From Haloarcula mannanilytica (lineage in GTDB: Archaea > Halobacteriota > Halobacteria > Halobacteriales > Haloarculaceae), in assembly GCF_005406125.1 (NCBI RefSeq), contig NZ_BIXZ01000001.1:186001-250000 (forward strand): a stretch of 64,000 nucleotides of DNA, in the 5' to 3' direction. The notes under the pieces were generated by a model. That model did not search any database, was not told where the DNA came from, and saw only the letters and a list, made by a program, of their open reading frames with translations. Made by a program: the position numbers and the translations under genes. This document shows, one piece after another, positions 1-64,000 of the stretch (positions within the stretch are counted from its first letter, which is position 1; each line of letters starts with the position of its first letter).

Positions 1-1
1 G

Positions 2-940
2 CCCGAGGTCTGGGTCGCGAACAACGGGAGTTGGGCCGACATGGGGATCGCGCTCGGGCTCGACGCGCCGGAGGGCGTCTGGCTGCCATCGCGGTACCAC
101 ACCCAGTACTACGACGAGATCCCGGGCGTCAGCGTCGACGGGAGTTCGATCCGAAAGCTGTGGGGTGACAGCGGCGTCGGCAAGGAGCAGTTCTACGAAA
201 TGGACGCCGATATCCACGTCATGGACCCGAACTTCCTGATGAGTCGCGGGACCTGGGAACAGTCGGATATCGACGAAATCGAGACGCAGATCGCGCCATT
301 CTTCGGGAACAGCATCTTCTCGACCGGCTACGAGTGGCACGACTACACCTACTATACGCTGTACGAGGCTTTCGAGAAGCTGTCCCAGGCGTTCCAGCGG
401 ACCGAGCGATTCGACGCGTTCCAGTCGCTTCACCAGGAGTTCCAGACGACGCTACAGGACATCGTTCCAGACTCCGAATCCGAGCGGCCGGAAGTGGCCA
501 TCATGTGGGCCGGCAGCGACGAACCGTCGACGTTCTCGCCGTACCTCATCGAAGACGGGACCAGCTTCAAGCAGTGGCGGGACCTGGGCGTGCGCGACGC
601 GTTCGCAAAAACTGATGTCAGGGATTTCCACTCCGACCGAAGCGAGGTTGACTTCGAGACACTGCTCGACATCGATCCGGAGTACCTGCTCATGCGCGGG
701 CAGGAGGACAAGACACGAGGGGAGTTCGAGGACACGATTGTGAGTGCCCTCGAATCGGACCCGACCGGAAGCGAACTGAAAGCGGTGCAAAACGGAAACG
801 TGTACCGCGGTGGCTCGCTGTATCAGGGTCCGATATCGAACCTGGTCCTCACGGAACGGGCCGCGACGCAGGTGTACGACGTGGACCGGGAACTGTTCGA
901 CCGCCAGCGCGTCGCCGACATCGTCGCCGGAGACCTGTAA
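2..940 (+). CDS. Iron-siderophore/cobalamin-type ABC transporter substrate-binding protein, 5' partial
   Basis: The frame is open from base 2 (reading PEVWVANNGSWADMG), so the window cuts off the N-terminus, including the signal peptide and lipobox. What remains resembles the PF01497 periplasmic-binding fold (BtuF/FhuD/FepB class): a Trp/Tyr-rich ligand region, a long central helix around window residues 115-155, and the closing pattern in which a value is taken from the preceding domain and the mature protein ends with a VYDV..ELFDRQRVADIV helix. Such proteins bind ferric siderophores or corrinoids outside the membrane and deliver them to a BtuC/BtuD-like permease and ATPase; those partners are not in the window and may lie upstream. 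The ligand cannot be told from sequence. The next gene is about 200 bases downstream and unrelated. Confidence 0.8.
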   Translation, partial: PEVWVANNGSWADMGIALGLDAPEGVWLPSRYHTQYYDEIPGVSVDGSSIRKLWGDSGVGKEQFYEMDADIHVMDPNFLMSRGTWEQSDIDEIETQIAPFFGNSIFSTGYEWHDYTYYTLYEAFEKLSQAFQRTERFDAFQSLHQEFQTTLQDIVPDSESERPEVAIMWAGSDEPSTFSPYLIEDGTSFKQWRDLGVRDAFAKTDVRDFHSDRSEVDFETLLDIDPEYLLMRGQEDKTRGEFEDTIVSALESDPTGSELKAVQNGNVYRGGSLYQGPISNLVLTERAATQVYDVDRELFDRQRVADIVAGDL

Positions 941-1140
941 GGCCAAGCCATGAGCCGAGGACCCCGACTCGCAAGCGAGCATCTGATGCGTCTGGGAGGA
1001 GGGATGCCTACGGCCTCGGTCGGGGCGTTCTGTACCGGTATCGAGCAAAGAACGCCCGCCGCTGTCGACGCCTGTCGGTCCCCGACCGAACGCGGCATTG
1101 ACACTGTACCACGTTTCGAACCGAATCCGACTTCGTCACA

Positions 1141-1968
1141 ATGGTAGGACGAACACTCGCAGACATCCGCGACAGACTCTCGGACCTCAGCGTCGCTGTC
1201 GGTCCGTATCGCGTCGTGAGCGCCAGAACGGGGACGCCACCGTTCCCGGTGTCGGGAATGCAGTTCCCGGACCGCGAGACGGCCGCCGAAGCGGCCAGCG
1301 TCGCGACCGCCTACCGGAGCGCCCTCCGTCGATACGACCCCCGCGTCACCGTCCACGGTCTCATCGTCTGTGAGGCCCCGTGGGGGACCGACGCCGTCAG
1401 GACTGCGCCGCCGTCGCTCCCGGAGTACTGTCACACGGTCGCCGGAGCGCTGTTCGAGGTGCTGTCGGGCCGCCACCGTTCGGTCGAGCAGGCGGTCATC
1501 GACAGTTATCTCAAAGCGGCCGAGGAGACCGAGAACCGCGAGCGGCTCTGTCTGGCGATGCTCGAAAGCATGGCCGAGGCCATCGCAGACCACCTTGATC
1601 CGGCGATGCAGGCGGACACGCTCCGAGAAGCCGCCGGGCAATTGCCGAGAAAGCAAAGCGGCCCTGAGCCTGTACGGGACGCCGTGTCCGACCTCGAAGC
1701 GGCGGGCGTAGTCGACTCAGCGACTATCGAAGCCACAGCCGGTGGTCCGGGCCGCTGTCCGAAATATATCACATTACAGAACTATCGCCCGACGCTGTCC
1801 GACCTTCGCTGTCCGGTGTTACCGATTGCCGTCGAACTGCTTCGACGAACGAGTATCACGCCACAGATGGCCGAAGCAGAGCGAACTGCGGACGGCTGGC
1901 GGCTTCTCGTCTCGCTAGCCGGTGACCGACCTGCGGAGGGGCTGTCGGTCGTCACGACGACCGCCTGA
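1141..1968 (+). CDS. Conserved haloarchaeal protein of unknown function (275 aa)
   Basis: The ATG at 1141 opens a 275-residue acidic protein with no signal peptide or membrane segment. The first 80 residues (MVGRTLADIRDRL, then PYRVVSARTG, then FPDRETAAEAA and YDPRV) form a compact conserved-looking module. Residues 95-165 are helical (EYCHTVAGALFEVL, LCLAMLESMAEAI), and residues 165-215 read like a helix-turn-helix or winged helix (LPRKQ..PVRDAVSDLEAAGVVDSATI), followed by a short C-terminal beta region. I recognise the style of a haloarchaea-restricted DUF family (DUF7551-like) but cannot assign a function. It stands alone, between the binding protein and the thiolase unit, in the same direction as both. 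Confidence 0.6.
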   Translation: MVGRTLADIRDRLSDLSVAVGPYRVVSARTGTPPFPVSGMQFPDRETAAEAASVATAYRSALRRYDPRVTVHGLIVCEAPWGTDAVRTAPPSLPEYCHTVAGALFEVLSGRHRSVEQAVIDSYLKAAEETENRERLCLAMLESMAEAIADHLDPAMQADTLREAAGQLPRKQSGPEPVRDAVSDLEAAGVVDSATIEATAGGPGRCPKYITLQNYRPTLSDLRCPVLPIAVELLRRTSITPQMAEAERTADGWRLLVSLAGDRPAEGLSVVTTTA

Positions 1969-2032
1969 ACATTCACCCGATCCGATAGGTCAGACCGTAA
2001 TAAATACACGGTACCCCTGTGACGACACGGGT

Positions 2033-3184
2033 ATGGGAGTCGCAGTAATCGGCGCGTCAATGACGAAGTTCGGGCAACGCGACGCCTGGATCCGTGAGTT
2101 ACTCTCACAGGCGGGCGAGGAGTGCCTCGTGGATGCCGGCGTCGCACCCGATGACGTAGAGCACCTGTACGTCTCGAACATGGCAAGCGGCGAGTTCGAG
2201 GGCCAGACAGGAGTAATGAATGCGCTAGCCCACGACCTGGGCGTGTTGCCGGCCTACAGCGAGCGGGTCGACCAGACCTCCTCCTCGGGCGGGGCCGGCA
2301 TTTACGAGGCCTGGCAGTCCGTCGCCAGCGGGGCCAGCGACATGACGCTGCTGGTCGGTGGGGAGAAAATGACCCACAAGACGACGGGGCAGGCGACCGA
2401 CATCATCGCCTCAATCACCCATCCCGACGAGTACAAACACGGCGTGACGCTCCCGTCTTTTGCCGGGATGACCGCCCGGCACTATCTGGAGCGGTTCGAC
2501 GCCCCGCGGGAGTCGTTGGCTCGCGTCGCGGTCAAGAACCACAAAAACGGCGTCGACAATCCGAAGGCACAGTTCCAGAAGGAGATCACGATGGAGAAAG
2601 CGCTGGAGTCGCCTATCATCGCCGACCCGCTGCGGCTGTATGACTTCTGTCCGATCACGGACGGCAGCGCCGCGCTCATGTTCACGACAGAGGAACGGGC
2701 TAAAGAGATAACCGACGAGTACGCACTCGTCAGCGGAGTCGGCGGGGCGACGGACACCCACGTCGTCCACGAGCGCGACGATCCGACAATCATGGGCGGC
2801 GTCGTCGAGTCGAGCGAGCAGGCCTACGAGATGGCCGGCCTCGGTCCCGATGACCTCGATGTGGCTGAACTGCACGACATGTTCACGATTCTGGAGTTCC
2901 TCCAGCTAGAGGGCATCGGCGTCGCCGAGCAAGGGACGGCCTGGGAGATGGCGATGGACGGAGCCACCGCCAAGGACGGCGACCTGCCGATCAACACCTC
3001 GGGTGGACTCAAATCGAAGGGGCATCCGCTCGGCGCGAGCGGGGTGGCCCAAGGCGTCGAGATTTACGAACAGCTCGTCGGCGAAGCCGGCCCGCGCCAG
3101 GTCGAGGCCGACACGGCCCTGGCGTGTAACGTCGGCGGCTTTGGCAACTGTGTCATCACCACCATCATGGAGGCCGCAGAATGA
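2033..3184 (+). CDS. Thiolase-superfamily protein with Ser at the nucleophile position, DUF35-associated
   Basis: The ATG at 2033 gives 383 residues starting MGVAVIGASMTKFG, the usual start of archaeal SCP2-type thiolases; it follows a TAATAAAT stretch by about 30 nt. The fold is well preserved: VGGEKMTH near residue 110, DPLRLYDFCPITDGSAA near 200, HDMFT near 280, and the catalytic-His loop GGLKSKGHPLGASG near 325. The position that holds the acylated Cys in thiolases (consensus ACASGG) here reads TSSSGG, with Ser83. Classical thiolytic cleavage through Cys is therefore doubtful. The gene overlaps the DUF35 gene by 4 nt (ATGA), so the two are surely translated together. Similar pairs act as thiolase/HMG-CoA complexes in archaea or as Ltp2-type retro-aldolases in actinobacteria; an aldolase or condensing role on a CoA ester is possible but unproven. 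Confidence 0.85.
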   Translation: MGVAVIGASMTKFGQRDAWIRELLSQAGEECLVDAGVAPDDVEHLYVSNMASGEFEGQTGVMNALAHDLGVLPAYSERVDQTSSSGGAGIYEAWQSVASGASDMTLLVGGEKMTHKTTGQATDIIASITHPDEYKHGVTLPSFAGMTARHYLERFDAPRESLARVAVKNHKNGVDNPKAQFQKEITMEKALESPIIADPLRLYDFCPITDGSAALMFTTEERAKEITDEYALVSGVGGATDTHVVHERDDPTIMGGVVESSEQAYEMAGLGPDDLDVAELHDMFTILEFLQLEGIGVAEQGTAWEMAMDGATAKDGDLPINTSGGLKSKGHPLGASGVAQGVEIYEQLVGEAGPRQVEADTALACNVGGFGNCVITTIMEAAE

Positions 3185-3561
3185 CCCTGGTTGCAGGCAT
3201 CTGTCCGAACGGTCACGTCTCGTACCCCACGCACCCGCGCTGTCCAGAGTGTGGCGAACCACAGGAAGGGACCCTCGATCTGGCGGACCGGACCGGCGAA
3301 GTCGTCACCTGGACGCACTCGACGGCGACCCCGCCGGGCGTCCGCGAACCAAACACGCTGGCTATCGTCGAGTTCGATATCACCGATGTCGCCGACGCAA
3401 GCGACGAGTTCGTCCGTGCGCTCGGACAGGTGACTACGGACGAGGTCGAAACCGGTGATACGGTCGAACCCGTCTACACCGAGGAACTCCGCGACCCCGA
3501 AGCGGGGATCAAAGTGCCCGAGAGCCAGGACTGGGACGGCTACCGCTGGAAGCCTGTCTGA
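3181..3561 (+). CDS. DUF35 OB-fold/zinc-ribbon acyl-CoA-binding partner protein
   Basis: This 126-residue protein has the DUF35 architecture: an N-terminal rubredoxin-like zinc ribbon (Cys8, His12, Cys21, Cys24 in CPNGH and CPECG) followed by an OB-fold rich in beta strands. Members bind CoA esters and bridge a thiolase to a second enzyme (HMG-CoA synthase in methanogens) or act as the obligate small subunit of Ltp2-type aldolases. Its start codon lies inside the stop of the thiolase-fold gene (ATGA at 3181-3184), which argues for a stable complex. No HMG-CoA synthase gene is beside it, so a role in the mevalonate pathway is less likely than one in acyl-CoA turnover. Confidence 0.85.
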   Translation: MTLVAGICPNGHVSYPTHPRCPECGEPQEGTLDLADRTGEVVTWTHSTATPPGVREPNTLAIVEFDITDVADASDEFVRALGQVTTDEVETGDTVEPVYTEELRDPEAGIKVPESQDWDGYRWKPV

Positions 3562-3645
3562 TTAGCTCTCCTCACCTGTCGGGTAATGCGGCCCTCTATC
3601 GTCGGCGAAATCGTCCTACAGCGTCAGTGAACGGCTGCAGGGGAG

Positions 3646-4125
3646 CTACACAGTCGAAACAGTTGTCGAATAGCTCTCCGAAACTGTTTCCTTCTCGGCG
3701 AGTTCCGCGATGCACTCCTCGACGGACTCCGCGCGGCCCGCGTCGGCGAAGGGCGCGACCTGTACGAGGTCGTCGCCCTCGTAGATCGCGAGACAGACAG
3801 CCGGCATGACGAGTTCTTGGCGTCGCTCGCCCGTCGTGGTGCTGTAACAGAGCCGGGTGTCGAAAAACGGTGCGAGACAGACCCCGGCTTCGCGGGCCCA
3901 CTCCGAGAACTCGTTGTACAGGTCTCGTTCCGTACCGTTGCCGGACCCCTGAAGTGGAACGCGCTTGTTCCATTCGACCGTCTCAACGGCGTCGAGAACG
4001 GTACGACACACCAGCTCCTGTAGCTCACGTTCGATTTCGGTACAGCGTTTCTGGGACGGCATGGGCAGGTCAGACCGGACGAACAACGTTGCCCGCCGAC
4101 CGTCCGGAGCAGTAGAGCTGGACAT
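3646..4125 (-). CDS. Conserved haloarchaeal hypothetical protein (159 aa)
   Basis: The protein starts MSSSTAPDGRR at an ATG (4123-4125) and has no membrane segment or signal. An N-terminal patch (RATLFVRSDLPMPSQKRC) is followed by a helical stretch (EIERELQELV..TVLDAVETVEWNKRVPL), a Phe/Cys-containing core (CLAPFFDTRLCYS), and a beta pair (LVMPAVCLAIYEGDDLVQVAPFA). The overall pattern resembles small haloarchaeal proteins often labelled HTH-domain, but I see no clear helix-turn-helix. Its promoter region (4151-4186) is unusually AT-rich and repeat-bearing. It is monocistronic and convergent with the DUF35 gene. Confidence 0.55.
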   Translation of the reverse strand: MSSSTAPDGRRATLFVRSDLPMPSQKRCTEIERELQELVCRTVLDAVETVEWNKRVPLQGSGNGTERDLYNEFSEWAREAGVCLAPFFDTRLCYSTTTGERRQELVMPAVCLAIYEGDDLVQVAPFADAGRAESVEECIAELAEKETVSESYSTTVSTV

Positions 4126-4150
4126 CGGTGTCTGTAACTAGCAGTCCACA

Positions 4151-4186
4151 ATAATAAAGCATTATGTTTATTAGATAATGTTTATT
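4151..4186 (-). promoter_or_regulatory. AT-rich promoter with TATA-like box and tandem repeat upstream of 3646-4125
   Basis: On the minus strand a CTTTATTAT element (4151-4159) sits 26-34 nt before the start codon, the normal place for a haloarchaeal TATA box with a short or absent leader. Directly upstream of it the sequence ATGTTTATT occurs twice as a direct repeat (4164-4172 and 4178-4186, 14 nt apart), and CATTAT/ATAATG form inverted half-sites (4160-4165, 4175-4180). Such repeats next to BRE/TATA often bind a regulator. The regulator is unknown. Confidence 0.45.
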
Positions 4187-4203
4187 GGCAGTGTCTCCCC
4201 TCA

Positions 4204-4788
4204 TCACTCCGTGTCGTTTCCATCCCCGTTTTGAGACCCAGTATCTCCTTCATCACGACCGTCGATATCGTCCTTTATCGACCGTAGCTCAGCGTCTACA
4301 TCGACCGGTACGTCCGTGGCCTGATCGGACTCGTCGTCGCCCGTTTCGCCTGGCTCGTCGGCCAGGCGCTCCTGTATCTGTGTCCGTAGTTGTTGGGCTT
4401 CCTGAATGAGTTCGCGGGCCTCCTCGTCTTCCGGCGTCCCTTCGACGGCGTGTTGCAGGTCCGTCAGCGCGCCGTCGAGACGGGAAAGCGTGGCCCGGCT
4501 CAGATCGCTCGCACGCTGGCGCATCTCCCCGGAGGCGGAGCCGGTCGAAGTCGGTCGACCCTCGGCCATCCGGAGGGCGCGTCGGAGCAGCTTCAGCGCC
4601 TCGATGTTGGTCCGCAAGACGAGAATGATCGCGGGAATGGTCACGTCGCTGGTAAACCGGAGGAGTTCGCCCGGCGTCGGCGGCCGCGGCAGGCCGCTGT
4701 CCGTCGTGGGTTCGACCTCTGTTTCGAGGTCCTGTAGCGTCGTAACGAGGTCCGTAATCAGGGCGGTGAGGTCGTCATCCGAACTCAT
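4204..4788 (-). CDS. Conserved haloarchaeal protein with helical core and acidic tail
   Basis: The 194-residue protein starts MSSDDDLTALITDLVTTLQDLE and is predicted mostly helical. A conserved-looking core lies at residues 35-75 (PPTPGELLRFTSDVTIPAII, then LRTNIEALKLLRRALRM), followed by a second helical region (LSRATLSRLDGALTDLQHAV) and a strongly acidic, low-complexity C-terminus from about residue 145. The core resembles a haloarchaeal DUF family (DUF7547-like); the Leu-rich core hints at coiled-coil or membrane-surface contact. There is no signal peptide. Function unknown. Its 3' end lies 78 bases from the start of the previous minus-strand gene, so the two could be loosely co-transcribed. 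Confidence 0.6.
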   Translation of the reverse strand: MSSDDDLTALITDLVTTLQDLETEVEPTTDSGLPRPPTPGELLRFTSDVTIPAIILVLRTNIEALKLLRRALRMAEGRPTSTGSASGEMRQRASDLSRATLSRLDGALTDLQHAVEGTPEDEEARELIQEAQQLRTQIQERLADEPGETGDDESDQATDVPVDVDAELRSIKDDIDGRDEGDTGSQNGDGNDTE

Positions 4789-4944
4789 ACCTTTCTCTTG
4801 TCGCTTCGGGTACTAAAGACCGCGCCGTTCGGTACCACCTCTATCCAAATCGAGGTATCATTTGGCGCTGGTGTCGGCACTGGAATCCTCAGGTGATTAG
4901 GCCAACCAAAACCCTTTTGACTTTAGGGGTACCTAACTCAGGTA

Positions 4945-5094
4945 ATGCCATCCCAGACGGACGATGTCGAGGCCTCCGAGGACCGCCCGGACGTATCAGC
5001 ACTGGACAGCGGCGCTGACAGAACCGTGTTTACCGAAGACGGAAACCGAGACGGCTGGATCTCGACTGACGTAACCGTTTCCCTCCAACGGTAG
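4945..5094 (+). CDS. Small DUF7331-like haloarchaeal protein (49 aa)
   Basis: A 49-residue reading frame opens at ATG 4945 and ends at TAG 5092-5094. It starts MPSQTDDVEASEDRPD and ends with a motif seen repeatedly in very small haloarchaeal proteins: TVFTEDGNRDGWISTDVTVSL (split here as TVFTEDGN, RDGWI, STDVTVSL). The short, soluble, acidic protein has no recognisable catalytic or metal-binding residues. A TTTAG element about 20-25 nt upstream (near 4920-4925) fits a TATA box for a nearly leaderless mRNA. I am fairly confident it is a real gene because of the conserved tail; its function is unknown. Confidence 0.65.
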   Translation: MPSQTDDVEASEDRPDVSALDSGADRTVFTEDGNRDGWISTDVTVSLQR

Positions 5095-5251
5095 TCCGTA
5101 TCGCCTCCCGCCCTAGTCAGGTCCCTTTCTCTCTGTTTTGACGTTCTCCAGACTCCGTCGTCGAAATGACTGCGTGGACGCGCCGCTGTGTGCTGTGAAT
5201 CGGATAGCGGCACTACCGGGGAAAAACGAAGATAGAAATTTTGTGCCGACG

Positions 5252-5791
5252 TTAGTCCATGACCAGCGTGTCGTCTTCGAGGTAGTGCTCGATGTGGTGA
5301 GCGTCTTCCTCGGTCTGGACGATGATTTCTCGGAGGATTTGCGCCGTCGCGTGGTCGCCGAGGTTCTCCGCGAGGTCGATGTGGTCACGGAGCGATTCGA
5401 TCACGTCGCCGTACATTTCGAGGTCGTTCTGCAGCGACGTGCGGATGTCGTACACGTCCTGGCCTTCCGGTTCGACCGACGCGTGCTCTTCCTGTGCCTT
5501 GCCGCCGGCAATCGGCGTGCCGCCGAGGGCCTGGGCGCGCTCGGCGATTTCGTCGGCTGCGGCTTCAGCGTTCTCTGCGGCGTCGCCAAGGAACAGATGG
5601 AGGTCTCGGAACTCCGCCCCCTCGACGTTCCAGTGGTGCTTGCGCAGCTGATGGTACAGTGTGTACGTGTCGGCGAGGTCCTGGTTCAGCGCGCTGATGA
5701 CCTGCTCGGACTTCTCCTTGTCGAGGCGGAGTTCGTTCTCTTCGACGGTCCCGAACTCACGTCGGACGTGCTCTTGGGTTTCCATGGTCAT
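5252..5791 (-). CDS. dpsA: DpsA, ferritin-like DNA-protecting/iron-storage protein
   Basis: The 179-residue protein is a Dps-family four-helix bundle. The ferroxidase signature typical of Dps is present in the first helices (LYHQLRKHHWNVEGAEFRDLH, given here in parts: YHQLRKHHWNV and DLHLFL), with acidic ligands in AADEIAERAQALGG. Haloarchaeal DpsA forms dodecamers that oxidise and store iron and protect DNA from Fenton chemistry. Translation may begin at the ATG at 5791 (MTMETQ) or at the second Met two codons later. A TTAAAG box lies about 25 nt upstream, and an imperfect palindrome lies further up, so iron- or peroxide-dependent control is likely. Length matches haloarchaeal DpsA. Confidence 0.92.
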   Translation of the reverse strand: MTMETQEHVRREFGTVEENELRLDKEKSEQVISALNQDLADTYTLYHQLRKHHWNVEGAEFRDLHLFLGDAAENAEAAADEIAERAQALGGTPIAGGKAQEEHASVEPEGQDVYDIRTSLQNDLEMYGDVIESLRDHIDLAENLGDHATAQILREIIVQTEEDAHHIEHYLEDDTLVMD

Positions 5792-5813
5792 TCAATTATA
5801 CACACGGGGGACA

Positions 5814-5857
5814 CTTAAAGATTGTTTTGTGAAAATATGTTTTTGGGAACCCGAAAA
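5814..5857 (-). promoter_or_regulatory. dpsA promoter with upstream imperfect palindrome
   Basis: On the minus strand a CTTTAA-type TATA box covers about 5814-5820, roughly 25 nt before the dpsA start. At 5840-5857 the sequence TTTTTGGGAACCCGAAAA is a near-perfect 18-nt palindrome (one mismatched pair), centred about 57 nt upstream of the start codon. The flanks are rich in A/T tracts. This is a plausible operator for an iron or redox regulator; it does not look like the TTAGG-type site known for haloarchaeal DtxR/Idr proteins. Confidence 0.45.
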
Positions 5858-5978
5858 TAATATTTCTCGGAGAGAGGTCCAATTCTCTGAGCGGAAATAT
5901 CACCCGTGGATGATGGCAATCGCGCTAGTTCCACTGCTGGCCGTCCGCTGGACGCCTGATATAAAAGGCTGGTCGCGA

Positions 5979-6362
5979 TTAGGCGGGCCGAGAGACGACG
6001 ATAGCGACGGCGTCCTCGTCGATAGCGTCGCTGTCAACGGCCGCCTCACGGAGCACCTGTTCCTGGTGGACCGCGACGACCGCGGCAAGCAGGTAATCAT
6101 CGAGTCCGAGATGTGTTCCGTACTCCTGCCAGACGGTTTCTCTGACGGCCATGAAGAACGTCTCGGACGTGCGATGCAGTACGGCTTCGTCGAAGCGCTT
6201 CCGCCACTCGTAGACGAGGTTCTCGACCCCCGGATTCTCGCGCATCGTTCGCTGGTGGTCGGCGAGCGCGGACCGCAGCTTCTCCTCGTCGACGTTGTTC
6301 GTTCCGGCGACACCGCGTATCACTTCGTCATCGAACGGCGACAAGAGGTCTGTTTCAGCCAT
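5979..6362 (-). CDS. Conserved haloarchaeal hypothetical protein (127 aa)
   Basis: I chose the ATG at 6362 (MAETDLLSPFDDEVIRGVAG) over a GTG two codons upstream. The protein is almost wholly helical and acidic: residues 20-60 (VDEEKLRSALADHQRTM, then GVENLVYEWRKRFD) and 60-115 (ETFFMAVRETVWQEY, YLLAAVVAVHQEQVLREA). No signal peptide, membrane span or cofactor motif is visible. Its arrangement of paired amphipathic helices suggests a small dimeric helical protein. It lies between dpsA (same strand, 187 bases downstream) and the divergent acyl-CoA synthetase; the name of its family is not known to me. Confidence 0.6.
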   Translation of the reverse strand: MAETDLLSPFDDEVIRGVAGTNNVDEEKLRSALADHQRTMRENPGVENLVYEWRKRFDEAVLHRTSETFFMAVRETVWQEYGTHLGLDDYLLAAVVAVHQEQVLREAAVDSDAIDEDAVAIVVSRPA

Positions 6363-6495
6363 TGGCACACGCTATGGCGGTGACGAACAAAAACGTCTGC
6401 ACACCGAAATCGCGGTAATGAATCGTCTAGATTCCCGCTCGCTGGGAGTTCCCCACACCTATATTCCCGTCCCGCTGTAACCGTCGGATAGAGGC

Positions 6496-8601
6496 ATGGG
6501 ACGACTATCGACGTTGTTTGCGCCGGAACGTGTCGCAGTGGTCGGGGCGACCGATTCGGAGGGGTCCGTCGGTCACGCGGTCACCACGAACCTGCTGGAT
6601 TCGTTCACAGGGGATGTCGTGGCCGTGAACCCGAACAAAGAGACAGTGCTTGGATTACCGTGTTATGATAATCTCGCCGATATAGACGACCCTGAATCGG
6701 TCGACGTGGCCGTCGTCGTCGTGCCGCCGACGGTCGCGGTCGACGTTATCGAGAACGCCGGGCAAGCGGGTATCGAGAACGTCGTGGTCATCACCGCTGG
6801 CTTCGGTGAGACCGGCAGCGATGGGGCCGAGCGTGAACGGCGGCTCCGCGAGGTGGCCCGCGAGTACGACCTGAATCTGGTCGGGCCGAACAGCCTCGGC
6901 GTGATGTCGACCCCCGTCGGGCTCAATGCCACCTTCGGCAACGAGATGGCAAGCGACGGCGACATCTCCTTTATGAGCCAGTCGGGCGCGTTCATCACCG
7001 CCGTCCTGGACTGGGCCGCCGAGCGCGATGTCGGCTTCAAAGACATCGTCTCGCTCGGGAACAAGGCCGTCCTGGACGAGAGCGATTTCGTCGCCGAGTG
7101 GGGCGAGGACCCCGACACCGACGTAATTCTTGGCTATCTGGAGGATATCGACGACGGCTCATCGTTCGTGCAGACGGCCCGGGAAGTCACGCAGGACACG
7201 CCGATTGTCCTCGTCAAGTCCGGGCGCACGGACGCGGGTGCGAGCGCGGCGGCCTCCCACACCGGTGCGATGGCCGGCTCGGAACGGGCCTACGAGGCGG
7301 GCCTCGACAAGGCCGGAACGCTCCGGGTCGAATCCGTGCAGGAACTGTTCGACTACGCCCAGATTCTCGCCGGCCAGCCGCTCCCGGAGGGTGACGAAAT
7401 CGCAATCGTCACAAACGCCGGTGGTCCCGGTGTGATGACAACCGACGCTGTCGGCGACTCGGACCTGAAGCTCGCGCAGTTCGGCGACGAGACGTTTGCA
7501 CAGCTCCGCGAAGAGATGCCCGAGGAAGCAAACATCTACAACCCGGTCGACATCATCGGTGATGCTCCGGCGGACCGCTTCGAGACGGCGCTTGAAACAG
7601 TACTCGCGGACGACAACGTCTCGATGGCTGTCGTCGTTGCTTGTCCGACGGCGGTCCTCTCCTTCGAGGAACTTTCCGAGCGGGTCGTCGAACTGCAGGA
7701 ACAGTTCGGGAAGCCCGTCGCGGCGACGCTAATGGGCGGGAAGTCCGTCGACGCGGGTGCAAACGTCCTCAGCGAGGCGGGCGTGCCGAACTACTTCGAC
7801 CCGGCCCGCGCCGTCGGCAGTCTGGACGCCCTCAGACGCTACAGGGAGATCAAGGCGACCGAGTACGAGGAACCGACGACGTTCGACGTGGACCGCGAGC
7901 GCGCACGCGAAGTGATCGAATCCGCGGCCCGACGCGGGTCGAACCGGCTCGGTGTGGAAGCGATGGAACTGCTCGACGCGTACGGGATTCCGACACCACA
8001 GGGCGAGGTGGTTTCCTCGCCCGTCGAAGCGGAGTCCATCGCCGAGGAAATCGGCGACAACGTGGTGATGAAAATCGTCAGCCCGGACATCCTGCACAAG
8101 TCCGACATCGGCGGTGTCGAGGTCGACGTTCCCGTCGAAGACGTGCGCGACACCTACGAGGACCTCGTTGTTAGAGCGCGCAATTATCAGTCGGACGCGA
8201 CGATACTCGGCGTCCAGGTCCAGGAGATGGTGGACCTCGACAACGGCGTCGAGACGATTCTCGGGATGAATCGTGACCCACAGTTCGGGCCGCTGTTGCT
8301 GTTCGGGCTTGGTGGTATTTTCGTCGAGGTGCTCGAAGACAACACTGTCAGTGTCGCCCCCGTCAGCGAGAACGAGGCCGAGGGGATGCTCGACGATATC
8401 GACTCCGCGCCGCTGTTGCGCGGTGCCAGGGGACGCGACCCCGTCGATGAAGACACGCTCGTCGAAACCATCCAGCGCCTCTCGCAACTCGTCACTGACT
8501 TCCCGGCTATCGTCGAACTGGACATCAACCCCCTCGTCGCGACGCCCGACGGGGTGCAGGCGGTCGACCTGCGACTCACCCTCGACCAGGAGCAACTATG
8601 A
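6496..8601 (+). CDS. acd: ADP-forming acetate/acyl-CoA synthetase, fused alpha-beta
   Basis: The 701-residue protein is the single-chain form of nucleoside-diphosphate-forming acyl-CoA synthetase (acyl-CoA + ADP + Pi giving acid + CoA + ATP). The alpha part has a Rossmann CoA-binding domain (VAVVGATDSEGSVG near residue 13) and a CoA-ligase domain (LVGPNSLGVM, SQSGAF). The phospho-accepting His is His255 in SHTGAMAGS. The beta part is an ATP-grasp domain from about residue 475 (GVEAMELLDAYGIPTPQGE, MKIVSPDILHKSDIGGVEVD). This enzyme lets haloarchaea conserve energy while excreting or activating acetate. It overlaps the downstream gene by 4 nt (ATGA at 8598-8601), pointing to joint translation. 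The substrate could be acetyl- or another acyl-CoA. Confidence 0.92.
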   Translation: MGRLSTLFAPERVAVVGATDSEGSVGHAVTTNLLDSFTGDVVAVNPNKETVLGLPCYDNLADIDDPESVDVAVVVVPPTVAVDVIENAGQAGIENVVVITAGFGETGSDGAERERRLREVAREYDLNLVGPNSLGVMSTPVGLNATFGNEMASDGDISFMSQSGAFITAVLDWAAERDVGFKDIVSLGNKAVLDESDFVAEWGEDPDTDVILGYLEDIDDGSSFVQTAREVTQDTPIVLVKSGRTDAGASAAASHTGAMAGSERAYEAGLDKAGTLRVESVQELFDYAQILAGQPLPEGDEIAIVTNAGGPGVMTTDAVGDSDLKLAQFGDETFAQLREEMPEEANIYNPVDIIGDAPADRFETALETVLADDNVSMAVVVACPTAVLSFEELSERVVELQEQFGKPVAATLMGGKSVDAGANVLSEAGVPNYFDPARAVGSLDALRRYREIKATEYEEPTTFDVDRERAREVIESAARRGSNRLGVEAMELLDAYGIPTPQGEVVSSPVEAESIAEEIGDNVVMKIVSPDILHKSDIGGVEVDVPVEDVRDTYEDLVVRARNYQSDATILGVQVQEMVDLDNGVETILGMNRDPQFGPLLLFGLGGIFVEVLEDNTVSVAPVSENEAEGMLDDIDSAPLLRGARGRDPVDEDTLVETIQRLSQLVTDFPAIVELDINPLVATPDGVQAVDLRLTLDQEQL

Positions 8602-9674
8602 CCGATACGAACACGCTACTCGTCACGTCACTGGAGGAAGGCATCGGCAAGACAGCGATCACGCTCGCGCTCGCAACACGGGCCAAGGACGCGGGCTACA
8701 ACGCCGGCTACATGAAACCCAAAGGAACGCGACTCCGGAGTGCAGTCGGCAAAACGCGGGACGAGGACCCGATGCTCGCCCGGGAGATGCTTGACCTGGA
8801 CACCGAACTCCACGAGATGGAGCCCATCGTCTACTCCCCGACGTTCATCCAGGAAGCCATCCGCGGGCGTGAGGACCCCGACGACCTCCGCGAGCGACTG
8901 CAGGAAAGCATCGAGACGTGTTCGGACGGGACCGACCTGCTCCTCGTCGAGGGGAGCAGCGACCTGACGACCGGCAGCATCGTCGACCTCACGGACATCG
9001 ACATCGCGGAACTGCTCGACGCTCGCGTGCTGTTAGTCACCGGCTACGATACCGCCAGTGACACGGACGAGATTCTGTCCGCGGCCCGGGCCATCGGCGA
9101 CCGTCTTGACGGCGTCCTGTTCAACGGCGTCACTGACGCCACAGTGGACGAACTCGCCGACGACGTGGTCCCGTTCCTCGAAAGCGAGGGGGTTCCGGTC
9201 CACGGAATCCTGCCGCGTGACCGCTCGCTCGCCGGTGTCACCGTCGCTGACCTCGCACGGAGTCTCGGCGCAGATATTCTCACCGGCGACGCCAACACCG
9301 ACGTACACGTCGAGCGGTTCAGTGTCGGCGCGATGAGCGGGAGCAGCGCGCTCGAACGCTTCCGCCGGACGCGCGATGCCGTCGTCGTCACCGGGGGCGA
9401 CCGCTCGGAGGTCCAGACCGCCGCCCTCGAAGCCTCCGGCGTCAAGGCGTTGCTCCTCACCGGCGGGTTCCAGCCTGCCAGCGCAGTCATCGGACAGGCA
9501 GCCGAGAAAAACATCCCAGTGCTGTCAGTGCAGTCGGACACCCGAACCACGATAGACAGAGTCGAGGAGGTACTCCGAACCGGGCAGACGCGCAACGAGG
9601 CCACAGTCGACCGTATGCGGTCGCTACTCGATGACGGCGTCGACGTGGAATCGCTCCTGTCGATAGAGCTGTAG
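8598..9674 (+). CDS. DRTGG-domain, BioD-like P-loop protein (phosphotransacetylase-family N-terminal type)
   Basis: This 358-residue protein has an N-terminal P-loop domain of the BioD/AAA_26 type (LLVTSLEEGIGKTAITLALA, then GYMKPKGT; VEGSSDLTTGSIVDL) and a C-terminal DRTGG domain (residues about 215-320, VGAMSGSSALERFRRTRDAVVVTGGDRS given in parts: VGAMSGSSALERF, AVVVTGGDRSEVQ). This pair forms the regulatory N-terminal half of some bacterial phosphotransacetylases, but the catalytic PTA_PTB domain is absent, so it should not be called an active phosphotransacetylase. Because its start overlaps the stop of the ADP-forming acetyl-CoA synthetase, a regulatory or partner role in acetyl-CoA/acetate metabolism is the best inference. 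Confidence 0.85.
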   Translation: MTDTNTLLVTSLEEGIGKTAITLALATRAKDAGYNAGYMKPKGTRLRSAVGKTRDEDPMLAREMLDLDTELHEMEPIVYSPTFIQEAIRGREDPDDLRERLQESIETCSDGTDLLLVEGSSDLTTGSIVDLTDIDIAELLDARVLLVTGYDTASDTDEILSAARAIGDRLDGVLFNGVTDATVDELADDVVPFLESEGVPVHGILPRDRSLAGVTVADLARSLGADILTGDANTDVHVERFSVGAMSGSSALERFRRTRDAVVVTGGDRSEVQTAALEASGVKALLLTGGFQPASAVIGQAAEKNIPVLSVQSDTRTTIDRVEEVLRTGQTRNEATVDRMRSLLDDGVDVESLLSIEL

Positions 9675-9698
9675 CACCACTGTTTCGGCTGGGCAGTA

Positions 9699-9841
9699 GT
9701 CCGTTCCTAACGGAACACGGACCCGTATTACGGCGAAATCTCCAAATGAAACGTGCCTTACTATTTTAGTGATTGGTGATGAAGTACCCAGTGGAGCCTC
9801 ACCGGCTCCGTAGTGTCACACAACGGGGGTTTGCCCCCGTT
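9699..9841. other. Structured intergenic region with three hairpins between convergent genes
   Basis: Three stem-loops occur in 143 bases. The first pairs GTCCG TTCC (9699-9707) with GGAA..CGGAC (9712-9722). The second pairs GGAGCC (9793-9798) with GGCTCC (9804-9809). The third is a perfect 8-bp stem, AACGGGGG (9822-9829) with CCCCCGTT (9834-9841), loop TTTG. A TATTTTAG element at 9762-9769 lies about 25 nt before the second hairpin. The neighbours converge (plus-strand DRTGG gene, minus-strand bioD). This may be a bidirectional terminator region, a small RNA or a decayed element; sequence alone does not decide. Confidence 0.45.
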
Positions 9842-9872
9842 CCATCCCCTTCGCTTGGCTACATATCGACAG

Positions 9873-10607
9873 TTACTGCTCAGTAGCCGGGTCTAAAACA
9901 GATGCCGGGAGCGACCCGCTAATCCCATCGATAACGCTGGCAGACGACTCGGTATCCAACGGCGGGACGGTCCAGACCGGGGTGTCGGTCATTCTCTCGA
10001 TGACTGCCGGGTTCGTCCGCTCGGCGGTCGTCGCTCCTTCGTACTCGTTGAGAACGACACCGGCGACTGGGACCGCTCTCTGGCGGAGCGCCTGCACCGT
10101 CAGCCCCGTGTGATTGAGCGTGCCAAGGCCCGAGCGAGCGACGACCAGCGCCGGCAGCCCCACATCCGCGACGAGGTCGATGACCTCTCGGCCGTCTGCC
10201 AGTGGGACGCGCAGGCCCCCGATCCCTTCGACGACAGCCGTTTCATTCGTCTCGACGGCCTCGATGACACCGTCCAGAATCATCTCGTAGGAGAGCGTCG
10301 CATCGTCCTCAGATTCCCTTGCGGCCACTTCCGGGGCCAGCGGCGGTGACAGCCGCTGCAGACAGACCGCGGCATCAGCCGTCCCACAGACGGACTCGAC
10401 GAACGCCGCGTCGTCATCGGGCGGATACCCGGTCTGGCAGGGCTTGACAGCGACCGCCTCGGTGCCACGCTCCCGCAGCCAGCCCGTCAGCCCGGCTGTT
10501 ACGACTGTTTTGCCGACGCCGGTATCGGTACCGACGACGAACACGCCGTCCTCGCTGATGTGGCCGGCTCCGTCGAGTGCCGCTTCGGTGTCCGGTCCCT
10601 CGCTCAT
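9873..10607 (-). CDS. bioD: Dethiobiotin synthetase BioD
   Basis: BioD closes the ureido ring of dethiobiotin from diaminopelargonate, CO2 and ATP. The start is the ATG at 10607 (MSEGPDTEAALDG), which overlaps the bioF stop by 4 nt; a longer in-frame upstream extension is arginine-rich and lies inside bioF, so I excluded it. The P-loop GTDTGVGKT spans residues 26-34, followed by AVKPCQTGY with the catalytic Lys and substrate-binding Thr, and VEGIGGLRVPL. Length (244 aa) suits the family. It is the last gene of the bioB-bioU-bioF-bioD operon. Confidence 0.93.
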   Translation of the reverse strand: MSEGPDTEAALDGAGHISEDGVFVVGTDTGVGKTVVTAGLTGWLRERGTEAVAVKPCQTGYPPDDDAAFVESVCGTADAAVCLQRLSPPLAPEVAARESEDDATLSYEMILDGVIEAVETNETAVVEGIGGLRVPLADGREVIDLVADVGLPALVVARSGLGTLNHTGLTVQALRQRAVPVAGVVLNEYEGATTAERTNPAVIERMTDTPVWTVPPLDTESSASVIDGISGSLPASVLDPATEQ

Positions 10608-11812
10608 AACACCCCCACCTCCGCGCCGGCGGTCCGAAAAGCATCGAGACACTGCGCGATGTCGTCGGCGGTATGAGTCGCCATCGGTGCGACCCGAATG
10701 CGGGACGTTCCCTCCGGCACCGTCGGCGGCCTGATAGCCGGGGCGACGACGCCGTGGTCGCGCAGTCGGTCGGCCAGTTCCAGTGCGTCCCCGCGGTCGC
10801 CGACAACGACGGGGAGAATCTGTGTCTCGCCAAGCACCTCGTAGCCCATCGTCTCTAAGCCGTCCCGGAGCGTTTCGATGGTGTCCCAGAGGTCGGTGGC
10901 TCGGTCAGTCTCGCGGGCAATTCGCAACGCTTCGCGGGCCGCCGCGGCGTTTGGCGGCGACAGCCCCGTCGAGAAGACGAACGACCGCGCGGCGTTCAGC
11001 AGGTACTCGATGAGTACCTCGTCGCCGGCGATGTACCCGCCCTGGCTCGCTAATGCCTTCGAGAGGGTTCCCAACTGCACGTCGACGCGGTCGCTCAGTC
11101 CCTCACGCTGGACGATCCCGCCCCCAGTGTCGCCGAACAGCCCCGTCGCGTGTGCTTCGTCGACCATCAGCCACGCGCCGTACTCCTCGACAACGTCACA
11201 GATGGCCGCAAGCGGCGCGACATCGCCATCCATCGAGAACACAGAGTCTGTAACGACGAGCCACTGTTCGTCCTCGCCGGCGGCCGCTTCGTCCGCACGC
11301 GCCGCCATCTTCGCGCGCAGGTCTTCGGGGTCGCAGTGGTCGTACACCACTGTCTCGCTCGCCCCGACGCGACAGCCGTCGATAATCGAGGCGTGGTTCA
11401 GTTCGTCCGAAAAGACGACATCCGGGCCCAGCGCGTCGATGGTCCCGATGTTCGCTGCGTAGCCCGACGAGAACACCAGGGCACGTTCGGTCCCCTTGCA
11501 GGCTGCGAGGTCACGCTCTAGAGCCCGGTGGACACGCGTGTCGCCGGTGACAAGCCGCGAGGCCCCCGCGCCGGTGCCGATGGTGCGTGCGCCCAGCTCC
11601 GCCGCCCGCTGGACACGTCCGTCGTCGGCCAGCCCGAGGTAGTTGTTCGAAGCGAAGACGGCCATCTCGTCACTGAACACCGGCGCTCCGCCTTTCGGGT
11701 CGTCGGCAAATCGGGTTCGTGCCGAGACGGACTCGGCGACCTCCAGATGTCGGCGGAGGTCCTGTGCGTCGCGCTGTTGTAGTCGGTCATTCAAATCGAA
11801 ACCATGAGTCAT
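10604..11812 (-). CDS. bioF: 8-amino-7-oxononanoate synthase BioF
   Basis: This 402-residue fold-type I PLP enzyme condenses alanine with a pimeloyl thioester to give 8-amino-7-oxononanoate. Diagnostic stretches are FASNNYLGLADD near residue 53, TGAGASRLVTGD near 80, DEAHATG (Asp218 contacts the pyridine nitrogen), and the Schiff-base lysine Lys252 in LGTLSKALASQGGY. Those features separate it from glycine acetyltransferase only weakly, but the operon settles the assignment. The start codon is ATG at 11812, 20 nt after the stop of bioU; the end overlaps bioD by 4 nt. Confidence 0.93.
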   Translation of the reverse strand: MTHGFDLNDRLQQRDAQDLRRHLEVAESVSARTRFADDPKGGAPVFSDEMAVFASNNYLGLADDGRVQRAAELGARTIGTGAGASRLVTGDTRVHRALERDLAACKGTERALVFSSGYAANIGTIDALGPDVVFSDELNHASIIDGCRVGASETVVYDHCDPEDLRAKMAARADEAAAGEDEQWLVVTDSVFSMDGDVAPLAAICDVVEEYGAWLMVDEAHATGLFGDTGGGIVQREGLSDRVDVQLGTLSKALASQGGYIAGDEVLIEYLLNAARSFVFSTGLSPPNAAAAREALRIARETDRATDLWDTIETLRDGLETMGYEVLGETQILPVVVGDRGDALELADRLRDHGVVAPAIRPPTVPEGTSRIRVAPMATHTADDIAQCLDAFRTAGAEVGVL

Positions 11813-11832
11813 GAAAACAGAATCAGGCTGGC

Positions 11833-12990
11833 TCAGAAGCCCGGCATGAGGTCGGCGGGGCCGAACACGCCATAGTGGCCGGCTCGGTTGTTCCGGACGC
11901 CGGCTTTCAGGTAGCCAAGCGCCGGCCCGTTGACGTTCGCCTCCATGCTCGTCGCGTCGTCCAGTTCGAAGGTGTTCGTCCCGGTCTCCCCGTCGAAGGT
12001 GGTGCCCGTGACGCTGACCGTCGTCGTGGTCGGCTTCTCGTCCGAGCGAACGTCGAGGACGCCGCCGACGTGGACATCCTCGGCGTCGCAGATGCCGGCT
12101 CGCTCCAGCAGCACGTCGTCGGCGTGTTCCATGTCGTGGAACTCAAGAACACCGTCATGTTCGTCGATGAGCGCCTCGATTTCGTCTTCACTCATCTCCC
12201 GGGCCGTCTCGATGTCGTAGCCGTCGAGATGGGCGATGTCCTCCCGGACGGTACCGCGGTTGTCCTCGTAGCCGGATTTGAGGCCGACACCCCACCAGAT
12301 TTCGACCTCCTCGACCTCGACGAACGATTGGGCGGCAAGCGCCGCCGCACCGGTGAGGAAACCCGGCGTCGCGCCCGCCCCGCAGACGAACGTAATGCCG
12401 GACTCTTTCAGTTTCTCCTCCCGGTTGTCGAGCATGCCGATGACGCGAGAGCGTTTGAGCACGTCGACCATCACGCCCTCGTAGTCGGCCTCGGCGAAGC
12501 GCTCGGCCACGCGCGGGATGAAGTCGTGTTCGAGGTTCGGCAGCGCCAGCAGGACGGCGTCGATGGCGTCGCTCTCGGCGATGATGTCATCGATGGGTGT
12601 CTCCGTCGGATCGCCCTGCTCGCTGGCGACGATGCCGGCCTGTTCGCCGTGTTGTTTGACGCCGCCCCCTCCGCCTTCGACCGCAGCCGCACCGCCGTCT
12701 GAGGCAAAGTCGTCTGTGGGCGTCGCTGGCGTGGAGTCAGACGCCCCATCGAGACCGCTGTCTCGCGGTTCGCCACCGCTCAACTGGTCCGGGCTGCTTT
12801 GCGGCCCGCTTGCGATGTTACCCTCCGTCGTCTCCAGCAGTTCGTCCACGTCAAGACCATCATGGTCAATGGCTACGCCGTTGCGGTCACAGGCCGCGAC
12901 CGCGGTGAGGCCGTCCTTGTGCTGTGAGACTTCCAGTGTCCGCCGTCCGATACCACCGGTACCAAGCACTGCAAAGCGTATGTCGTCCAT
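11833..12990 (-). CDS. bioU: BioU-type (S)-8-amino-7-oxononanoate to diaminopelargonate converting enzyme
   Basis: The protein begins with a Rossmann NAD(P) motif (MDDIRFAVLGTGGIGRRTLE) and has the BioU-like core DVLKRSRVIGM, CGAGATPGFLTGAAALAAQS. BioU is a suicide enzyme described in cyanobacteria that donates the amino group of its own lysine to make diaminopelargonate, replacing BioA. The lysine in VDVLKR is Lys179 here; a Gly/Ser/Asp-rich linker of about 55-65 residues (roughly 61-128) is inserted before it, which would align it with Lys124 of the cyanobacterial enzyme and explain the 385-residue length. It lies between bioB and bioF in the position where bioA would be expected. No bioA is visible. 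I recall haloarchaeal homologues from the literature, but the assignment rests on motif and context. Confidence 0.82.
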   Translation of the reverse strand: MDDIRFAVLGTGGIGRRTLEVSQHKDGLTAVAACDRNGVAIDHDGLDVDELLETTEGNIASGPQSSPDQLSGGEPRDSGLDGASDSTPATPTDDFASDGGAAAVEGGGGGVKQHGEQAGIVASEQGDPTETPIDDIIAESDAIDAVLLALPNLEHDFIPRVAERFAEADYEGVMVDVLKRSRVIGMLDNREEKLKESGITFVCGAGATPGFLTGAAALAAQSFVEVEEVEIWWGVGLKSGYEDNRGTVREDIAHLDGYDIETAREMSEDEIEALIDEHDGVLEFHDMEHADDVLLERAGICDAEDVHVGGVLDVRSDEKPTTTTVSVTGTTFDGETGTNTFELDDATSMEANVNGPALGYLKAGVRNNRAGHYGVFGPADLMPGF

Positions 12991-12992
12991 TG

Positions 12993-14135
12993 TCAGTCGT
13001 CGGATTTGAGTTCTGAGTTGGTCTGTGCTGTCCCTGCCGCCGTCTCTGGGTCCGCCTCGTCGGCCGCGCGTTCTTTGACCGCCTCGGGATCGAACTCGTT
13101 GGCCTCAGTGTTCGGTCGGAGGCCTGCCTCCTGCATGATTTCGAGGTCGTCGGCTGCCGACTGGCCCTCCGTGGTGAGGTAATCGCCCGTGAGGATGCCG
13201 TCCGCGCCGGCCTCCAGCGCGGCGACCTGCCCGTCCGTGTCGAGGTTGACCTCGCGCCCGCCTGTCAGGCGCACGCGGGACTCGGGATGGAGCAGGCGGT
13301 ACACCGCGATGGTCTTGACAACCTCCTCGGTCGTGATGTCCGGTAACCCCTGTTCGGCCAGCGGTGTCCCGGCGACCGGGTTCAGGATGTTGACCGGGAG
13401 CGAGGAGATACCGATGTCCTGCAGGGCCATCGCCGCGTCGACCCTGTCGGTCGGGGACTCGCCCATGCCCAGAATAACGCCGGCACAGAGGTCCATCCCC
13501 GCGTCTTTGGCGACCCGGAGCGTCTCCACCCGCTTCTCGAACGTGTGGGACTGGACGATCTCCGGGAAGTACCGGGGGGAGGTCTCGATGTTGTGATTGT
13601 AGTGGTTGAGTCCTTCGTCGGCCAGAACTGACGCTTCCTCCTCCGTGAGGATGCCGAGGCTGGCGTCGACCTCCACGTCTGTTTCGTCACGGACCAGACG
13701 GATGGCTTCGAGCACTTCCTCCCATTCCTCGGGGCGGTGCTCCTTCGAGACGCCCTTCTCGGCGACGACGATACCGAACCGCTGTGCGCCGTCGCGCTCG
13801 GCGCGCTGTGCGGCCTCCAGTATCTTCCCCGGGCCGAGAAAGCCGTAGTTATCGATGCCGGTGTCGAAGTGGACCGACTGGGCGCAAAACCCACAGTCCT
13901 CCGCGCAGTTCCCGGCTTTGGCGTTTACGATCGAACACGCGTCGACGGTGTCATCACCCAGTTGCGTGCGGACGTAGTCGGCCCCGGCCGCGAGGGCATC
14001 GACCGGCTGTGCAATCAGCGCCAGTCCGTCCCGGCGGTCGAGGCGTTCACCGTCCAGCACGCGCGCGACAGCGTCGTCTACCGTTCGGTTGCCCGTCTCG
14101 TAAACCACACTCTGGCTGTCGGTTGACGGTTGCAT
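12993..14135 (-). CDS. bioB: Biotin synthase BioB
   Basis: BioB is the radical-SAM enzyme that inserts sulfur into dethiobiotin. The 4Fe-4S SAM cluster ligands are Cys77, Cys81 and Cys84 in NCAEDCGFCAQS; the family stretch NYGFLGPGKILEAA and the Arg-containing RVRLTGGREVNL near residue 290 supply 2Fe-2S cluster contacts. The 380-residue length includes an acidic C-terminal tail (residues about 345-380) common in halophile versions. The ATG at 14135 starts the operon bioB-bioU-bioF-bioD, with bioU only 2 nt after the bioB stop. The promoter is shared with or abuts that of the divergent oxidase subunit III gene. Confidence 0.95.
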   Translation of the reverse strand: MQPSTDSQSVVYETGNRTVDDAVARVLDGERLDRRDGLALIAQPVDALAAGADYVRTQLGDDTVDACSIVNAKAGNCAEDCGFCAQSVHFDTGIDNYGFLGPGKILEAAQRAERDGAQRFGIVVAEKGVSKEHRPEEWEEVLEAIRLVRDETDVEVDASLGILTEEEASVLADEGLNHYNHNIETSPRYFPEIVQSHTFEKRVETLRVAKDAGMDLCAGVILGMGESPTDRVDAAMALQDIGISSLPVNILNPVAGTPLAEQGLPDITTEEVVKTIAVYRLLHPESRVRLTGGREVNLDTDGQVAALEAGADGILTGDYLTTEGQSAADDLEIMQEAGLRPNTEANEFDPEAVKERAADEADPETAAGTAQTNSELKSDD

Positions 14136-14219
14136 AAAGATTCGGGTGGACTCGCTCGTCGACTGTCTGTCGCATCAACCGGGGGTATCGTTTTACCGCA
14201 CCCGCTGCTAGGCGTTTAC

Positions 14220-15035
14220 ATGGCTGGCTCGACGGAGACGGCTACTGAACACGCTGCCGACGACGGCCACGAACACCGGAGCCGCTGGCCGCTGATCGCT
14301 GCTATCGGCGCTGCCACCCTGTATCTGGGCGTCGGATTGGTGTTTGTCGGACTCGACTTGGTCCCATCCGTGGTCCCGATAGCCCTCGCCGGCGCTGGAG
14401 CAATCGGCTTGCTGGTCGGACTCGCCGGGTGGGCCAACGAGGCGTTCATCGCCGATTACGTACGGGACCGCGGACACGGCGATTCCGACCTGTACGCCAC
14501 GACGATGGTCCTGTTTCTCGTTTCCGACGTGGCGACGTTCTCGGCGGGGTTCGTCTACTACGCGTTCATCCGGACAGGCGCGTGGCCACCCGACCATCTC
14601 CCGCCGCTGCTTGGCTCGCTCGTCGTCATCAACACCGCACTGCTGCTGGCAAGCAGCGTGACGCTCCACTATGGCCACGAGGCGCTGGAAGACGGGAACC
14701 GGCGGCGGTTCCTCGGCCTGCTCGGCGTGACGCTCCCACTCGGCGTCGTCTTCCTCGCCGGGCAGGTGTACGAGTACTACGAGTTCGTTGTGGTGGACGG
14801 CTTCGGTATCGGCTCCGGTGCGTTCGGGAGCGCGTTCTACGGCCTGACCGGCCTCCACGGCCTCCACGTCGCACTCGGCGTCCTCCTGCTCGCTATCGCC
14901 TTCGGTCGGGCGCTCCGGGGCCATTACGCGCCCGACCGTGACACCGCTATCCGGACCACGTCGCTGTACTGGCACTTCGTCGACCTGGTCTGGGTGTTTC
15001 TCGTCGTCGTGTTGTACGTCGGGGCGGCCATCTGA
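14220..15035 (+). CDS. coxC: Heme-copper oxidase subunit III
   Basis: The ATG at 14220 starts MAGSTETATEHAADDGHEHRS and gives 271 residues with about seven transmembrane helices. Subunit III marks are the early helix pair after a His/Asp-rich N-terminus, SSVTLHYGHEALEDGNRRR, TGLHGLHVALGVLLL and the terminal SLYWHFVDLVWVFLVVVLY. Subunit III stabilises the proton-uptake side of subunit I of A-type oxidases and carries no metal. An in-frame extension upstream to 14130 overlaps bioB and lacks family features, so the shorter start is preferred. It converges with the small membrane protein at 15052. Confidence 0.93.
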   Translation: MAGSTETATEHAADDGHEHRSRWPLIAAIGAATLYLGVGLVFVGLDLVPSVVPIALAGAGAIGLLVGLAGWANEAFIADYVRDRGHGDSDLYATTMVLFLVSDVATFSAGFVYYAFIRTGAWPPDHLPPLLGSLVVINTALLLASSVTLHYGHEALEDGNRRRFLGLLGVTLPLGVVFLAGQVYEYYEFVVVDGFGIGSGAFGSAFYGLTGLHGLHVALGVLLLAIAFGRALRGHYAPDRDTAIRTTSLYWHFVDLVWVFLVVVLYVGAAI

Positions 15036-15051
15036 GAATCGACGTGACCGC

Positions 15052-15573
15052 TCACTCGGTCCGTCCCGCCCGCTGCTCTAACCGTATCAGCCGCCGGTAC
15101 AGCGGCGGGGCCAGGACACAGAGGAACCCGAGCGCGATGGCGAACACGCCGAGGGGGAACTGCAGCGGCGCGGCCGCGAAGCAGGTGTTTTCGGCGACGA
15201 TGGTCACATAGTATTCCTCTCCTTCGTAGGTAACGATAGCCCCGCGTCGGAAGGCGTCGGCGTTGGGCACGTCGCCGACGACCTGCTCCTCGCCGACTGG
15301 GTCGTCTATCGCCGCTTGGAACGCGTCCTGCTCGGCTGCCGACAGATCCTCGAAGGTCAACTGCGGGAGCCGCGGCCCCTCATCACTGCTGAACCGTTCG
15401 GCTGTCTCATCGGGCGATTCGACGCCGATGGTCGGGTTCCCGCAGTTCTCTAAGTCCGGTTCGATGATCGCGTACCCACCGGGCACGGCTCCAGCGATGC
15501 CAACCGCGATGAGGAGGACACCGATGAAGGGCGCGAGGTACTGGAAAATGAACGAGTCTGTGCCGGCGCTCAT
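15052..15573 (-). CDS. Small two-helix membrane protein of the oxidase locus
   Basis: This 173-residue protein has a transmembrane helix at about residues 13-36 (PFIGVLLIAVGIAGAVPGGY) and another at about 137-160 (PLGVFAIALGFLCVLAPPLY), enclosing an acidic soluble loop. The loop carries two Cys residues (ENCGNPTIG and AENTCFAAAPL) that could form a disulfide in the extracytoplasmic domain. It starts 3 nt after the stop of subunit I on the same strand, so it is almost certainly co-transcribed. I do not recognise a known oxidase subunit. Its topology (both termini inside) and context suggest an accessory subunit or assembly factor. Confidence 0.65.
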   Translation of the reverse strand: MSAGTDSFIFQYLAPFIGVLLIAVGIAGAVPGGYAIIEPDLENCGNPTIGVESPDETAERFSSDEGPRLPQLTFEDLSAAEQDAFQAAIDDPVGEEQVVGDVPNADAFRRGAIVTYEGEEYYVTIVAENTCFAAAPLQFPLGVFAIALGFLCVLAPPLYRRLIRLEQRAGRTE

Positions 15574-15576
15574 CTG

Positions 15577-17859
15577 TTATCCGCCCCCGCTGGTCCGGGT
15601 CCGAAGTGCCTCGTCCGACTTGAGATACTGGAAAGTCACGGTCAGCCCGATGCCGTACGCCCAGTGGGAGACGAGGACGAACGCGAGATAGCCGACGAAG
15701 GCGAGCCCACTCTGGCCGGTGTAAAAGGCGATGGCGAATCCGCTCGAAATTATTGTCGCAAACACCAGTCCGGTTTCGAACAGCAGCCGACCGGGGAGGT
15801 AGTCCGAGAACGCGAGGAAGATCAGCGGCCAGGTGACGGTTCCGCCGACGAGGAACAGGGCGGCCCCGATGGCTGGACTCGCGGGCAGCCCGACCAACTC
15901 GGCGATCTCGCCGAAGGAAACCGGGTCGAGGACGCCGATGAGTATCGCCGTGATGAGCCCGCCGCTCATCAGGACTGTCCCGACGAATCCGCCCGCTGCG
16001 GCCATCCAGGCGTTCCGGGAGACGGTCTGGGCGACAGTTCCGACGCCGCCGGCCAGCCCGGTCGGCACACCCTCCGGCGCGTAGGAGCGCCGCGTCGTCT
16101 CGGGTTCGGTCGGTTCCATGTCGTACCTGTCTATCATGCGCTGTTCGAACCACTGCCACTCGCGGGTGAACTGGTTCGTCGCTTTCAGCCCCCACGGGTC
16201 CGTCGTCGCCACCGGCGAGCCACGCCAGTAGGAGACGAGCATGTTGTAGAGCCACAGCAGGGCGCTCAGCCCGATGACGTACCCGCCCACGGTCGCGATC
16301 TGCTGGGCGAACTGGTACTCCGGTGGGTAGATGGCCTGCCGCCGCGGGAGTCCCAGCCCGCCGATGACAAGGAGTGTCATGAACGTCACGAACGAGCCAA
16401 AGACGATCAGCAGCGCCTGGAACTTCGCCAGCCGCGTGTCGTACCAGCGGCCGGTGATGAGCGGATACCAGTAGTAGCTCGCGGCGATCATCAGGAACGG
16501 AATGATGCCAACGACGATGAGGTGGAAATGCCCGACCACGTAGTAGGTGCCGTGATAGAGGATGTCGATGGGGATGACGGCGAGGAACACGCCGGTGACG
16601 CCACCGATGATGAACGTCCCGATGCCGCCGGCACAGAGGATAAACGGGGCGGACAGGCGGATATCTCCCTGCCACATCGTCGTGATCCAGTTGAATATCT
16701 TGATGGCGCTGGGGACGGCGATGGCGATGGAGACGGCCATAAAGGAGAGTTTGACCCGCGGGTCCGCGCTCGTCGTGAACATGTGATGCGCCCAGACGCC
16801 AAAGGAGAGAACCCCCAGTCCCAGCGTCGAGTAGACGATGAACTGGTAGCCAAAGAGTCTCCGGCCGACGAACTTCGGCAGAATGGTGCTCATCAGCCCC
16901 GTCGCCGGGAGAAAGAGGATGTACACCTCCGGATGACCCCAGAACCAGAACAGGTGTTGCCAGAGGATCGCGCCCCCGCCTTCCGTGGCAAAGAACGCCG
17001 TCCCGAGGTTGCGGTCCAGCAGGAGCATGACCAGCGCGCTCCCCAGCAGCGGGAACGCGAACAGCGCGAGGCCGCTGGTGACGAGCATGTTCCACGAGAA
17101 GATGTCGAGGTTCGCCCAGGTGACACCCTCGCCGCGCTCGTAGACGATTGTGGCGATAAAGTTGATGGCCCCGACCGTGGTGGCGATGCCGCTCAGGTGC
17201 AGACCGAGCAACAGCATATCTATCTGTGGATTTGGCTGCTGGACCGACAGCGGTGCGTACAGCGTCCAGCCGATGCTCACCTCACGCATCGTGAGGAAAA
17301 ACCGAATGGCATCCTGCGGGACGAACAGATTCAGCACCTGCCCGAGGACCTGCATCATGAGTCCCAGTCTGACCATGATGAGCGCCGGCGGCAGGAGCCA
17401 GAACCCGATGGCGTTGACCCGCGGGAACGCCATGTCGTCGGCCCCGATGAGCAGCGGCAGGACGTAGTTCCCGATGCCGAAGAAGACGGGGAGGACGAAG
17501 AATATCAGCATCGTCAGGCCGTGGGTGGTAAACAGGGCATTGTACGTCTCCGGCGTCCAGATGTCCGCCGGCGGCGTCAGCAGTTCCGTCCGGAGCATCA
17601 TCGCGTCGACGCCGCCCCACAGTCCGGCGGCCGTGCCGAAGGCGATGTAGAGCAGGCCGATGTCCCGGTGGTTTGTCGTCGTCAGCCAGCGGTACACCTC
17701 GGACTGGATGCGGCCGATTTCGAATTTGATCTCCTCCCGTGTCGTGTAGCCGCCGTCGCTCTCTGGGCGAGCCTTGCGACGCTCACGAACCCACACGAAA
17801 AGCACTGTCAATGCCAGCATACCCAAGACAGTCCCCTCGACGATAGCTCTGTTCAGCAT
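15577..17859 (-). CDS. coxA: Heme-copper oxidase subunit I fused to a C-terminal DUF6789-like membrane domain
   Basis: Subunit I reduces O2 to water and pumps protons. Residue numbers count from the ATG at 17859; a GTG at 17883 is an alternative start adding eight residues. Metal ligands are visible: His113 (TTHGLTM) for low-spin heme, His309 with cross-linked Tyr313 in GHPEVY, His358-His359 (AHHMFT) for CuB, and His444/His446 (VGHFHLIV) for the two hemes. Glu311 in HPEVY and Lys387 in SAIKIFNW mark an A-type D- and K-channel. The usual core ends by residue 560. Residues about 600-745 add four or more helices with TVTWPLIFLAFSDYLPG and VSHWAYGIGL, like the stand-alone haloarchaeal DUF6789 proteins. 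The gene precedes the small membrane protein. Confidence 0.92.
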   Translation of the reverse strand: MLNRAIVEGTVLGMLALTVLFVWVRERRKARPESDGGYTTREEIKFEIGRIQSEVYRWLTTTNHRDIGLLYIAFGTAAGLWGGVDAMMLRTELLTPPADIWTPETYNALFTTHGLTMLIFFVLPVFFGIGNYVLPLLIGADDMAFPRVNAIGFWLLPPALIMVRLGLMMQVLGQVLNLFVPQDAIRFFLTMREVSIGWTLYAPLSVQQPNPQIDMLLLGLHLSGIATTVGAINFIATIVYERGEGVTWANLDIFSWNMLVTSGLALFAFPLLGSALVMLLLDRNLGTAFFATEGGGAILWQHLFWFWGHPEVYILFLPATGLMSTILPKFVGRRLFGYQFIVYSTLGLGVLSFGVWAHHMFTTSADPRVKLSFMAVSIAIAVPSAIKIFNWITTMWQGDIRLSAPFILCAGGIGTFIIGGVTGVFLAVIPIDILYHGTYYVVGHFHLIVVGIIPFLMIAASYYWYPLITGRWYDTRLAKFQALLIVFGSFVTFMTLLVIGGLGLPRRQAIYPPEYQFAQQIATVGGYVIGLSALLWLYNMLVSYWRGSPVATTDPWGLKATNQFTREWQWFEQRMIDRYDMEPTEPETTRRSYAPEGVPTGLAGGVGTVAQTVSRNAWMAAAGGFVGTVLMSGGLITAILIGVLDPVSFGEIAELVGLPASPAIGAALFLVGGTVTWPLIFLAFSDYLPGRLLFETGLVFATIISSGFAIAFYTGQSGLAFVGYLAFVLVSHWAYGIGLTVTFQYLKSDEALRTRTSGGG

Positions 17860-18032
17860 CTGTCCGCGAGTCGACGCAGGCACACAGTCGTCGTCCCGGT
17901 CCAGGCGACCATTACCTTCGAATGACAGTGGAATGATTATAAAAGTGCGTGGCGAGCCCGCACATGTGCGTTCCGGCCTTAATAGTAAACTACTGCTAAC
18001 TTATTTGACAGCGGGCTTAGAACACCGTTGTA
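17860..18032. promoter_or_regulatory. Divergent promoter region of oxidase subunits I and II
   Basis: The 170-base gap separates subunit I (minus) from subunit II (plus). A minus-strand TTTATAA box at 17938-17944 lies 79 nt (or 55 nt for the GTG start) upstream of coxA, implying a leader. On the plus strand CTTATTTGA near 18000-18008 lies about 25-33 nt before the coxB start, suiting a leaderless transcript. The two genes thus appear to be expressed from back-to-back promoters in one control region. Confidence 0.45.
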
Positions 18033-18752
18033 ATGGGTCGCCGACGGCATGTCCTCAGGCTGTGTGTGCTTGCCATCGGACTCTCGCTGCTGGCCGCTCC
18101 AGCCGCCGCACAATCAGTCAACAGGGCCGCTATCGACGAACTCAACGCGCAACTCCTGTACGTCGCCCTTCCGTTGACGCTGTTCGTCGAACTCACGCTC
18201 GTGTACGCCATCTATCGGTTCCGGAACAATGACAACCCGCAGCCGACGGTCGACGACCCGGCGCTAGAGGTGACCTGGACCGCCGCCACGGGAGCGATAC
18301 TGGTCTTCGTCGGCGTCTCGGCGTTCGTGGTGATGGCAAACCCCTACATCACGCCCGCGGCAGCCCAGGCGTCAACCGACGGTGACGCCTTCGCGAATGA
18401 CACGGAGATAGACGTGCTCGCCTACCAGTGGGGGTGGGAGTTCTCATACGGCGAGGCGAACGTCACGACTGAGGAACGACTGGTGCTGCCGGCCGATGAG
18501 AACGTCACGTTCAGGCTGCGGACCACGGACGTGATACACGCCATCTACATCCCGCAACTGGGCGTCAAGCAAGACATTTTCCCCGGTCGGACGATGACGG
18601 CCCGAACGCACGCGACCGAACCCGGTGAGTACCGGCTGTACTGTGCCGAGATGTGCGGGGCCGGCCACAGCAAGATGAACGCCACTGTCGTCGTCAAGAA
18701 CCGGTCCGCCTACGACGCCTGGATGGAGAATCAGACGGCTACAGCCGGTTAG
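18033..18752 (+). CDS. coxB: Heme-copper oxidase subunit II with CuA site
   Basis: Subunit II takes electrons from a copper protein or cytochrome and passes them from CuA to heme in subunit I. The 239-residue protein has a signal-like first helix (residues about 8-26, ending AAPAAAQS) and two membrane helices (about 41-61 and 86-107), then the cupredoxin domain. CuA ligands are all present: His169 (VIHAIYIP), Cys204, Glu206, Cys208, His212 and Met215 in YCAEMCGAGHSKM. The electron-entry Trp region appears as YQWGWEFSYG. No C-terminal heme c domain is fused, so the donor is probably a halocyanin. It is divergent from coxA. Confidence 0.95.
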   Translation: MGRRRHVLRLCVLAIGLSLLAAPAAAQSVNRAAIDELNAQLLYVALPLTLFVELTLVYAIYRFRNNDNPQPTVDDPALEVTWTAATGAILVFVGVSAFVVMANPYITPAAAQASTDGDAFANDTEIDVLAYQWGWEFSYGEANVTTEERLVLPADENVTFRLRTTDVIHAIYIPQLGVKQDIFPGRTMTARTHATEPGEYRLYCAEMCGAGHSKMNATVVVKNRSAYDAWMENQTATAG

Positions 18753-18785
18753 GGACGGTCGGCGCGGGCTGTTTTTGCGAGGGCG

Positions 18786-19595
18786 TCAGTACAGGTCGTC
18801 GAGTTCGTCTTCCGTGTGGCTGTGGGACTCGGCCGGGAACTCGCCCGATTCGACGGCGTCAATGTACTCGTCGACAGCGTCTTCGACCTCGCCGCGAACG
18901 TCGCCGAACTGCTCGGCAAAGGGCGGGCTGGATTCGGAGAGGCCGACCACGTCGGTGAACACGAGCACTTGCCCGTCGCAGTCGCCGCCAGCCCCGATGC
19001 CGATAGTCGGGATGTCGACGGCGTCGGTGACCTTGGCGGCGAGGTTGGCCGGGATGTGTTCGAGCACCAGCGCGAACGCGCCGGCGTCCTCGTGTTCGCA
19101 GGCGAGGTCAAGGATTTCTTCGGCGTCCTCGCGGGCAGTCGCCTGTCTGGTGTAGCCGGTCTGGTTGACGCTCTGGGGCGTGAGTCCGAGGTGGGCCATC
19201 GTCGGGATGCCGAGGTCCGTCAGCCGCTCGGTCAGGTCGACCGTGTGTGGCCCGGATTCGAGCTTGACCGCATTCGCGCCCTCCTCTTTCAGCATCCGGC
19301 CACAGTTCTTGACGCTCTCGCTTTCGTCCGCGCCGAAGGAGAGAAACGGCATGTCGGCGACGACCAGGGCGTCGTCCGCGCCGCGCGCGACGGCCCCGAC
19401 GCGGGAGGCCATCTCGTCGAGCGTGACCGGGAGTGTGTCCTCGTGGCCGAGGACGGCATTTCCCATACTGTCGCCGACGAGGATGACATCGACACCCGTG
19501 TCGTCGACGATGCTCGCGGTGACGGCGTCGTACGCTGTCAGCATCGTGATCGGCTTTTCGCCGGCCATCGCCTGCAGATCCCGGACCGTTGGCAT
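18786..19595 (-). CDS. panB: 3-methyl-2-oxobutanoate hydroxymethyltransferase PanB
   Basis: PanB makes ketopantoate from alpha-ketoisovalerate and methylene-THF or an equivalent C1 donor, the first step to pantothenate and CoA. The start is ATG 19595 (MPTVRDLQAMAGEKPITMLT); a longer frame upstream is an antisense shadow of the neighbouring gene. Metal-binding acids Asp42 (VGDSMGN) and Asp81 (VVADMPF) and the catalytic Glu region (GAFALVLEHIP) are conserved, as is MAHLGLTPQSVNQ. The C-terminus carries an acidic extension (ESHSHTEDELDDLY). Length (269 aa) is normal. It lies divergent from the small DUF5822-like gene and converges with coxB. Confidence 0.93.
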   Translation of the reverse strand: MPTVRDLQAMAGEKPITMLTAYDAVTASIVDDTGVDVILVGDSMGNAVLGHEDTLPVTLDEMASRVGAVARGADDALVVADMPFLSFGADESESVKNCGRMLKEEGANAVKLESGPHTVDLTERLTDLGIPTMAHLGLTPQSVNQTGYTRQATAREDAEEILDLACEHEDAGAFALVLEHIPANLAAKVTDAVDIPTIGIGAGGDCDGQVLVFTDVVGLSESSPPFAEQFGDVRGEVEDAVDEYIDAVESGEFPAESHSHTEDELDDLY

Positions 19596-19692
19596 GTCCG
19601 AGCGGGGGCGCGCCTGCCCCTTACCTGTTCGGGTTCCCTGGTTTGTGTGGGAAACCGCAAGGGGCTTGCCACAGCTAGCAGAAACACCGTTC

Positions 19693-19920
19693 GTGCCAAC
19701 AGTCGAGAAGACGGACCCCGACGGCGTGGACTTCGGGTGGGTGATGCAGGTCACGTTCGTGACGACGATACTCGTCGGCTCGCCGCTCGTCGTGCTCGCA
19801 TCGACCGCGGTCACGCTCCCGACCTGGACCGCGCGGGCGATGTTCGCGGTCCGCGTCGGCGCGCTCATCTGGCTCCTGACGGCTATTTGCGTCTATCTCT
19901 ACGCGCGGTACCGGGCCTGA
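19693..19920 (+). CDS. DUF5822-like small membrane protein
   Basis: A GTG at 19693 starts a 75-residue protein, VPTVEKTDPDGVDFGWVMQV, with two transmembrane helices (about residues 15-36, FVTTILVGSPLVVLAS, and 45-70, FAVRVGALIWLLTAICVYLY) and a basic C-terminus (ARYRA). It has the length and pattern of the haloarchaeal DUF5822 membrane proteins. An open frame extends further upstream, but it lies antisense to panB and lacks sense. The last 22 bases overlap the 3' end of the HAD gene on the other strand. Function unknown. Confidence 0.7.
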   Translation: MPTVEKTDPDGVDFGWVMQVTFVTTILVGSPLVVLASTAVTLPTWTARAMFAVRVGALIWLLTAICVYLYARYRA

Positions 19921-20441
19921 TCGAACTCGCTCGCCCACTCGAAGGCCATCCCGGCCCGCCGGGCGGCCGTTGCGTCGCTCTCTGAATCCCCGACGAACAC
20001 CGTCGTTTCGGGGACGACACCGAGTTCATCGGCAATCGCCAGCAATCCCTCCGGGTCCGGTTTCGAGGACCCGACTGTGTCGCGGCCGACGACCGGGCCG
20101 ACGTAACTGTCGAGGTCGTGGACCGCCAGGGCCTCCCGGCAGGCTTCCTCAGCGTTGAGCGAGCAGACGCCGACGGGGACGCTGTGGGGGAGGCCGTCGG
20201 CGAGTGGCAGCCGTTCTGAGTCACGCGCGCCGGTCCGCTCGTAGTCGGTGATCGCCGCTTCGACGGCGTCACGGTGGCCGGTTTCGGAGGACAGCGTCAG
20301 CATATCCCACAGGCCACGGCTTCTGGGGTCGACGTTCCGGTCGCGGAGCACTGTCGCAACGTCTTCAGCCACGGTGTCCCAGTCGACTGCCAGCCTGACG
20401 AGCGTCCCGTCCAGGTCGTAGATGACGGCGTCGTGTGTCAC
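19899..20441 (-). CDS. HAD-superfamily hydrolase (phosphoglycolate phosphatase-like)
   Basis: The HAD motifs are complete: motif I YDLDGTLVRL with nucleophile Asp near residue 9, motif II VGVCSLN, motif III SSKPDPEGL with the Lys, and motif IV FVGDSESDATAARRAGM. The cap is a short helical insert after motif I (subclass IA), like Gph-type phosphatases; the true substrate is unknown. I prefer the GTG at 20441 (VTHDAVIYDLDGT), since the longer frame begins with a TTG and adds nothing conserved. The gene follows the acyl-CoA dehydrogenase on the same strand with about 48 bases between them, and its last codons overlap the DUF5822-like gene. Confidence 0.85.
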   Translation of the reverse strand: MTHDAVIYDLDGTLVRLAVDWDTVAEDVATVLRDRNVDPRSRGLWDMLTLSSETGHRDAVEAAITDYERTGARDSERLPLADGLPHSVPVGVCSLNAEEACREALAVHDLDSYVGPVVGRDTVGSSKPDPEGLLAIADELGVVPETTVFVGDSESDATAARRAGMAFEWASEFDQARYRA

Positions 20442-20489
20442 GCCCGGTAATAGGGTCGACGCCCGCAAAACCGCTTCGCCCCGGCCGAC

Positions 20490-21617
20490 TCACTCCAGCA
20501 AGTCCCGCGCGATGATGTTTTGCTGAATCTCGCTGGTCCCCTCGTAGATGGTCGTCACCTTCGCATCGCGGTAGAAGCGCTCGACGGGGTAGTCCGTCGT
20601 GTAGCCGTAGCCGCCGTGGATCTGGATCGCCTCGTTGGCTACGTCGACCGCCGTCTCGCTCGCGAAGTACTTCGCCATGCTCGCCGCCGCGCTCGCCCGC
20701 TCCCCGCGCTCCAGTTGTTGTGCGGCGTCCCACGTCAGCAGCCGGGCCGCCTGTACGTTCGTCGCCATATCGGCCAGTTTGTGTCGAATCGACTGGAACT
20801 CGCTGATGGGCTGGTCGAACTGCTCGCGCTCCTGCGCGTAGTCCAGCGCCTCGTCGAGTGCTGATTGTGCGAGCCCGACGGCCTGTGCGGCGATGGCGAC
20901 CCGTCCGGTGGTGAGAATCGACAGCGCCGCGGCCAGTCCCTCACCTTCCTCGGTCAGCCGATACCGTTCGGGGACCCGAACGTCGTCGAACTGGAGTGGG
21001 GTCGTATCGCTCGCTCGGAGGCCGAGCTTGTCCTCTTTCTCGCCCACCGTAAGCCCTGCAGTGTCTTTCGGCACGAGAAACTGCGTTATCGAGTCCGGAT
21101 CCTCGGGGTCGCTCTTTGCGAACACGATGACGACGCCGGCCCGTTCGCCGTTGGTAATCCACTGCTTCTCGCCGTCGATGACGTACTCGTCGCCGTCCCG
21201 ACGGGCGGTAGTCGACATCTCCCGCGGGTTCGACCCCGCCTGTGGCTCCGAGAGCGCGAACGCCCCGACCGGCCGCCCGTCGACCATCTCCGGGAGCCAG
21301 TCGTCTTTCACCGCCTCGGAGCCGAACTGCGCGATACAGGAGGTCGCCAGACAGTGGACCGACAGCGCCGTCGCGACGGCGAGGGAACCGTAGGCGAGTT
21401 CCTCGTTGACCAGCGCGTACGTCGGTTTGTCCGCGTCGAAGCCGCCGTACTCGGCCGGCGTCGTCAGCCCGGTGATGTCGATGTCCGCGAGCCCGTCCCA
21501 GCAATCCTCGGGAAAGGACTGTTCGCGGTCCGCAGCAGCGGCTGTCGGACGGATGTCCTCGACAGCGAACTCCCTGACGGTGTCCCGGATAGCGCGCTGT
21601 TCGGCGGAGAGGTCCAT
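20490..21617 (-). CDS. Acyl-CoA dehydrogenase
   Basis: This 375-residue flavoprotein has the three-part ACAD fold. It starts [18 protein letters not shown] (ATG 21617; a longer upstream frame is antisense noise). FAD and substrate-binding stretches are [23 protein letters not shown] and the C-terminal [20 protein letters not shown]. The catalytic base is the Glu in [10 protein letters not shown] near the end. It oxidises acyl-CoA to enoyl-CoA, passing electrons to ETF; chain length cannot be inferred. It sits alone between MBF1 and a HAD hydrolase, not in a beta-oxidation operon, though thiolase-, isomerase- and ligase-like genes occur elsewhere in the window. Confidence 0.92.
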
Positions 21618-21654
21618 ACCGACCGTTACACCGGCGGCGGCAAAATCTTCGGGG

Positions 21655-22158
21655 TCAGCGCGATTCGACGAGTTCGATGTCGAGGTACTCCTCCAGGGCT
21701 TTGATGACCGAGCCGCCGACGTTCGCCTGCGTCGCCCGACCCTGCTCGACAGCGAGGATATCCGCTTCGTCGAGGTCGAGTTCCTCGGCGAGTTCACCGG
21801 TCTGGAGCCCCTCGTCCTGGCGCGCCTCCGTCACGCGCTCGCCGTAGCTCTTGACCAGATACGGGAGCTGGTCGTCGTCGTAGTCCGCGCCATCCTCCCA
21901 GTGGGAGGAATCCGCTTTCTGTGCGTCCTGTATTTTCGCCGTGTTCTGTGCAGCCTTCCGTTTCCGGTTCTGGTCGTCGCGCGAGCTGTCGCCCCCTGTC
22001 GTCCGCTCGTTCTCCCCGTGGTCACGCGCACAGCTGTCACACACCTGCAGGGACGCCCCAGCGACGTTAGCGGTCTGTAGGTCGCCGCTGTCGCTACCGC
22101 AGAGCTCACAGCTCCCGCCGGCGCTGTCGCCGCCACTGCCGGTCGAGTATTTGGCCAT
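21655..22158 (-). CDS. Archaeal multiprotein bridging factor 1 (aMBF1)
   Basis: The protein starts [20 protein letters not shown] (ATG 22158). It joins an N-terminal zinc ribbon (CELCG and CDSC) to a charged linker and a C-terminal XRE-type helix-turn-helix at about residues 105-160 ([36 protein letters not shown]). This is the MBF1 layout, a basal transcription co-factor bound to TBP in eukaryotes; archaeal forms are linked to ribosomes and stress. At 167 residues it has the usual archaeal length. The gene is monocistronic and sits next to the tRNA-Leu pair. Confidence 0.9.
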
Positions 22159-22289
22159 GCCCCCCGTAGCGGTTTCGTGATATTTCAAACGTCCGGTTCG
22201 AGGGAGTGACACACCCTCCCGGGGCGCGCCCAAACGAAAGCGCTTTTATTGACCCACCGGGAACGATTGAATGCACTCAGCAAGAGCGC

Positions 22290-22374
<85 letters not shown>

Positions 22375-22375
22375 T

Positions 22376-22407
22376 TTTTGTCACAAGCAAGCTCGCGAGT
22401 GACAAAA
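22376..22407 (+). terminator. Hairpin after tRNA-Leu(GAG)
   Basis: TTTTGTCAC (22376-22384) pairs with GTGACAAAA (22399-22407) around a 14-nt loop, directly after the tRNA 3' end. The T-run at 22375-22379 alone may end transcription; the hairpin could aid 3' processing. It separates the tRNA from the duplicated tRNA 3' fragment downstream. Confidence 0.45.
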
Positions 22408-22413
22408 CCGTAT

Positions 22414-22486
22414 TGAGGATTCGAAGCACGGAACGAGGGAGCGAAGCGACCGAGTTCAGGCGGTTCGAATCCGGTCCCACGCATTT
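22414..22486 (+). repeat. Duplicated 3' end of tRNA-Leu(GAG) with flanking haloarchaeal repeat
   Basis: Bases 22461-22486 repeat 22352-22377 exactly (26 nt: the T-arm, acceptor 3' strand and three following T), 109 nt downstream of the gene. Just before it, 22414-22437 is a 24-nt sequence starting TGAGGATTCGAAGCACGG that recurs, inverted, at 22969-22992. The copy has no D-arm or anticodon arm, so it is not a tRNA. Such copies usually mark att-type scars from tRNA-targeted integration, but the symmetrical second copy suggests a shared cassette. Confidence 0.7.
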
Positions 22487-22613
22487 CTCCTGAGCGCCGG
22501 TGCATTCCCTTGGGACTGCACCCACGCAAACTTACTTCGGACGCGACGCTTCCAGACAGTTCTCTATCCGTCAAAAATCGACAAACAGACCGATCTAAAG
22601 GTCCACGCCTCGC

Positions 22614-22802
22614 TCACCGCATCTCATCGAGCGCGACTGCGTGGTCGATGTCGACTGAAATCCAGTGGGTCGGTAGCTCGTGGTCCCGGTCGCTGAAGAC
22701 GGTGAGCTGGGTCGGGTTGTCCTCGTCGTCGACCGCACAGTCCAAGCGAGTCGATTTCGCGGGGCGGGCAGACGAGTCACGGCGCAGGTCGTACACTGAC
22801 AT
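22614..22802 (-). CDS. DUF7511-like small haloarchaeal protein (62 aa)
   Basis: The ATG at 22802 starts MSVYDLRRDSSARPAKST. The 62-residue protein reads as a compact beta-alpha fold: LDCAVDDEDNPTQLTVFS, then LPTHWISVDIDHAVALDEMR, the latter being the ending typical of small haloarchaeal DUF7511 proteins (threshold Trp followed by DxD and a closing DxxEMR). It has no signal peptide or metal motif. It is the only gene between the two convergent tRNA-Leu genes and lies between their duplicated 3' fragments. Function unknown. Confidence 0.65.
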   Translation of the reverse strand: MSVYDLRRDSSARPAKSTRLDCAVDDEDNPTQLTVFSDRDHELPTHWISVDIDHAVALDEMR

Positions 22803-22921
22803 TTCGGTCTCTCGTGTCGATAAACGAGGACTCCAACCATAAGCGGCAGTCGTGATTCCTGCATGGTGAGAATCAGGATTGTCGGGTCCAAGCCTGACTA
22901 TACTATCGTTCGGACAGAATA

Positions 22922-22992
22922 TGCGCGGGACCGGATTCGAACCGCCTGAACGTCGCTCACTCCGTTCGCTCGTTCCGTGCTTCGAATCCTCA
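22922..22992 (-). repeat. Duplicated 3' end of tRNA-Leu(TAG) with flanking haloarchaeal repeat
   Basis: Bases 22922-22944 repeat 23034-23056 exactly (23 nt of acceptor 3' strand and T-arm), 112 nt past the tRNA-Leu(TAG) on its downstream side. On the minus strand it is preceded by the same 24-nt block found after the other tRNA-Leu (here 22969-22992) with GAGCGAACGGAGTGAGCGAC-like sequence between. The arrangement is thus a mirror image of the plus-strand copy at 22414-22486. Confidence 0.7.
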
Positions 22993-23033
22993 TTCCGCAT
23001 TCACGACTCTCACACGTTGTTCGAGTCGAGAAG

Positions 23034-23118
23034 TGCGCGGGACCGGATTCGAACCGGCGGACCCCTACGGGATAGCGTCCTAAGCGCTACGCCTTTGGCC
23101 TGGCTCGGCAACCCGCGC
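23034..23118 (-). tRNA. tRNA-Leu (anticodon TAG)
   Basis: Read on the minus strand, GCGCGGG (23118-23112) pairs with CCCGCGC (23041-23035), discriminator A at 23034. The anticodon stem TAGCG/CGCTA encloses CTTAGGA, anticodon TAG for CUA codons. It has a class II variable arm and the same T-arm and variable arm sequence as the nearby tRNA-Leu(GAG), toward which it is convergent; the two are clearly paralogous. Length 85 nt, no encoded CCA. Confidence 0.95.
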
Positions 23119-23204
23119 GCACCAGTCGGTATCCGCGTTGGCGTCAAGAAGCCTTCGCTTGCAGGCGACGAAGGTTTAGGTACGGTGGGGGCCAACGGAC
23201 TGGT

Positions 23205-23513
23205 ATGTACCGCGCGAGTGACCGAATCGAGCACGACGAGTGGCTCGCCGACATCGAGGCGGCGGCAGACAGACTCGACCTCGGAACCGAGGCGCGGTCC
23301 CACGCGGTCGACCTGTTCCTCTCGACGGTTCCGGACGAGGATCGGTCGAAGCAGGCGACGCTGGCGGCGAGCGTGTACGTCGGCGCGCTGGTCGCCGACG
23401 AGGAGCGGTCACAGTCCGCTGTCGCGGAGGCGACGGGTGTATCTCGGTTGACGATTCAACAGCGCTGGAAGGACTTACTGGAGACGGCCGGACTCGAAGC
23501 GCCGGGCTGGTAG
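23205..23513 (+). CDS. Small TFB/cyclin-like protein with one cyclin fold
   Basis: The 102-residue protein starts MYRASDRIEHDEWLADIEAA and consists of a single five-helix cyclin-like repeat as found twice in TFIIB: residues 25-60 (LGTEARSHAVDLFLSTV, then KQATLAASVYVGALVA) and a closing HTH-like segment (SQSAVAEATGVSRLTIQQRW). It has no N-terminal zinc ribbon and no second cyclin repeat, so it cannot act as a normal TFB. It could bind TBP or DNA as a mini-regulator. A TTTAG box lies about 30 nt upstream. Its stop codon abuts the stop of the convergent phosphopantetheine adenylyltransferase gene with no spacer. Confidence 0.75.
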   Translation: MYRASDRIEHDEWLADIEAAADRLDLGTEARSHAVDLFLSTVPDEDRSKQATLAASVYVGALVADEERSQSAVAEATGVSRLTIQQRWKDLLETAGLEAPGW

Positions 23514-24002
23514 TTACGAGATGTTTTCGCGGCCGGTGCGGTTCGGCGTGAGATTTCCGTGTTCGTCGATTTCGCCCTTGACGATGCGGGTCGAGGAGAT
23601 GATGTCGCCATCATCGGCATAGACGTGCGGAACGACTTCGATTTCGAGCGGGTCGTGGCCCCGCTCCTCGCGGATTTCGTTGATGCGGCGGCCGCCGGTC
23701 TCCGTCTCGGGCGAGACGACGAGCGCGTCGAACTGGGGTTCCGTGGCGATACCCGTCGGTTCCGTGAGTTCCCGGACCTCCCACTCGCGGTCGTGTTCGG
23801 CGGCGCGTACGGAGAGTTCGTCGGCGAGTCGGGATTTCCGTTCGCTGAACGGCCGAACGTGTCGCTGGTCGTGGCGCGTCTTCGGCGCGAGGTCGTCGCT
23901 GGTGAGTCCGACTGTCACGTCCCCGAGTTCGAATGCGCGTTCGAACAGCGCGCGATGCCCGTCGTGGATCGGGTCGAACGTTCCCCCCAGCGCGACATTC
24001 AT
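23514..24002 (-). CDS. coaD: Archaeal phosphopantetheine adenylyltransferase
   Basis: The enzyme joins 4'-phosphopantetheine and ATP to dephospho-CoA. The nucleotidyltransferase signature GGTFDPIHDGH starts at residue 6 (HxGH-type), and the ISSTRI motif lies near residue 138 (IISSTRIVKGEI). At 162 residues it matches the archaeal PPAT, which is distinct from bacterial CoaD but of the same superfamily. The ATG at 24002 is the only good start. Together with panB at 18.8 kb it gives this region two CoA-biosynthesis genes, though they are not in one operon. Confidence 0.9.
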   Translation of the reverse strand: MNVALGGTFDPIHDGHRALFERAFELGDVTVGLTSDDLAPKTRHDQRHVRPFSERKSRLADELSVRAAEHDREWEVRELTEPTGIATEPQFDALVVSPETETGGRRINEIREERGHDPLEIEVVPHVYADDGDIISSTRIVKGEIDEHGNLTPNRTGRENIS

Positions 24003-24072
24003 ATCCCGGGGAACGGCACGGGCAGGTTTAGTAATATCGAATCACGGAACGGCTCGCCGGAGCCGACGTTGA

Positions 24073-24633
24073 CTACACGTCGTCGTCTTCGTCTTCGCCC
24101 GCGCCCACGTCGTCAGCGCCCTTGTTTGCATCCGTGTCGGTGTCGGATGGATCGTCGTCCGCGTCCTCGACCGAAATCGTCACGGGCTCGTCATCGGGTT
24201 CCAGCGTCGTCTCGCCCCCGCCGATGTGGTCGTCGAGATTGAACACTGTGTTCAGTTCCGACTGGATATCGCCGACGATGGTGTTGACGAGGTCACTCGG
24301 TGAGATAGCGCTGTACTCGTAGGGGTTGTTGCCCGCGCCGTCACTCTCGCGTTTCTGTCGGGTCACCACTTCCTCGTCGGTGAGGGCGGCTAAGGCCTCC
24401 CGAACCGTACTGGGATAGAGGCCGGTGCCCTCGGCGATTTCCTCGCTCGTGCTCTCGGGATGTTGCCGCAGGTGGACGTAGATCCGTGCCCGCGTCTCCG
24501 TATCCAGAACCCACGCCAACAAGTCGACGATACCCTCGTCGAACTGCTCGACCGCGCGGTCCGCCTCCTGTTCGATTCGCTCACGAACGTCTGTGTCCTC
24601 GGGGTCGTCGTGGTCTCTATCGTCTGGGGACAT
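24073..24633 (-). CDS. Winged helix-turn-helix transcriptional regulator with acidic tail
   Basis: Starting at ATG 24633 (MSPDDRDHDDPEDTD), the 186-residue protein has a winged helix at about residues 35-105: LAWVLDTETRARIYVHLRQH, then STSEEIAEGTGLYPSTVREA as the recognition helix, and ALTDEEVVTRQKRESDG as the wing. A second helical part (SPSDLVNTIVGDIQSELNTV) probably dimerises, and the last 45 residues are extremely acidic. The TTG seven codons upstream is a poorer start. It sits 81 bases downstream of gshA on the same strand, so it may be co-transcribed with or control gshA. Target unknown. Confidence 0.8.
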   Translation of the reverse strand: MSPDDRDHDDPEDTDVRERIEQEADRAVEQFDEGIVDLLAWVLDTETRARIYVHLRQHPESTSEEIAEGTGLYPSTVREALAALTDEEVVTRQKRESDGAGNNPYEYSAISPSDLVNTIVGDIQSELNTVFNLDDHIGGGETTLEPDDEPVTISVEDADDDPSDTDTDANKGADDVGAGEDEDDDV

Positions 24634-24714
24634 GCGTTGTCTCTGTGAGGACAAAAGCTACAGCTGGATAAAAACCCTTGGCACGATTCGCCGCCCGTCA
24701 TTGCCGCTGAGCGG

Positions 24715-25791
24715 CTACAACCGCAGCGAGTCGGCGAGTGCCATGACGCCGTCTTCCGTACGGAGCCGGCGCTGTCGCTGGGCTCCGCTCTCACGGTCGT
24801 AAATGTCCCACAGCCCGTCGATACCCAGGCGGTCACTCTCCATCTCGACCAAGTCCTCGACCGAACGCGTGGTCGAAAGGTCACGGGACAGCAGCTCCGC
24901 GGACTGGCCGTGGCGAATCGCGCGCCACTTGTTCTCATCGAGGAACTCCCGGCGGAGGCGGCGACCGGACTCGCCGTCCTCGTAGCGCTCGGCGAGATCG
25001 ATGACGAGCTCGTGAACGTACTCGACGAAGGCCAGCACCCGGTCTGGATCGGCCTGCCCGTCCGGGGCGCGCACCTCGACGGTGCCATGACCCGAATGCG
25101 GTCGCACATCGAACCAGAGTTCGCCGCGGTCATCGATGCTTCCCGTTTCGAGCATCCGCTGTTCGTAGGCCTCGAAGGCGTCGTAATCGTCGAAAGCCGT
25201 CGGCATCCCGGTGTTGGGCAGGGCTTCGAATATCTTCGCGCGGGCGGATTGGAGGCCGGTGTCGAAGCCGTTCCAGTACGGCGAGTTCGCCGACAGCGCG
25301 AGCATCAGCGGAAGGTGCCAGCGGAGTTCGTTCGCCACCCAGACGGCCTTGTCGGCATTGTCGACGCCGACGTGGACGTGGAGGCCCGCGGTCGTGTTGC
25401 GGTGTTGTGGATACTGAATCCGGTCAAGTTGGGATTTGTACCGGGGCTTCTCGGCGTGTTCGAGTTCGCGCCACTTCGCCAGCGGGTGCAGGCCCGCCGC
25501 GGCGATGCCGAACCCGTTCGCTTCGGCGTGTTCGACCAGCGCGTCCCGGACCGACCGGAGGTGTTCGCCGGCGTCCGCCGGGTCGTCGATGCGCGGCGTC
25601 TGTGTCTCGATGACACACTTGAACAGTTCGTGGTCGAGCCGCCCGTCGAGAATCGCCGGCGGCTCCGTCTCGTAGACGAGTTCGTCCGTGCCAGATGTCG
25701 GGCGACCGAACTCGTCGACGACGTAGAACTCCTCTTCGATGCCGAGGGTCCCCATGTGGGTAAAATTCTCGGCAGAACCCGTCGCGTCCAT
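24715..25791 (-). CDS. gshA: Glutamate--cysteine ligase, haloarchaeal GshA
   Basis: This ATP-dependent ligase makes gamma-glutamylcysteine, the main low-molecular-weight thiol of haloarchaea, which lack glutathione. The 358-residue protein belongs to the GCS2/YbdK carboxylate-amine ligase family: [11 protein letters not shown] near residue 16 (metal/ATP Glu cluster), [12 protein letters not shown] near 135, and [17 protein letters not shown] near 170 with [18 protein letters not shown] further on. The ATG at 25791 gives [20 protein letters not shown] eleven codons in is an alternative. It is followed by a winged-helix gene on the same strand, and is separate from the fibrillarin operon upstream. 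Confidence 0.9.
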
Positions 25792-25898
25792 TAATCAGCA
25801 CATCGGAATCGACCCGGTAAAGCCTTCCGTCCCCGCCCGCTCGGCCTGCACAACTGCGATCAGTGCCGGGTGCGTGCCCGCGGTCAGCGCGGTCCCTG

Positions 25899-26531
25899 TC
25901 AGTCGTCTCGGGGCCGGGCCACGATGCCGAGGTGGTCCTCGTGGTATGGGTCCAGCCGCGCCGTCTCAAGCAGTTCGTACGCCGAACTGAGTTCCTCTCG
26001 GACGCTGTCGAACACGGCGTCGGGGTCGGCAGTCACGTCCTCGCTCCTGGCTTTGATGGCTGCGAGCAGCCGCCCGTCGTCGGACAGGAACCGCTTGTTG
26101 AGTGTCGCCACGCGGGCCTGGCCTCTGGTCGCCACGTCCTGCACGACGACATCGACCGGTTCGACGACGTGCGCGTAGCGCTCGGGCTTGCGCGCGTCTT
26201 TCAGCAGTGGGAAGAGATTCCGTCGGCTCTCGGCTGCGTCCAGCAGTTCCCGCACGGGCCGAGGCGCGAACTCGACGGCGTAGGTCGGGCCGCTGAAATC
26301 GGCAACGTGGCTCACGGTCGTCCCGGCCGCCGCGCCGAGGTATAGGACGGTCTCGTCGCCATCGAGGCCAGTGTCCATCCCGTGTTCGAGCATCGCGCCG
26401 AGTTTCGAGCGGTGGGGGTCCCACCGTCGCCAGTCGCCGTCTGTCCGCTCGCCGTACACCGGCTGTCCCTGCGTGGCGAGGCTCGTCTCACCGTCGAAGT
26501 CGTGGCGCTCGACGCCAGTCGGGAGCGTCAT
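25899..26531 (-). CDS. flpA: Fibrillarin-like rRNA/tRNA 2'-O-methyltransferase
   Basis: FlpA is the SAM-dependent methyltransferase of archaeal box C/D RNPs. The ATG at 26531 (MTLPTGVERHDFDG) gives 210 residues. The fold marks are GDWRRWDPHRSKLGAMLEHG, the SAM loop LYLGAAAGTTVSHVAD near residue 63, AVEFAPRPVRELL, and DVVVQDVATRGQA with the catalytic Asp; Lys near residue 160 (AAIKARSEDVT) completes the K-D-K-H-like tetrad with His200 (YHEDH). Its start overlaps the nop5 stop by 4 nt (ATGA), the classical coupling for this complex. Confidence 0.94.
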   Translation of the reverse strand: MTLPTGVERHDFDGETSLATQGQPVYGERTDGDWRRWDPHRSKLGAMLEHGMDTGLDGDETVLYLGAAAGTTVSHVADFSGPTYAVEFAPRPVRELLDAAESRRNLFPLLKDARKPERYAHVVEPVDVVVQDVATRGQARVATLNKRFLSDDGRLLAAIKARSEDVTADPDAVFDSVREELSSAYELLETARLDPYHEDHLGIVARPRDD

Positions 26532-27367
26532 TCGTCGCCCTCCTCGGCGCGTGCCTGAATCCGCTCGATGCGCTCGTCGAGTTCCGCCTGGAGTTCCGGT
26601 CGGCGGTCGCCGCTGTAGTGGTCGATACGGGCGGCAATCGAGAGCTTCCCCGCGAGTGCTCGTGCCGCCGACCCGCGGTCTTCCCGGCGGGTCCCACGCA
26701 CGTACTCGTGGGTGAAGATGACGCCGTGTTTCGGCGACGGCGCATTCCCTTTGAGGTGGGCAAACAGCGCGTCTTCCGCGCCCAGCACCTGGACCGTCCC
26801 GCTGGGTTTCTTCGCCAGTGCTTCGAGTCCACCGGCCAGCGAGACGAGGCGGGCCGCAAGCACCGGCCCGGCCAGCATCGAGAGGTTCGGCGCGACGGCG
26901 GGCGCGGTCCGCTCGATGTACGTCCGCAGTGAATCCGCTTCGTCGGCCAGATCGGCCGTCTGCTCGGCGAGTGCCCGGAGCGCCCGGTCGCCCTCGTCCT
27001 CGTCGTCCCGGTCGGCCAGCGAGCGGGCGTACTCGACGCCGCTCCCGCTGTCGCCGTGTCGGCTCCCGCCCCATTCGGCGACCCGCTCGGCGAGTTCGTT
27101 GGCCGTCCGTTCGCAGTCGGCCATTGCCCGGACGGCGTGGACGAGTTGCTGGTCGTCAGCGCCCTCCTGTTCGGCGACCGCTGCACCGGTGGCCGCCATC
27201 GTCACCTCGTGCAGGCGGTCGTAGTAGTCCGCCTCGTCGTCGGCGAACCCGGTCTCGACGGCCTGCACTGGCCAGTCTTCCGGCGCGTCGGCTCGCCCAG
27301 CCGCTATCTGTTCGACAGCGGCCGCGTCGTCGTCCGGGTCCAGCCCGGCGAACCACCCGTTGCTCAT
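26528..27367 (-). CDS. nop5: Nop5/Nop56-type box C/D RNP scaffold protein, short form
   Basis: Nop5 bridges fibrillarin to L7Ae-bound C/D RNA. The 279-residue protein has an N-terminal region (MSNGWFAGLDPDDDAAAVEQ), a central acidic coiled-coil (residues 65-150, rich in Glu/Ala, RALRALAEQTADLADEADSL), and the NOP domain: APNLSMLAGPVLAARLVSLA, then KPSGTVQVLGAEDALFAHLK and PKHGVIFTHEYVRG. Homologues from other archaea are usually 370 or more residues with a Lys-rich tail; here the N-terminal fibrillarin-binding domain is reduced and the tail is short and acidic. It starts the nop5-flpA unit. Confidence 0.9.
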   Translation of the reverse strand: MSNGWFAGLDPDDDAAAVEQIAAGRADAPEDWPVQAVETGFADDEADYYDRLHEVTMAATGAAVAEQEGADDQQLVHAVRAMADCERTANELAERVAEWGGSRHGDSGSGVEYARSLADRDDEDEGDRALRALAEQTADLADEADSLRTYIERTAPAVAPNLSMLAGPVLAARLVSLAGGLEALAKKPSGTVQVLGAEDALFAHLKGNAPSPKHGVIFTHEYVRGTRREDRGSAARALAGKLSIAARIDHYSGDRRPELQAELDERIERIQARAEEGDE

Positions 27368-27430
27368 AGCCGTGTGTGCACGCCCGACGCGAAAAAGTGA
27401 CCCGGTTAGTCCCGCGGTACAGAGTAGTGG

Positions 27431-28213
27431 TCAGCGCATGCCCGGCGGCGGGCCGCGGTCCCGCGGGTCGTCGTCATCGTCCTCCTCTTCGAGGTCGATG
27501 CCTGCCTCCTTGCGCCGGCGAATCACTGCCTGTAGCTGTCGGTAGTAGTACAGCGTCCCTACGATACCGATAGTGATGGCGATAGCCGACAGACCGCCGA
27601 ACAGCCAGAGGTCGCGGTCGAGGTAGTAGCGAACGATTATCTGATCCGAGGTCACCTCGTCCCAGCGGATCACCTGCTGGCCGTCAACGGTCTCGGACTC
27701 GTAGCCGCCTGGACTGATCCGCGAGAGGAACGGAATACCGGCCCCGGTGTTGGGCGGAAGCACGACCGTGTACGACCCCTCCCCGCCGAGTGTCGGGGAG
27801 CCAAAGCGTTTGCCGGTCCGGGCGACGGAGTACCCGACCTTCCCGGAGACGTTGCCGGGGAAGGAGATGGTCGTTCGCTGGCGGCTCTCCGAGGCGGAAA
27901 GCGAGGATTCAGCGGCGCTGACGACTGTCCCGTTGTCGTATCTAAACCGGAGCGCACTGATGGGGACGCTTCGCTCGCGGCCGAGACCGTCAACGGTGTA
28001 CACGTCGAACGACGACTCGTTTTCGACGGCGTAGACGGCGGTGTATTTCGACTCTTCGATGACGATTGTCCCGTCGGCGGAGGTGTTCCAGTCGTAGCTC
28101 GCGTTCTCGTTCAGCCGCTCCGGGTCGACCTCATTGGAGCCGAAGAAGCCGGTACAGCCCGAGAGGGCGACCAGTGCGAGAACGGCGACCAACAGGAGAT
28201 GGCGGCGTTTCAT
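27431..28213 (-). CDS. DUF5803-like lipoprotein with C-terminal transmembrane helix
   Basis: The protein starts MKRRHLLLVAVLALVALSGC: a lipoprotein signal with lipobox LSGC (Cys19). The extracellular part (residues about 25-200) is beta-rich and carries several Asn-x-Ser/Thr sites. One membrane helix follows at about 205-228 (LWLFGGLSAIAITIGIVGTL), then a cytoplasmic Arg-rich stretch and an acidic DDDDDPRDRG tail ending PPPGMR. This matches the DUF5803 family. It lies on the minus strand 9 nt after the DUF2110 gene, forming a tfe-DUF2110-DUF5803 unit. Function unknown. Confidence 0.8.
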   Translation of the reverse strand: MKRRHLLLVAVLALVALSGCTGFFGSNEVDPERLNENASYDWNTSADGTIVIEESKYTAVYAVENESSFDVYTVDGLGRERSVPISALRFRYDNGTVVSAAESSLSASESRQRTTISFPGNVSGKVGYSVARTGKRFGSPTLGGEGSYTVVLPPNTGAGIPFLSRISPGGYESETVDGQQVIRWDEVTSDQIIVRYYLDRDLWLFGGLSAIAITIGIVGTLYYYRQLQAVIRRRKEAGIDLEEEDDDDDPRDRGPPPGMR

Positions 28214-28222
28214 TGCTGAAAG

Positions 28223-28894
28223 TCAGGGCACGATTGCCAGCAACTCTGACGGCATGTACTGCCCGATGTCGGCGAGCAGCCCCGGCGGGTCGGTGTCCGG
28301 GTTGCAGATGATGCTCTGTTCTAACAGGCCGATGCGTTCGACAGTAACGATGTCCTGGGCGTGGCCGGCGCGGTTGACCGTCGCGCGCGCTTCCGAGCGC
28401 GTGACGCTGTTTGCGTTGATACGGCCGTTCCCACGGGTCCACTCGTAGAGGCGGTCTTGCTCGACCTCGGCGAGACGTGCAGGATCGCCCGCGACGAACC
28501 GAAGCGGGAGGTGCTGGACCAGTCCGAACCGTTTCCGGATCTGGCTGGGAGTCCCCTGTCCGAGGCCAAGCTGGTCGGCCGGAATCCGGACCGTCTGCCC
28601 GAAGCCGACATCGAGGACGAACCCGTCCTCGTCCCAGCTATCGAGCGTGCCGACGTACGTCTCGCCGTCCTCGTGGTCGGCGACCATCTCGCCGAACTCC
28701 TCGCGCAACAGGTTCTTCGCGACGGTTGCGTCGGGACCGTCGACGGTCACCGACGGGAACTCGTCGTCCCGCAGGCCGATGTCGTATTCCACGTCGAGGT
28801 CGCCGAGTTCGTTGCCGACCATCGAGCGCAGTCCGTCGAGCGTACGGTCCCGGGCGTCGCCGGCGACGTACACTTTTGTACCGAGAACGACCAT
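28223..28894 (-). CDS. DUF2110 family protein
   Basis: The ATG at 28894 (MVVLGTKVYVAGDARDRTLD) overlaps the tfe stop by one base (TGATG). The 223-residue protein has an N-terminal alpha/beta domain (residues 1-85), a small S1/OB-like beta region (DGETYVGTLDSWDEDGFVLD, FGQTVRIPADQLGLGQG), and a C-terminal helical part (GTPSQIRKRFGLVQHLPLRF; SRSEAR-type pattern TRSEARATVNRAGHAQDIVT). DUF2110 is restricted to archaea and constantly linked to tfe, so a link to transcription or RNA is plausible; no activity is proven. Confidence 0.85.
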   Translation of the reverse strand: MVVLGTKVYVAGDARDRTLDGLRSMVGNELGDLDVEYDIGLRDDEFPSVTVDGPDATVAKNLLREEFGEMVADHEDGETYVGTLDSWDEDGFVLDVGFGQTVRIPADQLGLGQGTPSQIRKRFGLVQHLPLRFVAGDPARLAEVEQDRLYEWTRGNGRINANSVTRSEARATVNRAGHAQDIVTVERIGLLEQSIICNPDTDPPGLLADIGQYMPSELLAIVP

Positions 28895-29424
28895 CAGGCT
28901 TCCACGTCCACGTCGGCGTTTAGCTCGTCTCTGAGCTCCTCGATGCGGTTCTCCATCGCGGTGACGAGCCGGGTGTTCTCCATCGTCTCGACCTGATTGC
29001 CACATTCGGGGCATTCGAAGCCGAACTCCATCGCCTCGCCGAACTCAAAGCGGATGCCGCAGTGCTCACAGAGGTAGAACTCGTTTTCCCGCTCGTACTC
29101 GCGGCGCTCTTCGAGGCCGTCGAGCAGACGGTGCATCTCCTCCTGGAGCTGTTCAGGGATCTTCTCGTACTGGAACGTCCAGAGGTACGTGAGCCACCCC
29201 GAGTCCTCGTCCCGGAGCCGGCGGTAGGTGGCGAGGTCGTTCTCGTAGAGAATAAACAGCGCTCTGCGCACGTCGTTCAGTTCGAGCCCGAGCTCCTCGG
29301 CCAGTTCCTCGTCGGTCACTTCGCCGTCCGGCGGCGCGGCGGCGACCGGCATCCCTTTCGGTCCGACCAGCTCGTGGAGGTACTTCTGTATGACGGGGTC
29401 CTCCAAGAGTTCCTCAAAAGCCAT
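28894..29424 (-). CDS. tfe: Transcription factor E alpha subunit
   Basis: TFE helps open the promoter with RNA polymerase and resembles the N-terminal half of TFIIE-alpha. From ATG 29424 (MAFEELLEDPVIQKYLHELV) it has a winged helix at about residues 1-85 (VTDEELAEELGLELNDVRRA, LFILYENDLATYRR) and a zinc ribbon at about 115-145 with Cys pairs in LCEHCGIRF and FECPECGNQ. A GTG three codons further up is a less likely start. At 176 residues it is complete. It leads the tfe-DUF2110-DUF5803 operon. Confidence 0.95.
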   Translation of the reverse strand: MAFEELLEDPVIQKYLHELVGPKGMPVAAAPPDGEVTDEELAEELGLELNDVRRALFILYENDLATYRRLRDEDSGWLTYLWTFQYEKIPEQLQEEMHRLLDGLEERREYERENEFYLCEHCGIRFEFGEAMEFGFECPECGNQVETMENTRLVTAMENRIEELRDELNADVDVEA

Positions 29425-29537
29425 TACCCGCACATCCGGGAGTCATGTGGTTAAAACCATCGGGTCGTCCTCTCTCGAACAGTGAATCAGGGGCCAGATT
29501 CCACTGCGAACCATAGAACACACCGTCCCTGGTCCGC

Positions 29538-29798
29538 TCACTCGATCCGTTCGACTGATGTCTGACAGGAAGCACAGGTCTCCTTGTCGATAGCGACAAA
29601 GACGGCCTCACAGGACGGACACTCGTAGAGGTTTGATTCCGGTTCGTCGGCCACCGCGCCATTGCCGTCCCCGCTACCATCGGCCGACTTGGCCCGGGCT
29701 CGTTTGTCGGCCACCGTTCTGGTCTGGGGTCCGTCGTCCGATCCCCCCTCCCCACCAGAGAGCACGTCCGACACGGAATCTTTGATTTTGTCTAACAT
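29538..29798 (-). CDS. Small single zinc-ribbon protein
   Basis: This 86-residue protein begins MLDKIKDSVSDVLSGGEGGS, passes through a charged low-complexity linker (residues 20-55), and ends with a zinc ribbon whose ligands are Cys60, Cys63 (YECPSCEAVF) and Cys75, Cys78 (TCASCQTSV). The N-terminal amphipathic helix could contact membrane or partner. The pattern is common among small haloarchaeal CPxCG proteins, which act in protein or nucleic-acid contacts. It lies alone upstream of tfe on the same strand, with 113 bases between. Confidence 0.65.
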   Translation of the reverse strand: MLDKIKDSVSDVLSGGEGGSDDGPQTRTVADKRARAKSADGSGDGNGAVADEPESNLYECPSCEAVFVAIDKETCASCQTSVERIE

Positions 29799-29893
29799 CG
29801 TGCGTTGTTACAATACACTAGTCAGTTGAATTACTTTAATTGCTATGGTTTCCCAATTAGTGACAAATCCGGGCGCGAAGGGGTTTATAGCGG

Positions 29894-30445
29894 TCAGAGG
29901 TCGTCGAACGGCCGCGGCGACGCCTGTTCGTACTCGATAACGTCGAATCCCTCGTATGGCTCCCGGGACAGCTCCGTCCACTCCTCCCCCAAGTCCGGGA
30001 AGTAGCGGTCGCCTTCGTTGCGCTCGTGGATCCGGCTGAGGAACACCCGACCGGCGAACGGGAGAAACAGGTCGTACACCGCCTCGCCGCCGATGACGTA
30101 GGTAACTGGCGAGTCGCTCGCTTCCACGCCGTCGCCGTCGAACCCCTCGGACGTGGCGGCTCGGGCCGCAGCCTCGACCGCGGCTCTTGGTGAGGTGACG
30201 TACTCGGCCGTCTCACTTTCGGCGCTCCGGCTGTCGTCGCTCGTCAGAACGACGGTGTAACTTTCGGGCAGGGGGTCCATCGACTCGAACGTCCGGCGGC
30301 CGAGGATGACTGGATGGCCCGCGATGCGCTCCTTGTACTGCCGTACGTCCTCGGGGTAGTGCCAGGGGACGCCACCGTCTAGGCCGATGACGTTGTTCTC
30401 GTCGGCGGCGACCACGAGGACCAGTTCTGTGTTGGGTGCAGTCAT
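29894..30445 (-). CDS. folA: Dihydrofolate reductase
   Basis: DHFR reduces dihydrofolate with NADPH. The 183-residue protein shows LVVAADENNVIGLDGGVPWH at the start (active-site loop), PEDVRQYKERIAGHPVILGR with the catalytic Asp (PED) and the NADPH GRRTFESM motif, and VTYVIGGEAVYDLFLP with the conserved GG. It contains a haloarchaeal insert of about 20 residues around 95-110 (ATSEGFDGDGVEAS). Its start overlaps the sulfatase-family stop by 4 nt (ATGA), so the two are co-translated although no functional link is known. Confidence 0.93.
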   Translation of the reverse strand: MTAPNTELVLVVAADENNVIGLDGGVPWHYPEDVRQYKERIAGHPVILGRRTFESMDPLPESYTVVLTSDDSRSAESETAEYVTSPRAAVEAAARAATSEGFDGDGVEASDSPVTYVIGGEAVYDLFLPFAGRVFLSRIHERNEGDRYFPDLGEEWTELSREPYEGFDVIEYEQASPRPFDDL

Positions 30446-31794
30446 TTGTATCCCAGCGCCTCTAATCGGTCATCGAGCGCCCCGGCAAACTGTGTGTCGG
30501 ACGCGTCCTCGAACTCGGTGTAGCCCTCCAGTGGCGTGGCGATGTCTACGTTGGTGTACCGCTCACTGTCGAAGTGATCGCGGATGATGGCGGCGTCGAT
30601 GTCGCGGTCCTCGGCTGTGCCGCCACGACCCCGAACAATCGACTCGTGAGCGTCATCGCCCCAAGCCGCCCGCTTTTGGACCTCGTCGCCGGGCCGGTCG
30701 CGGTAGACGAGGCGGGCGTGCTTTGCGAACGGCGCGGCGTCCCCGCAGATTCGCTCAGCTTCCTCGCGCATCGCCGAGCCGATGGGGGCCTGGGAGGCGA
30801 CGACGCGGCCGCTGGGCGGGACGAACGCCGGACCGTCCGCGTGTTCCTCATCGAGTGCAATCGTCCGGACTGCGTCGGGAAACCGGCTGAGCGTCGCCAG
30901 GTCAGTGACGCGGTGCCCGTTGCGCTGGCCCGGTGCCCGAACGACCAGCGGGACGTGATACATCGCGTCGTGGGTTCCGATGCGGTGGCTGACGGCCGGC
31001 GGTTCCTCGGGAATCGCCGCCGGTTCGCCGAAGCCCTCGCCGTGGTCGCCAGCGAAGACGACCAGCGTGTCGTCGAGGACGCCCTGCTCGTCCAGCCCGC
31101 GAATTAGCGCCTCGAAGATGGCGTCGGCCTGCCGGACCGCGCCGTCGTAAATCTGTTCGAGGATGCCGGCGAAGCCAAGCGACAGGTTCCCGGAGAGGAA
31201 TTCCCAGTGCCACTTGAACCCCATCGACTCCTGCAGTTCGCGGGAGCGCTCGTCGCTCCACGCGTCGTACTCCGCGAGCGGCTCGTATGGACGGTGCGTG
31301 TCCATGAGATTGACGCAGGCCGCCCACTCGCTCTCCCGGCCGTCGATCCACTCCAGCGTCCGGTCGGCGTACCAGAAGCCGTTGGGCCAGTCGCCGAGCG
31401 AGCCGTTGGTCTCGTAGGTCGAGTCGTACTGCTCGGGTGAGCCGACGGCCGTCTGAAACACCGCGTCAAGCCCTGATTCGTGGTCGGTCAGGAACGGGTT
31501 GTCGGAGAACAGCGCCGTGTTGTAGCCCGCACCAGCCAGTTCCTCGAAGATCGTGTGGCCGGCGTCGAGTTCGGCGGTGTGGTCGATGCCGTGTTCGTGG
31601 GCCTCGTGACCCGTGAACATGCTGACGTGGCTGGGGACCGTCCAGTTGCTCGGACTGCGGGCCTGTGCGTATACCGTCGCCTCTTCGGCGAAGACATCGA
31701 GAAAGGGCGTCGTGGCCCGGCGATAGCCCAGGGCGGAGGTGTTCCGGGCACGGAGGCTGTCGGCGACGACGAGCAACACGTTGTGACGCGACAT
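30442..31794 (-). CDS. Sulfatase-superfamily hydrolase/transferase with Thr in the nucleophile motif
   Basis: The 450-residue protein has the alkaline-phosphatase/sulfatase fold: metal Asp in NVLLVVADSLRARNTSALGY, the active-site strand SNWTVPSHVSMFTG, LMDTHRPYEPL, and the second metal site VVFAGDHGEGFGE followed by THDAMYHVPLVVRAPG. Where sulfatases carry Cys/Ser-x-Pro-Ser-Arg (formylglycine), this one reads Thr-Val-Pro-Ser-His, more like the Thr nucleophile of phosphotransferases. It lacks a signal peptide and so is probably cytoplasmic. Annotation as sulfatase should be by fold only. It is upstream of folA in one operon. Confidence 0.82.
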   Translation of the reverse strand: MSRHNVLLVVADSLRARNTSALGYRRATTPFLDVFAEEATVYAQARSPSNWTVPSHVSMFTGHEAHEHGIDHTAELDAGHTIFEELAGAGYNTALFSDNPFLTDHESGLDAVFQTAVGSPEQYDSTYETNGSLGDWPNGFWYADRTLEWIDGRESEWAACVNLMDTHRPYEPLAEYDAWSDERSRELQESMGFKWHWEFLSGNLSLGFAGILEQIYDGAVRQADAIFEALIRGLDEQGVLDDTLVVFAGDHGEGFGEPAAIPEEPPAVSHRIGTHDAMYHVPLVVRAPGQRNGHRVTDLATLSRFPDAVRTIALDEEHADGPAFVPPSGRVVASQAPIGSAMREEAERICGDAAPFAKHARLVYRDRPGDEVQKRAAWGDDAHESIVRGRGGTAEDRDIDAAIIRDHFDSERYTNVDIATPLEGYTEFEDASDTQFAGALDDRLEALGYK

Positions 31795-31849
31795 CTGCGC
31801 GGGAGTTAGCGCCCGGGGCTAAAAGGCCCGCGGCACAACTGCGTGGGTA

Positions 31850-32392
31850 TCATTCTTCGTCGGGGTCGACGACGCGCTTGCCGGTCTCCTGGGGAACGAC
31901 CACTCTGTCGGGGTTCTCCCATTCGCGGTCGAGTTCCCGGCCCTCGAACAGGCGGTCGAGGAAGACCGCAAGCGAGGCGACTTCGGAGTGGGGCTGGTTG
32001 GTGACCCCGACGTTCCAATCGGCGTGTTCGTACACTTCGAAGGGGACCTTCTCAGCGCCGACGACGACCAGCAGCGGTTCCTCGGCATGGGCCGCGCGAA
32101 CGTCGGCCTCCACGTCCTGGACCGGCTCGCCGTACATCGTCAGGTGGACGACGCTGCCCTCGAAATCGCGGATGAGTCGCTTTGGCTCCTCGGTCGAGGC
32201 CACGTCGAAGGGGCCGCCGAACCGCTCGGTGATGTCGATGACGGTGTCGGCCTGATTGCGGGCGGCGTTTGCCAGCACGACCTTGTCGGCCCCGAGCGCG
32301 CGTGCGGTCAGTCCGACGTGGGTCGTCATCCGCTCGTCCCGGCCGGGCCGGTGGCCCAGTCGAAGCACCGTCACCTGTGGCGAGTCCTTCAT
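31850..32392 (-). CDS. tRNA (cytidine(56)-2'-O)-methyltransferase Trm56
   Basis: The ATG at 32392 (MKDSPQVTVLRLGHRPGRDE) gives 180 residues of a SPOUT-class methyltransferase specific to archaea: DERMTTHVGLTARALGADKV, then VVHLTMYGEPV and LLVVVGAEKVPFEVYEHADW, NVGVTNQPHSEVASLAVFLD. The last two form the trefoil-knot SAM site. It methylates C56 of the tRNA T-loop. The start overlaps the stop of the DsbA-like gene by 4 nt. The C-terminus is short and acidic. Confidence 0.92.
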   Translation of the reverse strand: MKDSPQVTVLRLGHRPGRDERMTTHVGLTARALGADKVVLANAARNQADTVIDITERFGGPFDVASTEEPKRLIRDFEGSVVHLTMYGEPVQDVEADVRAAHAEEPLLVVVGAEKVPFEVYEHADWNVGVTNQPHSEVASLAVFLDRLFEGRELDREWENPDRVVVPQETGKRVVDPDEE

Positions 32393-33051
32393 CCGTCGCT
32401 CCGCGCCGCTTCGATGGCTGATTGGACCGGCTCGTAGGCGATTTCCTCCCACTCGACGGGCTCGTCGTTGACGAACACGGTCGGCGTGCCCTCCACGCCG
32501 CGGTCGATACCGGCCTCGCGGTCTCCGGAGACTGTCGGGCGGTACAGCTCCCCCGTCGCGGCCGCACGGACCGTCTCACCGTCGACATCTAGTCCCTCCG
32601 TGAGGTCGGCGTAAGTGTCCGGTCCCAGTTGATTCTGGTTCGCGAACAGGTGTTCGGAGTAGGTGAAGTAGGCCTCGTCGCCGGCGGTGTCCTGTACGGC
32701 GCGTGCGGCACTGGCGGCCTGCCACGAGATGGTTTCGTTGACCGGAATCGGGAAGTCATGGAACTCATAGCGGATGGTCCCGTCAGTGAGGTAGTCCTCG
32801 CGGACCTGCGGATAGACGGACTCCGAGTAGGTCGCACAGTGTGGGCAGGCGTAGTCCTCGTACACCGCGACCGTCACGTCGGCCTCGGGGTCGCCTGCGA
32901 CCGGCGTCGAGAGCGGCTGGCCGGGGACGGGTGTCGGCGTTTCCGTTGTTCCGGTTGGTTCCCCCTCCGAACTACCGCCGGAACAGCCGGCTATCGCGCC
33001 GAGGGCCACCGTCGTCGCGGAGAGAACGCCGCGGCGAGTGAATCGAGTCAT
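32389..33051 (-). CDS. Tat-exported DsbA-family thiol-disulfide lipoprotein
   Basis: Starting at ATG 33051 (MTRFTRRGVLSATTVALGAI), it has a Tat-type signal (RR then hydrophobic core) ending in lipobox IAGC (Cys23) and a Thr/Pro-rich linker (TGTTETPTPVPG). The thioredoxin-fold DsbA domain follows with the redox pair in YEDYACPHCATYSE (CPHC, about residue 70) and the cis-Pro in GVEGTPTVFVNDEPVEW. It probably forms or isomerises disulfides outside the membrane. The 4-nt overlap with trm56 is a shared operon but not an evident functional one. A GTG three codons upstream is an alternative start. Confidence 0.9.
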   Translation of the reverse strand: MTRFTRRGVLSATTVALGAIAGCSGGSSEGEPTGTTETPTPVPGQPLSTPVAGDPEADVTVAVYEDYACPHCATYSESVYPQVREDYLTDGTIRYEFHDFPIPVNETISWQAASAARAVQDTAGDEAYFTYSEHLFANQNQLGPDTYADLTEGLDVDGETVRAAATGELYRPTVSGDREAGIDRGVEGTPTVFVNDEPVEWEEIAYEPVQSAIEAARSDG

Positions 33052-33168
33052 AGCCGTCACTCACAGGGGAAGCTATAAAACGACGTTGTCATCCGTTACT
33101 TGCTTACCGACGCCGCCGTAATCGGCCGCGACCACAACGTTTTTTCTCGACTGGAAAGCATCGCAACC

Positions 33169-34095
33169 ATGGACGTATCAGAGAAGCGAATAGTCGTCAC
33201 CGGTGGGGCGGGCTTTATCGGGTCGCATCTGGTCGAACGCCTCGTTCCGAACAACGACGTTATTGTCGTCGACAACGAATCAAACGGGCAATCCGAGTGG
33301 GTCCACGACGACGCCACGTACCTCGACGGCGACCTCACTGATCCCGCCGTCGTCGCCGAAGCTATCACGAGCGATGTCGACCTCGTCGTCCACCTAGCGG
33401 CGTCGAAACTGGTCGACACGGACACCCCTCGCCGACAGTTCGAGGACAACAGCGACATCACGTACAACGTCCTCGAACGGATGCAGGAAGCCGGCGTCGA
33501 GAACCTCGTGTTTACGTCGTCGTCCACTGTATACGGCGAAGCCCCACGGCCGACGCCGGAGGACTACGCGCCGCTCGAACCGATCAGCGTCTACGGTGCG
33601 ACGAAACTCGCCGAGGAGTCGCTCGTCTCGACGTACGCCCACAGCCACGACATCCAGTCGTGGGTGTTCCGCTTTGCCAACATCGTCGGTCCACGTCTGC
33701 GTGGCGCGGTCATCCCCGATTTCATCGAGAAGCTCACCGAGGACCCGTCGACGCTGACGATTCTCGGCGACGGCCGCCAGGAGAAGTCCTACATGCATAT
33801 CTCCGAGTGCATCGACGCGATGCTGTTCGCCGTCGAACACGCCGACAAGGACCACAACGTGTTCAATCTGGGCACGCGGACGACCACGTCGGTCGACCGC
33901 ATCGCCAGCATCGTCGCCGACGAGATGGGTATCGACCCCGACTACGAGTACACCGGGGGCGACCGCGGCTGGACTGGCGATGTGCCGCGGATGCGCCTCT
34001 CCGTCGACAAGCTCTCGGCACTGGGCTGGGAACCGGAACAGTCCAGCGACGACGCGGTGCGGCAGTCGACACGGGAACTGCTCGAAGAACTCTGA
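33169..34095 (+). CDS. NAD-dependent sugar-nucleotide epimerase/dehydratase
   Basis: The extended SDR family signature is clear: VVTGGAGFIGSHLVERL near residue 8 (GxxGxxG) and the active-site SSTVYG with Ser-Tyr-Lys (Ser near 118, Tyr148 and Lys152 in SVYGATKLAEESL). Members convert UDP- or other NDP-sugars (epimerase, dehydratase, decarboxylase). The length of 308 residues and the C-terminal RRMRLSVDKLSALGW-like motif (PRMRLSVDKLSALGWEP) suit UDP-glucose 4-epimerase-like enzymes; substrate is open. Start ATG 33169 (MDVSEKRIVV). It may feed surface glycan synthesis, but no glycosyltransferase is nearby. Confidence 0.88.
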   Translation: MDVSEKRIVVTGGAGFIGSHLVERLVPNNDVIVVDNESNGQSEWVHDDATYLDGDLTDPAVVAEAITSDVDLVVHLAASKLVDTDTPRRQFEDNSDITYNVLERMQEAGVENLVFTSSSTVYGEAPRPTPEDYAPLEPISVYGATKLAEESLVSTYAHSHDIQSWVFRFANIVGPRLRGAVIPDFIEKLTEDPSTLTILGDGRQEKSYMHISECIDAMLFAVEHADKDHNVFNLGTRTTTSVDRIASIVADEMGIDPDYEYTGGDRGWTGDVPRMRLSVDKLSALGWEPEQSSDDAVRQSTRELLEEL

Positions 34096-34102
34096 ACGGC
34101 GA

Positions 34103-34558
34103 TCAGGCCGGGTACGTCCCGGTCAGTTCCGCTTTGCCGACGACGTGGCCGCTGGCCGCGTCGTAGGCGTCGTCTTTGTCCGCGGCCGGCGAGAGGTCGA
34201 GCGTCGTATCTAGCGCGTACAGCAGGAACCGGTAGGTGTGCTCCCGGTCCGGCGGGCTGGGGCCGCCCCAGCCGACCTCGCCAAAGTCGTTCTGTCCCTC
34301 TGTGGCCTCGTTGGGGTCCCAGCCCTCCGGAATCTGCCCGATATCTGGCGGCATGTCCCAGACGACCCAGTGGTCCCACACCTTCCCGGCGGGTTCCTCG
34401 GCGTCGGGGTCGTCGACGATGAGCAGGAGCGACGACGCCTCCGACGGGACGTTCTCGATTTCCAGGGGCGGGTTCGTGTTCGCCGCCGAGTAGCCGTGTT
34501 CCTCGGGGATGCGCTCGCCGTCGTCGAAGGCCGGACTCCGAAGCTGTAGGTCTGCCAT
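34103..34558 (-). CDS. YbhB/YbcL-family (PEBP) protein
   Basis: The ATG at 34558 starts MADLQLRSPAFDDGERIPEE. The 151-residue protein is of the phosphatidylethanolamine-binding/Raf-kinase-inhibitor type: NPPLEIENVPSEASSLLLIV, then DDPDAEEPAGKVWDHWVVWD (ligand-binding DPDAP-like and HW), and GWGGPSPPDREHTYRFLLYA. These bind small anionic ligands; the role in archaea is unknown. It converges with the epimerase gene, 7 nt apart, and is divergent from the DUF2797 gene. Confidence 0.9.
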   Translation of the reverse strand: MADLQLRSPAFDDGERIPEEHGYSAANTNPPLEIENVPSEASSLLLIVDDPDAEEPAGKVWDHWVVWDMPPDIGQIPEGWDPNEATEGQNDFGEVGWGGPSPPDREHTYRFLLYALDTTLDLSPAADKDDAYDAASGHVVGKAELTGTYPA

Positions 34559-34633
34559 GTGCGGATATATGACAGACGAACACAAAAACGTCGTCCCGGC
34601 AGCCATTTGCCGCTCCGCGCCGAACCGCCGGAC

Positions 34634-35389
34634 GTGCAGGTCGTGGGCTACCGCGCACGGGTCGACGAACACGCCGGGCTCCTGTTAGCCGAGGACGGGG
34701 GCGTTTCCACCGAGCGACTCGACCCGGGAACCGAACTCTCCTACACGCTCGGCGAGCGCCACTGCGCCGGCGCGATCGACGGCGACCGCCATTTTCACTG
34801 CGACAACGACTCCGCGCCGTACTGCCCGGAACACACCGATATCTGGCCGTGTGCGCGCTGTACCGGGGACTGCAACAAGCCACTCGACACCTGCGACGAG
34901 GAGCACGCGGTGTATCTGGCGGCGTTCGCTCCGAAGACCGTCAAGGTCGGCGTCACCCGCTCCTGGCGACTGGAGACGCGGCTCCGCGAGCAGGGGGCCG
35001 ACAGGGCGGCCCACCTCCGGACCGTCGCCGACGGCCGCATCGCCCGGCAAGTCGAGGCCGACATCGCCGCCGAACTGGGGGACCGCGTTAGAGTGCCCAC
35101 CAAGATAACCGGATTCGACCAGTCCGTCGACGCTGACTGGTGGGCGTCGCTGTGTGAGCGCTACGACCCGCTGGCGACCTACGACTTCGAATACGGCCTC
35201 GACCTCTCGGACCGGCCGATGGCCGAAACCCTGGCAACGGGCACCGTTCGGGAGACGAAGGGACGGGTCGCTGTGCTTGAGAACAACGGCAGCGTCTACG
35301 CCGTCGACCTCCGACAGCTCGTGGGCTATGAACTCACAGACGGCGGGACCGACCGCGATCTCCAGTCGAGTCTCGGGGCGTTCGGGTAA
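34634..35389 (+). CDS. DUF2797 family protein
   Basis: The GTG at 34634 gives VQVVGYRARVDEHAGLLLAE, the usual start of the family; the open frame extends upstream without conserved content. The 251-residue protein has a Cys-rich segment at about residues 55-100 (CAGAIDG, CDND, CPEHTDIWPCARC, CNKPLDTCDEEH) that should bind zinc, followed by VYLAAFAPKTVKVGVTRSWR and LREQGADRAAHLRTVADGR, reminiscent of a GIY-YIG-like nuclease core. Function unknown; the DUF2797 family spans archaea and bacteria. It is divergent from the YbhB-like gene. Confidence 0.8.
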   Translation: MQVVGYRARVDEHAGLLLAEDGGVSTERLDPGTELSYTLGERHCAGAIDGDRHFHCDNDSAPYCPEHTDIWPCARCTGDCNKPLDTCDEEHAVYLAAFAPKTVKVGVTRSWRLETRLREQGADRAAHLRTVADGRIARQVEADIAAELGDRVRVPTKITGFDQSVDADWWASLCERYDPLATYDFEYGLDLSDRPMAETLATGTVRETKGRVAVLENNGSVYAVDLRQLVGYELTDGGTDRDLQSSLGAFG

Positions 35390-35467
35390 CGCGGGACAGT
35401 CGGCGTCGCTGTAATCCGCGTGTGGCCGTGCAGAAGACATTTAGTGGCGGCTGTTGGCCATCCTCGT

Positions 35468-36481
35468 GTGCGACGTGAAACCCTCCTGACCGGTGGCGTG
35501 GTCGTGGTCGTCCTGGCCATGCTCATCGGTGCAACAGCGGTCCCCGGCGCGCTCTCCGAACCCCGAGAGGACGTTCGCGAGAGCTATCTCGACCTCCGCG
35601 AGACGACCATCGAGCCGGCGTCCGTCGACGGCCAGACGGTGACGCTCTCAATCGACGCGCGGCTCTCCCACCGCGGCGGCCCCGCCGAGAACGTCACCGT
35701 GGAGACGCGGGCCATCGACGCGGACACCGGCCTCGTCGCGACGACGACGCGGCGGACGGTCGGGTCGGTTGAAGGGGAACGAGAGGTATCGGTGCGGTCG
35801 AACATCACGGTCGAACGGGCGGGCGGGTATCGGATCGATACCATCGTCTACGAGGACGGCGAGCGCGTCCAAACCGGGCGACAGTCGGTCCAGAACGTCG
35901 ACGCCCTCACGCCTGCGTACGCCCGCAGTTCCGTGACCTTCCAGCGGTTCGAGAACGCGGGCGTCCCGCTGGACTCCATAACCTACCGAATCGACAGCGT
36001 CTCGGACAACCAAACGACGCTGAACGTCTCGGTGTACGTCACGAACGCCGGCAACGACCCGTCTGAGGACCTGTCGCTCCGTCTCCGGGCGCGCCAGGCG
36101 GATTCGAACGTCATCGCCGACGAATCGACCGTGCGAGTCGGCCAGATTCGCCCCGGCAGGACAGAGATCGTCAGAACCCAGCTTACGGTGCCTGACGGCT
36201 ACAACTACTGGCTCGACGGCATGCTAGTTTCGGACGGCGTCATCATCGGCACTGAGAGTTCGCCGGCGAACCTCCATCCGACGGAGCGCCTGCAAGAGAA
36301 CGAAACCAGGCAGGAAGTCGGCTTCCAGTCCAGTGACTTCGAACAGGACCGGCCAGAGGAGCAAGAGATGGACGAACCACCGCAGACTTCGGCCGATGGC
36401 CCCGGATTCACGGCACTGATCGGGCTGCTTGCAGTTCTCGCAAGCGCCCTTCTCATCGCACGGAGACAGACCAATGAGTGA
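35468..36481 (+). CDS. Surface protein with PGF-CTERM sorting signal (DUF7490-like)
   Basis: Starting at GTG 35468 (VRRETLLTGGVVVVVLAMLI), the 337-residue protein has an N-terminal signal/anchor helix (about 8-25), two repeated beta-sandwich domains (about 45-150 and 165-270) with many Asn-x-Thr/Ser sites, and the C-terminal tail GPGFTALIGLLAVLASALLIARR. PGF followed by a hydrophobic helix and Arg pair is the PGF-CTERM motif recognised by archaeosortase ArtA, which links the protein to a lipid. The gene overlaps the next by 8 nt. Function unknown. Confidence 0.82.
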   Translation: MRRETLLTGGVVVVVLAMLIGATAVPGALSEPREDVRESYLDLRETTIEPASVDGQTVTLSIDARLSHRGGPAENVTVETRAIDADTGLVATTTRRTVGSVEGEREVSVRSNITVERAGGYRIDTIVYEDGERVQTGRQSVQNVDALTPAYARSSVTFQRFENAGVPLDSITYRIDSVSDNQTTLNVSVYVTNAGNDPSEDLSLRLRARQADSNVIADESTVRVGQIRPGRTEIVRTQLTVPDGYNYWLDGMLVSDGVIIGTESSPANLHPTERLQENETRQEVGFQSSDFEQDRPEEQEMDEPPQTSADGPGFTALIGLLAVLASALLIARRQTNE

Positions 36482-36779
36482 CACCTCCACTACCGACACA
36501 GTGGCACAGGACATCGATGCGGAGACCGGCGACACTGGCGACGAGGCCGATACAGACGGCTCCAGTCGGTCGATAGCCGTCTACGCCCAGTGGGCGATGT
36601 TCGGTATCCTCACGCTCGTGGCGCTCATCGCGACGCTACAGTTCTACTTCTCCGCGTCCTCGACGATCGATACGTTTGTCACTGACCGGTACCGTCCGCT
36701 GTTCAAGGCGGCGTTCAACCTCGTCGTGTTGCTCGTCTGTGGAATCGGCCTCTCGGTGCTGGTCCGACGGCTCGCCTGA
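36474..36779 (+). CDS. Small two-helix membrane protein paired with the PGF-CTERM protein
   Basis: The ATG at 36474 overlaps the stop of the PGF-CTERM gene by 8 nt. The 101-residue protein has an acidic N-terminus (MSDTSTTDTVAQDIDAETGD), helix one at about 36-58 (YAQWAMFGILTLVALIATLQ) and helix two at about 75-97 (FNLVVLLVCGIGLSVLVRRL). It has the form of DUF8060-like membrane proteins. The overlap means its translation is linked with the surface protein, suggesting they work at the same membrane site. Confidence 0.65.
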   Translation: MSDTSTTDTVAQDIDAETGDTGDEADTDGSSRSIAVYAQWAMFGILTLVALIATLQFYFSASSTIDTFVTDRYRPLFKAAFNLVVLLVCGIGLSVLVRRLA

Positions 36780-36868
36780 GCTTGCCGTCCATATCAGGTA
36801 CCCACAGTCGTCGTTTCAGTGTTCCGAGCTTTCAGGGGCGTGTCAGCCATACGTCGAGAGGTACCTGC

Positions 36869-37927
36869 ATGACCCGACGACACACGACGCGGCGACGGCT
36901 TCTGGTGAATTGCAGCGTCATCGCTGGCGTTGGCCTGGCCGGCTGTACGGGTGGCGAGGAATCGACCGAAACCGACCGGACGCCGACACCTACTGCCGAC
37001 GGCGATGGCGGTGCCGATCCGACGGCGACAGCGACCGATGAGCCGACGGCGACGGACACGGAGACGGCAACGTCGGACCAGGCGGCCGTCGAGACGCTAG
37101 TCTCGGTCGGCGGTGACCGCGTGCCCGAAAACATGGCGCTCGGTCCCGACGGCGGACTGTACTTCGGTATCACGGCCGGCGAGGTTCGGCGCGTCTCCGC
37201 GGACCAGACCGGAGCGACGGGGCTTACCCTCGACGAGACGGAGCAGATCGCCACCCTACCCGGTGCTATCGGCGTCGAGGCGGCTCCCGATGGGACAGTA
37301 TACGTCGCCGTCGCCACGCAGGACGACCAGGCGGGCGTCTGGGAAGTTCCACCTGACGGCGAAGCCACCCAGCTCGTCGGGATCAGCGGGTTCCCGAACG
37401 ACATCCACTACGACGCTGACCGGGAGCGACTGCTGGTGACAGAGTCCCAAAACGGCGTAGTCTACGCGGTCACGACCGACGGCGAGCGGTCGACCTGGTT
37501 GGACGACGACCGGCTGGACACGGAGAGTTTCGGCGCGAACGGCATCACCCGCGACGGCGAGGGCAACGTCTACGTCGCGGTGACGCGGGCTCCCGAAGAA
37601 ACCGGCCGGCTACTCCGCGTCCCGGTCCAGTCGGACGGCTCTGCGGGCGAAGCGTCGATGTTCTTCGAGGGCGGGGCTATCTTCGGAGCGGACGGCATCG
37701 CCAGCCGAGACGGGGACATCTACGTGGCGGCCAACAGTCAGAACCGCGTCGTCCGAGTAACTGCGGACGGGACCACGGAGACGGTGGCAACCGAAGGCGA
37801 CGGGCTGGTGTTTCCCTCGGATGTCCTCTTCGGAACCGGGGACCAGCAGGGGTCGCTGTTCATCTGCAACTTCGCGAACGACTCCCCTGAAGACGGTGCG
37901 ATTCTCCGGACCAGCGTCCCCCGGTGA
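36869..37927 (+). CDS. Lipid-anchored beta-propeller protein (SMP-30/NHL-like)
   Basis: The protein starts MTRRHTTRRRLLVNCSVIAG (ATG 36869), an Arg-rich Tat-type signal ending in lipobox LAGC (Cys25), then a Thr/Asp/Pro-rich linker to about residue 80. The mature part is built from repeated beta-propeller blades: ALGPDGGLYFGITAGEVRRV, GIGVEAAPDGTVYVAVAT-like (GAIGVEAAPDGTVYVAV), GANGITRDGEGNVYVAV, GADGIASRDGDIYVAANSQN. This is the gluconolactonase/SMP-30 or NHL type; no catalytic set can be read with certainty. It likely binds a ligand outside the cell. It lies 89 bases after the two-helix gene. Confidence 0.8.
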   Translation: MTRRHTTRRRLLVNCSVIAGVGLAGCTGGEESTETDRTPTPTADGDGGADPTATATDEPTATDTETATSDQAAVETLVSVGGDRVPENMALGPDGGLYFGITAGEVRRVSADQTGATGLTLDETEQIATLPGAIGVEAAPDGTVYVAVATQDDQAGVWEVPPDGEATQLVGISGFPNDIHYDADRERLLVTESQNGVVYAVTTDGERSTWLDDDRLDTESFGANGITRDGEGNVYVAVTRAPEETGRLLRVPVQSDGSAGEASMFFEGGAIFGADGIASRDGDIYVAANSQNRVVRVTADGTTETVATEGDGLVFPSDVLFGTGDQQGSLFICNFANDSPEDGAILRTSVPR

Positions 37928-38003
37928 CCGACCGCTCATTGGGTCTATAGTGGCCTGTCCCCGGACGGCAACCCTTTTCAGCGGCCCAGTCAAAGCCGGG
38001 CGT

Positions 38004-38438
38004 ATGGCAGACGATGAACCCGAAGACGCTGAGGAATCGGCGGACGCAAGCGAGGACGGCGGGGAAGAGAAGTCCTTCCGCGAGCGGGTCGAGGAGATCC
38101 GACAGCAGCGCGCCGAAGAGCGCGAAGAAGGCGAGGGCGACGGCGAAGAGATGAGCCGTGAAGAGCGCATGGAAGAGATGATGGGCGGCGGTGGCGGCCC
38201 CGGCGGTATGGGCGGGGGCAACCCCTTCGCGCAGATGATGGGCGGCATGATGGGCGGCGGCCCCGGCGGTCCCGGTCCGGGTGGCCCCGGCGGGATGGGC
38301 GGCGGCCCGCCAGGACAGCACGAGGAATCGGGCGGCAGCGACAACGAGGAACTCACCCGCGAAATCCGAAAGCTCCGGGACGAAGTCCACGACGTGCGAC
38401 GGTCGCTCGACCGCATCGCCGACGCGCTCGAAGACTAA
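38004..38438 (+). CDS. Acidic Met/Gly-rich low-complexity protein
   Basis: This 144-residue protein has an acidic helical N-terminus (MADDEPEDAEESADASEDGG, then SFRERVEEIRQQRAEEREEG), a central Gly/Met/Pro stretch of about 48 residues (65-112) made of MMGGG, GGPGG and GGM units with one NPFAQMMGG, and a C-terminal coiled coil (LTREIRKLRDEVHDVRRSLD, RIADALED). Such layout suggests an oligomeric or scaffold-type protein; the Met-Gly core is reminiscent of chaperone tails. The start ATG 38004 follows a gap of 76 bases. I recognise no family. Confidence 0.6.
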   Translation: MADDEPEDAEESADASEDGGEEKSFRERVEEIRQQRAEEREEGEGDGEEMSREERMEEMMGGGGGPGGMGGGNPFAQMMGGMMGGGPGGPGPGGPGGMGGGPPGQHEESGGSDNEELTREIRKLRDEVHDVRRSLDRIADALED

Positions 38439-38552
38439 CGGCGTCGACCCGCCGACGGTCTCAGTGCGCTACGGTTTCGAGTAGCGCATCACGCTCTCAC
38501 CGGTGTCTGCTTACCGTTGAACAGTGGACCACTAATCCAATATCCGCGACTG

Positions 38553-40796
38553 CTACGCATCGGTGAACGAGACGCCGGTGATCTCGAACCGTGCGCCGCC
38601 GTCAGCGCTGTCGCCGACGCTGATCTCCCAGCCGTGTGCTTCTACGACTTGCTTGACGATACTCAGCCCGAACCCGGTCCCCGACGCGCCCGTCGAGTAG
38701 CCGGCCTCGAACACCGCGTCCCGGTCGTCTGCGGGGATACCGGGGCCGTCGTCGGCGACGTAGAACCCGTCGTCTAACGCCCCGACCGTGACGGTCACGT
38801 CTGCGCCGCCGTGCTCGACCGCGTTCCGAACGAGGTTCTCGAACAACTGCTTCAGGCGGCTCTCATTAGCCAGGATGGTCCGGTCGATGTCGGTGACGAG
38901 CGTGGCATCGGCCGTCTCGACGTTCGTCCAGCAACTTTCCACGAGCGGTGCGAGCGCGACCGGCTCGCGGTCGGTCACGGTCTCGCCGTCTCGGGCCAGC
39001 GTGAGCAGGTCCGTTATCAGCGTATCCATTCGCTCGTGTGCCCGCTCGATAGCCGCCAGGTGTTCGCTCTCGTGTTCCTCGCGTGCCAGCTGGAGCCGGC
39101 CCTGGGCGACGTTCAGGGGATTCCGCAGGTCGTGGGAGACGACGCTCGTAAACGCTTCGAGCCGGTCGTTGTGCTGTTCGAGTTCCCGTTCGCGGTCGCG
39201 CAACTGCTCGGTCCCTTCGACCTGTTGGAGTGCGCTTGTGATGTTTCCGGCCAGAAGCTCTCCGAGGACGGTGTCCCGCTGATCGAACCCCCCCGCCGTC
39301 TCCGAACCGGCCAGCAGAATGCCGTGCTCGCCGAGTGGGAGATACAACCCGCCCCGGATCCGCGTGTCCGAATTGTAAACGTCCGGATCGGCACGGACAT
39401 CGTCGAGGGCAACCGCATCGCCGGACTCGAAGACACGCCACGCGATGCTGTCCCCGGGGCTGAACGTCGGCGGGTCGCCGATCAAATCGGCTGTCGCCTC
39501 CGAGGCGGCGACCGGCCGCAGGCACGGACCGCTCTCGTCATAGAGGTGGATCGTGTTCGCTTTGAGCCCCAACACGGTGCGTGCCGTCTCGACCCCGATC
39601 TCGGCGACTTCCTCGCGCGTGTCGGCCTGAATCAGTTCCCGCATCGATTCGCTGAGAGCCTCCAGACGTTGTTCGTGTTCCTTCCGTTCGGTAACGTCCT
39701 GCTGGAACCCAACGTAATTGACGACAGTTCCGTCGTCGTCGCGGACGGGCGCGATAGACACCTGATTCCAGAACATGGTCCCGTCTTTCCGGTAGTTCCG
39801 GAGTTCGACCGACACGGGTTCCTCCGCCTCGATTGCCGTCCGCATCGCGTCGACCGGCTCGGGCTCTGTCTCCTCGCCCTGGAGGAACCGGCAGTTCCGG
39901 CCCAGTACCTCTGACTCCGTGTAGCCGGTAATTTCAAGGAACTGCTTGTTTACGTAGATGAGCGAGTTGTCGTCCCCTCTGGTGGTGAGCGTGATTCCGA
40001 CCGGTGCCTCTTCGATTGCGCGTTTGATCCGGGAAAGCTCCTGTTGGTCTTCCTGGCGGTCGGAGATGTCCCGGACCGTACAGACCAGCTCTCCGTGATC
40101 GGTCAACGCGAGCACGTGGTCTTCGGTGAACGTACTTCCGTCGGCACGGAGGCCTGTCGTCTCTCCGGTCCAGTAGCCGCTCTCCTCGACGGTCGGGATG
40201 ATATCTTCGTAGATGCGCGGGATGTCCTCCTCCTGATACAGCAGCTCCCAGTGTTCACCGACCATCTCATCCGGGTCGTAGCCATAGAGGTCCGCATAGG
40301 CTTCGTTGACGAACACGAACCGCCCGTCTTCGTCGAGGATGCTGATCCCCTCCTGAGCGCTCTCGATGGCATCGAGCTGGCGGTTGCGCTCGCGTTTGAC
40401 ACGCTGGGACTCGACAGCGTTGGTGATGCGGTTTGCCAGCACCGTGTACTGGTCGGTGCCGCTCTCTTTCTGTAGATAATCGGTGACGCCGGCGGAAATA
40501 GCGTCGCTGGCGATCTCTTCGGAGCCCTTGCCGGTGTAGAGAATGAACGGGAGCGTGTCTGACTCCTCCCGGACGGCTTCGAGGAACCGGATGCCGTTCC
40601 GGTCGGGCATGTCGTAGTCCGAGACGACACAATCGATGTCGCTGTCTGCCAGGATGTCCAGCCCCGCTGTGGCACTCGTCGCAGTCTGTACGACGAACCG
40701 GTCGTCCTCGCGTTTGAGAAACGACGCCGTCATCTCGGCGAACCCTGGCTCGTCGTCGACGTGGAGAATGTGAATCGGATCAGGGGTCGTTGTCAT
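38553..40796 (-). CDS. Hybrid sensor histidine kinase (receiver-PAS-PAS-GAF-HisKA-HATPase)
   Basis: The 747-residue soluble kinase starts with a receiver domain (residues 5-125; phospho-acceptor Asp60 in VVSDYDMPDRNG). Two PAS/PAC domains follow (about 135-255, IESAQEGISILDEDGRFVFV; and 260-380, EAPVGITLTTRGDDNSLIYV with a PAC ITGYTESEVLGRNCRF LOV-like stretch), then GAF (about 385-530). The HisKA box has His555 in SHDLRNPLNV, and the HATPase has NLVRNAVEHG, DDGPGIPADD and GTGFGLSIV. The second PAS shows NCRFLQG, the flavin-binding LOV signature with Cys, so light or redox sensing is possible. It is unlinked to a regulator gene. Confidence 0.9.
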   Translation of the reverse strand: MTTTPDPIHILHVDDEPGFAEMTASFLKREDDRFVVQTATSATAGLDILADSDIDCVVSDYDMPDRNGIRFLEAVREESDTLPFILYTGKGSEEIASDAISAGVTDYLQKESGTDQYTVLANRITNAVESQRVKRERNRQLDAIESAQEGISILDEDGRFVFVNEAYADLYGYDPDEMVGEHWELLYQEEDIPRIYEDIIPTVEESGYWTGETTGLRADGSTFTEDHVLALTDHGELVCTVRDISDRQEDQQELSRIKRAIEEAPVGITLTTRGDDNSLIYVNKQFLEITGYTESEVLGRNCRFLQGEETEPEPVDAMRTAIEAEEPVSVELRNYRKDGTMFWNQVSIAPVRDDDGTVVNYVGFQQDVTERKEHEQRLEALSESMRELIQADTREEVAEIGVETARTVLGLKANTIHLYDESGPCLRPVAASEATADLIGDPPTFSPGDSIAWRVFESGDAVALDDVRADPDVYNSDTRIRGGLYLPLGEHGILLAGSETAGGFDQRDTVLGELLAGNITSALQQVEGTEQLRDRERELEQHNDRLEAFTSVVSHDLRNPLNVAQGRLQLAREEHESEHLAAIERAHERMDTLITDLLTLARDGETVTDREPVALAPLVESCWTNVETADATLVTDIDRTILANESRLKQLFENLVRNAVEHGGADVTVTVGALDDGFYVADDGPGIPADDRDAVFEAGYSTGASGTGFGLSIVKQVVEAHGWEISVGDSADGGARFEITGVSFTDA

Positions 40797-40953
40797 AACT
40801 ATGCTTGTTACTCCCGCATCAGTGGTGGGTGACTTAATAGGTTATCCTCAAACACGCGAACCGGACGCTAATCCTCGTTGGTGAGTCATGCGTACTGCTA
40901 GGACGCGTTTCATTGTGACTCTCTGCCGCTTCGCTACGGACTGTTGTGTGTGG

Positions 40954-42573
40954 CTATCCCTGACCGACCATATCGTCCTCGTCGTCCCACTCCTGCTCGC
41001 GGAGTTCGTACTTCTGGACTTTCCCCGTTGCCGTTGTGGGCAGTTTATCGACGAACTCGACGCGGCGGACGACCTTGTAGGTCGCCAGTTGCTCTCGGGT
41101 GAAGTTCCGGAGGTCCTCGGCCGTCACGCCCGGGTTGTCGGGGTCACCGGAGTCCGGGACGACGAAGGCTTTCGGCGTCTCGCCCCACTCGTCGCTCGGC
41201 GCGGGGATGACCGCAACGTCGCTGACAGCGTCGTGTTCGTAGAGGGTGTCCTCCAGTTCGATGCTGGAGATGTTCTCGCCGCCGGAGATGATGATGTCTT
41301 TCTTGCGGTCGCGGATGGCGATCATGCCGTCCTCGTCGACCGTCGCCAGATCGCCCATGTGGTAGTAGCCCTCCACGCGGTCCGAGAAGGCCTCCTCGGT
41401 CTGTTCGGGCTTGTTCCAGTAGCGGTCCATCACCTGATTGCCGCGGACGACGACCTCACCCAGCGTCTCGTCGTCGTGTGGCACGTCGTTGCCGTCCTCG
41501 TCGACGACCCGGACTTCCGTCCCGAGGTAGCCGATGCCCTGACGCTTCTTGACGCTGAAGCGGGCGTTGCTGCCGTCCTCGAAGAACCGTCGGGCGTCGG
41601 AGGTCGTGATGAGCGGACCGGTCTCGGTCGCGCCGTAGACGTGTTTCAGATACCAGCCGAAGTCGTCCTCAACGGTACGGATGACGGCCTCCGGCGGGGC
41701 ACTGCCGGCCGTCGCGATGCGCACGTCGTTTGCCCCCGTCGTCTCGATGTCCCCGTCGTGGTCCGCGTAGCGGTCCGCGAGGATGTTCAACACTGTCGGC
41801 GCGCCACAGAGATAGGACACGTCCTCCGTTCTGACGGCGTCGAAGATGCCCGCCGCGTCGACGCCGCGGGTACAGACGTGTTTCGCGCCCATGCCGGTGA
41901 CAGAGAAGATGTGGCCCCAGCCGTTGACGTGGAACATCGGCAGTGTCCAGAGGTACACGTCGTCGTCCGAGAGTTCCTGATGCAGCGCCACGAGGTAGGC
42001 GTGCAGCGTCTCGGTCCGGTGAGTCCGGACGACACCTTTCGGGTCGCCGGTCGTCCCGGAGGTGTAGTTGATGGTGATGTCGTCGTCTTCGTCCATCTCC
42101 GGACGCTCGTAGTCGGTGCCTGCTTCCTCGATGATTTCGTCGAAGGACTCCCAGTCGCCGTCGACGGCGTCCGTGTCGTTGGTCACGAAAATGTCCGTTG
42201 GCACCTCGTCACGAATCGCTTCGATCTTCTCGGCGTACTCGTAGTCCGCGTAGACGGCGGCGACTTCAGCATCGGAGAGGATATACTGGAAGTCGTCCGG
42301 CACCAGTCGGTAGTTCAGCGGCGTGTGGACCGCCCCCAGTTGCATGGTCCCGTAGGCCGCTTCGAGGTGGTAGTGCGTGTTCGGATCGAGCACGGCCACC
42401 CGGTCCCCCTTCTCGATGCCGCGAGCGGCCAGCGCCGCCGAGAAGCCATCGGCCCGCTCGCCGAACTCGTCGTAGGTGAATCGCTCCCCGGTCGTGGCGA
42501 CGATGGCCTCCTCGTCCCCGTAGTACTCCCGCGCACGGTCGAGAAAATCCGTGGTAAGCAGTGGCTTGTGCAT
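40954..42573 (-). CDS. AMP-dependent acyl-CoA ligase (medium/long-chain type)
   Basis: This 539-residue ANL-superfamily enzyme activates a carboxylic acid to its CoA ester. A3 is INYTSGTTGDPKGVVRTH near residue 170, A5 VYGATETGPLITTS, A8 DLATVDEDGMIAIRDRKKDI with IISGGENISS, and A10 TTATGKVQKYELRE with the catalytic Lys intact. It matches the haloarchaeal acyl-CoA synthetase family related to AlkK/medium-chain ligases. It begins MHKPLLTTDFLDRAREYYGD (ATG 42573) behind an AT-rich promoter and is divergent from menA; the acyl substrate is unknown. It should not be read as the MenE of this cluster, which is downstream. Confidence 0.9.
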   Translation of the reverse strand: MHKPLLTTDFLDRAREYYGDEEAIVATTGERFTYDEFGERADGFSAALAARGIEKGDRVAVLDPNTHYHLEAAYGTMQLGAVHTPLNYRLVPDDFQYILSDAEVAAVYADYEYAEKIEAIRDEVPTDIFVTNDTDAVDGDWESFDEIIEEAGTDYERPEMDEDDDITINYTSGTTGDPKGVVRTHRTETLHAYLVALHQELSDDDVYLWTLPMFHVNGWGHIFSVTGMGAKHVCTRGVDAAGIFDAVRTEDVSYLCGAPTVLNILADRYADHDGDIETTGANDVRIATAGSAPPEAVIRTVEDDFGWYLKHVYGATETGPLITTSDARRFFEDGSNARFSVKKRQGIGYLGTEVRVVDEDGNDVPHDDETLGEVVVRGNQVMDRYWNKPEQTEEAFSDRVEGYYHMGDLATVDEDGMIAIRDRKKDIIISGGENISSIELEDTLYEHDAVSDVAVIPAPSDEWGETPKAFVVPDSGDPDNPGVTAEDLRNFTREQLATYKVVRRVEFVDKLPTTATGKVQKYELREQEWDDEDDMVGQG

Positions 42574-42708
42574 CTCACACTATCGTATGTTTAATTATGA
42601 TAAAGTGGTTGTGGAACACCCCTGATATTGCTGTCACGTGTACGGGTCATATTTTGGGTGTCCGTGGAACCACAGTCGCTTTGGGGATAGCGTCCCCACG
42701 CTACGGCA
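42574..42708. promoter_or_regulatory. AT-rich divergent promoter region of the acyl-CoA ligase and menA
   Basis: The 135-base gap holds TTTAATTATGATAAAG (42590-42605) with ATCGTA (42582-42587) and TATGAT (42596-42601) as imperfect inverted half-sites, 9-28 bases before the minus-strand ligase start. The menA side has few A/T-rich boxes (CATATTTTGGG near 42648-42658, about 55 nt upstream). A regulator could bind the inverted half-sites, but this is weak evidence. Confidence 0.35.
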
Positions 42709-43668
42709 ATGAGTACAGCGACGGCGGACGTTTCGAAGCGGCGGGCGTGGCTGATGGCCGCGCGACCACAGACCCTGCCCGCCGGGGCCGCGCCGGTCAT
42801 CGTGGGGATGGGGCTTGCGGTCCACGCCGGCGTCTTCGCCCCGTTGCCGGCGGTGGCGGCGCTGGTGGGCGCGTTGCTCATCCAGGTCGGAACGAACTTC
42901 GCGAACGACTACTACGACGCGGTGAAGGGGGCCGACACCGACGACCGCGAGGGGTTCACCCGCGTGACTGCCGGCGGTCTCATCGACGCCGAGGAGGTCA
43001 AACGAGCGATGATAGCGACCTACGGGCTCGCCGTCGTCGTCGGCGTCTACCTCGTCGCTGTCGGCGGCCTCCCAATCGTCGTCGTCGGCCTCTCGGGCAT
43101 CGCCGCCGGGATTCTCTACACTGGCGGCCCGTTCCCCTACGGCTACCGCGGCCTCGGTGATCTGTTCGTGTTCGTCTACTTCGGCCTCGTCGCAGTCACC
43201 GGCACCTACTACGTGCAGGCCGTTGCGAGCGCCAGCGCTGTTGGGACGTTCCCGATGGCACTGCCGCCGGGGTCGGTCACGGCCGCCGCCATTACGGCGA
43301 GTCTCCCGGCCGCCGGCCTGTCGACGGCGATTCTGGTCGTCAACAACATCCGGGACCGCGAGACGGACCGCGCCGCGGGCAAGAAGACGCTGGCGGTGTA
43401 CTTGGGTTATGGGTGGAGCCGTGTCGAGTTCCTGCTGATGGTCGGGATGGCCTACGTCGTCCCGGTCATCTTCGCCCTCGACAGTCAGTACGGCCTGCCC
43501 GCGCTCGCGCCGCTGCTGACCCTACCGCTGGCCGCGAGGATATTGAAAACAGTACTCACACGCACCGACGGCGAGGCGCTGAACCCGACGCTCGAACGGG
43601 TCGGGCAGACGCTGTTTGCCCATTCGGTCCTGTTCGCGCTGGGACTCGCCGCGCCACAGCTACTATGA
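42709..43668 (+). CDS. menA: 1,4-dihydroxy-2-naphthoate polyprenyltransferase MenA
   Basis: MenA adds the polyprenyl chain to DHNA, making demethylmenaquinone. It is a UbiA-type membrane prenyltransferase of 319 residues with about nine helices. The two Asp-rich motifs are FANDYYDAVKGADTDDREG at about residue 64 and NNIRDRETDRAAGKKTLAVY at about 212. It starts MSTATADVSKRRAWLMAARP. The stop overlaps menC by 4 nt (ATGA), placing menA-menC-menE in one operon. UbiA-like alternatives exist in archaea, but the neighbours decide for MenA. Confidence 0.93.
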   Translation: MSTATADVSKRRAWLMAARPQTLPAGAAPVIVGMGLAVHAGVFAPLPAVAALVGALLIQVGTNFANDYYDAVKGADTDDREGFTRVTAGGLIDAEEVKRAMIATYGLAVVVGVYLVAVGGLPIVVVGLSGIAAGILYTGGPFPYGYRGLGDLFVFVYFGLVAVTGTYYVQAVASASAVGTFPMALPPGSVTAAAITASLPAAGLSTAILVVNNIRDRETDRAAGKKTLAVYLGYGWSRVEFLLMVGMAYVVPVIFALDSQYGLPALAPLLTLPLAARILKTVLTRTDGEALNPTLERVGQTLFAHSVLFALGLAAPQLL

Positions 43669-44711
43669 GGGTCGACCCGTTCTCCGTCCCGCTGTCGAGT
43701 CCGCTGTCCACCGCTCGCGGGACGATTAGCGAACGCTCGGGGTTCGTCGTCCGCTACGACCACCGCGGCGAAACCGGTGTGGGCGAAGCGACGCCGCTTC
43801 CGGGGTGGACCGAATCCGTCGACGCCTGCCGTCGGGGGCTGACCGACGCGGCTGCGGTCGCCGAAGACGCCGGACACACGGACGTTCTTCTCTCGCTTGA
43901 CGCCGCCTCCGTCCCCGCCGCCCGCCACGGCTTCGCAACCGCGCTGCTTGACGCGGACGCCAAGGCCGACGGCGTACCGCTGTACCAGTGGTTCGATTCC
44001 GAGCGGCAGTGCGACCGCGTCCCCGTCAACGCGACGGTTGGGGACGGGTCGCCGAGTGAAACCGCCGACGCCGTTGAGCAAGCTGTGAAGGCTGGCTACG
44101 ACTGCTGTAAGCTCAAGGTGGGGAAGCGGACTGTCGACAAAGACATCGAACGCATCCGGACCGTCCGCGAGCGCGTGGGCGACGACGTGACCCTGCGGGC
44201 CGACGCCAACGGCGCGTGGTCCCGCGACCAAGCTGAAGATGCCTTCGACCGACTCGCCCCGCTGGACGTGGCCTACGTCGAACAGCCCCTCCCCGCCGAC
44301 GACCTGGCCGGCCACGCAGCGCTCCGCGGCAACGGCGTCGGCGTTGCACTCGACGAATCGCTCGTTGACCGCCGTGTCGACAGCGTGCTCGACGCCGACG
44401 CGGCCGATGTGCTGATACTGAAACCGATGGTGCTGGGCGGTCCGGGCAACGCTCATACGCTGGCGTTGCGCGCCCGCGAGCAGGGCGTCGAGCCGGTGAT
44501 CACGACGACCATCGACGCCGTCGTCGCCCGCCTCGCGGCGCTGCACGTCGCCGCGGCGATTCCCGATATCGGGGCCTGCGGCCTGGCAACTGGCGACCGA
44601 CTGGCGGCCGACCTCGCCACGGATCCGACCACAATCACAGATGGCGCGATGTCGGTCCCACAGACGACCGGTCTCGGCCTGGACCCGGCGGAGGTGCAGC
44701 CAGATGCGTAA
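43665..44711 (+). CDS. menC: o-succinylbenzoate synthase MenC
   Basis: MenC dehydrates SHCHC to o-succinylbenzoate. The 348-residue enolase-superfamily enzyme starts MRVDPFSVPLSSPLSTARGT (ATG 43665). Catalytic and metal residues are visible: DCCKLKVGKRT (KxK), LRADANGAWS (Asp), YVEQPLPADD (Glu), VALDESLVD (Asp-Glu) and ILKPMVLGG (Lys). The first 250 bases of the longer frame lie within menA and are not used. Ends with an 8-nt overlap with menE. Assignment over dipeptide epimerase rests on the operon. Confidence 0.93.
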   Translation: MRVDPFSVPLSSPLSTARGTISERSGFVVRYDHRGETGVGEATPLPGWTESVDACRRGLTDAAAVAEDAGHTDVLLSLDAASVPAARHGFATALLDADAKADGVPLYQWFDSERQCDRVPVNATVGDGSPSETADAVEQAVKAGYDCCKLKVGKRTVDKDIERIRTVRERVGDDVTLRADANGAWSRDQAEDAFDRLAPLDVAYVEQPLPADDLAGHAALRGNGVGVALDESLVDRRVDSVLDADAADVLILKPMVLGGPGNAHTLALRAREQGVEPVITTTIDAVVARLAALHVAAAIPDIGACGLATGDRLAADLATDPTTITDGAMSVPQTTGLGLDPAEVQPDA

Positions 44712-46206
44712 TCCCGTCGAGTGGCCGACACAGGACCTCGTAACGCACCGCGCCGACGCGACACCAGACCGGATGGCGATGATCGCAGCGGACTCGGGAA
44801 ACGCGGTCACCTACCGAAAACTCGACACCGCTGTCGATTCCGTGGCTGCCGACCTTGACCGGCGAAGAGAGGCGTCGGACGCGACCGTCGCAACGCTCCT
44901 GCCGACGCGACCGGCGGTCGGCACGCTCCTGTTCGCAGCGATGCGACTGGGCGCGACGCTCGCGCCGCTGAACGTCGAACTCGACGCAGCCACGCTCCGA
45001 ACTCAGCTCTCGACGGTCGAAGCCGACCTGCTGGTCTGTGGGGACAACACCGCCGAACTGGCCGCCGAAACGGCTCCATGTCCGGTCGTCTCCGTCGACC
45101 GAGACCTGTCGGGAGCCGTCGCTACGGACCGCGCGCCTGCCGACGTATCGGCCGACGTGACCCCGGCAGCCCTGTCCCACGATGATACACAGCTCGTCAT
45201 CTTCACCTCGGGGACCACCAGCGATCCGAAAGGCGTCCGGCTGACCGTCCGCAACCTCGTCGCCAGCGCCGTCGCGTCCTCGTACCGGCTGGGCGTCCTC
45301 CCGGACGACCGCTGGCTGGTCTGCCTGCCGACCTACCACATGGGTGGTCTGGCCCCATTCGTCCGGAGCGCGCTGTATGGCACCGGGGTCGTCGTCCAGC
45401 GCTCGTTTGACGCCGACGCGACACAGGATGTCATCTCCAACCGGTCGGTGACAGGCGTCTCGCTCGTCCCGACGATGCTCTCACGGCTGATTGAGGCGGG
45501 CTGGGAGCCGCCGACCTCGCTCCGGTTCGTCCTGCTGGGCGGCGGCCCGGCCAGCGAGGACCTCATCGAGCGGTGTCGGGAGCGAGGTATCCCTGTCTGT
45601 CCCACCTACGGGATGACCGAAACCGCCTCGCAGATAGCGACGGCGCGACCCGAGACGGCGTTCGAGCACGCCGGCACCGTCGGCCAGCCACTCGTGTGTA
45701 CCGACGTGACGGTCGTCGCTGACGGCGACCCCTGCGACCCCGGCGAGCGCGGCGAGATCGTCGTCGACGGCCCGACGGTGACGCCGGGCTATCTGAACAG
45801 CGATGGCGAGGCGTTCGGTGACTACGGATTTCGGACCGGCGACATCGGCTATCGGGACGGGGACGGCCGTCTCTGGATAGAGGGCCGCGTCGACGACCAG
45901 ATTGTGACCGGCGGAGAGAACGTCGATGCAAGCACGGTCGCCGCAACGATTCGCGACCATCCCGCGGTCGACGATGCGGCCGTCGTGGGGCTCTCCGACG
46001 ACGAGTGGGGCCAGCGCGTCGCCGCACTGGTCGTTGGGGACGTGACGCCAGAAACCGTCCGCGAGCACTGCGACGACCGCCTCGCTGCCTACGAGGTCCC
46101 GAAGACGGTTCGGGTCGTTGACGGACTCCCGCGGACGGCTTCGGGCACTGTCGACCGCGAGGCCGTCCGGTCGCTACTCTCAGAAGCCGGCGACTCGTCC
46201 CGATAG
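44704..46206 (+). CDS. menE: o-succinylbenzoate--CoA ligase MenE, lacking the A10 lysine
   Basis: MenE activates o-succinylbenzoate to its CoA ester using ATP. It starts MRNPVEWPTQDLVTHRADAT (ATG 44704) and has 500 residues. ANL motifs are present: IFTSGTTSDPKGVRLT (A3), PTYGMTETASQIATA (A5), RTGDIGYRDGDGRLWIEG then RVDDQIVTGGENV (A7-A8). The A10 motif, normally xxSGKxxR with the catalytic lysine, reads RTASGTVDREAV, with Thr482 where Lys is expected. The adenylation step may use another residue or proceed slowly. The operon leaves little doubt about function. The neighbour acyl-CoA ligase at 40954 keeps its A10 Lys. Confidence 0.9.
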   Translation: MRNPVEWPTQDLVTHRADATPDRMAMIAADSGNAVTYRKLDTAVDSVAADLDRRREASDATVATLLPTRPAVGTLLFAAMRLGATLAPLNVELDAATLRTQLSTVEADLLVCGDNTAELAAETAPCPVVSVDRDLSGAVATDRAPADVSADVTPAALSHDDTQLVIFTSGTTSDPKGVRLTVRNLVASAVASSYRLGVLPDDRWLVCLPTYHMGGLAPFVRSALYGTGVVVQRSFDADATQDVISNRSVTGVSLVPTMLSRLIEAGWEPPTSLRFVLLGGGPASEDLIERCRERGIPVCPTYGMTETASQIATARPETAFEHAGTVGQPLVCTDVTVVADGDPCDPGERGEIVVDGPTVTPGYLNSDGEAFGDYGFRTGDIGYRDGDGRLWIEGRVDDQIVTGGENVDASTVAATIRDHPAVDDAAVVGLSDDEWGQRVAALVVGDVTPETVREHCDDRLAAYEVPKTVRVVDGLPRTASGTVDREAVRSLLSEAGDSSR

Positions 46207-46257
46207 TTCGGGATACCGAGCCAAGCGGTTTTCTACGTCCGCAGTGTACTGGGGCCT

Positions 46258-46995
46258 GTGTGTACGATTGTCCTCGCATGGCAGGTCTTCGACGGTACGC
46301 CGGTCGCAGTTGCGGCGAACCGCGACGAGCGACTGGACCGGCCATCACAGCCGCCACAACAGCGCCACTGGGGGAGTCGCGTCGTCGCACCGGCCGACGA
46401 GGAAGCCGACGGGACCTGGATCGGCTACAACGAACACGGTCTGCTGGCAGCGGTGACGAACCGCTGGGTCGACGCCGACCTGGCCGGCGACCGCTCGCGC
46501 GGCCTGCTCGTCCGGGACGCCCTGAGCCACGAGAGCGCGGAGTCAGCCGCTCGCGCCGTCGAACAGGCGACCAGAGAAGCTGAGTACGAGGGATTCAACC
46601 TTCTGCTGGCCGACGAGACCGCCGCCGTCCTGCTGGAGTGGGACGGCCAACTGGCGGTCCGGAACTTCCAGCCCGGCGTTCACGTCGTCGTCAACGTCGG
46701 CGCGGATGGCGACTACCGGATTCCGGCCCATCGGCCCGACGCAGGCGAGGAGCAAGCGAACAACGCGAGTCGGCTGCACGAGGCGCTCGCTCCGGAACCG
46801 GGCGAATCCGTCGACGAGTGGATCGACCGTGCGAGCGAGACCATCAGCGACCACGAGTACGGCGTCTGCGTTCACGGCGACGGCTTCGGCACGCGGTCGT
46901 CGTCGCTCATTACGCTGGGAGCCGACAAAACGTACCGGTACGCGGACGGGCCACCCTGCCGGACCCCCTACCGCCCGGTCGAAGGTCAGATTTAA
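46258..46995 (+). CDS. NRDE-family (TANGO2-like) protein
   Basis: The GTG at 46258 starts VCTIVLAWQVFDGTPVAVAA and the family signature NRDERLDRPSQPP follows at residue 22. The 245-residue protein has the N-terminal-nucleophile-like fold of TANGO2/SspB-type NRDE proteins: Cys2 is the presumed nucleophile after Met removal; GTWIGYNEHGLLAAVTNRW and the C-terminal GTRSSSLITLGADKTYRYAD are also conserved. Eukaryotic members relate to mitochondrial or Golgi heme and lipid handling; archaeal function unknown. It lies 51 bases after menE and may share its transcript. Confidence 0.9.
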   Translation: MCTIVLAWQVFDGTPVAVAANRDERLDRPSQPPQQRHWGSRVVAPADEEADGTWIGYNEHGLLAAVTNRWVDADLAGDRSRGLLVRDALSHESAESAARAVEQATREAEYEGFNLLLADETAAVLLEWDGQLAVRNFQPGVHVVVNVGADGDYRIPAHRPDAGEEQANNASRLHEALAPEPGESVDEWIDRASETISDHEYGVCVHGDGFGTRSSSLITLGADKTYRYADGPPCRTPYRPVEGQI

Positions 46996-47022
46996 GCGGC
47001 CGACTAACGGTATGCATAACAC

Positions 47023-47373
47023 ATGAGTTCAGCAGCCTCGGAGGCGGACCTTTCTGACGGCGAGCGGGCCGGGCTCGAACTGATTCGTGAGTCCGGCGGC
47101 ATCCACCAGAGCGACTTCTGGAAGGAACTCGATGTCTCCTCACGGAAAGGGAGTCGCATCGTCGAGTCCCTGTTCGAGAAGAACCTCATCCAGCGCGAGG
47201 AGACGGTGTACGAGGGCCACAACACGTATTATCTCACTCCCGCGGCCCGTGACCTCGATTTCTCGCTCCTGATGGCGGGTGACCAGCTCTCGCCATTTAT
47301 CGGCGACGAAGAAGTCGACCCTCACGACGACACCTTCTCGCAGTGGGTCATGACCCTCGCGTACGAGGACTGA
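47023..47373 (+). CDS. Winged-helix DNA-binding protein
   Basis: The 116-residue protein begins MSSAASEADLSDGERAGLEL and is a single winged helix: helices at residues 12-50 (SGGIHQSDFWKELDVSSRKG, recognition helix SRKGSRIVESLFEKN) and wing QREETVYEGHNTYYLTPAAR. The acidic C-terminus (EEVDPHDDTFSQWVMTLAYE) may dimerise. It resembles MarR/IclR-type small haloarchaeal regulators. It sits between the menACE-NRDE genes and menB, 27 bases after the NRDE gene, and may regulate them; that is inference. Confidence 0.8.
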   Translation: MSSAASEADLSDGERAGLELIRESGGIHQSDFWKELDVSSRKGSRIVESLFEKNLIQREETVYEGHNTYYLTPAARDLDFSLLMAGDQLSPFIGDEEVDPHDDTFSQWVMTLAYED

Positions 47374-47410
47374 GCGCGCAGTTGCTTCCGTCTCTGTCCG
47401 TTCTGCCGGT

Positions 47411-48370
47411 TCAGTAGTGCCACGGCACGTCGTCGAAGTCCGGCTTGCGGCCTTCGTTGAACGCGTCCCGTCCCTCCTGGGCCTCGTCGGTCATGTACGC
47501 CAGCCGCGTCGCCTCGCCGGCAAACACCTGCTGGCCGACCATGCCATCTGAGTCGAGATTGAACGCGTATTTCAGCATCCGCATCGCCGTCGGCGACTTC
47601 TCGTTCATCCGCTCAGCCCACTCGATGGCGGTGTCCTCTAGATCCTCGTGGGGCACGACCTCGTTGACCATCCCCATGTCGGCGGCTTCCGCGGCGTCAT
47701 AGGTCTTCCCGAGGAAGAACACTTCGCGGGCCTTCTTCTGGCCGACCTGTCGCGCGAGATACGCCGAGCCGAAGCCGCCGTCGAAACTCCCCACGTCGGG
47801 GTCCGTCTGGAGGAACTTCGCGTGCTCCTCGCTGGCGAGCGTGAGGTCACAGACGACGTGCAGCGAGTGGCCGCCGCCGACGGCCCACCCCGGCACGACG
47901 GCGACGACGGGCTTGGGGATGTGTCGTATCTGGCGCTGGACTTCGAGGATGTGCAGGCGGCCGACGTTCTCGGGGGCATCGTCGGCCACACCGTCACTTT
48001 CGTCCGCGGCTCGCGGCTCGCTCTGCTCCCCGCTCGCCGTGTCCGAGTCGCGGGGCGACTCGCTGTACTCGTACCCGCTCTCGCCCCGAATGCTCTGGTC
48101 CCCGCCGGAGCAGAACGCCCAGCCGCCGTCTTTCGGCGACGGCCCGTTCCCAGTCAGGATGACACAGCCCACGTCGGTCTGTCGCTTGGCGTGGTCAAGC
48201 GCCGTTGCGAGTTCGTCGACCGTCTCCGGCCGGAAGGCGTTGCGCTTCTCCGGCCGGTCGAAGGCGATGCGGACCGCGCCCGTGTCAGTCGAGCGGTGAT
48301 AGGTGATGTCGGTGAAGTCGAACCGGTCGATGGCAGTCCATCGCTCCGGGTCGAATAGCTCAGAGACCAT
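47411..48370 (-). CDS. menB: 1,4-dihydroxy-2-naphthoyl-CoA synthase MenB
   Basis: MenB, a crotonase-family enzyme, closes the naphthoate ring of OSB-CoA. It starts MVSELFDPERWTAIDRFDFT and has 319 residues. The family marks are DRPEKRNAFRPETVDELATA, the oxyanion hole CSGGDQSIRGESGY, GWAVGGGHSLHVVCDLTLAS, DPDVGSFDGGFGSAYLARQV with the catalytic Asp, and the C-terminal GRKPDFDDVPWHY. An acidic haloarchaeal insert of about 35 residues (SPRDSDTASGEQSEPRAADE) follows the oxyanion loop. It is minus-strand, convergent with the winged-helix gene, separate from menACE. Confidence 0.94.
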   Translation of the reverse strand: MVSELFDPERWTAIDRFDFTDITYHRSTDTGAVRIAFDRPEKRNAFRPETVDELATALDHAKRQTDVGCVILTGNGPSPKDGGWAFCSGGDQSIRGESGYEYSESPRDSDTASGEQSEPRAADESDGVADDAPENVGRLHILEVQRQIRHIPKPVVAVVPGWAVGGGHSLHVVCDLTLASEEHAKFLQTDPDVGSFDGGFGSAYLARQVGQKKAREVFFLGKTYDAAEAADMGMVNEVVPHEDLEDTAIEWAERMNEKSPTAMRMLKYAFNLDSDGMVGQQVFAGEATRLAYMTDEAQEGRDAFNEGRKPDFDDVPWHY

Positions 48371-48448
48371 ACCGTGGCTCGGGACGGCCCTCGCAAAAAG
48401 ATTCCTCGTACGCGCTCACTTCAGAGCAAACGCTTTGGTGACGCGCAC

Positions 48449-48772
48449 ATGAACCGACTAGCGATGCCCTCCACTCAGACCCGCCGCGCGGCGAAGGCGG
48501 CTCTCGCGGTTCTCTCGGTCGCTATCGTGCTGTACAGTCTGATTATCATCCAGCAGGTTCTCCTGGGAATTCTCGTCGGCGTGGTTCCCTGGATTCTCTA
48601 CCTGTTCTTGCGCCTGCTCTGGGCGTTAGAGCGTATCGCGACGGCAATGGAACAGCGTGCGGAGGTGGACCGACGGCAGGCACGGCCGCCTGTCGGCGAA
48701 GATAGCCACACAGGCGAACACCAGCGGCCCCGCAGCGACGCAGGGGAGGAGGCGTCGAGTCGGAGTGAGTGA
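48449..48772 (+). CDS. Small membrane protein
   Basis: The ATG at 48449 (MNRLAMPSTQTRRAAKAALA; a second ATG is five codons in) gives 107 residues. The first half has two adjacent hydrophobic helices (about 18-34, ALAVLSVAIVLYSLIIIQQ, and 35-58, VLLGILVGVVPWILYLFLRL) and the second half is charged and disordered (AEVDRRQARPPVGEDSHTGE). Both termini are probably cytoplasmic. It is divergent from menB and just upstream of the DnaJ-like membrane protein, with which it might form a unit. Function unknown. Confidence 0.6.
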   Translation: MNRLAMPSTQTRRAAKAALAVLSVAIVLYSLIIIQQVLLGILVGVVPWILYLFLRLLWALERIATAMEQRAEVDRRQARPPVGEDSHTGEHQRPRSDAGEEASSRSE

Positions 48773-48826
48773 GGACGGACGGTCGAACAGCGCCGGAACG
48801 GCTTGGAAACGGGTGCTACCCCCGGC

Positions 48827-49774
48827 ATGACAGAGACCTTCTACGATGTACTGGGCGTTTCAACCGACGCCTCGACGGCGGCAATCGAGGCGGCCTATCG
48901 AGAGCAACTGAAGGAGACCCATCCCGACGTAAGCGATTCGGCCGACGCCGGCAAGGCCACACAGCGGCTCATCGAGGCCCGCGACGTGCTCACCGACGAG
49001 GACGAACGGGCGCGATACGACCGGCTGGGACACGAGGCGTATGTCGCTGGCGAGACCAACGGAGCCGACGGCGGCAGCGACGTGGCTGAAGCGGCCCGGC
49101 GGGCGGGCTACGGGTCTGAATCGGCGACGGACCGGACCAAATCGAACGCTGACAAGCACACATCACGGACCAGTACCCGAGAGCGGGCACGGCGTGAGCG
49201 GGCCGCCAGAGACCGCGTCAAGGAGGACCGAAACGAGCACTCAACTGCCGACACCGGCGAGGGACAAACGGACGAACCGTCGGATGGGAAGACAGATGAG
49301 ACAGCCGCCACAGCGGCGACCGACGACGCCTGGGACCCCGGCACGACGGCGACGAGTGGCTTCAGCGGGTCCGGTGGCAGCGGCACGGCTTGGAGTTCGT
49401 CGTCTGCGTACGCCGTCCGCCAGACCGACACCGTCGGCCGCGGCTCGCTTCTGGAGAAGCCAACCGGTCGGGAGCTGACCCTGTTTGCCATCACCTTCGC
49501 CCTCTACCCGGTGATGCTGTTCAGCGCCTTGCTCCCGGCGTTCCCGCTGTGGGTCAACGCGACAATCGGACTTTGTACCCTCTTCATGGTCGGCTACCTC
49601 CAGTCCGAGCCCACAATTGCGATCATGGTGTTCGGAAGCTGGAGCCTGACGACGACGGTGGTGTTGGTCACGCTGAACATCAGCGCGTTCTCGCTCGTCG
49701 GTGCGCTCGCGCTGTCGGGGACGTGGCTCCCGTTCGGGTTCTCGCTGTTGACGGCATCAGTACTCCGACTCTGA
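48827..49774 (+). CDS. Membrane-anchored J-domain protein
   Basis: The start MTETFYDVLGVSTDASTAAI (ATG 48827) opens a J-domain (residues 1-66) with helix II-III motif HPD in LKETHPDVSDSADAGK; this would stimulate Hsp70 (DnaK). It is followed by a Ser/Thr/Asp-rich disordered linker (about 75-215) and four transmembrane helices at the C-terminus (about 223-315: ELTLFAITFALYPVMLFSAL; LWVNATIGLCTLFMVGYL; IAIMVFGSWSLTTTVVLVTL; FSLVGALALSGTWLPFGFSL). It lacks the Gly/Phe and zinc regions of DnaJ. It may recruit DnaK to the membrane. Located beside the small membrane protein and convergent with menD. Confidence 0.88.
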   Translation: MTETFYDVLGVSTDASTAAIEAAYREQLKETHPDVSDSADAGKATQRLIEARDVLTDEDERARYDRLGHEAYVAGETNGADGGSDVAEAARRAGYGSESATDRTKSNADKHTSRTSTRERARRERAARDRVKEDRNEHSTADTGEGQTDEPSDGKTDETAATAATDDAWDPGTTATSGFSGSGGSGTAWSSSSAYAVRQTDTVGRGSLLEKPTGRELTLFAITFALYPVMLFSALLPAFPLWVNATIGLCTLFMVGYLQSEPTIAIMVFGSWSLTTTVVLVTLNISAFSLVGALALSGTWLPFGFSLLTASVLRL

Positions 49775-49784
49775 AAGCCGAAAA

Positions 49785-51563
49785 TCAGTCTTCATCGAGG
49801 GCCGCAGCGACCTGTTCGGACAGTCGCTCCCGGACTGCGTGGCTGTCGCCAGCGTCGAATTGGACCTCAATGACCTGCGTTCCATCTGTCTGGACCGACT
49901 CGCCGAACCGCTCGCGGAACTGCCGGCGGCCGGTCGCCCGCTCGAACTCCAGCGCGTAGAGGGCCTCCGTCGGTTCGAAATCGAGGCCGTGTGGCGTCCG
50001 GAACTGGTCCTCGAAGGTGGGGTGGTCCTCGATAGGGAGCATGTGGAAGATGCCGCCGCCGTCGTTGTTAACGAGGACGACCGTCGCGTCCACGGCACAG
50101 CGACCGAGCGCGAGCAGCCCGTTCATGTCGTGGTAGTACGCCAGGTCGCCGGTGACGAGCACGAGCGGGTCCGCCGTCGCGCTGCCGGCCCCCAGCGCCG
50201 TCGAGGTGATCCCGTCGATACCGCTGGCCCCGCGGTTGCCCAGCACGGTCAGGTCGGCGTCGCGTGGCCGGCCGAAGCGGTCCATGTCCCGTATCGGCAT
50301 GCTGTTCGAGACGAACACCGTCGCCGGGTCCGGGGCCAACGCCGCCACGTCCGCGAGGACGCCCCCTTCCCAATAGGTCTCTGTGAGAGTATTGTCGACG
50401 GTGTCCCAGTGGACGCGCTCCGCCCTGGCGAACTGCTCGCGCCATGCTGCCTTGACACCACCCACGGTCTCTGCTGCAAGCGCGTCTGCGGTCGCGTCAG
50501 GGTCGGCAACGAGCAGGTCCGTCGCCGTGAACTCCGCCTCCGGCCAGCCGCCGGTCGGGTCGACGACGAACTGCCGGCAATCGGCGTCCCGGAGATACTG
50601 CCGGAGCGGCTTCGAGGTCGGTGACGCGCCGAAGCGGACGACGACATCGGGGTCGCCCCACCGCTTGACGCCGTCGCTTCCGAGATAGCCGTCGTAGCCG
50701 CCACAGACCGGCACGTCGAGGCGGTCGACGTGCGGGCCGAACCGCAGGTCAGAGAGCGGGTCCGCAAGCACCGGGAAGCCGGTCGCCGACGCCAGCCGGG
50801 TCAGCGAGTCAGCGCTGAGTCCGGTATCGGCCGGCCCGGCGACGATGAGGCCCCGTTCGGCGGACCGAAGTACGTCTTGAACGCGGCGGACCGTCCGCTC
50901 GTCCGGCGAAGTGACACCCTCGCTCGTCGTGACGAACGGGCCGTCCCGGCCGGTTTCGGCCGCGTCGTCGCCGCTCGCCCAGTCCGTCGGCACGCCCGCC
51001 GGGTCGTTGTCGGCCACCGGCGTCGGTTCCAGCGGCTTCCGGAACCGACAGTTCAGGTGAACCGGGCCGGGGTCGGCTCCGGTACTCTTTGCGAGTGCGC
51101 GGGCCGCCGTGGTCCGCAACATTCGCATCTTCCGGGGTTCGGCCTCGGGTTCAGGCATGTCCCGATACCAGCGGACGGCGTCGCCGTACAGCTTCTCCTG
51201 GTCGACGGTCTGGTTCGCCCCGCTGTCGATGAGTTCGGGCGGCCGGTCCGCCGTCAGCAAGAGCAGCGGGACGCCCGACTGATTCGCTTCGATGACCGCC
51301 GGGTGGTAGTTCGCCGCAGCGGTGCCGGAGGTACAGACCAGCGGCGTGGGCTCGCCGGTCCGGCGGGCGCGTCCCAGCGCGAAGAAGGCCGCCGACCGCT
51401 CATCGAGGTGGGAGAACACGTCGATGTCGGGGTGCTCGGCGAAGGCCACGGTCAGCGGCGTCGAGCGGCTCCCTGGCGAGAGACACACCGCCTCAACACC
51501 GCCCGCGACGAGTTCGGACACGAGCGTCTCCGCCCACAGCGTGTTGACGTTCGGAGCGGTCAT
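49785..51563 (-). CDS. menD: SEPHCHC synthase MenD
   Basis: MenD is the ThDP enzyme joining 2-oxoglutarate to isochorismate. From ATG 51563 (MTAPNVNTLWAETLVSELVA) it has 592 residues. N-terminal PYR domain: EAVCLSPGSRSTPLTVAFAE, HLDERSAAFFALGRA with Glu of ThDP activation, and LTADRPPELIDSGANQTVDQ. C-terminal PP domain: GDLAYYHDMNGLLALGR and VVLVNNDGGGIFHMLPI (GD...NN metal motif). The preceding menF stop overlaps by 4 nt. Together with menF it forms a minus-strand operon. Confidence 0.95.
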   Translation of the reverse strand: MTAPNVNTLWAETLVSELVAGGVEAVCLSPGSRSTPLTVAFAEHPDIDVFSHLDERSAAFFALGRARRTGEPTPLVCTSGTAAANYHPAVIEANQSGVPLLLLTADRPPELIDSGANQTVDQEKLYGDAVRWYRDMPEPEAEPRKMRMLRTTAARALAKSTGADPGPVHLNCRFRKPLEPTPVADNDPAGVPTDWASGDDAAETGRDGPFVTTSEGVTSPDERTVRRVQDVLRSAERGLIVAGPADTGLSADSLTRLASATGFPVLADPLSDLRFGPHVDRLDVPVCGGYDGYLGSDGVKRWGDPDVVVRFGASPTSKPLRQYLRDADCRQFVVDPTGGWPEAEFTATDLLVADPDATADALAAETVGGVKAAWREQFARAERVHWDTVDNTLTETYWEGGVLADVAALAPDPATVFVSNSMPIRDMDRFGRPRDADLTVLGNRGASGIDGITSTALGAGSATADPLVLVTGDLAYYHDMNGLLALGRCAVDATVVLVNNDGGGIFHMLPIEDHPTFEDQFRTPHGLDFEPTEALYALEFERATGRRQFRERFGESVQTDGTQVIEVQFDAGDSHAVRERLSEQVAAALDED

Positions 51564-52897
51564 TCTAGCTCGTCGAGTATCGGCCGGTATTTGAGCTGGA
51601 CCTCGTCCCACTCGCGGTCGGGGTCGCTGTCCGCGACGATGCCCGCGCCCGCAAACAGGGTCGCCTCTCGCTCCGTGGCGACGGCCGAGCGAAGGCCCAC
51701 GGCGAAGGTCCCGTTGCCGGCGGCGTCGACCCAGCCGATGGGGGCGGCGTACCAGCCGCGGTCAAACGCCTCCGTCTCGCGGATGGTCCGCAGCGCCGCG
51801 TCCGGTGGCAGCCCGCCCACAGCGGGCGTCGGGTGCAGCGCCTCGACCAGCGAAAGGACGTGCTCGTCGTCGTCGAGTTCGGCCGTTATCGACGTGCGGA
51901 GGTGCTGGACCGTGGCGAGCCGGCGGATGGTCCGGTCGCCGATGCGGACCGTCGAGGCAAACGGTTCGAGCTGGTCCCGTATCGCGTCAGCGACGAGCTT
52001 GTGCTCGTGGCGGTCCTTCTCGCTCTCTAAGAGTTCGGCGGCGAGCCACTCGTCCTCGGCGGGCGTGTCGCCCCGCCCCGTCGAGCCGGCCAGGGCCTCT
52101 GTGCGGACGGTTCGCCCGCGGACCGAGACCAGCCGCTCCGGCGTCGCGCCGAAGAAGGTGCCGCCGGACTCCGGCGACAGCATGAAGCGATAACAGTCCG
52201 GGTACGTCCGGGAGAGTCGCGCCATCACGTCGGGAACTGACAGGTCCGCCTCCAGCGCGACTTTCAGGCTCTGTGCGAGGACGACCTTCTGGAGGTCGCC
52301 GCGGTCGACGCCGGAGATGGCGGCCGATACCTGCTCGCGCCAGCCGTCCCGTGTCGGCGTTCGCTCCCGGTGTGAGATTCCCGGCGGTGGCCCAGGTTCA
52401 CGCTCGGAGTGGTCGGCCAGCCTGTCCCGCCATTCGTCGAGCAGTGCCTCCGCCTCCGCGGCGGCCTCGGGTCCCGTCGCGGTCGCCGTGAGCCAGGCGT
52501 CGTCGTCCCTGACGGTGACCTGTATCTCGGGGAGGAAAAACGCCGCGCCGGGAAACCCGTCCCATGGGGAGTCGCCCCCCTCGTGGCTCCCGTTGTGGAA
52601 GGCGAACCCGCCGAACGCTCGCGGTCGGGCGACGCTCGGGAGACGGTCGGGGACCGAACAGTCCTCGAACAGCGCTTCGACCGCCGCTTGCACGTCGCCG
52701 AACCGCGACTGCCCGCCGGCAGTCACGGTCGCCGCGCTCCCGCGGGCCGCGATTGACTCTGTACCGGCCGCCCAGAAGAACCGGGGGCGGGCGTCCGTTT
52801 CGAGGACCGCCCGCACCGGTGCGTCGTCGAGGCGACACCCGCGTGCGACGACCGTTGTCTCACCAACCGTCGTCCCGTCACCACGCAGTGGTTCCAT
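51560..52897 (-). CDS. menF: Isochorismate synthase MenF
   Basis: MenF converts chorismate to isochorismate at the entry of menaquinone synthesis. I prefer the ATG at 52897 (MEPLRGDGTTVGETTVVARG) over the GTG eight codons upstream; with it the protein has 445 residues. The chorismate-binding domain shows VDRGDLQKVVLAQSLKVAL with the catalytic Lys, FFGATPERLVSVRGRTVRTE, ALAGSTGRG, SEKDRHEHKLVADAIRDQLE, VQHLRTSITAEL, LHPTPAVGGLP, and GWYAAPIGWVDAAGNG. The N-terminal 150 residues form the usual swivel region. It overlaps menD by 4 nt, in front of it. Confidence 0.93.
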   Translation of the reverse strand: MEPLRGDGTTVGETTVVARGCRLDDAPVRAVLETDARPRFFWAAGTESIAARGSAATVTAGGQSRFGDVQAAVEALFEDCSVPDRLPSVARPRAFGGFAFHNGSHEGGDSPWDGFPGAAFFLPEIQVTVRDDDAWLTATATGPEAAAEAEALLDEWRDRLADHSEREPGPPPGISHRERTPTRDGWREQVSAAISGVDRGDLQKVVLAQSLKVALEADLSVPDVMARLSRTYPDCYRFMLSPESGGTFFGATPERLVSVRGRTVRTEALAGSTGRGDTPAEDEWLAAELLESEKDRHEHKLVADAIRDQLEPFASTVRIGDRTIRRLATVQHLRTSITAELDDDEHVLSLVEALHPTPAVGGLPPDAALRTIRETEAFDRGWYAAPIGWVDAAGNGTFAVGLRSAVATEREATLFAGAGIVADSDPDREWDEVQLKYRPILDELE

Positions 52898-53116
52898 CAG
52901 CCATGCCTTAGGATTGCGCACCTTTGAGCCTAACTATACGCTCGATTCCGGACGACGGCCGCAGTCGCGTTTTCGACAGCGCTCGACCGACGCAGACCGT
53001 TGTTCGGGGTCGCTCCCGGGCATTTATCTTCAAGGAAATTAATCTCTCTCTTCGCGAATTTCGTCTCTGCGTTCTACAATTGTAATTCTGCAATCTACGA
53101 ACACACCCCCGTCAGG

Positions 53117-53124
53117 TTTAAATA
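53117..53124 (+). promoter_or_regulatory. TATA box upstream of the ribbon-helix-helix gene
   Basis: TTTAAATA at 53117-53124 lies 29-36 bases before the ATG at 53153, the textbook spacing for a haloarchaeal promoter giving a transcript that begins at or very near the start codon. The rest of the 255-base gap (52898-53152) contains no gene or clear structure. Confidence 0.6.
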
Positions 53125-53152
53125 GGGCATAGTCGAAGCCCCCTATGTTGCG

Positions 53153-53368
53153 ATGCCTAAGGTAGAGATCAATATCCCGGAACACCTGGAGATGCAGATC
53201 GCGCAGCTCGTCGAGAAAGGCGAGTTCCTCAACCGAGAGGAAGCAATCGAAGACCTCCTATCGACCGGGCTCAAGGCGTACAAAACCTCCGGACCACAGG
53301 ACGAAGACGAGGAGCCAGGGTTCGAAGAAGACGGCATGATGGGTCACGACGACGAGTACGTCTTCTGA
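53153..53368 (+). CDS. Ribbon-helix-helix (CopG-like) DNA-binding protein
   Basis: The 71-residue protein starts MPKVEINIPEHLEMQIAQLV, the beta ribbon followed by two helices typical of the RHH fold (EFLNREEAIEDLLSTGLKAY). The C-terminus has a stretch of Glu/Asp/Gly (PQDEDEEPGFEEDGMMGHDD) ending EYVF that is conserved in haloarchaeal versions (DUF7120-like). RHH dimers bind palindromic DNA as repressors or activators. It is a distinct type from the CdrS cell-division RHH proteins as I know them. A UPF0058 gene follows in the same direction, 71 bases away, and may be part of its unit. Confidence 0.85.
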   Translation: MPKVEINIPEHLEMQIAQLVEKGEFLNREEAIEDLLSTGLKAYKTSGPQDEDEEPGFEEDGMMGHDDEYVF

Positions 53369-53439
53369 AAATACAGGCGTGAGAGTCTGGTATCCCTTCT
53401 CAAGCAATTCTTATGGATGTGCCGCCACGTACTATAGCC

Positions 53440-53721
53440 ATGCACAAAGACGAGCTTCTCGAACTTCACGAGCAGATGGTGACGATTATGGAGTACTTCC
53501 GCGATGACATGGACTCGGTCGATCCCGAGCTGTTTGACGCCTACCAGGAACTCGACGTACGCCCCTCGGACGTACACAAATCAAAGAGCGAGCACAAACA
53601 CGCCGTGTTCGTGCTCGGGAACTCGCTGGCGACGGCGATGAGCGAAGACGAGTTCTCGGACGCGGGCCGGGTCAGCAAGCGGATGCAGGAACTGGCCGAG
53701 GACGCCGAGCGGAAACTGTAA
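53440..53721 (+). CDS. UPF0058 family protein
   Basis: The ATG at 53440 (MHKDELLELHEQMVTIMEYF) gives 93 residues, matching UPF0058: HEQMVTIMEYFRDDMDSVDP, then PSDVHKSKSEHKHAVFVLGN. The His residues in EH and SEHKHAV could form a metal site. The fold is a small helical bundle. The role is unknown; the gene is a steady neighbour of RHH proteins in haloarchaea as far as I recall. The nine codons in frame upstream lack conserved content. Confidence 0.88.
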   Translation: MHKDELLELHEQMVTIMEYFRDDMDSVDPELFDAYQELDVRPSDVHKSKSEHKHAVFVLGNSLATAMSEDEFSDAGRVSKRMQELAEDAERKL

Positions 53722-53774
53722 CCGCGACGCCGACTCTCTCTCGTCTTTACTGCAGCCGTTCTTTCTTCCCGTCG

Positions 53775-54290
53775 TTATTCCGTCTTGCCGTCGAGTTCGG
53801 TGAACAGCTCCGGGTTCGTTCGGAACTTCAGGACGTTGTGGACGACTGAGTTCCGGACGTTCTGGATCACGTCGCCGTGTTCCTTGTAGAACTCGTGTAT
53901 CCAGCGCGACTCGGCTTTCCGGCTCGTGAACATCATCACTGACTTCCACTGATATTCGCCGTCAGAGAGGAAGTAAAACAGCGTGTGCCGGTCGTCGCGG
54001 ATGGACACCATCGCGTCGTGCCAGGAGTCCGCGAAATGTTCGGGATTGAATTTGAACTCGAACAGGGCGAAGTTGAACAGCTCCTCGTTCGGGACGATGG
54101 TCTCACGGAAGACCCCTTCGTCGCGCATCTTCCGGATCGATTCGCTGACGGTCACGTGGGACACGTCGATGTCGTACTTCGATTCCAGCAGGTCCGCGAT
54201 CTCGCGGGACGACCGCTGGGGATCCGCCGCCAGCTCACGCAAAACGTACCTGTCCCGCTCGGTGAACTCCCAGTCCGGGGTATCGGTCAT
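53775..54290 (-). CDS. Winged-helix (Lrp-like) transcriptional regulator
   Basis: The ATG at 54290 (MTDTPDWEFTERDRYVLREL) gives 171 residues. The N-terminal winged helix is at about residues 8-60 with recognition helix region SSREIADLLESKYDIDVSHV and TVSESIRKMRDEGVFRETIV, closely resembling the Lrp/AsnC DNA-binding domain. The C-terminal domain (residues 65-165, FNFALFEFKFNPEHFADSWH, DRHTLFYFLSDGEYQW) is different from the AsnC RAM domain and probably senses a ligand. It is on the same strand as and downstream of the enoyl-CoA isomerase, 150 bases apart, which may be its target. Confidence 0.8.
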   Translation of the reverse strand: MTDTPDWEFTERDRYVLRELAADPQRSSREIADLLESKYDIDVSHVTVSESIRKMRDEGVFRETIVPNEELFNFALFEFKFNPEHFADSWHDAMVSIRDDRHTLFYFLSDGEYQWKSVMMFTSRKAESRWIHEFYKEHGDVIQNVRNSVVHNVLKFRTNPELFTELDGKTE

Positions 54291-54442
54291 GCTGTGGCCT
54301 CCACAGTATCGGTGGTGCAAGCACGGCCACTCGCGCCGTCGGTGGCCGGTCGTGGTAGCGTGGGGAAAATTGTCGGTACCATCTGTCTGTTTGCTATCGC
54401 ACGGTCGCTGAATCAGTGGTGATGACGGCCACCGTAATCACT

Positions 54443-55237
54443 TTACTGGCCCCGAAAGTCCGGGTCGCGTTTCTCGACGAACGCAGTCGCGCCCTCCTCG
54501 TGGTCGTCAGTCGTGAACGCGACACCCTGGGCGGTGGCCTCGTTTTCGAGCGCCTCCTCCAGTGAACTGTCCAGGCTGCGGTTGACCAGTCGCTTGGCGT
54601 GGCCGAGTGCGACCGTCGGTCCCGAGGCGATGTCGTCGACGAGCGCCGACGCCTCCGACTCAAAGGTTTCCGCGTCGAACAGCTTTGTGAACAGCCCGAG
54701 TTCGTGGGCGGTCTCGGCGTCAAGAAGTTCACCGGTAAAGAGGAGTTCCTTGGCTTTGTTCGGGCCGACGATCCGCGGGAGGAAGTAGGACACCCCGGAG
54801 TCACTCGCCAGGCCGACCTGACGGAAGCCAAAGCCGATCTTGGCATCCGTACTCGCGACCTGTAGATCACAGGCGAGCGCGAGTCCAGCACCGGCACCGA
54901 AGGCGGGACCGTCGAGCTTCGCCACGACCGGGAGCGGACAGCTGTGGACGGTCCGAATCGCCTCGTGGAGCGACGAGACAACCAGCTCGACCCGCTCGGC
55001 AGGCGGTTGCTCGTCGTTCACCCCTTCGAGCATCGCGTCGATGTCGCCGCCGGCACAGAACGCGGGACCTGCCCCCTCCAGTACGACACACCGGGCGTCG
55101 CTGTCGGCCGCCGACTCGAACCGGTCGATGAGTGCCTCAGCCGTCGCTTTCGAGAGCGCGTTTCGCGCTTCCGGTCGATTCAACGTCACTGTGGCTACGT
55201 CCCCCGCTGTCGACACCGTCACGGTCGCGTCGTCCAT
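54443..55237 (-). CDS. Enoyl-CoA hydratase/isomerase, PaaG-like
   Basis: From ATG 55237 (MDDATVTVSTAGDVATVTLN) the 264-residue crotonase-family protein has RPEARNALSKATAEALIDRF, the oxyanion-hole FCAGGDIDAML and GPAFGAGAGLALACDLQV. The two acid residues of true hydratases (Glu144 and Glu164 of rat crotonase) appear to be replaced, but the segment VGLASDSGVSYFLPRIVG carries the Asp (DSG) used by PaaG-type isomerases. A delta3-delta2-enoyl-CoA or ring-epoxide isomerase is thus more likely than hydratase. It stands alone on the minus strand, divergent from the photolyase. Confidence 0.87.
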   Translation of the reverse strand: MDDATVTVSTAGDVATVTLNRPEARNALSKATAEALIDRFESAADSDARCVVLEGAGPAFCAGGDIDAMLEGVNDEQPPAERVELVVSSLHEAIRTVHSCPLPVVAKLDGPAFGAGAGLALACDLQVASTDAKIGFGFRQVGLASDSGVSYFLPRIVGPNKAKELLFTGELLDAETAHELGLFTKLFDAETFESEASALVDDIASGPTVALGHAKRLVNRSLDSSLEEALENEATAQGVAFTTDDHEEGATAFVEKRDPDFRGQ

Positions 55238-55343
55238 GCGTGTGCGCTCACCCGGCTGGAAGATAACAGTGGTGTTTGTCACCACTCCTCAGACCAACAT
55301 CGTTTGGCGGTACCTTTTCGCGGGACTGGGCCGTGGTACGTGT

Positions 55344-56741
55344 ATGCGCCTGCACTGGCATCGCCGTGACCTGCGGGCGGCGGACAACGCCGGCCTCGCC
55401 GCGGCGACTCCGTCCGACCCGGTCGTCCCGGTGTTCGTCTTCGACAGGGCCGTCCTCGACCACGCTGGGCCGCCGCGGGTCGCGTTCATGCTGGACGCCC
55501 TCGACAGTCTACGCGAGTGGTACCGCGAGCGCGGCAGCGACCTCGTCATCGCCGAGGGGGACCCCACGGCTGTCCTGCCGGACCTGGCAGCCGAGTACGG
55601 CGCGGAGAAAGTCACCTGGGGGAAAGATTACTCCGGGCTCGCACGCGAGCGCGACGCCGCCGTTCGGCAGGCATTGGACGACGAAAACGTCGCCCGCGGG
55701 GCCGTCCAGAACGCCGTGTTGCACGAGCCGGGCGAAATAACCACGAACGACGGCGACCCCTACAGCGTCTTCACCTACTTCGGGCGGAAGTGGCACGACC
55801 GCGAGAAAGCACAACCATCCGACCCCCCGTCCGCCGACGTGCTGGCCGATGTCGACGGGGACGCACTGCCGACGCTTGCCGACCTGGGCTTCGGGGAGCC
55901 AGCAGCGGAGGTCCCAGCGGCGGGGACCAACGAAGCCCGCGCGCTGCTCGATGACTTTCTCGATGAAAACGTCTACAACTACGAACAGCGACGGGACTTC
56001 CCGGCCGACGAGTGTACCTCCCGGCTCTCACCCCATCTGAAGTTCGGGACAATCGGCATACGGGAAGTGTACGACCGCACCGAGGCCGCCAAGGACGGCA
56101 CCGACGGCGACCGCCGTGAGTCCGTACGGGAGTTCCAGTCCCAGCTGGCCTGGCGGGAGTTCTACACGCAGGTGCTGTTTGCCCACCCAAACGTCGTCAG
56201 TTCGAACTACAAGACCTACGAGAACCCCATCGAGTGGGAGAACGACGAGGAGTTGCTGCAGGCCTGGAAAGACGGCGAGACGGGCTATCCCATCGTCGAC
56301 GCCGGAATGCGACAGCTCCGAGAGGAGGCGTTCATGCACAACCGCGTCCGAATGATCGTCGCTTCCTTCCTCACCAAGGACCTGCTCATCGATTGGCGAC
56401 ACGGCTACGAGTGGTTCCGGGAGAAGCTGGTCGACCACGACACGGCCAACGACAACGGTGGCTGGCAGTGGGCGGCTTCGACCGGGACTGATGCCCAGCC
56501 GTACTTCCGTATCTTCAACCCGATGACCCAGGGCGAAGACTACGACCCGGACGCCGCGTACATCAAAGAATACGTGCCAGAACTCCGGGACGCCGACCCG
56601 CAGATCATCCACGAGTGGAACGACTGTTCGCTCACCCAGCGGCGCAACGCCGCACCGGAGTATCCGGACCCGGTCGTCGACCACAGCGAGCGCCGCGAGC
56701 AGGCCCTGGCGATGTTTGAGCGGGCCAGGGGCGACGAGTAG
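55344..56741 (+). CDS. phr: Class I CPD photolyase
   Basis: The photolyase starts MRLHWHRRDLRAADNAGLAA (ATG 55344; upstream frame is antisense to the isomerase). It has 465 residues with an N-terminal photolyase domain (PVFVFDRAVLDHAGPPRVAF, GDPTAVLPDLAAEY), and the FAD domain: SRLSPHLKFGTIGIREVYDR, LAWREFYTQVLFAHPNV, PIVDAGMRQLREEAFMHNRV, RMIVASFLTKDLLIDWRHGY, and NDNGGWQWAASTGTDAQPYF with the CPD-contact Trp-x-Trp and Met-containing segment. It repairs UV-made cyclobutane dimers using blue light. The sequence fits haloarchaeal Phr2. Light repair suits life in salt ponds. Confidence 0.94.
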   Translation: MRLHWHRRDLRAADNAGLAAATPSDPVVPVFVFDRAVLDHAGPPRVAFMLDALDSLREWYRERGSDLVIAEGDPTAVLPDLAAEYGAEKVTWGKDYSGLARERDAAVRQALDDENVARGAVQNAVLHEPGEITTNDGDPYSVFTYFGRKWHDREKAQPSDPPSADVLADVDGDALPTLADLGFGEPAAEVPAAGTNEARALLDDFLDENVYNYEQRRDFPADECTSRLSPHLKFGTIGIREVYDRTEAAKDGTDGDRRESVREFQSQLAWREFYTQVLFAHPNVVSSNYKTYENPIEWENDEELLQAWKDGETGYPIVDAGMRQLREEAFMHNRVRMIVASFLTKDLLIDWRHGYEWFREKLVDHDTANDNGGWQWAASTGTDAQPYFRIFNPMTQGEDYDPDAAYIKEYVPELRDADPQIIHEWNDCSLTQRRNAAPEYPDPVVDHSERREQALAMFERARGDE

Positions 56742-56922
56742 GCCGGTTCGTTCCGCTTCGCTGTACTCTCCCGAACGCTTACACCCGATACGGAGCCGCT
56801 CCGTGGCGTCACAGCGCCGGGCGGTCGCGGCTCCGTCCCCCTGTCCATGCAGGATGGTAACGAATGGCTCCTAAACGTTTAACAGGCAGCGACGCGACAG
56901 GAATTGATGGAGGCGTTTTCAT

Positions 56923-57534
56923 ATGTCCGAACATTCAAATCCCGAGCTGCCACCGCTCCCGTACGACTACGACGCACTGGAGCCACACATTTCTGAGCAG
57001 GTGCTCACCTGGCATCACGACACCCACCATCAGGGGTACGTAAACGGTCTCGAAGCCGCCGAGGAGACACTCGCCGAGAACCGCGAGTCCGGTGAGTTCG
57101 GTTCGAGCGCCGGCGCACTGGGCAACGTCACCCACAACGGTAGTGGGCACTATCTCCACACGCTGTTCTGGGAGAACATGGACCCCAACGGCGGCGGCGA
57201 GCCGGAGGGCGAACTCCTCGACCGCATCGAGGAGGACTTCGGCTCCTACGAGGGCTGGAAGGGCGAGTTCGAAGCCGCCGCATCAGCCGCTGGTGGCTGG
57301 GCGCTGCTCGTGTACGACCCCGTTGCCAAGCAGCTGCGCAACGTCAAGGTCGACAAGCACGACCAGGGCGCACTCTGGGGCTCCCATCCCATCCTCGCAC
57401 TCGACGTTTGGGAGCACTCCTACTACTACGACTACGGTCCCGCCCGCGGCGACTTCATCGACGCCTTCTTCGAGGTTGTCAACTGGGACACGGTCGCCGA
57501 AGAGTACGAGAAGGTCGTCGGTCGCGTCGAATAA
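56923..57534 (+). CDS. sod: Superoxide dismutase, Mn/Fe type
   Basis: The 203-residue enzyme turns superoxide to O2 and H2O2. Metal ligands correspond to His31 (LTWHHDTHH), His79 (YLHTLFW), Asp161 and His165 (LALDVWEHSYY). The family stretch GWALLVYDPVAKQLRN and DQGALWGSHPILALDVWEHS is normal, and the conserved Gln of Mn enzymes appears in the KHDQGALW segment. Haloarchaeal members use Mn. The start MSEHSNPELPPLPYDYDALE follows a TTTAA box 25-35 nt upstream. It lies alone between the photolyase and the ABC binding-protein gene. Confidence 0.95.
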   Translation: MSEHSNPELPPLPYDYDALEPHISEQVLTWHHDTHHQGYVNGLEAAEETLAENRESGEFGSSAGALGNVTHNGSGHYLHTLFWENMDPNGGGEPEGELLDRIEEDFGSYEGWKGEFEAAASAAGGWALLVYDPVAKQLRNVKVDKHDQGALWGSHPILALDVWEHSYYYDYGPARGDFIDAFFEVVNWDTVAEEYEKVVGRVE

Positions 57535-57691
57535 CGGGGCAGTACTCGACGTTTTTTGGCTGGTGCGTGAGAGCCTGAGAGACATCGCAGTCGAAAGAAA
57601 CTGAGCCCTTGTTATCTCGGTCGTCGTATCGAACAATTATCGCTGTGATAGCATTACACGACCGAATAGCAGCATTACGGGAGGATACAGT

Positions 57692-57699
57692 TTTATAAG
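57692..57699 (+). promoter_or_regulatory. TATA box of the ABC binding-protein gene
   Basis: TTTATAAG at 57692-57699 lies 23-30 bases before the ATG at 57722, the spacing that gives a leaderless mRNA beginning at the start codon. It supports the ATG start over the GTG at 57710, which lies within the expected untranscribed spacer. The remaining gap to sod (57535-57691) shows no gene. Confidence 0.6.
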
Positions 57700-57721
57700 A
57701 GGTGAATTAGTGATAACTGGT

Positions 57722-59089
57722 ATGAGTCGTGATTCCAGTCGACGAACGTTCTTGAAGCGCACTGGGGCGGTAAGCACTGTCGGTCTGCTCGGTGGATTGG
57801 CAGGCTGTTCGACTGAACAGACCGGCGGCGATGGTGGAGATGGCGGCGACGGCGGGATGACCGGAACCGGAACGGATGCCGGTGGCGACGGCGGTTCGGA
57901 TTCACCGGACATTCTGATGGTTGTCGGCTACCCCCAGAGCGGTGTGCAACTGTTCAAGGACTTCTACGCCGACTATGGCGACGACGCCGCCGATATTCTC
58001 GTCACCGACGGCTTGCAGGACGGCGAACTGCCGAGTAACGTCGGCGACGACATGTCGAACGTCCGCGGTACGGCCCCCTCGGCGGCCGGCCCCGGCGTCG
58101 ATACGTTCACCGAGCAGTTCACCTCCGAGTTCGACTACGAGGAGGCCGGTGTGTTCACATCGCAGGCCTACGACGCGACGGCGGTCCAGATCCTCGCGAA
58201 CGTGATGGCCGGCGAAAACGACGGGCAGGCCATCCGGGACCACATGCGCGTCGTCGCCAACCCGGGCGGCGACACGTACGGCCCCTCTGACCTGCCGGCG
58301 GCTGTCGAGGCGGCCGCCACGGGCGAGAACATCCAGTACGAAGGAGCGTCCAGTTCCGTCAACTTCGACGAGAACGGGGACATGGCCTCGGCGCAGTACC
58401 AGGTCTTTGGCTTCCAGGACGGCGGTGGCGTCGAAACGCTCAACACTGTCGACTTCAGCGCTGGGGACGACATCCCACAGCCGGAACCGAGCGGCTCCGG
58501 GAGCGACGCCGGTCGAACGATCAGCTTTGGCGTCCTGATGCCCGAGACCGGCGACCTCGGCTCGCTCGGCAGGCCCATCCGCGATGGCGCGTTGCTCCCG
58601 GCCCTGCAACTCGAAGACCAGGTCGACTTCGAGTTCGATTACCAGGTGGGTGACACACAGACCCAGGCACAGGCGGGCATCGACGCGGCCAACTCCCTCG
58701 TCAGCGATGGATATCCGTCGATTACCGGCGCGGCCAGTTCCGAGACGACGATACAGGTCGCCCGTAACGTGCTTATCGACAGCGGCGTCGTCGGCTGTTC
58801 GCCGGCCTCTACGTCGCCGACGATCACCGACCTCGAAGACGACGACTACATCTTCCGTACCCCGCCGAGTGACGCCTTGCAGGGACAGGTCCTGGCACAG
58901 GTCGGCGTGGACGAACTCGAAGCCGAGACCGCATCGACGCTGTACGTGAACAACAGCTACGGCCAGGCGCTACAGGAGGCGTTCGCCGAGGCGTTTGAGG
59001 CGGAAGGCGGGACCGTCGTCAATCAGGTCGGGTTCGAGCAACAGCAGTCATCGTACACGTCCGAGATCAACAGCGCGATGAACCAGTAA
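57722..59089 (+). CDS. Branched-chain-amino-acid-type ABC substrate-binding lipoprotein, circularly permuted
   Basis: The 455-residue protein starts MSRDSSRRTFLKRTGAVSTV, a Tat lipoprotein signal with lipobox LAGC (Cys29) and a GGDGG linker to residue 60. It is a type 1 periplasmic-binding fold like LivJ, but the halves are in swapped order. Residues 61-245 (SPDILMVVGYPQSGVQLFKD to VETLNTVDF) correspond to the normal C-terminal half of LivJ-like proteins, with FDENGDMASAQYQVFGF. After a Ser/Gly/Pro linker (246-263), residues 264-455 (GRTISFGVLMPETGDLGSLG, TGAASSETTIQVARNVLI, LYVNNSYGQALQEAFAEAFE, YTSEINSAMNQ) are the normal N-terminal half. The stop falls at the usual junction. It is convergent with livHMGF, whose binding protein it should be. 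Confidence 0.85.
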   Translation: MSRDSSRRTFLKRTGAVSTVGLLGGLAGCSTEQTGGDGGDGGDGGMTGTGTDAGGDGGSDSPDILMVVGYPQSGVQLFKDFYADYGDDAADILVTDGLQDGELPSNVGDDMSNVRGTAPSAAGPGVDTFTEQFTSEFDYEEAGVFTSQAYDATAVQILANVMAGENDGQAIRDHMRVVANPGGDTYGPSDLPAAVEAAATGENIQYEGASSSVNFDENGDMASAQYQVFGFQDGGGVETLNTVDFSAGDDIPQPEPSGSGSDAGRTISFGVLMPETGDLGSLGRPIRDGALLPALQLEDQVDFEFDYQVGDTQTQAQAGIDAANSLVSDGYPSITGAASSETTIQVARNVLIDSGVVGCSPASTSPTITDLEDDDYIFRTPPSDALQGQVLAQVGVDELEAETASTLYVNNSYGQALQEAFAEAFEAEGGTVVNQVGFEQQQSSYTSEINSAMNQ

Positions 59090-59107
59090 CGCCCGCAAAC
59101 GCTCTTT

Positions 59108-59863
59108 TTATCCGCCGAGGAAGTCCTGTCGCACCTGCTCGTCGTTAAGCAGGACCGACCCCTCGTCTTCGTAGCGGTTCTGACCCTGCACGAGCACGTA
59201 GCCACGGTCACACCGCCGGAGGGCTTCCTTTGCGTTTTGCTCCACCATCAGGACTGCCGTGCCGTCGTCGTTGATGCGGTCGATGCGGTCGAACATGTCC
59301 TCGACGAGGTCCGGGGCCAGACCGGCGGAGGGCTCATCAAGCAACAGCAGGTCCGGGTCAAGCATCAGCGCCCGGCCCATGGCGAGCATCTGCTGTTGGC
59401 CGCCCGACAGCGTCCCGGCGGACTGGTCGGACCGCTCACGGAGAATGGGGAACCGGTCATACACGTCCTCGATGCGGTCTTCCGGAACCTCGTCGAGGAT
59501 GTACGCGCCCATTTCGAGGTTCTCGCGCACGCTCAGCGACCCGAACACGTTGCCGGTCTGTGGGACGTAGCTGATCCCTTCGTAGATGATCTCGTCGGGG
59601 TTGCGCTGGCTGATGTCGGTCCCGTCGAAAACGACCTGCCCGCCCATGTACGTCGTCAGGCCGAAGACCGACTTCATCACGGTCGACTTGCCGGCCCCGT
59701 TCGGGCCGACGATGACGACGTACTCGCCGTCCGCAACGTCCATGTGGACATCGTTGAGGACCTGCAGGTCGCCGTAGCCGGCGTCGAGGTCCCGGATCGC
59801 CAGCAGGCGCTCGGACGGGTCGGGAAGCGAGACGGTCTCGGACTCCGTGGCGCGCTGGCTCAT
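59108..59863 (-). CDS. livF: Branched-chain amino acid-type ABC transporter ATP-binding protein LivF
   Basis: LivF is one of two ATPases of the hydrophobic amino acid transporter. The 251-residue protein starts MSQRATESETVSLPDPSERL. Walker A GPNGAGKS covers residues 53-60, the signature is GTLSGGQQQMLAMGRALML, Walker B DPDLLLLDEPSAGLAPDL, and the H-loop VLMVEQNAKEALRRC with Asn-Ala in place of His, as usual for LivF. The LivF-specific Tyr-Val-Pro (EGISYVPQTGNVFGSLSVRE) is present. It is the last gene of the livH-livM-livG-livF operon and its start overlaps livG by 4 nt. Confidence 0.94.
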   Translation of the reverse strand: MSQRATESETVSLPDPSERLLAIRDLDAGYGDLQVLNDVHMDVADGEYVVIVGPNGAGKSTVMKSVFGLTTYMGGQVVFDGTDISQRNPDEIIYEGISYVPQTGNVFGSLSVRENLEMGAYILDEVPEDRIEDVYDRFPILRERSDQSAGTLSGGQQQMLAMGRALMLDPDLLLLDEPSAGLAPDLVEDMFDRIDRINDDGTAVLMVEQNAKEALRRCDRGYVLVQGQNRYEDEGSVLLNDEQVRQDFLGG

Positions 59864-60690
59864 ACGTCTCCTCCCAGATACGCCTCCAGTACTCGCTCGT
59901 CGGACTTGATGGTCTCGGCGTCCCCTTCGGCGAGGACGCCCCCCTGGTGCATGACGATGATGTGTTCGCAGTTGTTCATGATGACATCCATATCGTGTTC
60001 GACGAGCAGGAATGTCAGCCCCTGCTCCCGGCGGAGTTCGTGGATCCGCTCCAGCAGTTTCTCTTCGAGCGTCGGATTGACACCGGCAAGCGGCTCGTCC
60101 AGCAGAATCATCTCGGGATCGGTCATCAGGACCCGCGCCATCTCAAGCAGTTTCCGCTGGCCGCCCGAGAGATTGCCGGCGTTCTCGTGGGCGAGGTGGT
60201 CGATTTCGAAGAACTCTAGCGTCTCCCACGCGCGGTCGCGCACGCCTTCCTCGTCTTTGATTACGTCGCCGCGAAGCCCCGGCGTCACGGAGCGAACGAC
60301 CGACTCACCGACCTGTCCGCCCGGCGCGAGCATGACGTTTTCCAGTACGGTCATATCGGACAGCTCGCGGGCGATCTGGAACGTCCGGACCAGGCCGCGG
60401 TTTGCGAGCGTGTACGGCGCGAGGCCGGTGATGTCCTGCCCGTCGAAGGTGACCTGACCGCCGGTCGGCTCGTGAATGCCCGTGATGCAGTTGAACGTTG
60501 TCGACTTGCCGGCCCCGTTCGGGCCGATGAGACCGGTGAGCGACCCCTCGGCCACGGAGAAGGTCGCGCCGTCGACCGCGACGACGCCGCCGAACTCCTT
60601 GCGGAGGCCGTCGACTTCGAGCAGCGGGGACTCGATGGCGTCGCTCGTGACGGCCGTCTCCTGTCGGTCTACAGTGTCGGACTCATTCAT
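59860..60690 (-). CDS. livG: Branched-chain amino acid-type ABC transporter ATP-binding protein LivG
   Basis: LivG is the second ATPase. I prefer ATG 60690 (MNESDTVDRQETAVTSDAIE) to a GTG three codons upstream. The LivG-type order is seen: Walker A LIGPNGAGKSTTFNCITG, the Q-loop region FQIARELSDMTVLENVMLAP, signature NLSGGQRKLLEMARVLMTDP, Walker B MILLDEPLAGVNPTLEEKL, and HDMDVIMNNCEHIIVMHQGG with the H-loop His. It has 276 residues. Its start overlaps livM by 8 nt and its end overlaps livF by 4 nt. Confidence 0.94.
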   Translation of the reverse strand: MNESDTVDRQETAVTSDAIESPLLEVDGLRKEFGGVVAVDGATFSVAEGSLTGLIGPNGAGKSTTFNCITGIHEPTGGQVTFDGQDITGLAPYTLANRGLVRTFQIARELSDMTVLENVMLAPGGQVGESVVRSVTPGLRGDVIKDEEGVRDRAWETLEFFEIDHLAHENAGNLSGGQRKLLEMARVLMTDPEMILLDEPLAGVNPTLEEKLLERIHELRREQGLTFLLVEHDMDVIMNNCEHIIVMHQGGVLAEGDAETIKSDERVLEAYLGGDV

Positions 60691-61966
60691 CGGTCTCACC
60701 TCCTGGGCCGGCCTGTGATCTGTCCAGGCTCACGCTTGTTGCCGGCTCGTTCCGGTGACCGAGCAGCCCGTCGGGCTGGTTCTGGATGATGTATATCAGC
60801 ACGACACCGATGAGGACGAACCGGAGCGTGCTGACGTTGCCGACAGTGTAAGCAAGCAGCGGGAGTGGATCGAGTGACGCGAGTCCAGCGACCGCGTCGA
60901 CGATATTTCCGGGCGCTCTCGTGCCACCAAAGGAGATGTTCTCGCCGAGCCGTGCCGGGAGGTAGAACAGCAGTCCCGAGAACGTCGCCGCGCCGAGGAT
61001 GCTCCCGGTGTTTGACCCGGAACCGCCGAGGATGAGCGCCGCGAACACGTAGAACGTGATCGTCGGTCTGAACTGCTGTGGGCTGACGTAGCCGGCCTGC
61101 CCGCGGAACAGGACGCCGGCCAGCCCCATCAGCGCACAGCCGATCATGAACGTCTTGATCTTGAATAGGCGCGTGTCCTTGCCAAGCGACTGGGTCACGG
61201 TCTCGTCCTCGCGAATCGCCTTCAGCACCCGACCGAACGGTGAGTTCGTGATGCGGGCGAGCACCCAGTAGCTCGCGCCCATCACCCCCAAAAGCATGAG
61301 TCCATACGTGAGGTTCGCCAGGTTCGGGCCGGAGACGCCGACGCTCTCGGCGGCGGTCACGAGCGGCTGTCCGATTCCGTTGATGAACCCCGACGCGACC
61401 TCATTCGCGGACTTGAACGAGATGCCGGTCGCGCCGCCGGTGCCGACCGGAAGCCCGAACAGCGAGAACTCGGCGAGCCCGTCCCAGTTGACGACGAGCC
61501 GGATGATCTCGGAGAACGCGACCGTCACGATAGCGAGGTAGTCGGCCTTCAGTCGGAGCGCCGGCAGCGCCGCGAGGCCGCCGATGATAGCGGCCATAAC
61601 CATCCCGCCGATGAGGCCGACCCACAGCGGGAGGCCGAGCCCCGGGACCGCGCCCGCGGCCGGATCAGTCGGTGCGGTGAGAATCGCCGTGGTGTACGCG
61701 CCGACGGCCATGAAGCCCGCGATGCCGATGTTGAACAGCCCGGTGTATCCCCACTGGAGGTTCAGCGCAAGCGCGAGGATGGCGTAGCCGCCCATGAGCA
61801 CGGTCACGCTGCCGATGAACCCGACGGCGAGGTTCGTCCACTCCGCGCCGCCGACAGCTATCGCCAGGAGGAGCATGATGGTCCAGATACCGGCGATGAA
61901 GCCGACCACCAGCCCAACATCCGGGAGCGCGTCGAGTCGGTCCCGGACGGAGTCGACGGCGCTCAT
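60683..61966 (-). CDS. livM: Branched-chain amino acid-type ABC transporter permease LivM
   Basis: LivM is one of two permease subunits. The 427-residue protein starts MSAVDSVRDRLDALPDVGLV and has about ten transmembrane helices; the permease pattern is LNLQWGYTGLFNIGIAGFMA near residue 65, ALRLKADYLAIVTVAFSEII near 135 and the coupling EAA-like loop GRVLKAIREDETVTQSLGKD near 245. Its C-terminal tail (NEPATSVSLDRSQAGPGGET) is cytoplasmic. It overlaps livH by 4 nt at its start and livG by 8 nt at its end. Confidence 0.94.
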   Translation of the reverse strand: MSAVDSVRDRLDALPDVGLVVGFIAGIWTIMLLLAIAVGGAEWTNLAVGFIGSVTVLMGGYAILALALNLQWGYTGLFNIGIAGFMAVGAYTTAILTAPTDPAAGAVPGLGLPLWVGLIGGMVMAAIIGGLAALPALRLKADYLAIVTVAFSEIIRLVVNWDGLAEFSLFGLPVGTGGATGISFKSANEVASGFINGIGQPLVTAAESVGVSGPNLANLTYGLMLLGVMGASYWVLARITNSPFGRVLKAIREDETVTQSLGKDTRLFKIKTFMIGCALMGLAGVLFRGQAGYVSPQQFRPTITFYVFAALILGGSGSNTGSILGAATFSGLLFYLPARLGENISFGGTRAPGNIVDAVAGLASLDPLPLLAYTVGNVSTLRFVLIGVVLIYIIQNQPDGLLGHRNEPATSVSLDRSQAGPGGETDE

Positions 61967-63078
61967 GCCGTCGACACCCCCCCGAAGATACCGGACGGGC
62001 GAAGTAGTAAGACGACGATTAGCACCAGGAACGCGGAGGCCCGCGTCAGTCCGGAGGGCAGCCAGATCAGGGCCAGGCTGTCGACCAGTCCGATGAGGAT
62101 GCCGCCGGCCATCGCCCCGTAAATCGAGCCGATGCCGCCGACGATGACGGCAGCGAAAATGAGCAGGAGGAGAATCCAGCCGAAGTTAAACGAGATTGTC
62201 CCGCTTTCCAGTACGAGCAGGTAGCCGCCGATGCCCGCCAGGCTGCCGCCCAGAATCCAGGTGAGCCGGATCACGCGCTCGGTCGGAATCCCGGTGACCC
62301 GCGCGAGGTCCTCGTTGTCGGCCATCGCCCGCATCGCCTTGCCGAGCTTTGTCCGCTGTAGCAGCAGGTGGACGCCGAGCATTAACAGGAGCGACACCAC
62401 CAGCAGCGTGATCTCGTTGTCGGTGACCGAAACCGTAGAGAGAACCGTCACCCGGAGCCCGCCGCTTGCGACCCCGCTGGTCTGTGTCCCGAAGAGGAAC
62501 GCGATGAGATAGCGCAGCGCGAGGGCGACGCCGATAGAGGCGATAAGCAAGGAGATGTTGTCCGCGTCGCGCATAGGGCGGTACGTGAGGCGGTCGACGA
62601 GTAGGACGACGCCGACCGACCCGACGCCGGCGACGACGAGGCCGAGAAGCACCGGCAGGAAGGTCGTCACGGTGCTCAACTGCCGGCCGGAGTTGAGCAT
62701 GAACAGTTCGGCGACCGGCGCGCCGGTCCCGAGGCCGGCGGCGATGTACGCGGCGACCCACCCCAGAAACGCCCCCGCAGTGACCGTGTCCCCGTGTGCG
62801 AAGTTAGCGAAATCGAGGATGCTGTACGTCATCGAGAGTCCGATGCCGGCCAGTCCCACGGCCAGTCCGACGAGCAGCCCGTCCACCACCATCGAGAGTA
62901 ATGAGCCGACCGTGAGCGAGCCACCCAGCAGTTTGGCTCCGAGGAAGAACACGGTTGTCCCGGCGAGCTTTGCGACCAGATCCAGCAGGAGGAAGCCGGC
63001 GACCGCGGCCACCGCCACTGCCCCCGGCCGGTCACCCAACACCACGCGACCGTCCTTTGCGAACGCAGCAATTCCCAT
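61963..63078 (-). CDS. livH: Branched-chain amino acid-type ABC transporter permease LivH
   Basis: LivH is the first gene of the operon (ATG 63078, MGIAAFAKDGRVVLGDRPGA), 371 residues, about nine helices. Family stretches are GLAGIGLSMTYSILDFANFA then HGDTVTAGAFLGW, DRLTYRPMRDADNISLLIAS with IGVALALRY, and the coupling loop KLGKAMRAMADNEDLARVTG. The C-terminus (LVLIVVLLLRPSGIFGG) is the usual ending. A TATA-like box lies about 30 nt before the start. Together with the permuted binding protein it forms a full importer for leucine-like or other amides; the substrate is not fixed by sequence. Confidence 0.94.
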   Translation of the reverse strand: MGIAAFAKDGRVVLGDRPGAVAVAAVAGFLLLDLVAKLAGTTVFFLGAKLLGGSLTVGSLLSMVVDGLLVGLAVGLAGIGLSMTYSILDFANFAHGDTVTAGAFLGWVAAYIAAGLGTGAPVAELFMLNSGRQLSTVTTFLPVLLGLVVAGVGSVGVVLLVDRLTYRPMRDADNISLLIASIGVALALRYLIAFLFGTQTSGVASGGLRVTVLSTVSVTDNEITLLVVSLLLMLGVHLLLQRTKLGKAMRAMADNEDLARVTGIPTERVIRLTWILGGSLAGIGGYLLVLESGTISFNFGWILLLLIFAAVIVGGIGSIYGAMAGGILIGLVDSLALIWLPSGLTRASAFLVLIVVLLLRPSGIFGGVSTA

Positions 63079-63407
63079 AGGTTACCGTTCGTTGGACCCT
63101 CCTGTCTAAATAACCCTCCGGAAATTCGTGCGAAATGACGGTGTAGAAGCCAAAATACCGGTGTCGGAACAGGAATCTTCCCACCCTCTTGTCAGATATC
63201 GACTGCCAGATCGAAGACCGACCTACACCAGCAACCGCATTCAGCCAGTCGGAACACAGCGACGGCTGCCGCAGAGACCGTGAACGGGGCACAGGAGTAG
63301 CAAGTCCAACCGATCCAATTATCATCGTATTGAATAGTCGGTGTATCGAAAAACCACCGGACTCCGGCCTGATACTGGCGTAGAACAGAACTATTCACAG
63401 TGCTTTT
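63079..63407. other. Intergenic region between livH and the DUF7345-like gene (329 bases)
   Basis: This gap is without a supported gene on either strand; open frames in it are short and lack conserved content. At its left end, 63106-63113 (minus TTATTTAG) is a TATA-like box 28-35 nt before livH. At its right end, GAACTATTC near 63385-63393 and TGCTTTTATG at 63401-63410 precede the plus-strand start; the region between 63150 and 63380 shows nothing I can assign. Confidence 0.5.
63106..63113 (-). promoter_or_regulatory. TATA-like box of the livHMGF operon
   Basis: Read on the minus strand the sequence is TTATTTAG (63113-63106), 28-35 bases before the livH start codon. This is the standard position for a promoter with a nearly leaderless transcript. 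No inverted repeat is evident around it. Confidence 0.5.
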
Positions 63408-64000
63408 ATGCAGTCCATCGATGATATACGACAGATGGTACGCCTGGTCGTCGCCAGTCTCGTGCTGGTTCTCGTGTTGGGGAGCGGTGCTGCGCCGTTG
63501 GCGGTGTCACAGCCGACCGACGAGAGCGTTGGCGTCCAGACGCCCGACGGGTTCGACCGGTCGACGTTCCAGGTCACGCTGTATCAGAACGGGTCTGCGA
63601 GGTGGGCAATTATCCACAGGACCCCGCTCGAAAACGACACCGAGCAACAGCAGTTCGAGGAGTTCGCTCAGAACTTCGAGCAATCCGAACAGCCGCTGTA
63701 TCAGAACTTCGTCGAGCAGTCGACAGCGCTGACACAGTACGGGACGAACGTGACCGACCGGGACATGAGCGCGACCGACTACCAACGGTCGGCGTCGGTC
63801 GACCCGCTCCAGAACACCGGGACGGTGACGATGTCGTTTCGCTGGCGTAACTTCGCCGTCGTCGAGGGCGATTCGGTCGTCGTCAGCGACGTGTTCGACG
63901 GCGGCTTCTACATCGGCCAGAGCCAGTCGTTCGTCTTCGAGCGCGGTCCCGGGCTGAAGTTTGCCGATGTAGATCCGACACCGGATTCACAGAGCGCACC
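63408..64000 (+). CDS. DUF7345-like exported protein, 3' partial
   Basis: The ATG at 63408 (MQSIDDIRQMVRLVVASLVL; a second ATG is nine codons in) opens a frame that runs off the window end. A signal peptide covers about residues 10-35 (LVVASLVLVLVLGSGAAPLA). The exported part shows FQVTLYQNGSARWAIIHRTP, QQQFEEFAQNFEQSEQPLYQ, LTQYGTNVTDRDMSATDYQR, TVTMSFRWRNFAVVEGDSVV, DVFDGGFYIGQSQSFVFERG. This matches the extracellular DUF7345 domain of haloarchaeal membrane regulators, which usually end in a membrane helix and a cytoplasmic DUF7343-type helix-turn-helix; that part is beyond the window. Confidence 0.75.
   Translation, partial: MQSIDDIRQMVRLVVASLVLVLVLGSGAAPLAVSQPTDESVGVQTPDGFDRSTFQVTLYQNGSARWAIIHRTPLENDTEQQQFEEFAQNFEQSEQPLYQNFVEQSTALTQYGTNVTDRDMSATDYQRSASVDPLQNTGTVTMSFRWRNFAVVEGDSVVVSDVFDGGFYIGQSQSFVFERGPGLKFADVDPTPDSQSA

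Follow-up and report, generated by a model that had tools for sequence, protein, structure and literature searches.

The gene at 57722..59089 (+) of the window, which is the whole stretch of 64,000 nucleotides of Haloarcula mannanilytica DNA that was analysed, encodes a LivJ-type substrate-binding protein (SBP) of 455 aa in which the second part of the family (B) precedes the first part (A). This assignment is based on the open reading frame, the Pfam match, the orthologues and a swap test. We consider it quite probable that the product is a functional, circularly permuted type I (LivJ/HAAT) SBP of the adjacent LivHMGF importer, exported by Tat and lipid-anchored, and that it was permuted by recurrent events. 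Concerning the history of this one orthologous locus, we think it fairly likely that the canonical order (AB) gave way to the permuted order (BA) on three or more occasions, always at the same peptide bond, and that one BA lineage then changed twice to a third order, A2-B-linker-A1.

A TATA-like box (TTTTATAA, 57691..57698, +), read off the sequence, is located about 27 nt 5' of the ATG and would suit a leaderless haloarchaeal transcript. Residues 1-29 (57722..57808, +) contain a twin-arginine signal (RRTFLK) and the lipobox LAGC, based on the sequence, a weak TAT_signal match at residues 6-24 and conservation in orthologues. The twin Arg, hydrophobic stretch and lipobox Cys of haloarchaeal Tat lipoproteins are all present in MSRDSSRRTFLKRTGAVSTVGLLGGLAGC; among 12 SBP orthologues the RR is invariant and the lipobox Cys almost invariant. 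Tat export and lipidation are predicted accordingly from these signals. The following Gly/Asp-rich tether (residues 30-60, 57809..57901, +) is disordered in the structural model (pLDDT <50, model residues 1-30). Next are the B segment (residues 61-245, 57902..58456, +), which makes up the remaining half of lobe 2 and leads back into lobe 1, and a new linker (residues 246-263, 58457..58510, +), delimited by the relatives' junctions and by linker comparison, which bridges the old C- and N-termini. The A segment (residues 264-455, 58511..59086, +), assigned by positions 1-188 of PF13458 and by structure alignment, covers lobe 1 and the initial half of lobe 2 and ends at the cut, directly before the stop codon.

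In the native order the protein scores 83.7 bits against PF13458 (cut-off 31.7) in two stretches. PF13458 positions 1-188 fall on residues 266-454, and the end of the related PF01094 profile (columns 317-352 of 353) falls on residues 198-233. The canonical order of segments of the PF13458 family is therefore not found here: B precedes A, and the match is colinear only once the segments are swapped. The construct with A before B gives a single colinear PF13458 match (residues 3-309 to positions 1-310, 103.6 bits), and its PF01094 match covers 23-352 of 353. We regard the circular permutation as real because this construct yields one colinear family match, and the placing of residues 61-245 before residues 264-455 in the original prediction is thus confirmed. 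Two further details of that prediction, a stop codon exactly at the cut and a new linker of about 18 residues between the old termini, agree with the relatives: the C-terminus is found 0-3 residues past A in 72 of the 74 permuted ones, and their linkers have 16-24 residues. No residue separates A from B in 57 of the 58 canonical relatives.

The location of the cut was determined by comparison with LivK/LivJ structures. Model residues 237-427 (protein residues 265-455) align to residues 1-192 of these structures (Z 11-13); sequential aligners recover only the A half of the model, as expected of a permutation. From what is known of Leu/Ile/Val-binding proteins (LIV-BP), we take residue 192 of LivK/LivJ-type proteins to be inside lobe 2. 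A therefore takes in lobe 1 and continues halfway through lobe 2. This puts the cut within lobe 2, so the earlier idea that the segments are the two lobes, cut at their boundary, does not hold. The cut is found in a helix-to-strand loop of lobe 2, after the helix SYTSEINSAM, and all three natural starts of the family (A1, B and A2) directly precede a beta strand.

The SBP gene lies tail to tail with livFGMH (59108-63078, -). These are a livF-type ATPase (59108..59863, -), convergent with the SBP gene and the same neighbour in relatives, a livG-type ATPase (59860..60699, -), a livM-type permease (60683..61966, -) and a livH-type permease (61963..63078, -), identified from open reading frames and, for the last three, from the relatives' loci. 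LivHMGF-type importer genes are thus present beside the SBP gene, in relatives as well, and the original prediction was right to expect a transporter operon next door. Across families the same syntenic place holds either a BA or an AB gene, cut at the same bond. In most genomes searched the best match is either BA or AB, and few genomes hold both. In Haloquadratum walsbyi, the livJ genes of five of the seven liv clusters are expressed above average, the permuted ones not being specified (PMC5496347).

The permuted gene is conserved far beyond the window. A check of homologues in other genomes of the genus Haloarcula, which had been suggested earlier, shows it in colinear form in 28 of 32 (72-93% identity), and misassembly is therefore excluded. 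Colinear orthologues with 48-57% identity are found in well over 100 genomes, spread over nine or more families of the order; among the named hosts are Haloarcula, Halomicroarcula, Halorubrum, Haloferax, Haladaptatus, Halobellus, Haloquadratum, Natrialba and Natronorubrum. Outside the order, in a 393-genome sample of the phylum, only the canonical order is seen among the matches. Judged by these sequences the permutation is order-wide and not peculiar to Haloarcula, which had escaped the original prediction; the BA order seems to be recurrent as well, and this too had gone unremarked. Within the genus, dN/dS is 0.05-0.23 in both the A and B segments (dS mostly 0.4-1.0), a sign that the permuted SBP is under purifying selection. 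A misassembled or decayed gene is an extremely improbable reading: no support for either was found, the same order is carried by the 28 genus genomes and more than 100 others, and dN/dS is far below 1. Four same-genus genomes (G016, G021, G022 and the incomplete G028) are without the permuted gene, so it can be lost. In genome G187 an insertion of roughly 1.4 kb interrupts the gene (L144:6076-8874) near residue 350 of the protein.

The AF2 model of the mature permuted SBP, built from 48 sequences, has pLDDT 86 and pTM 0.82. A two-lobed type I fold is indicated by this pTM and by the alignment of the A part, the B part being assigned by sequence. The model of a canonical orthologue (pLDDT 37) was built from only four rows and was not used as a control. 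The top VIA match, 5er3, was rejected as a permuted relative: it spans both parts at rmsd 4.3 with 9% identity, and this alignment may be pseudo-symmetric, with the lobes swapped. Residues S340, T364, D96 and Y/F70 are kept in BA, AB and A2-B-A1 proteins. They align with ligand-site residues of the Leu/Ile/Val-binding proteins, whose roles are established for LIV-BP; D96 takes the place of the Glu that holds the amino group of the ligand. The earlier view that the protein is probably functional agrees with the purifying selection, the kept cleft residues and the confident two-lobed model, binding itself being predicted. Most likely it works as a Venus-flytrap SBP that supplies LivHMGF with an amino-acid-like ligand, both the ligand and the transport being predicted.

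A sensor or decoy binding protein, not a partner of the adjacent LivHMGF, is a quite unlikely reading of the same gene. It would suit the position of the SBP gene, convergent with the liv operon and not inside it, and the tandem BA pairs of some haloarchaea in which one copy is without the lipobox Cys. Against this, adjacency to liv genes is maintained across many families with either SBP order, the SBP and transporter trees agree, and no other SBP gene is present at the operon. The tandem pairs (L080, L081, L084 and L085; about 66-72% alike) are found beside livFGMH in one family, f17; the copy without the lipobox Cys keeps the twin Arg and may be a released, unanchored binding protein.

The number of AB to BA events was estimated from an SBP tree built with the segments set in canonical order. 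The permuted proteins form four groups: group I is large and contains many families, group II has two rows, group III contains Halorubrum and others, and group IV contains the genus of the window and one close genus. The tree of LivH+M+G+F, taken alone, shows the same grouping. On the SBP alone, a single BA clade is rejected (AU p 0.0096) and the joining of groups I and IV is not (AU p 0.34). On the combined SBP and LivHMGF data, the joining of I+III (AU p 0.00013), I+IV (0.018), III+IV (0.001) and III+II+IV (0.00025) is rejected and that of II+IV is kept (0.95). All these AU tests are post hoc to the recognition of the groups, use quick trees and assume a shared history of SBP and transporter. 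These rejections give a minimum of three AB to BA events, apparently independent and all at the same point. A single event may account for groups II and IV together. The linkers are similar within BA groups and dissimilar between them ('GPSADSGPGGxGR' in group I, 'NATAADPVGVDSF' in group III and 'PQPEPSGSGS' in group IV), except that groups II and IV share a GSDS-like ending.

These trees and linkers also bear on a simpler history, in which a single early AB to BA permutation in Halobacteriales was followed by several exact reversions or by canonical relatives taking the place of the SBP gene. The cut common to all BA proteins, the order-wide yet patchy distribution of BA and the canonical family members encoded elsewhere in these genomes would all suit it. 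We nevertheless consider it unlikely, given the AU tests against joining the BA groups, the canonical sisters of group III, which share its MVVGFPQSG traits and transporter branch, the linkers that differ between groups and the canonical outgroups. Counted by eye on the rooted combined tree, it also needs about nine losses, as opposed to about three gains under recurrent permutation.

The third order, A2-B-linker-A1, is found in five genomes, at L143:8393-9754 (-; genome G323), L231:6895-8334 (+), L232:6184-7671 (-), L233:6523-7944 (-) and L234:4752-6161 (-), and these forms come mostly from draft, incomplete genomes. A1 consists of the initial 37-42 residues of A; in the window the equivalent of this second cut (A1|A2, residues 302/303) is at 58627..58628 (+). 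The five proteins match one another over the full length in single stretches, down to 66% identity; they keep the group-I type of linker, the adjoining livFGMH and a seamless A|B junction. In the tree they fall at two separate places inside group I. The change from BA to A2-B-linker-A1 probably took place twice inside this one BA group; the data suit two further events, or else a fused A-B-linker-A-B ancestor that was trimmed in different ways. With a doubled ABAB query against 392 genomes of the order, all the starts among the matches listed lie close to the canonical or BA positions.

Under recurrent permutation, Halobacteriales would have undergone three or more independent AB to BA changes, each in the same helix-to-strand loop of lobe 2, and one BA group would have gone further, probably twice, to A2-B-linker-A1; permutations would arise at loops that precede beta strands. 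The likeliest route would be tandem duplication and fusion followed by trimming. Among the SBP loci examined there are no fused intermediates (ABA, BAB), no half-copy remnants were found near permuted SBP genes, and the only tandem-duplication remnants around SBP genes are the whole tandem BA pairs of one family; the duplication route is therefore one that we infer. The TDAGG/SDAGR-like linker endings, previously read as a trace of duplication, are not kept in orthologues. The permuted SBP would leave the cell via Tat, be tethered to the membrane by its lipidated Cys and flexible linker, and fold into the usual two-lobed shape; an amino-acid-like ligand would be bound in the cleft and then passed to the adjacent LivHMGF importer. 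Recurrent permutation, if true, would point to a shared driver, either selection on the exit of the lipid tether or a fused tandem intermediate that was repeatedly trimmed.

The protein shares with LivJ/LivK and other HAAT type I SBPs (PF13458; e.g. 3ipc, 4n0q, 3td9) the family, the two-lobed alpha/beta fold, the cleft residues and the LivHMGF partner, but its segment order is B-linker-A and its chain begins and ends inside lobe 2; the lipid tether therefore leaves from lobe 2. A functional type I SBP with a circular permutation is already known from Treponema pallidum, namely TpMglB-2 (Tp0684; 'Type Ic / Cluster Bc'). There, strands one to three of the N lobe have been transferred to the C-terminus, with the C lobe left as it was; the authors put forward the class 'Bc' and suggested an adaptation to tethering (PMC4990184). 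Both are naturally permuted type I SBPs with a lipid anchor (predicted here) and an ABC importer partner. However, TpMglB-2 belongs to the sugar (MglB) family, and the haloarchaeal cut is in the C lobe, so that the first three N-lobe strands are not at the C-terminus as in Cluster Bc / Type Ic. The A2-B-A1 relatives are cut in the N lobe, closer to the TpMglB-2 site but not at it. By analogy, the tether idea fits the haloarchaeal SBP too, as the BA order would shift the lipid anchor from lobe 1 to lobe 2.

Most natural circular permutations are ancient one-off events whose intermediates are not visible, and duplication is the standard model for how they arise (PMC3320104). Those of DNA methyltransferases and saposin/swaposin, which are reviewed in the same paper, likewise affect a gene family and have a proposed duplication route; their folds are unrelated, whereas here the same cut is repeated among orthologues at one locus. 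In the open-licence literature we found no earlier report of this permuted family or of recurrence at one orthologous locus. Colinear alignment, as used in domain annotation and homology modelling, captures only half of such permuted SBPs, which is a warning for both. The three chain orders occur among same-locus orthologues with 45-65% identity and are comparable residue by residue. Among the host genera, Haloferax has established genetics; with these orthologues, what drives a permutation and what it costs (anchor position, folding, binding) are therefore directly testable. Both orders are present in one genome, each beside its own liv genes, in Halomicrococcus gelatinilyticus CP100465 (L215, L222) and in G173 (L083, L248); each genome holds a natural BA and canonical pair for comparison.
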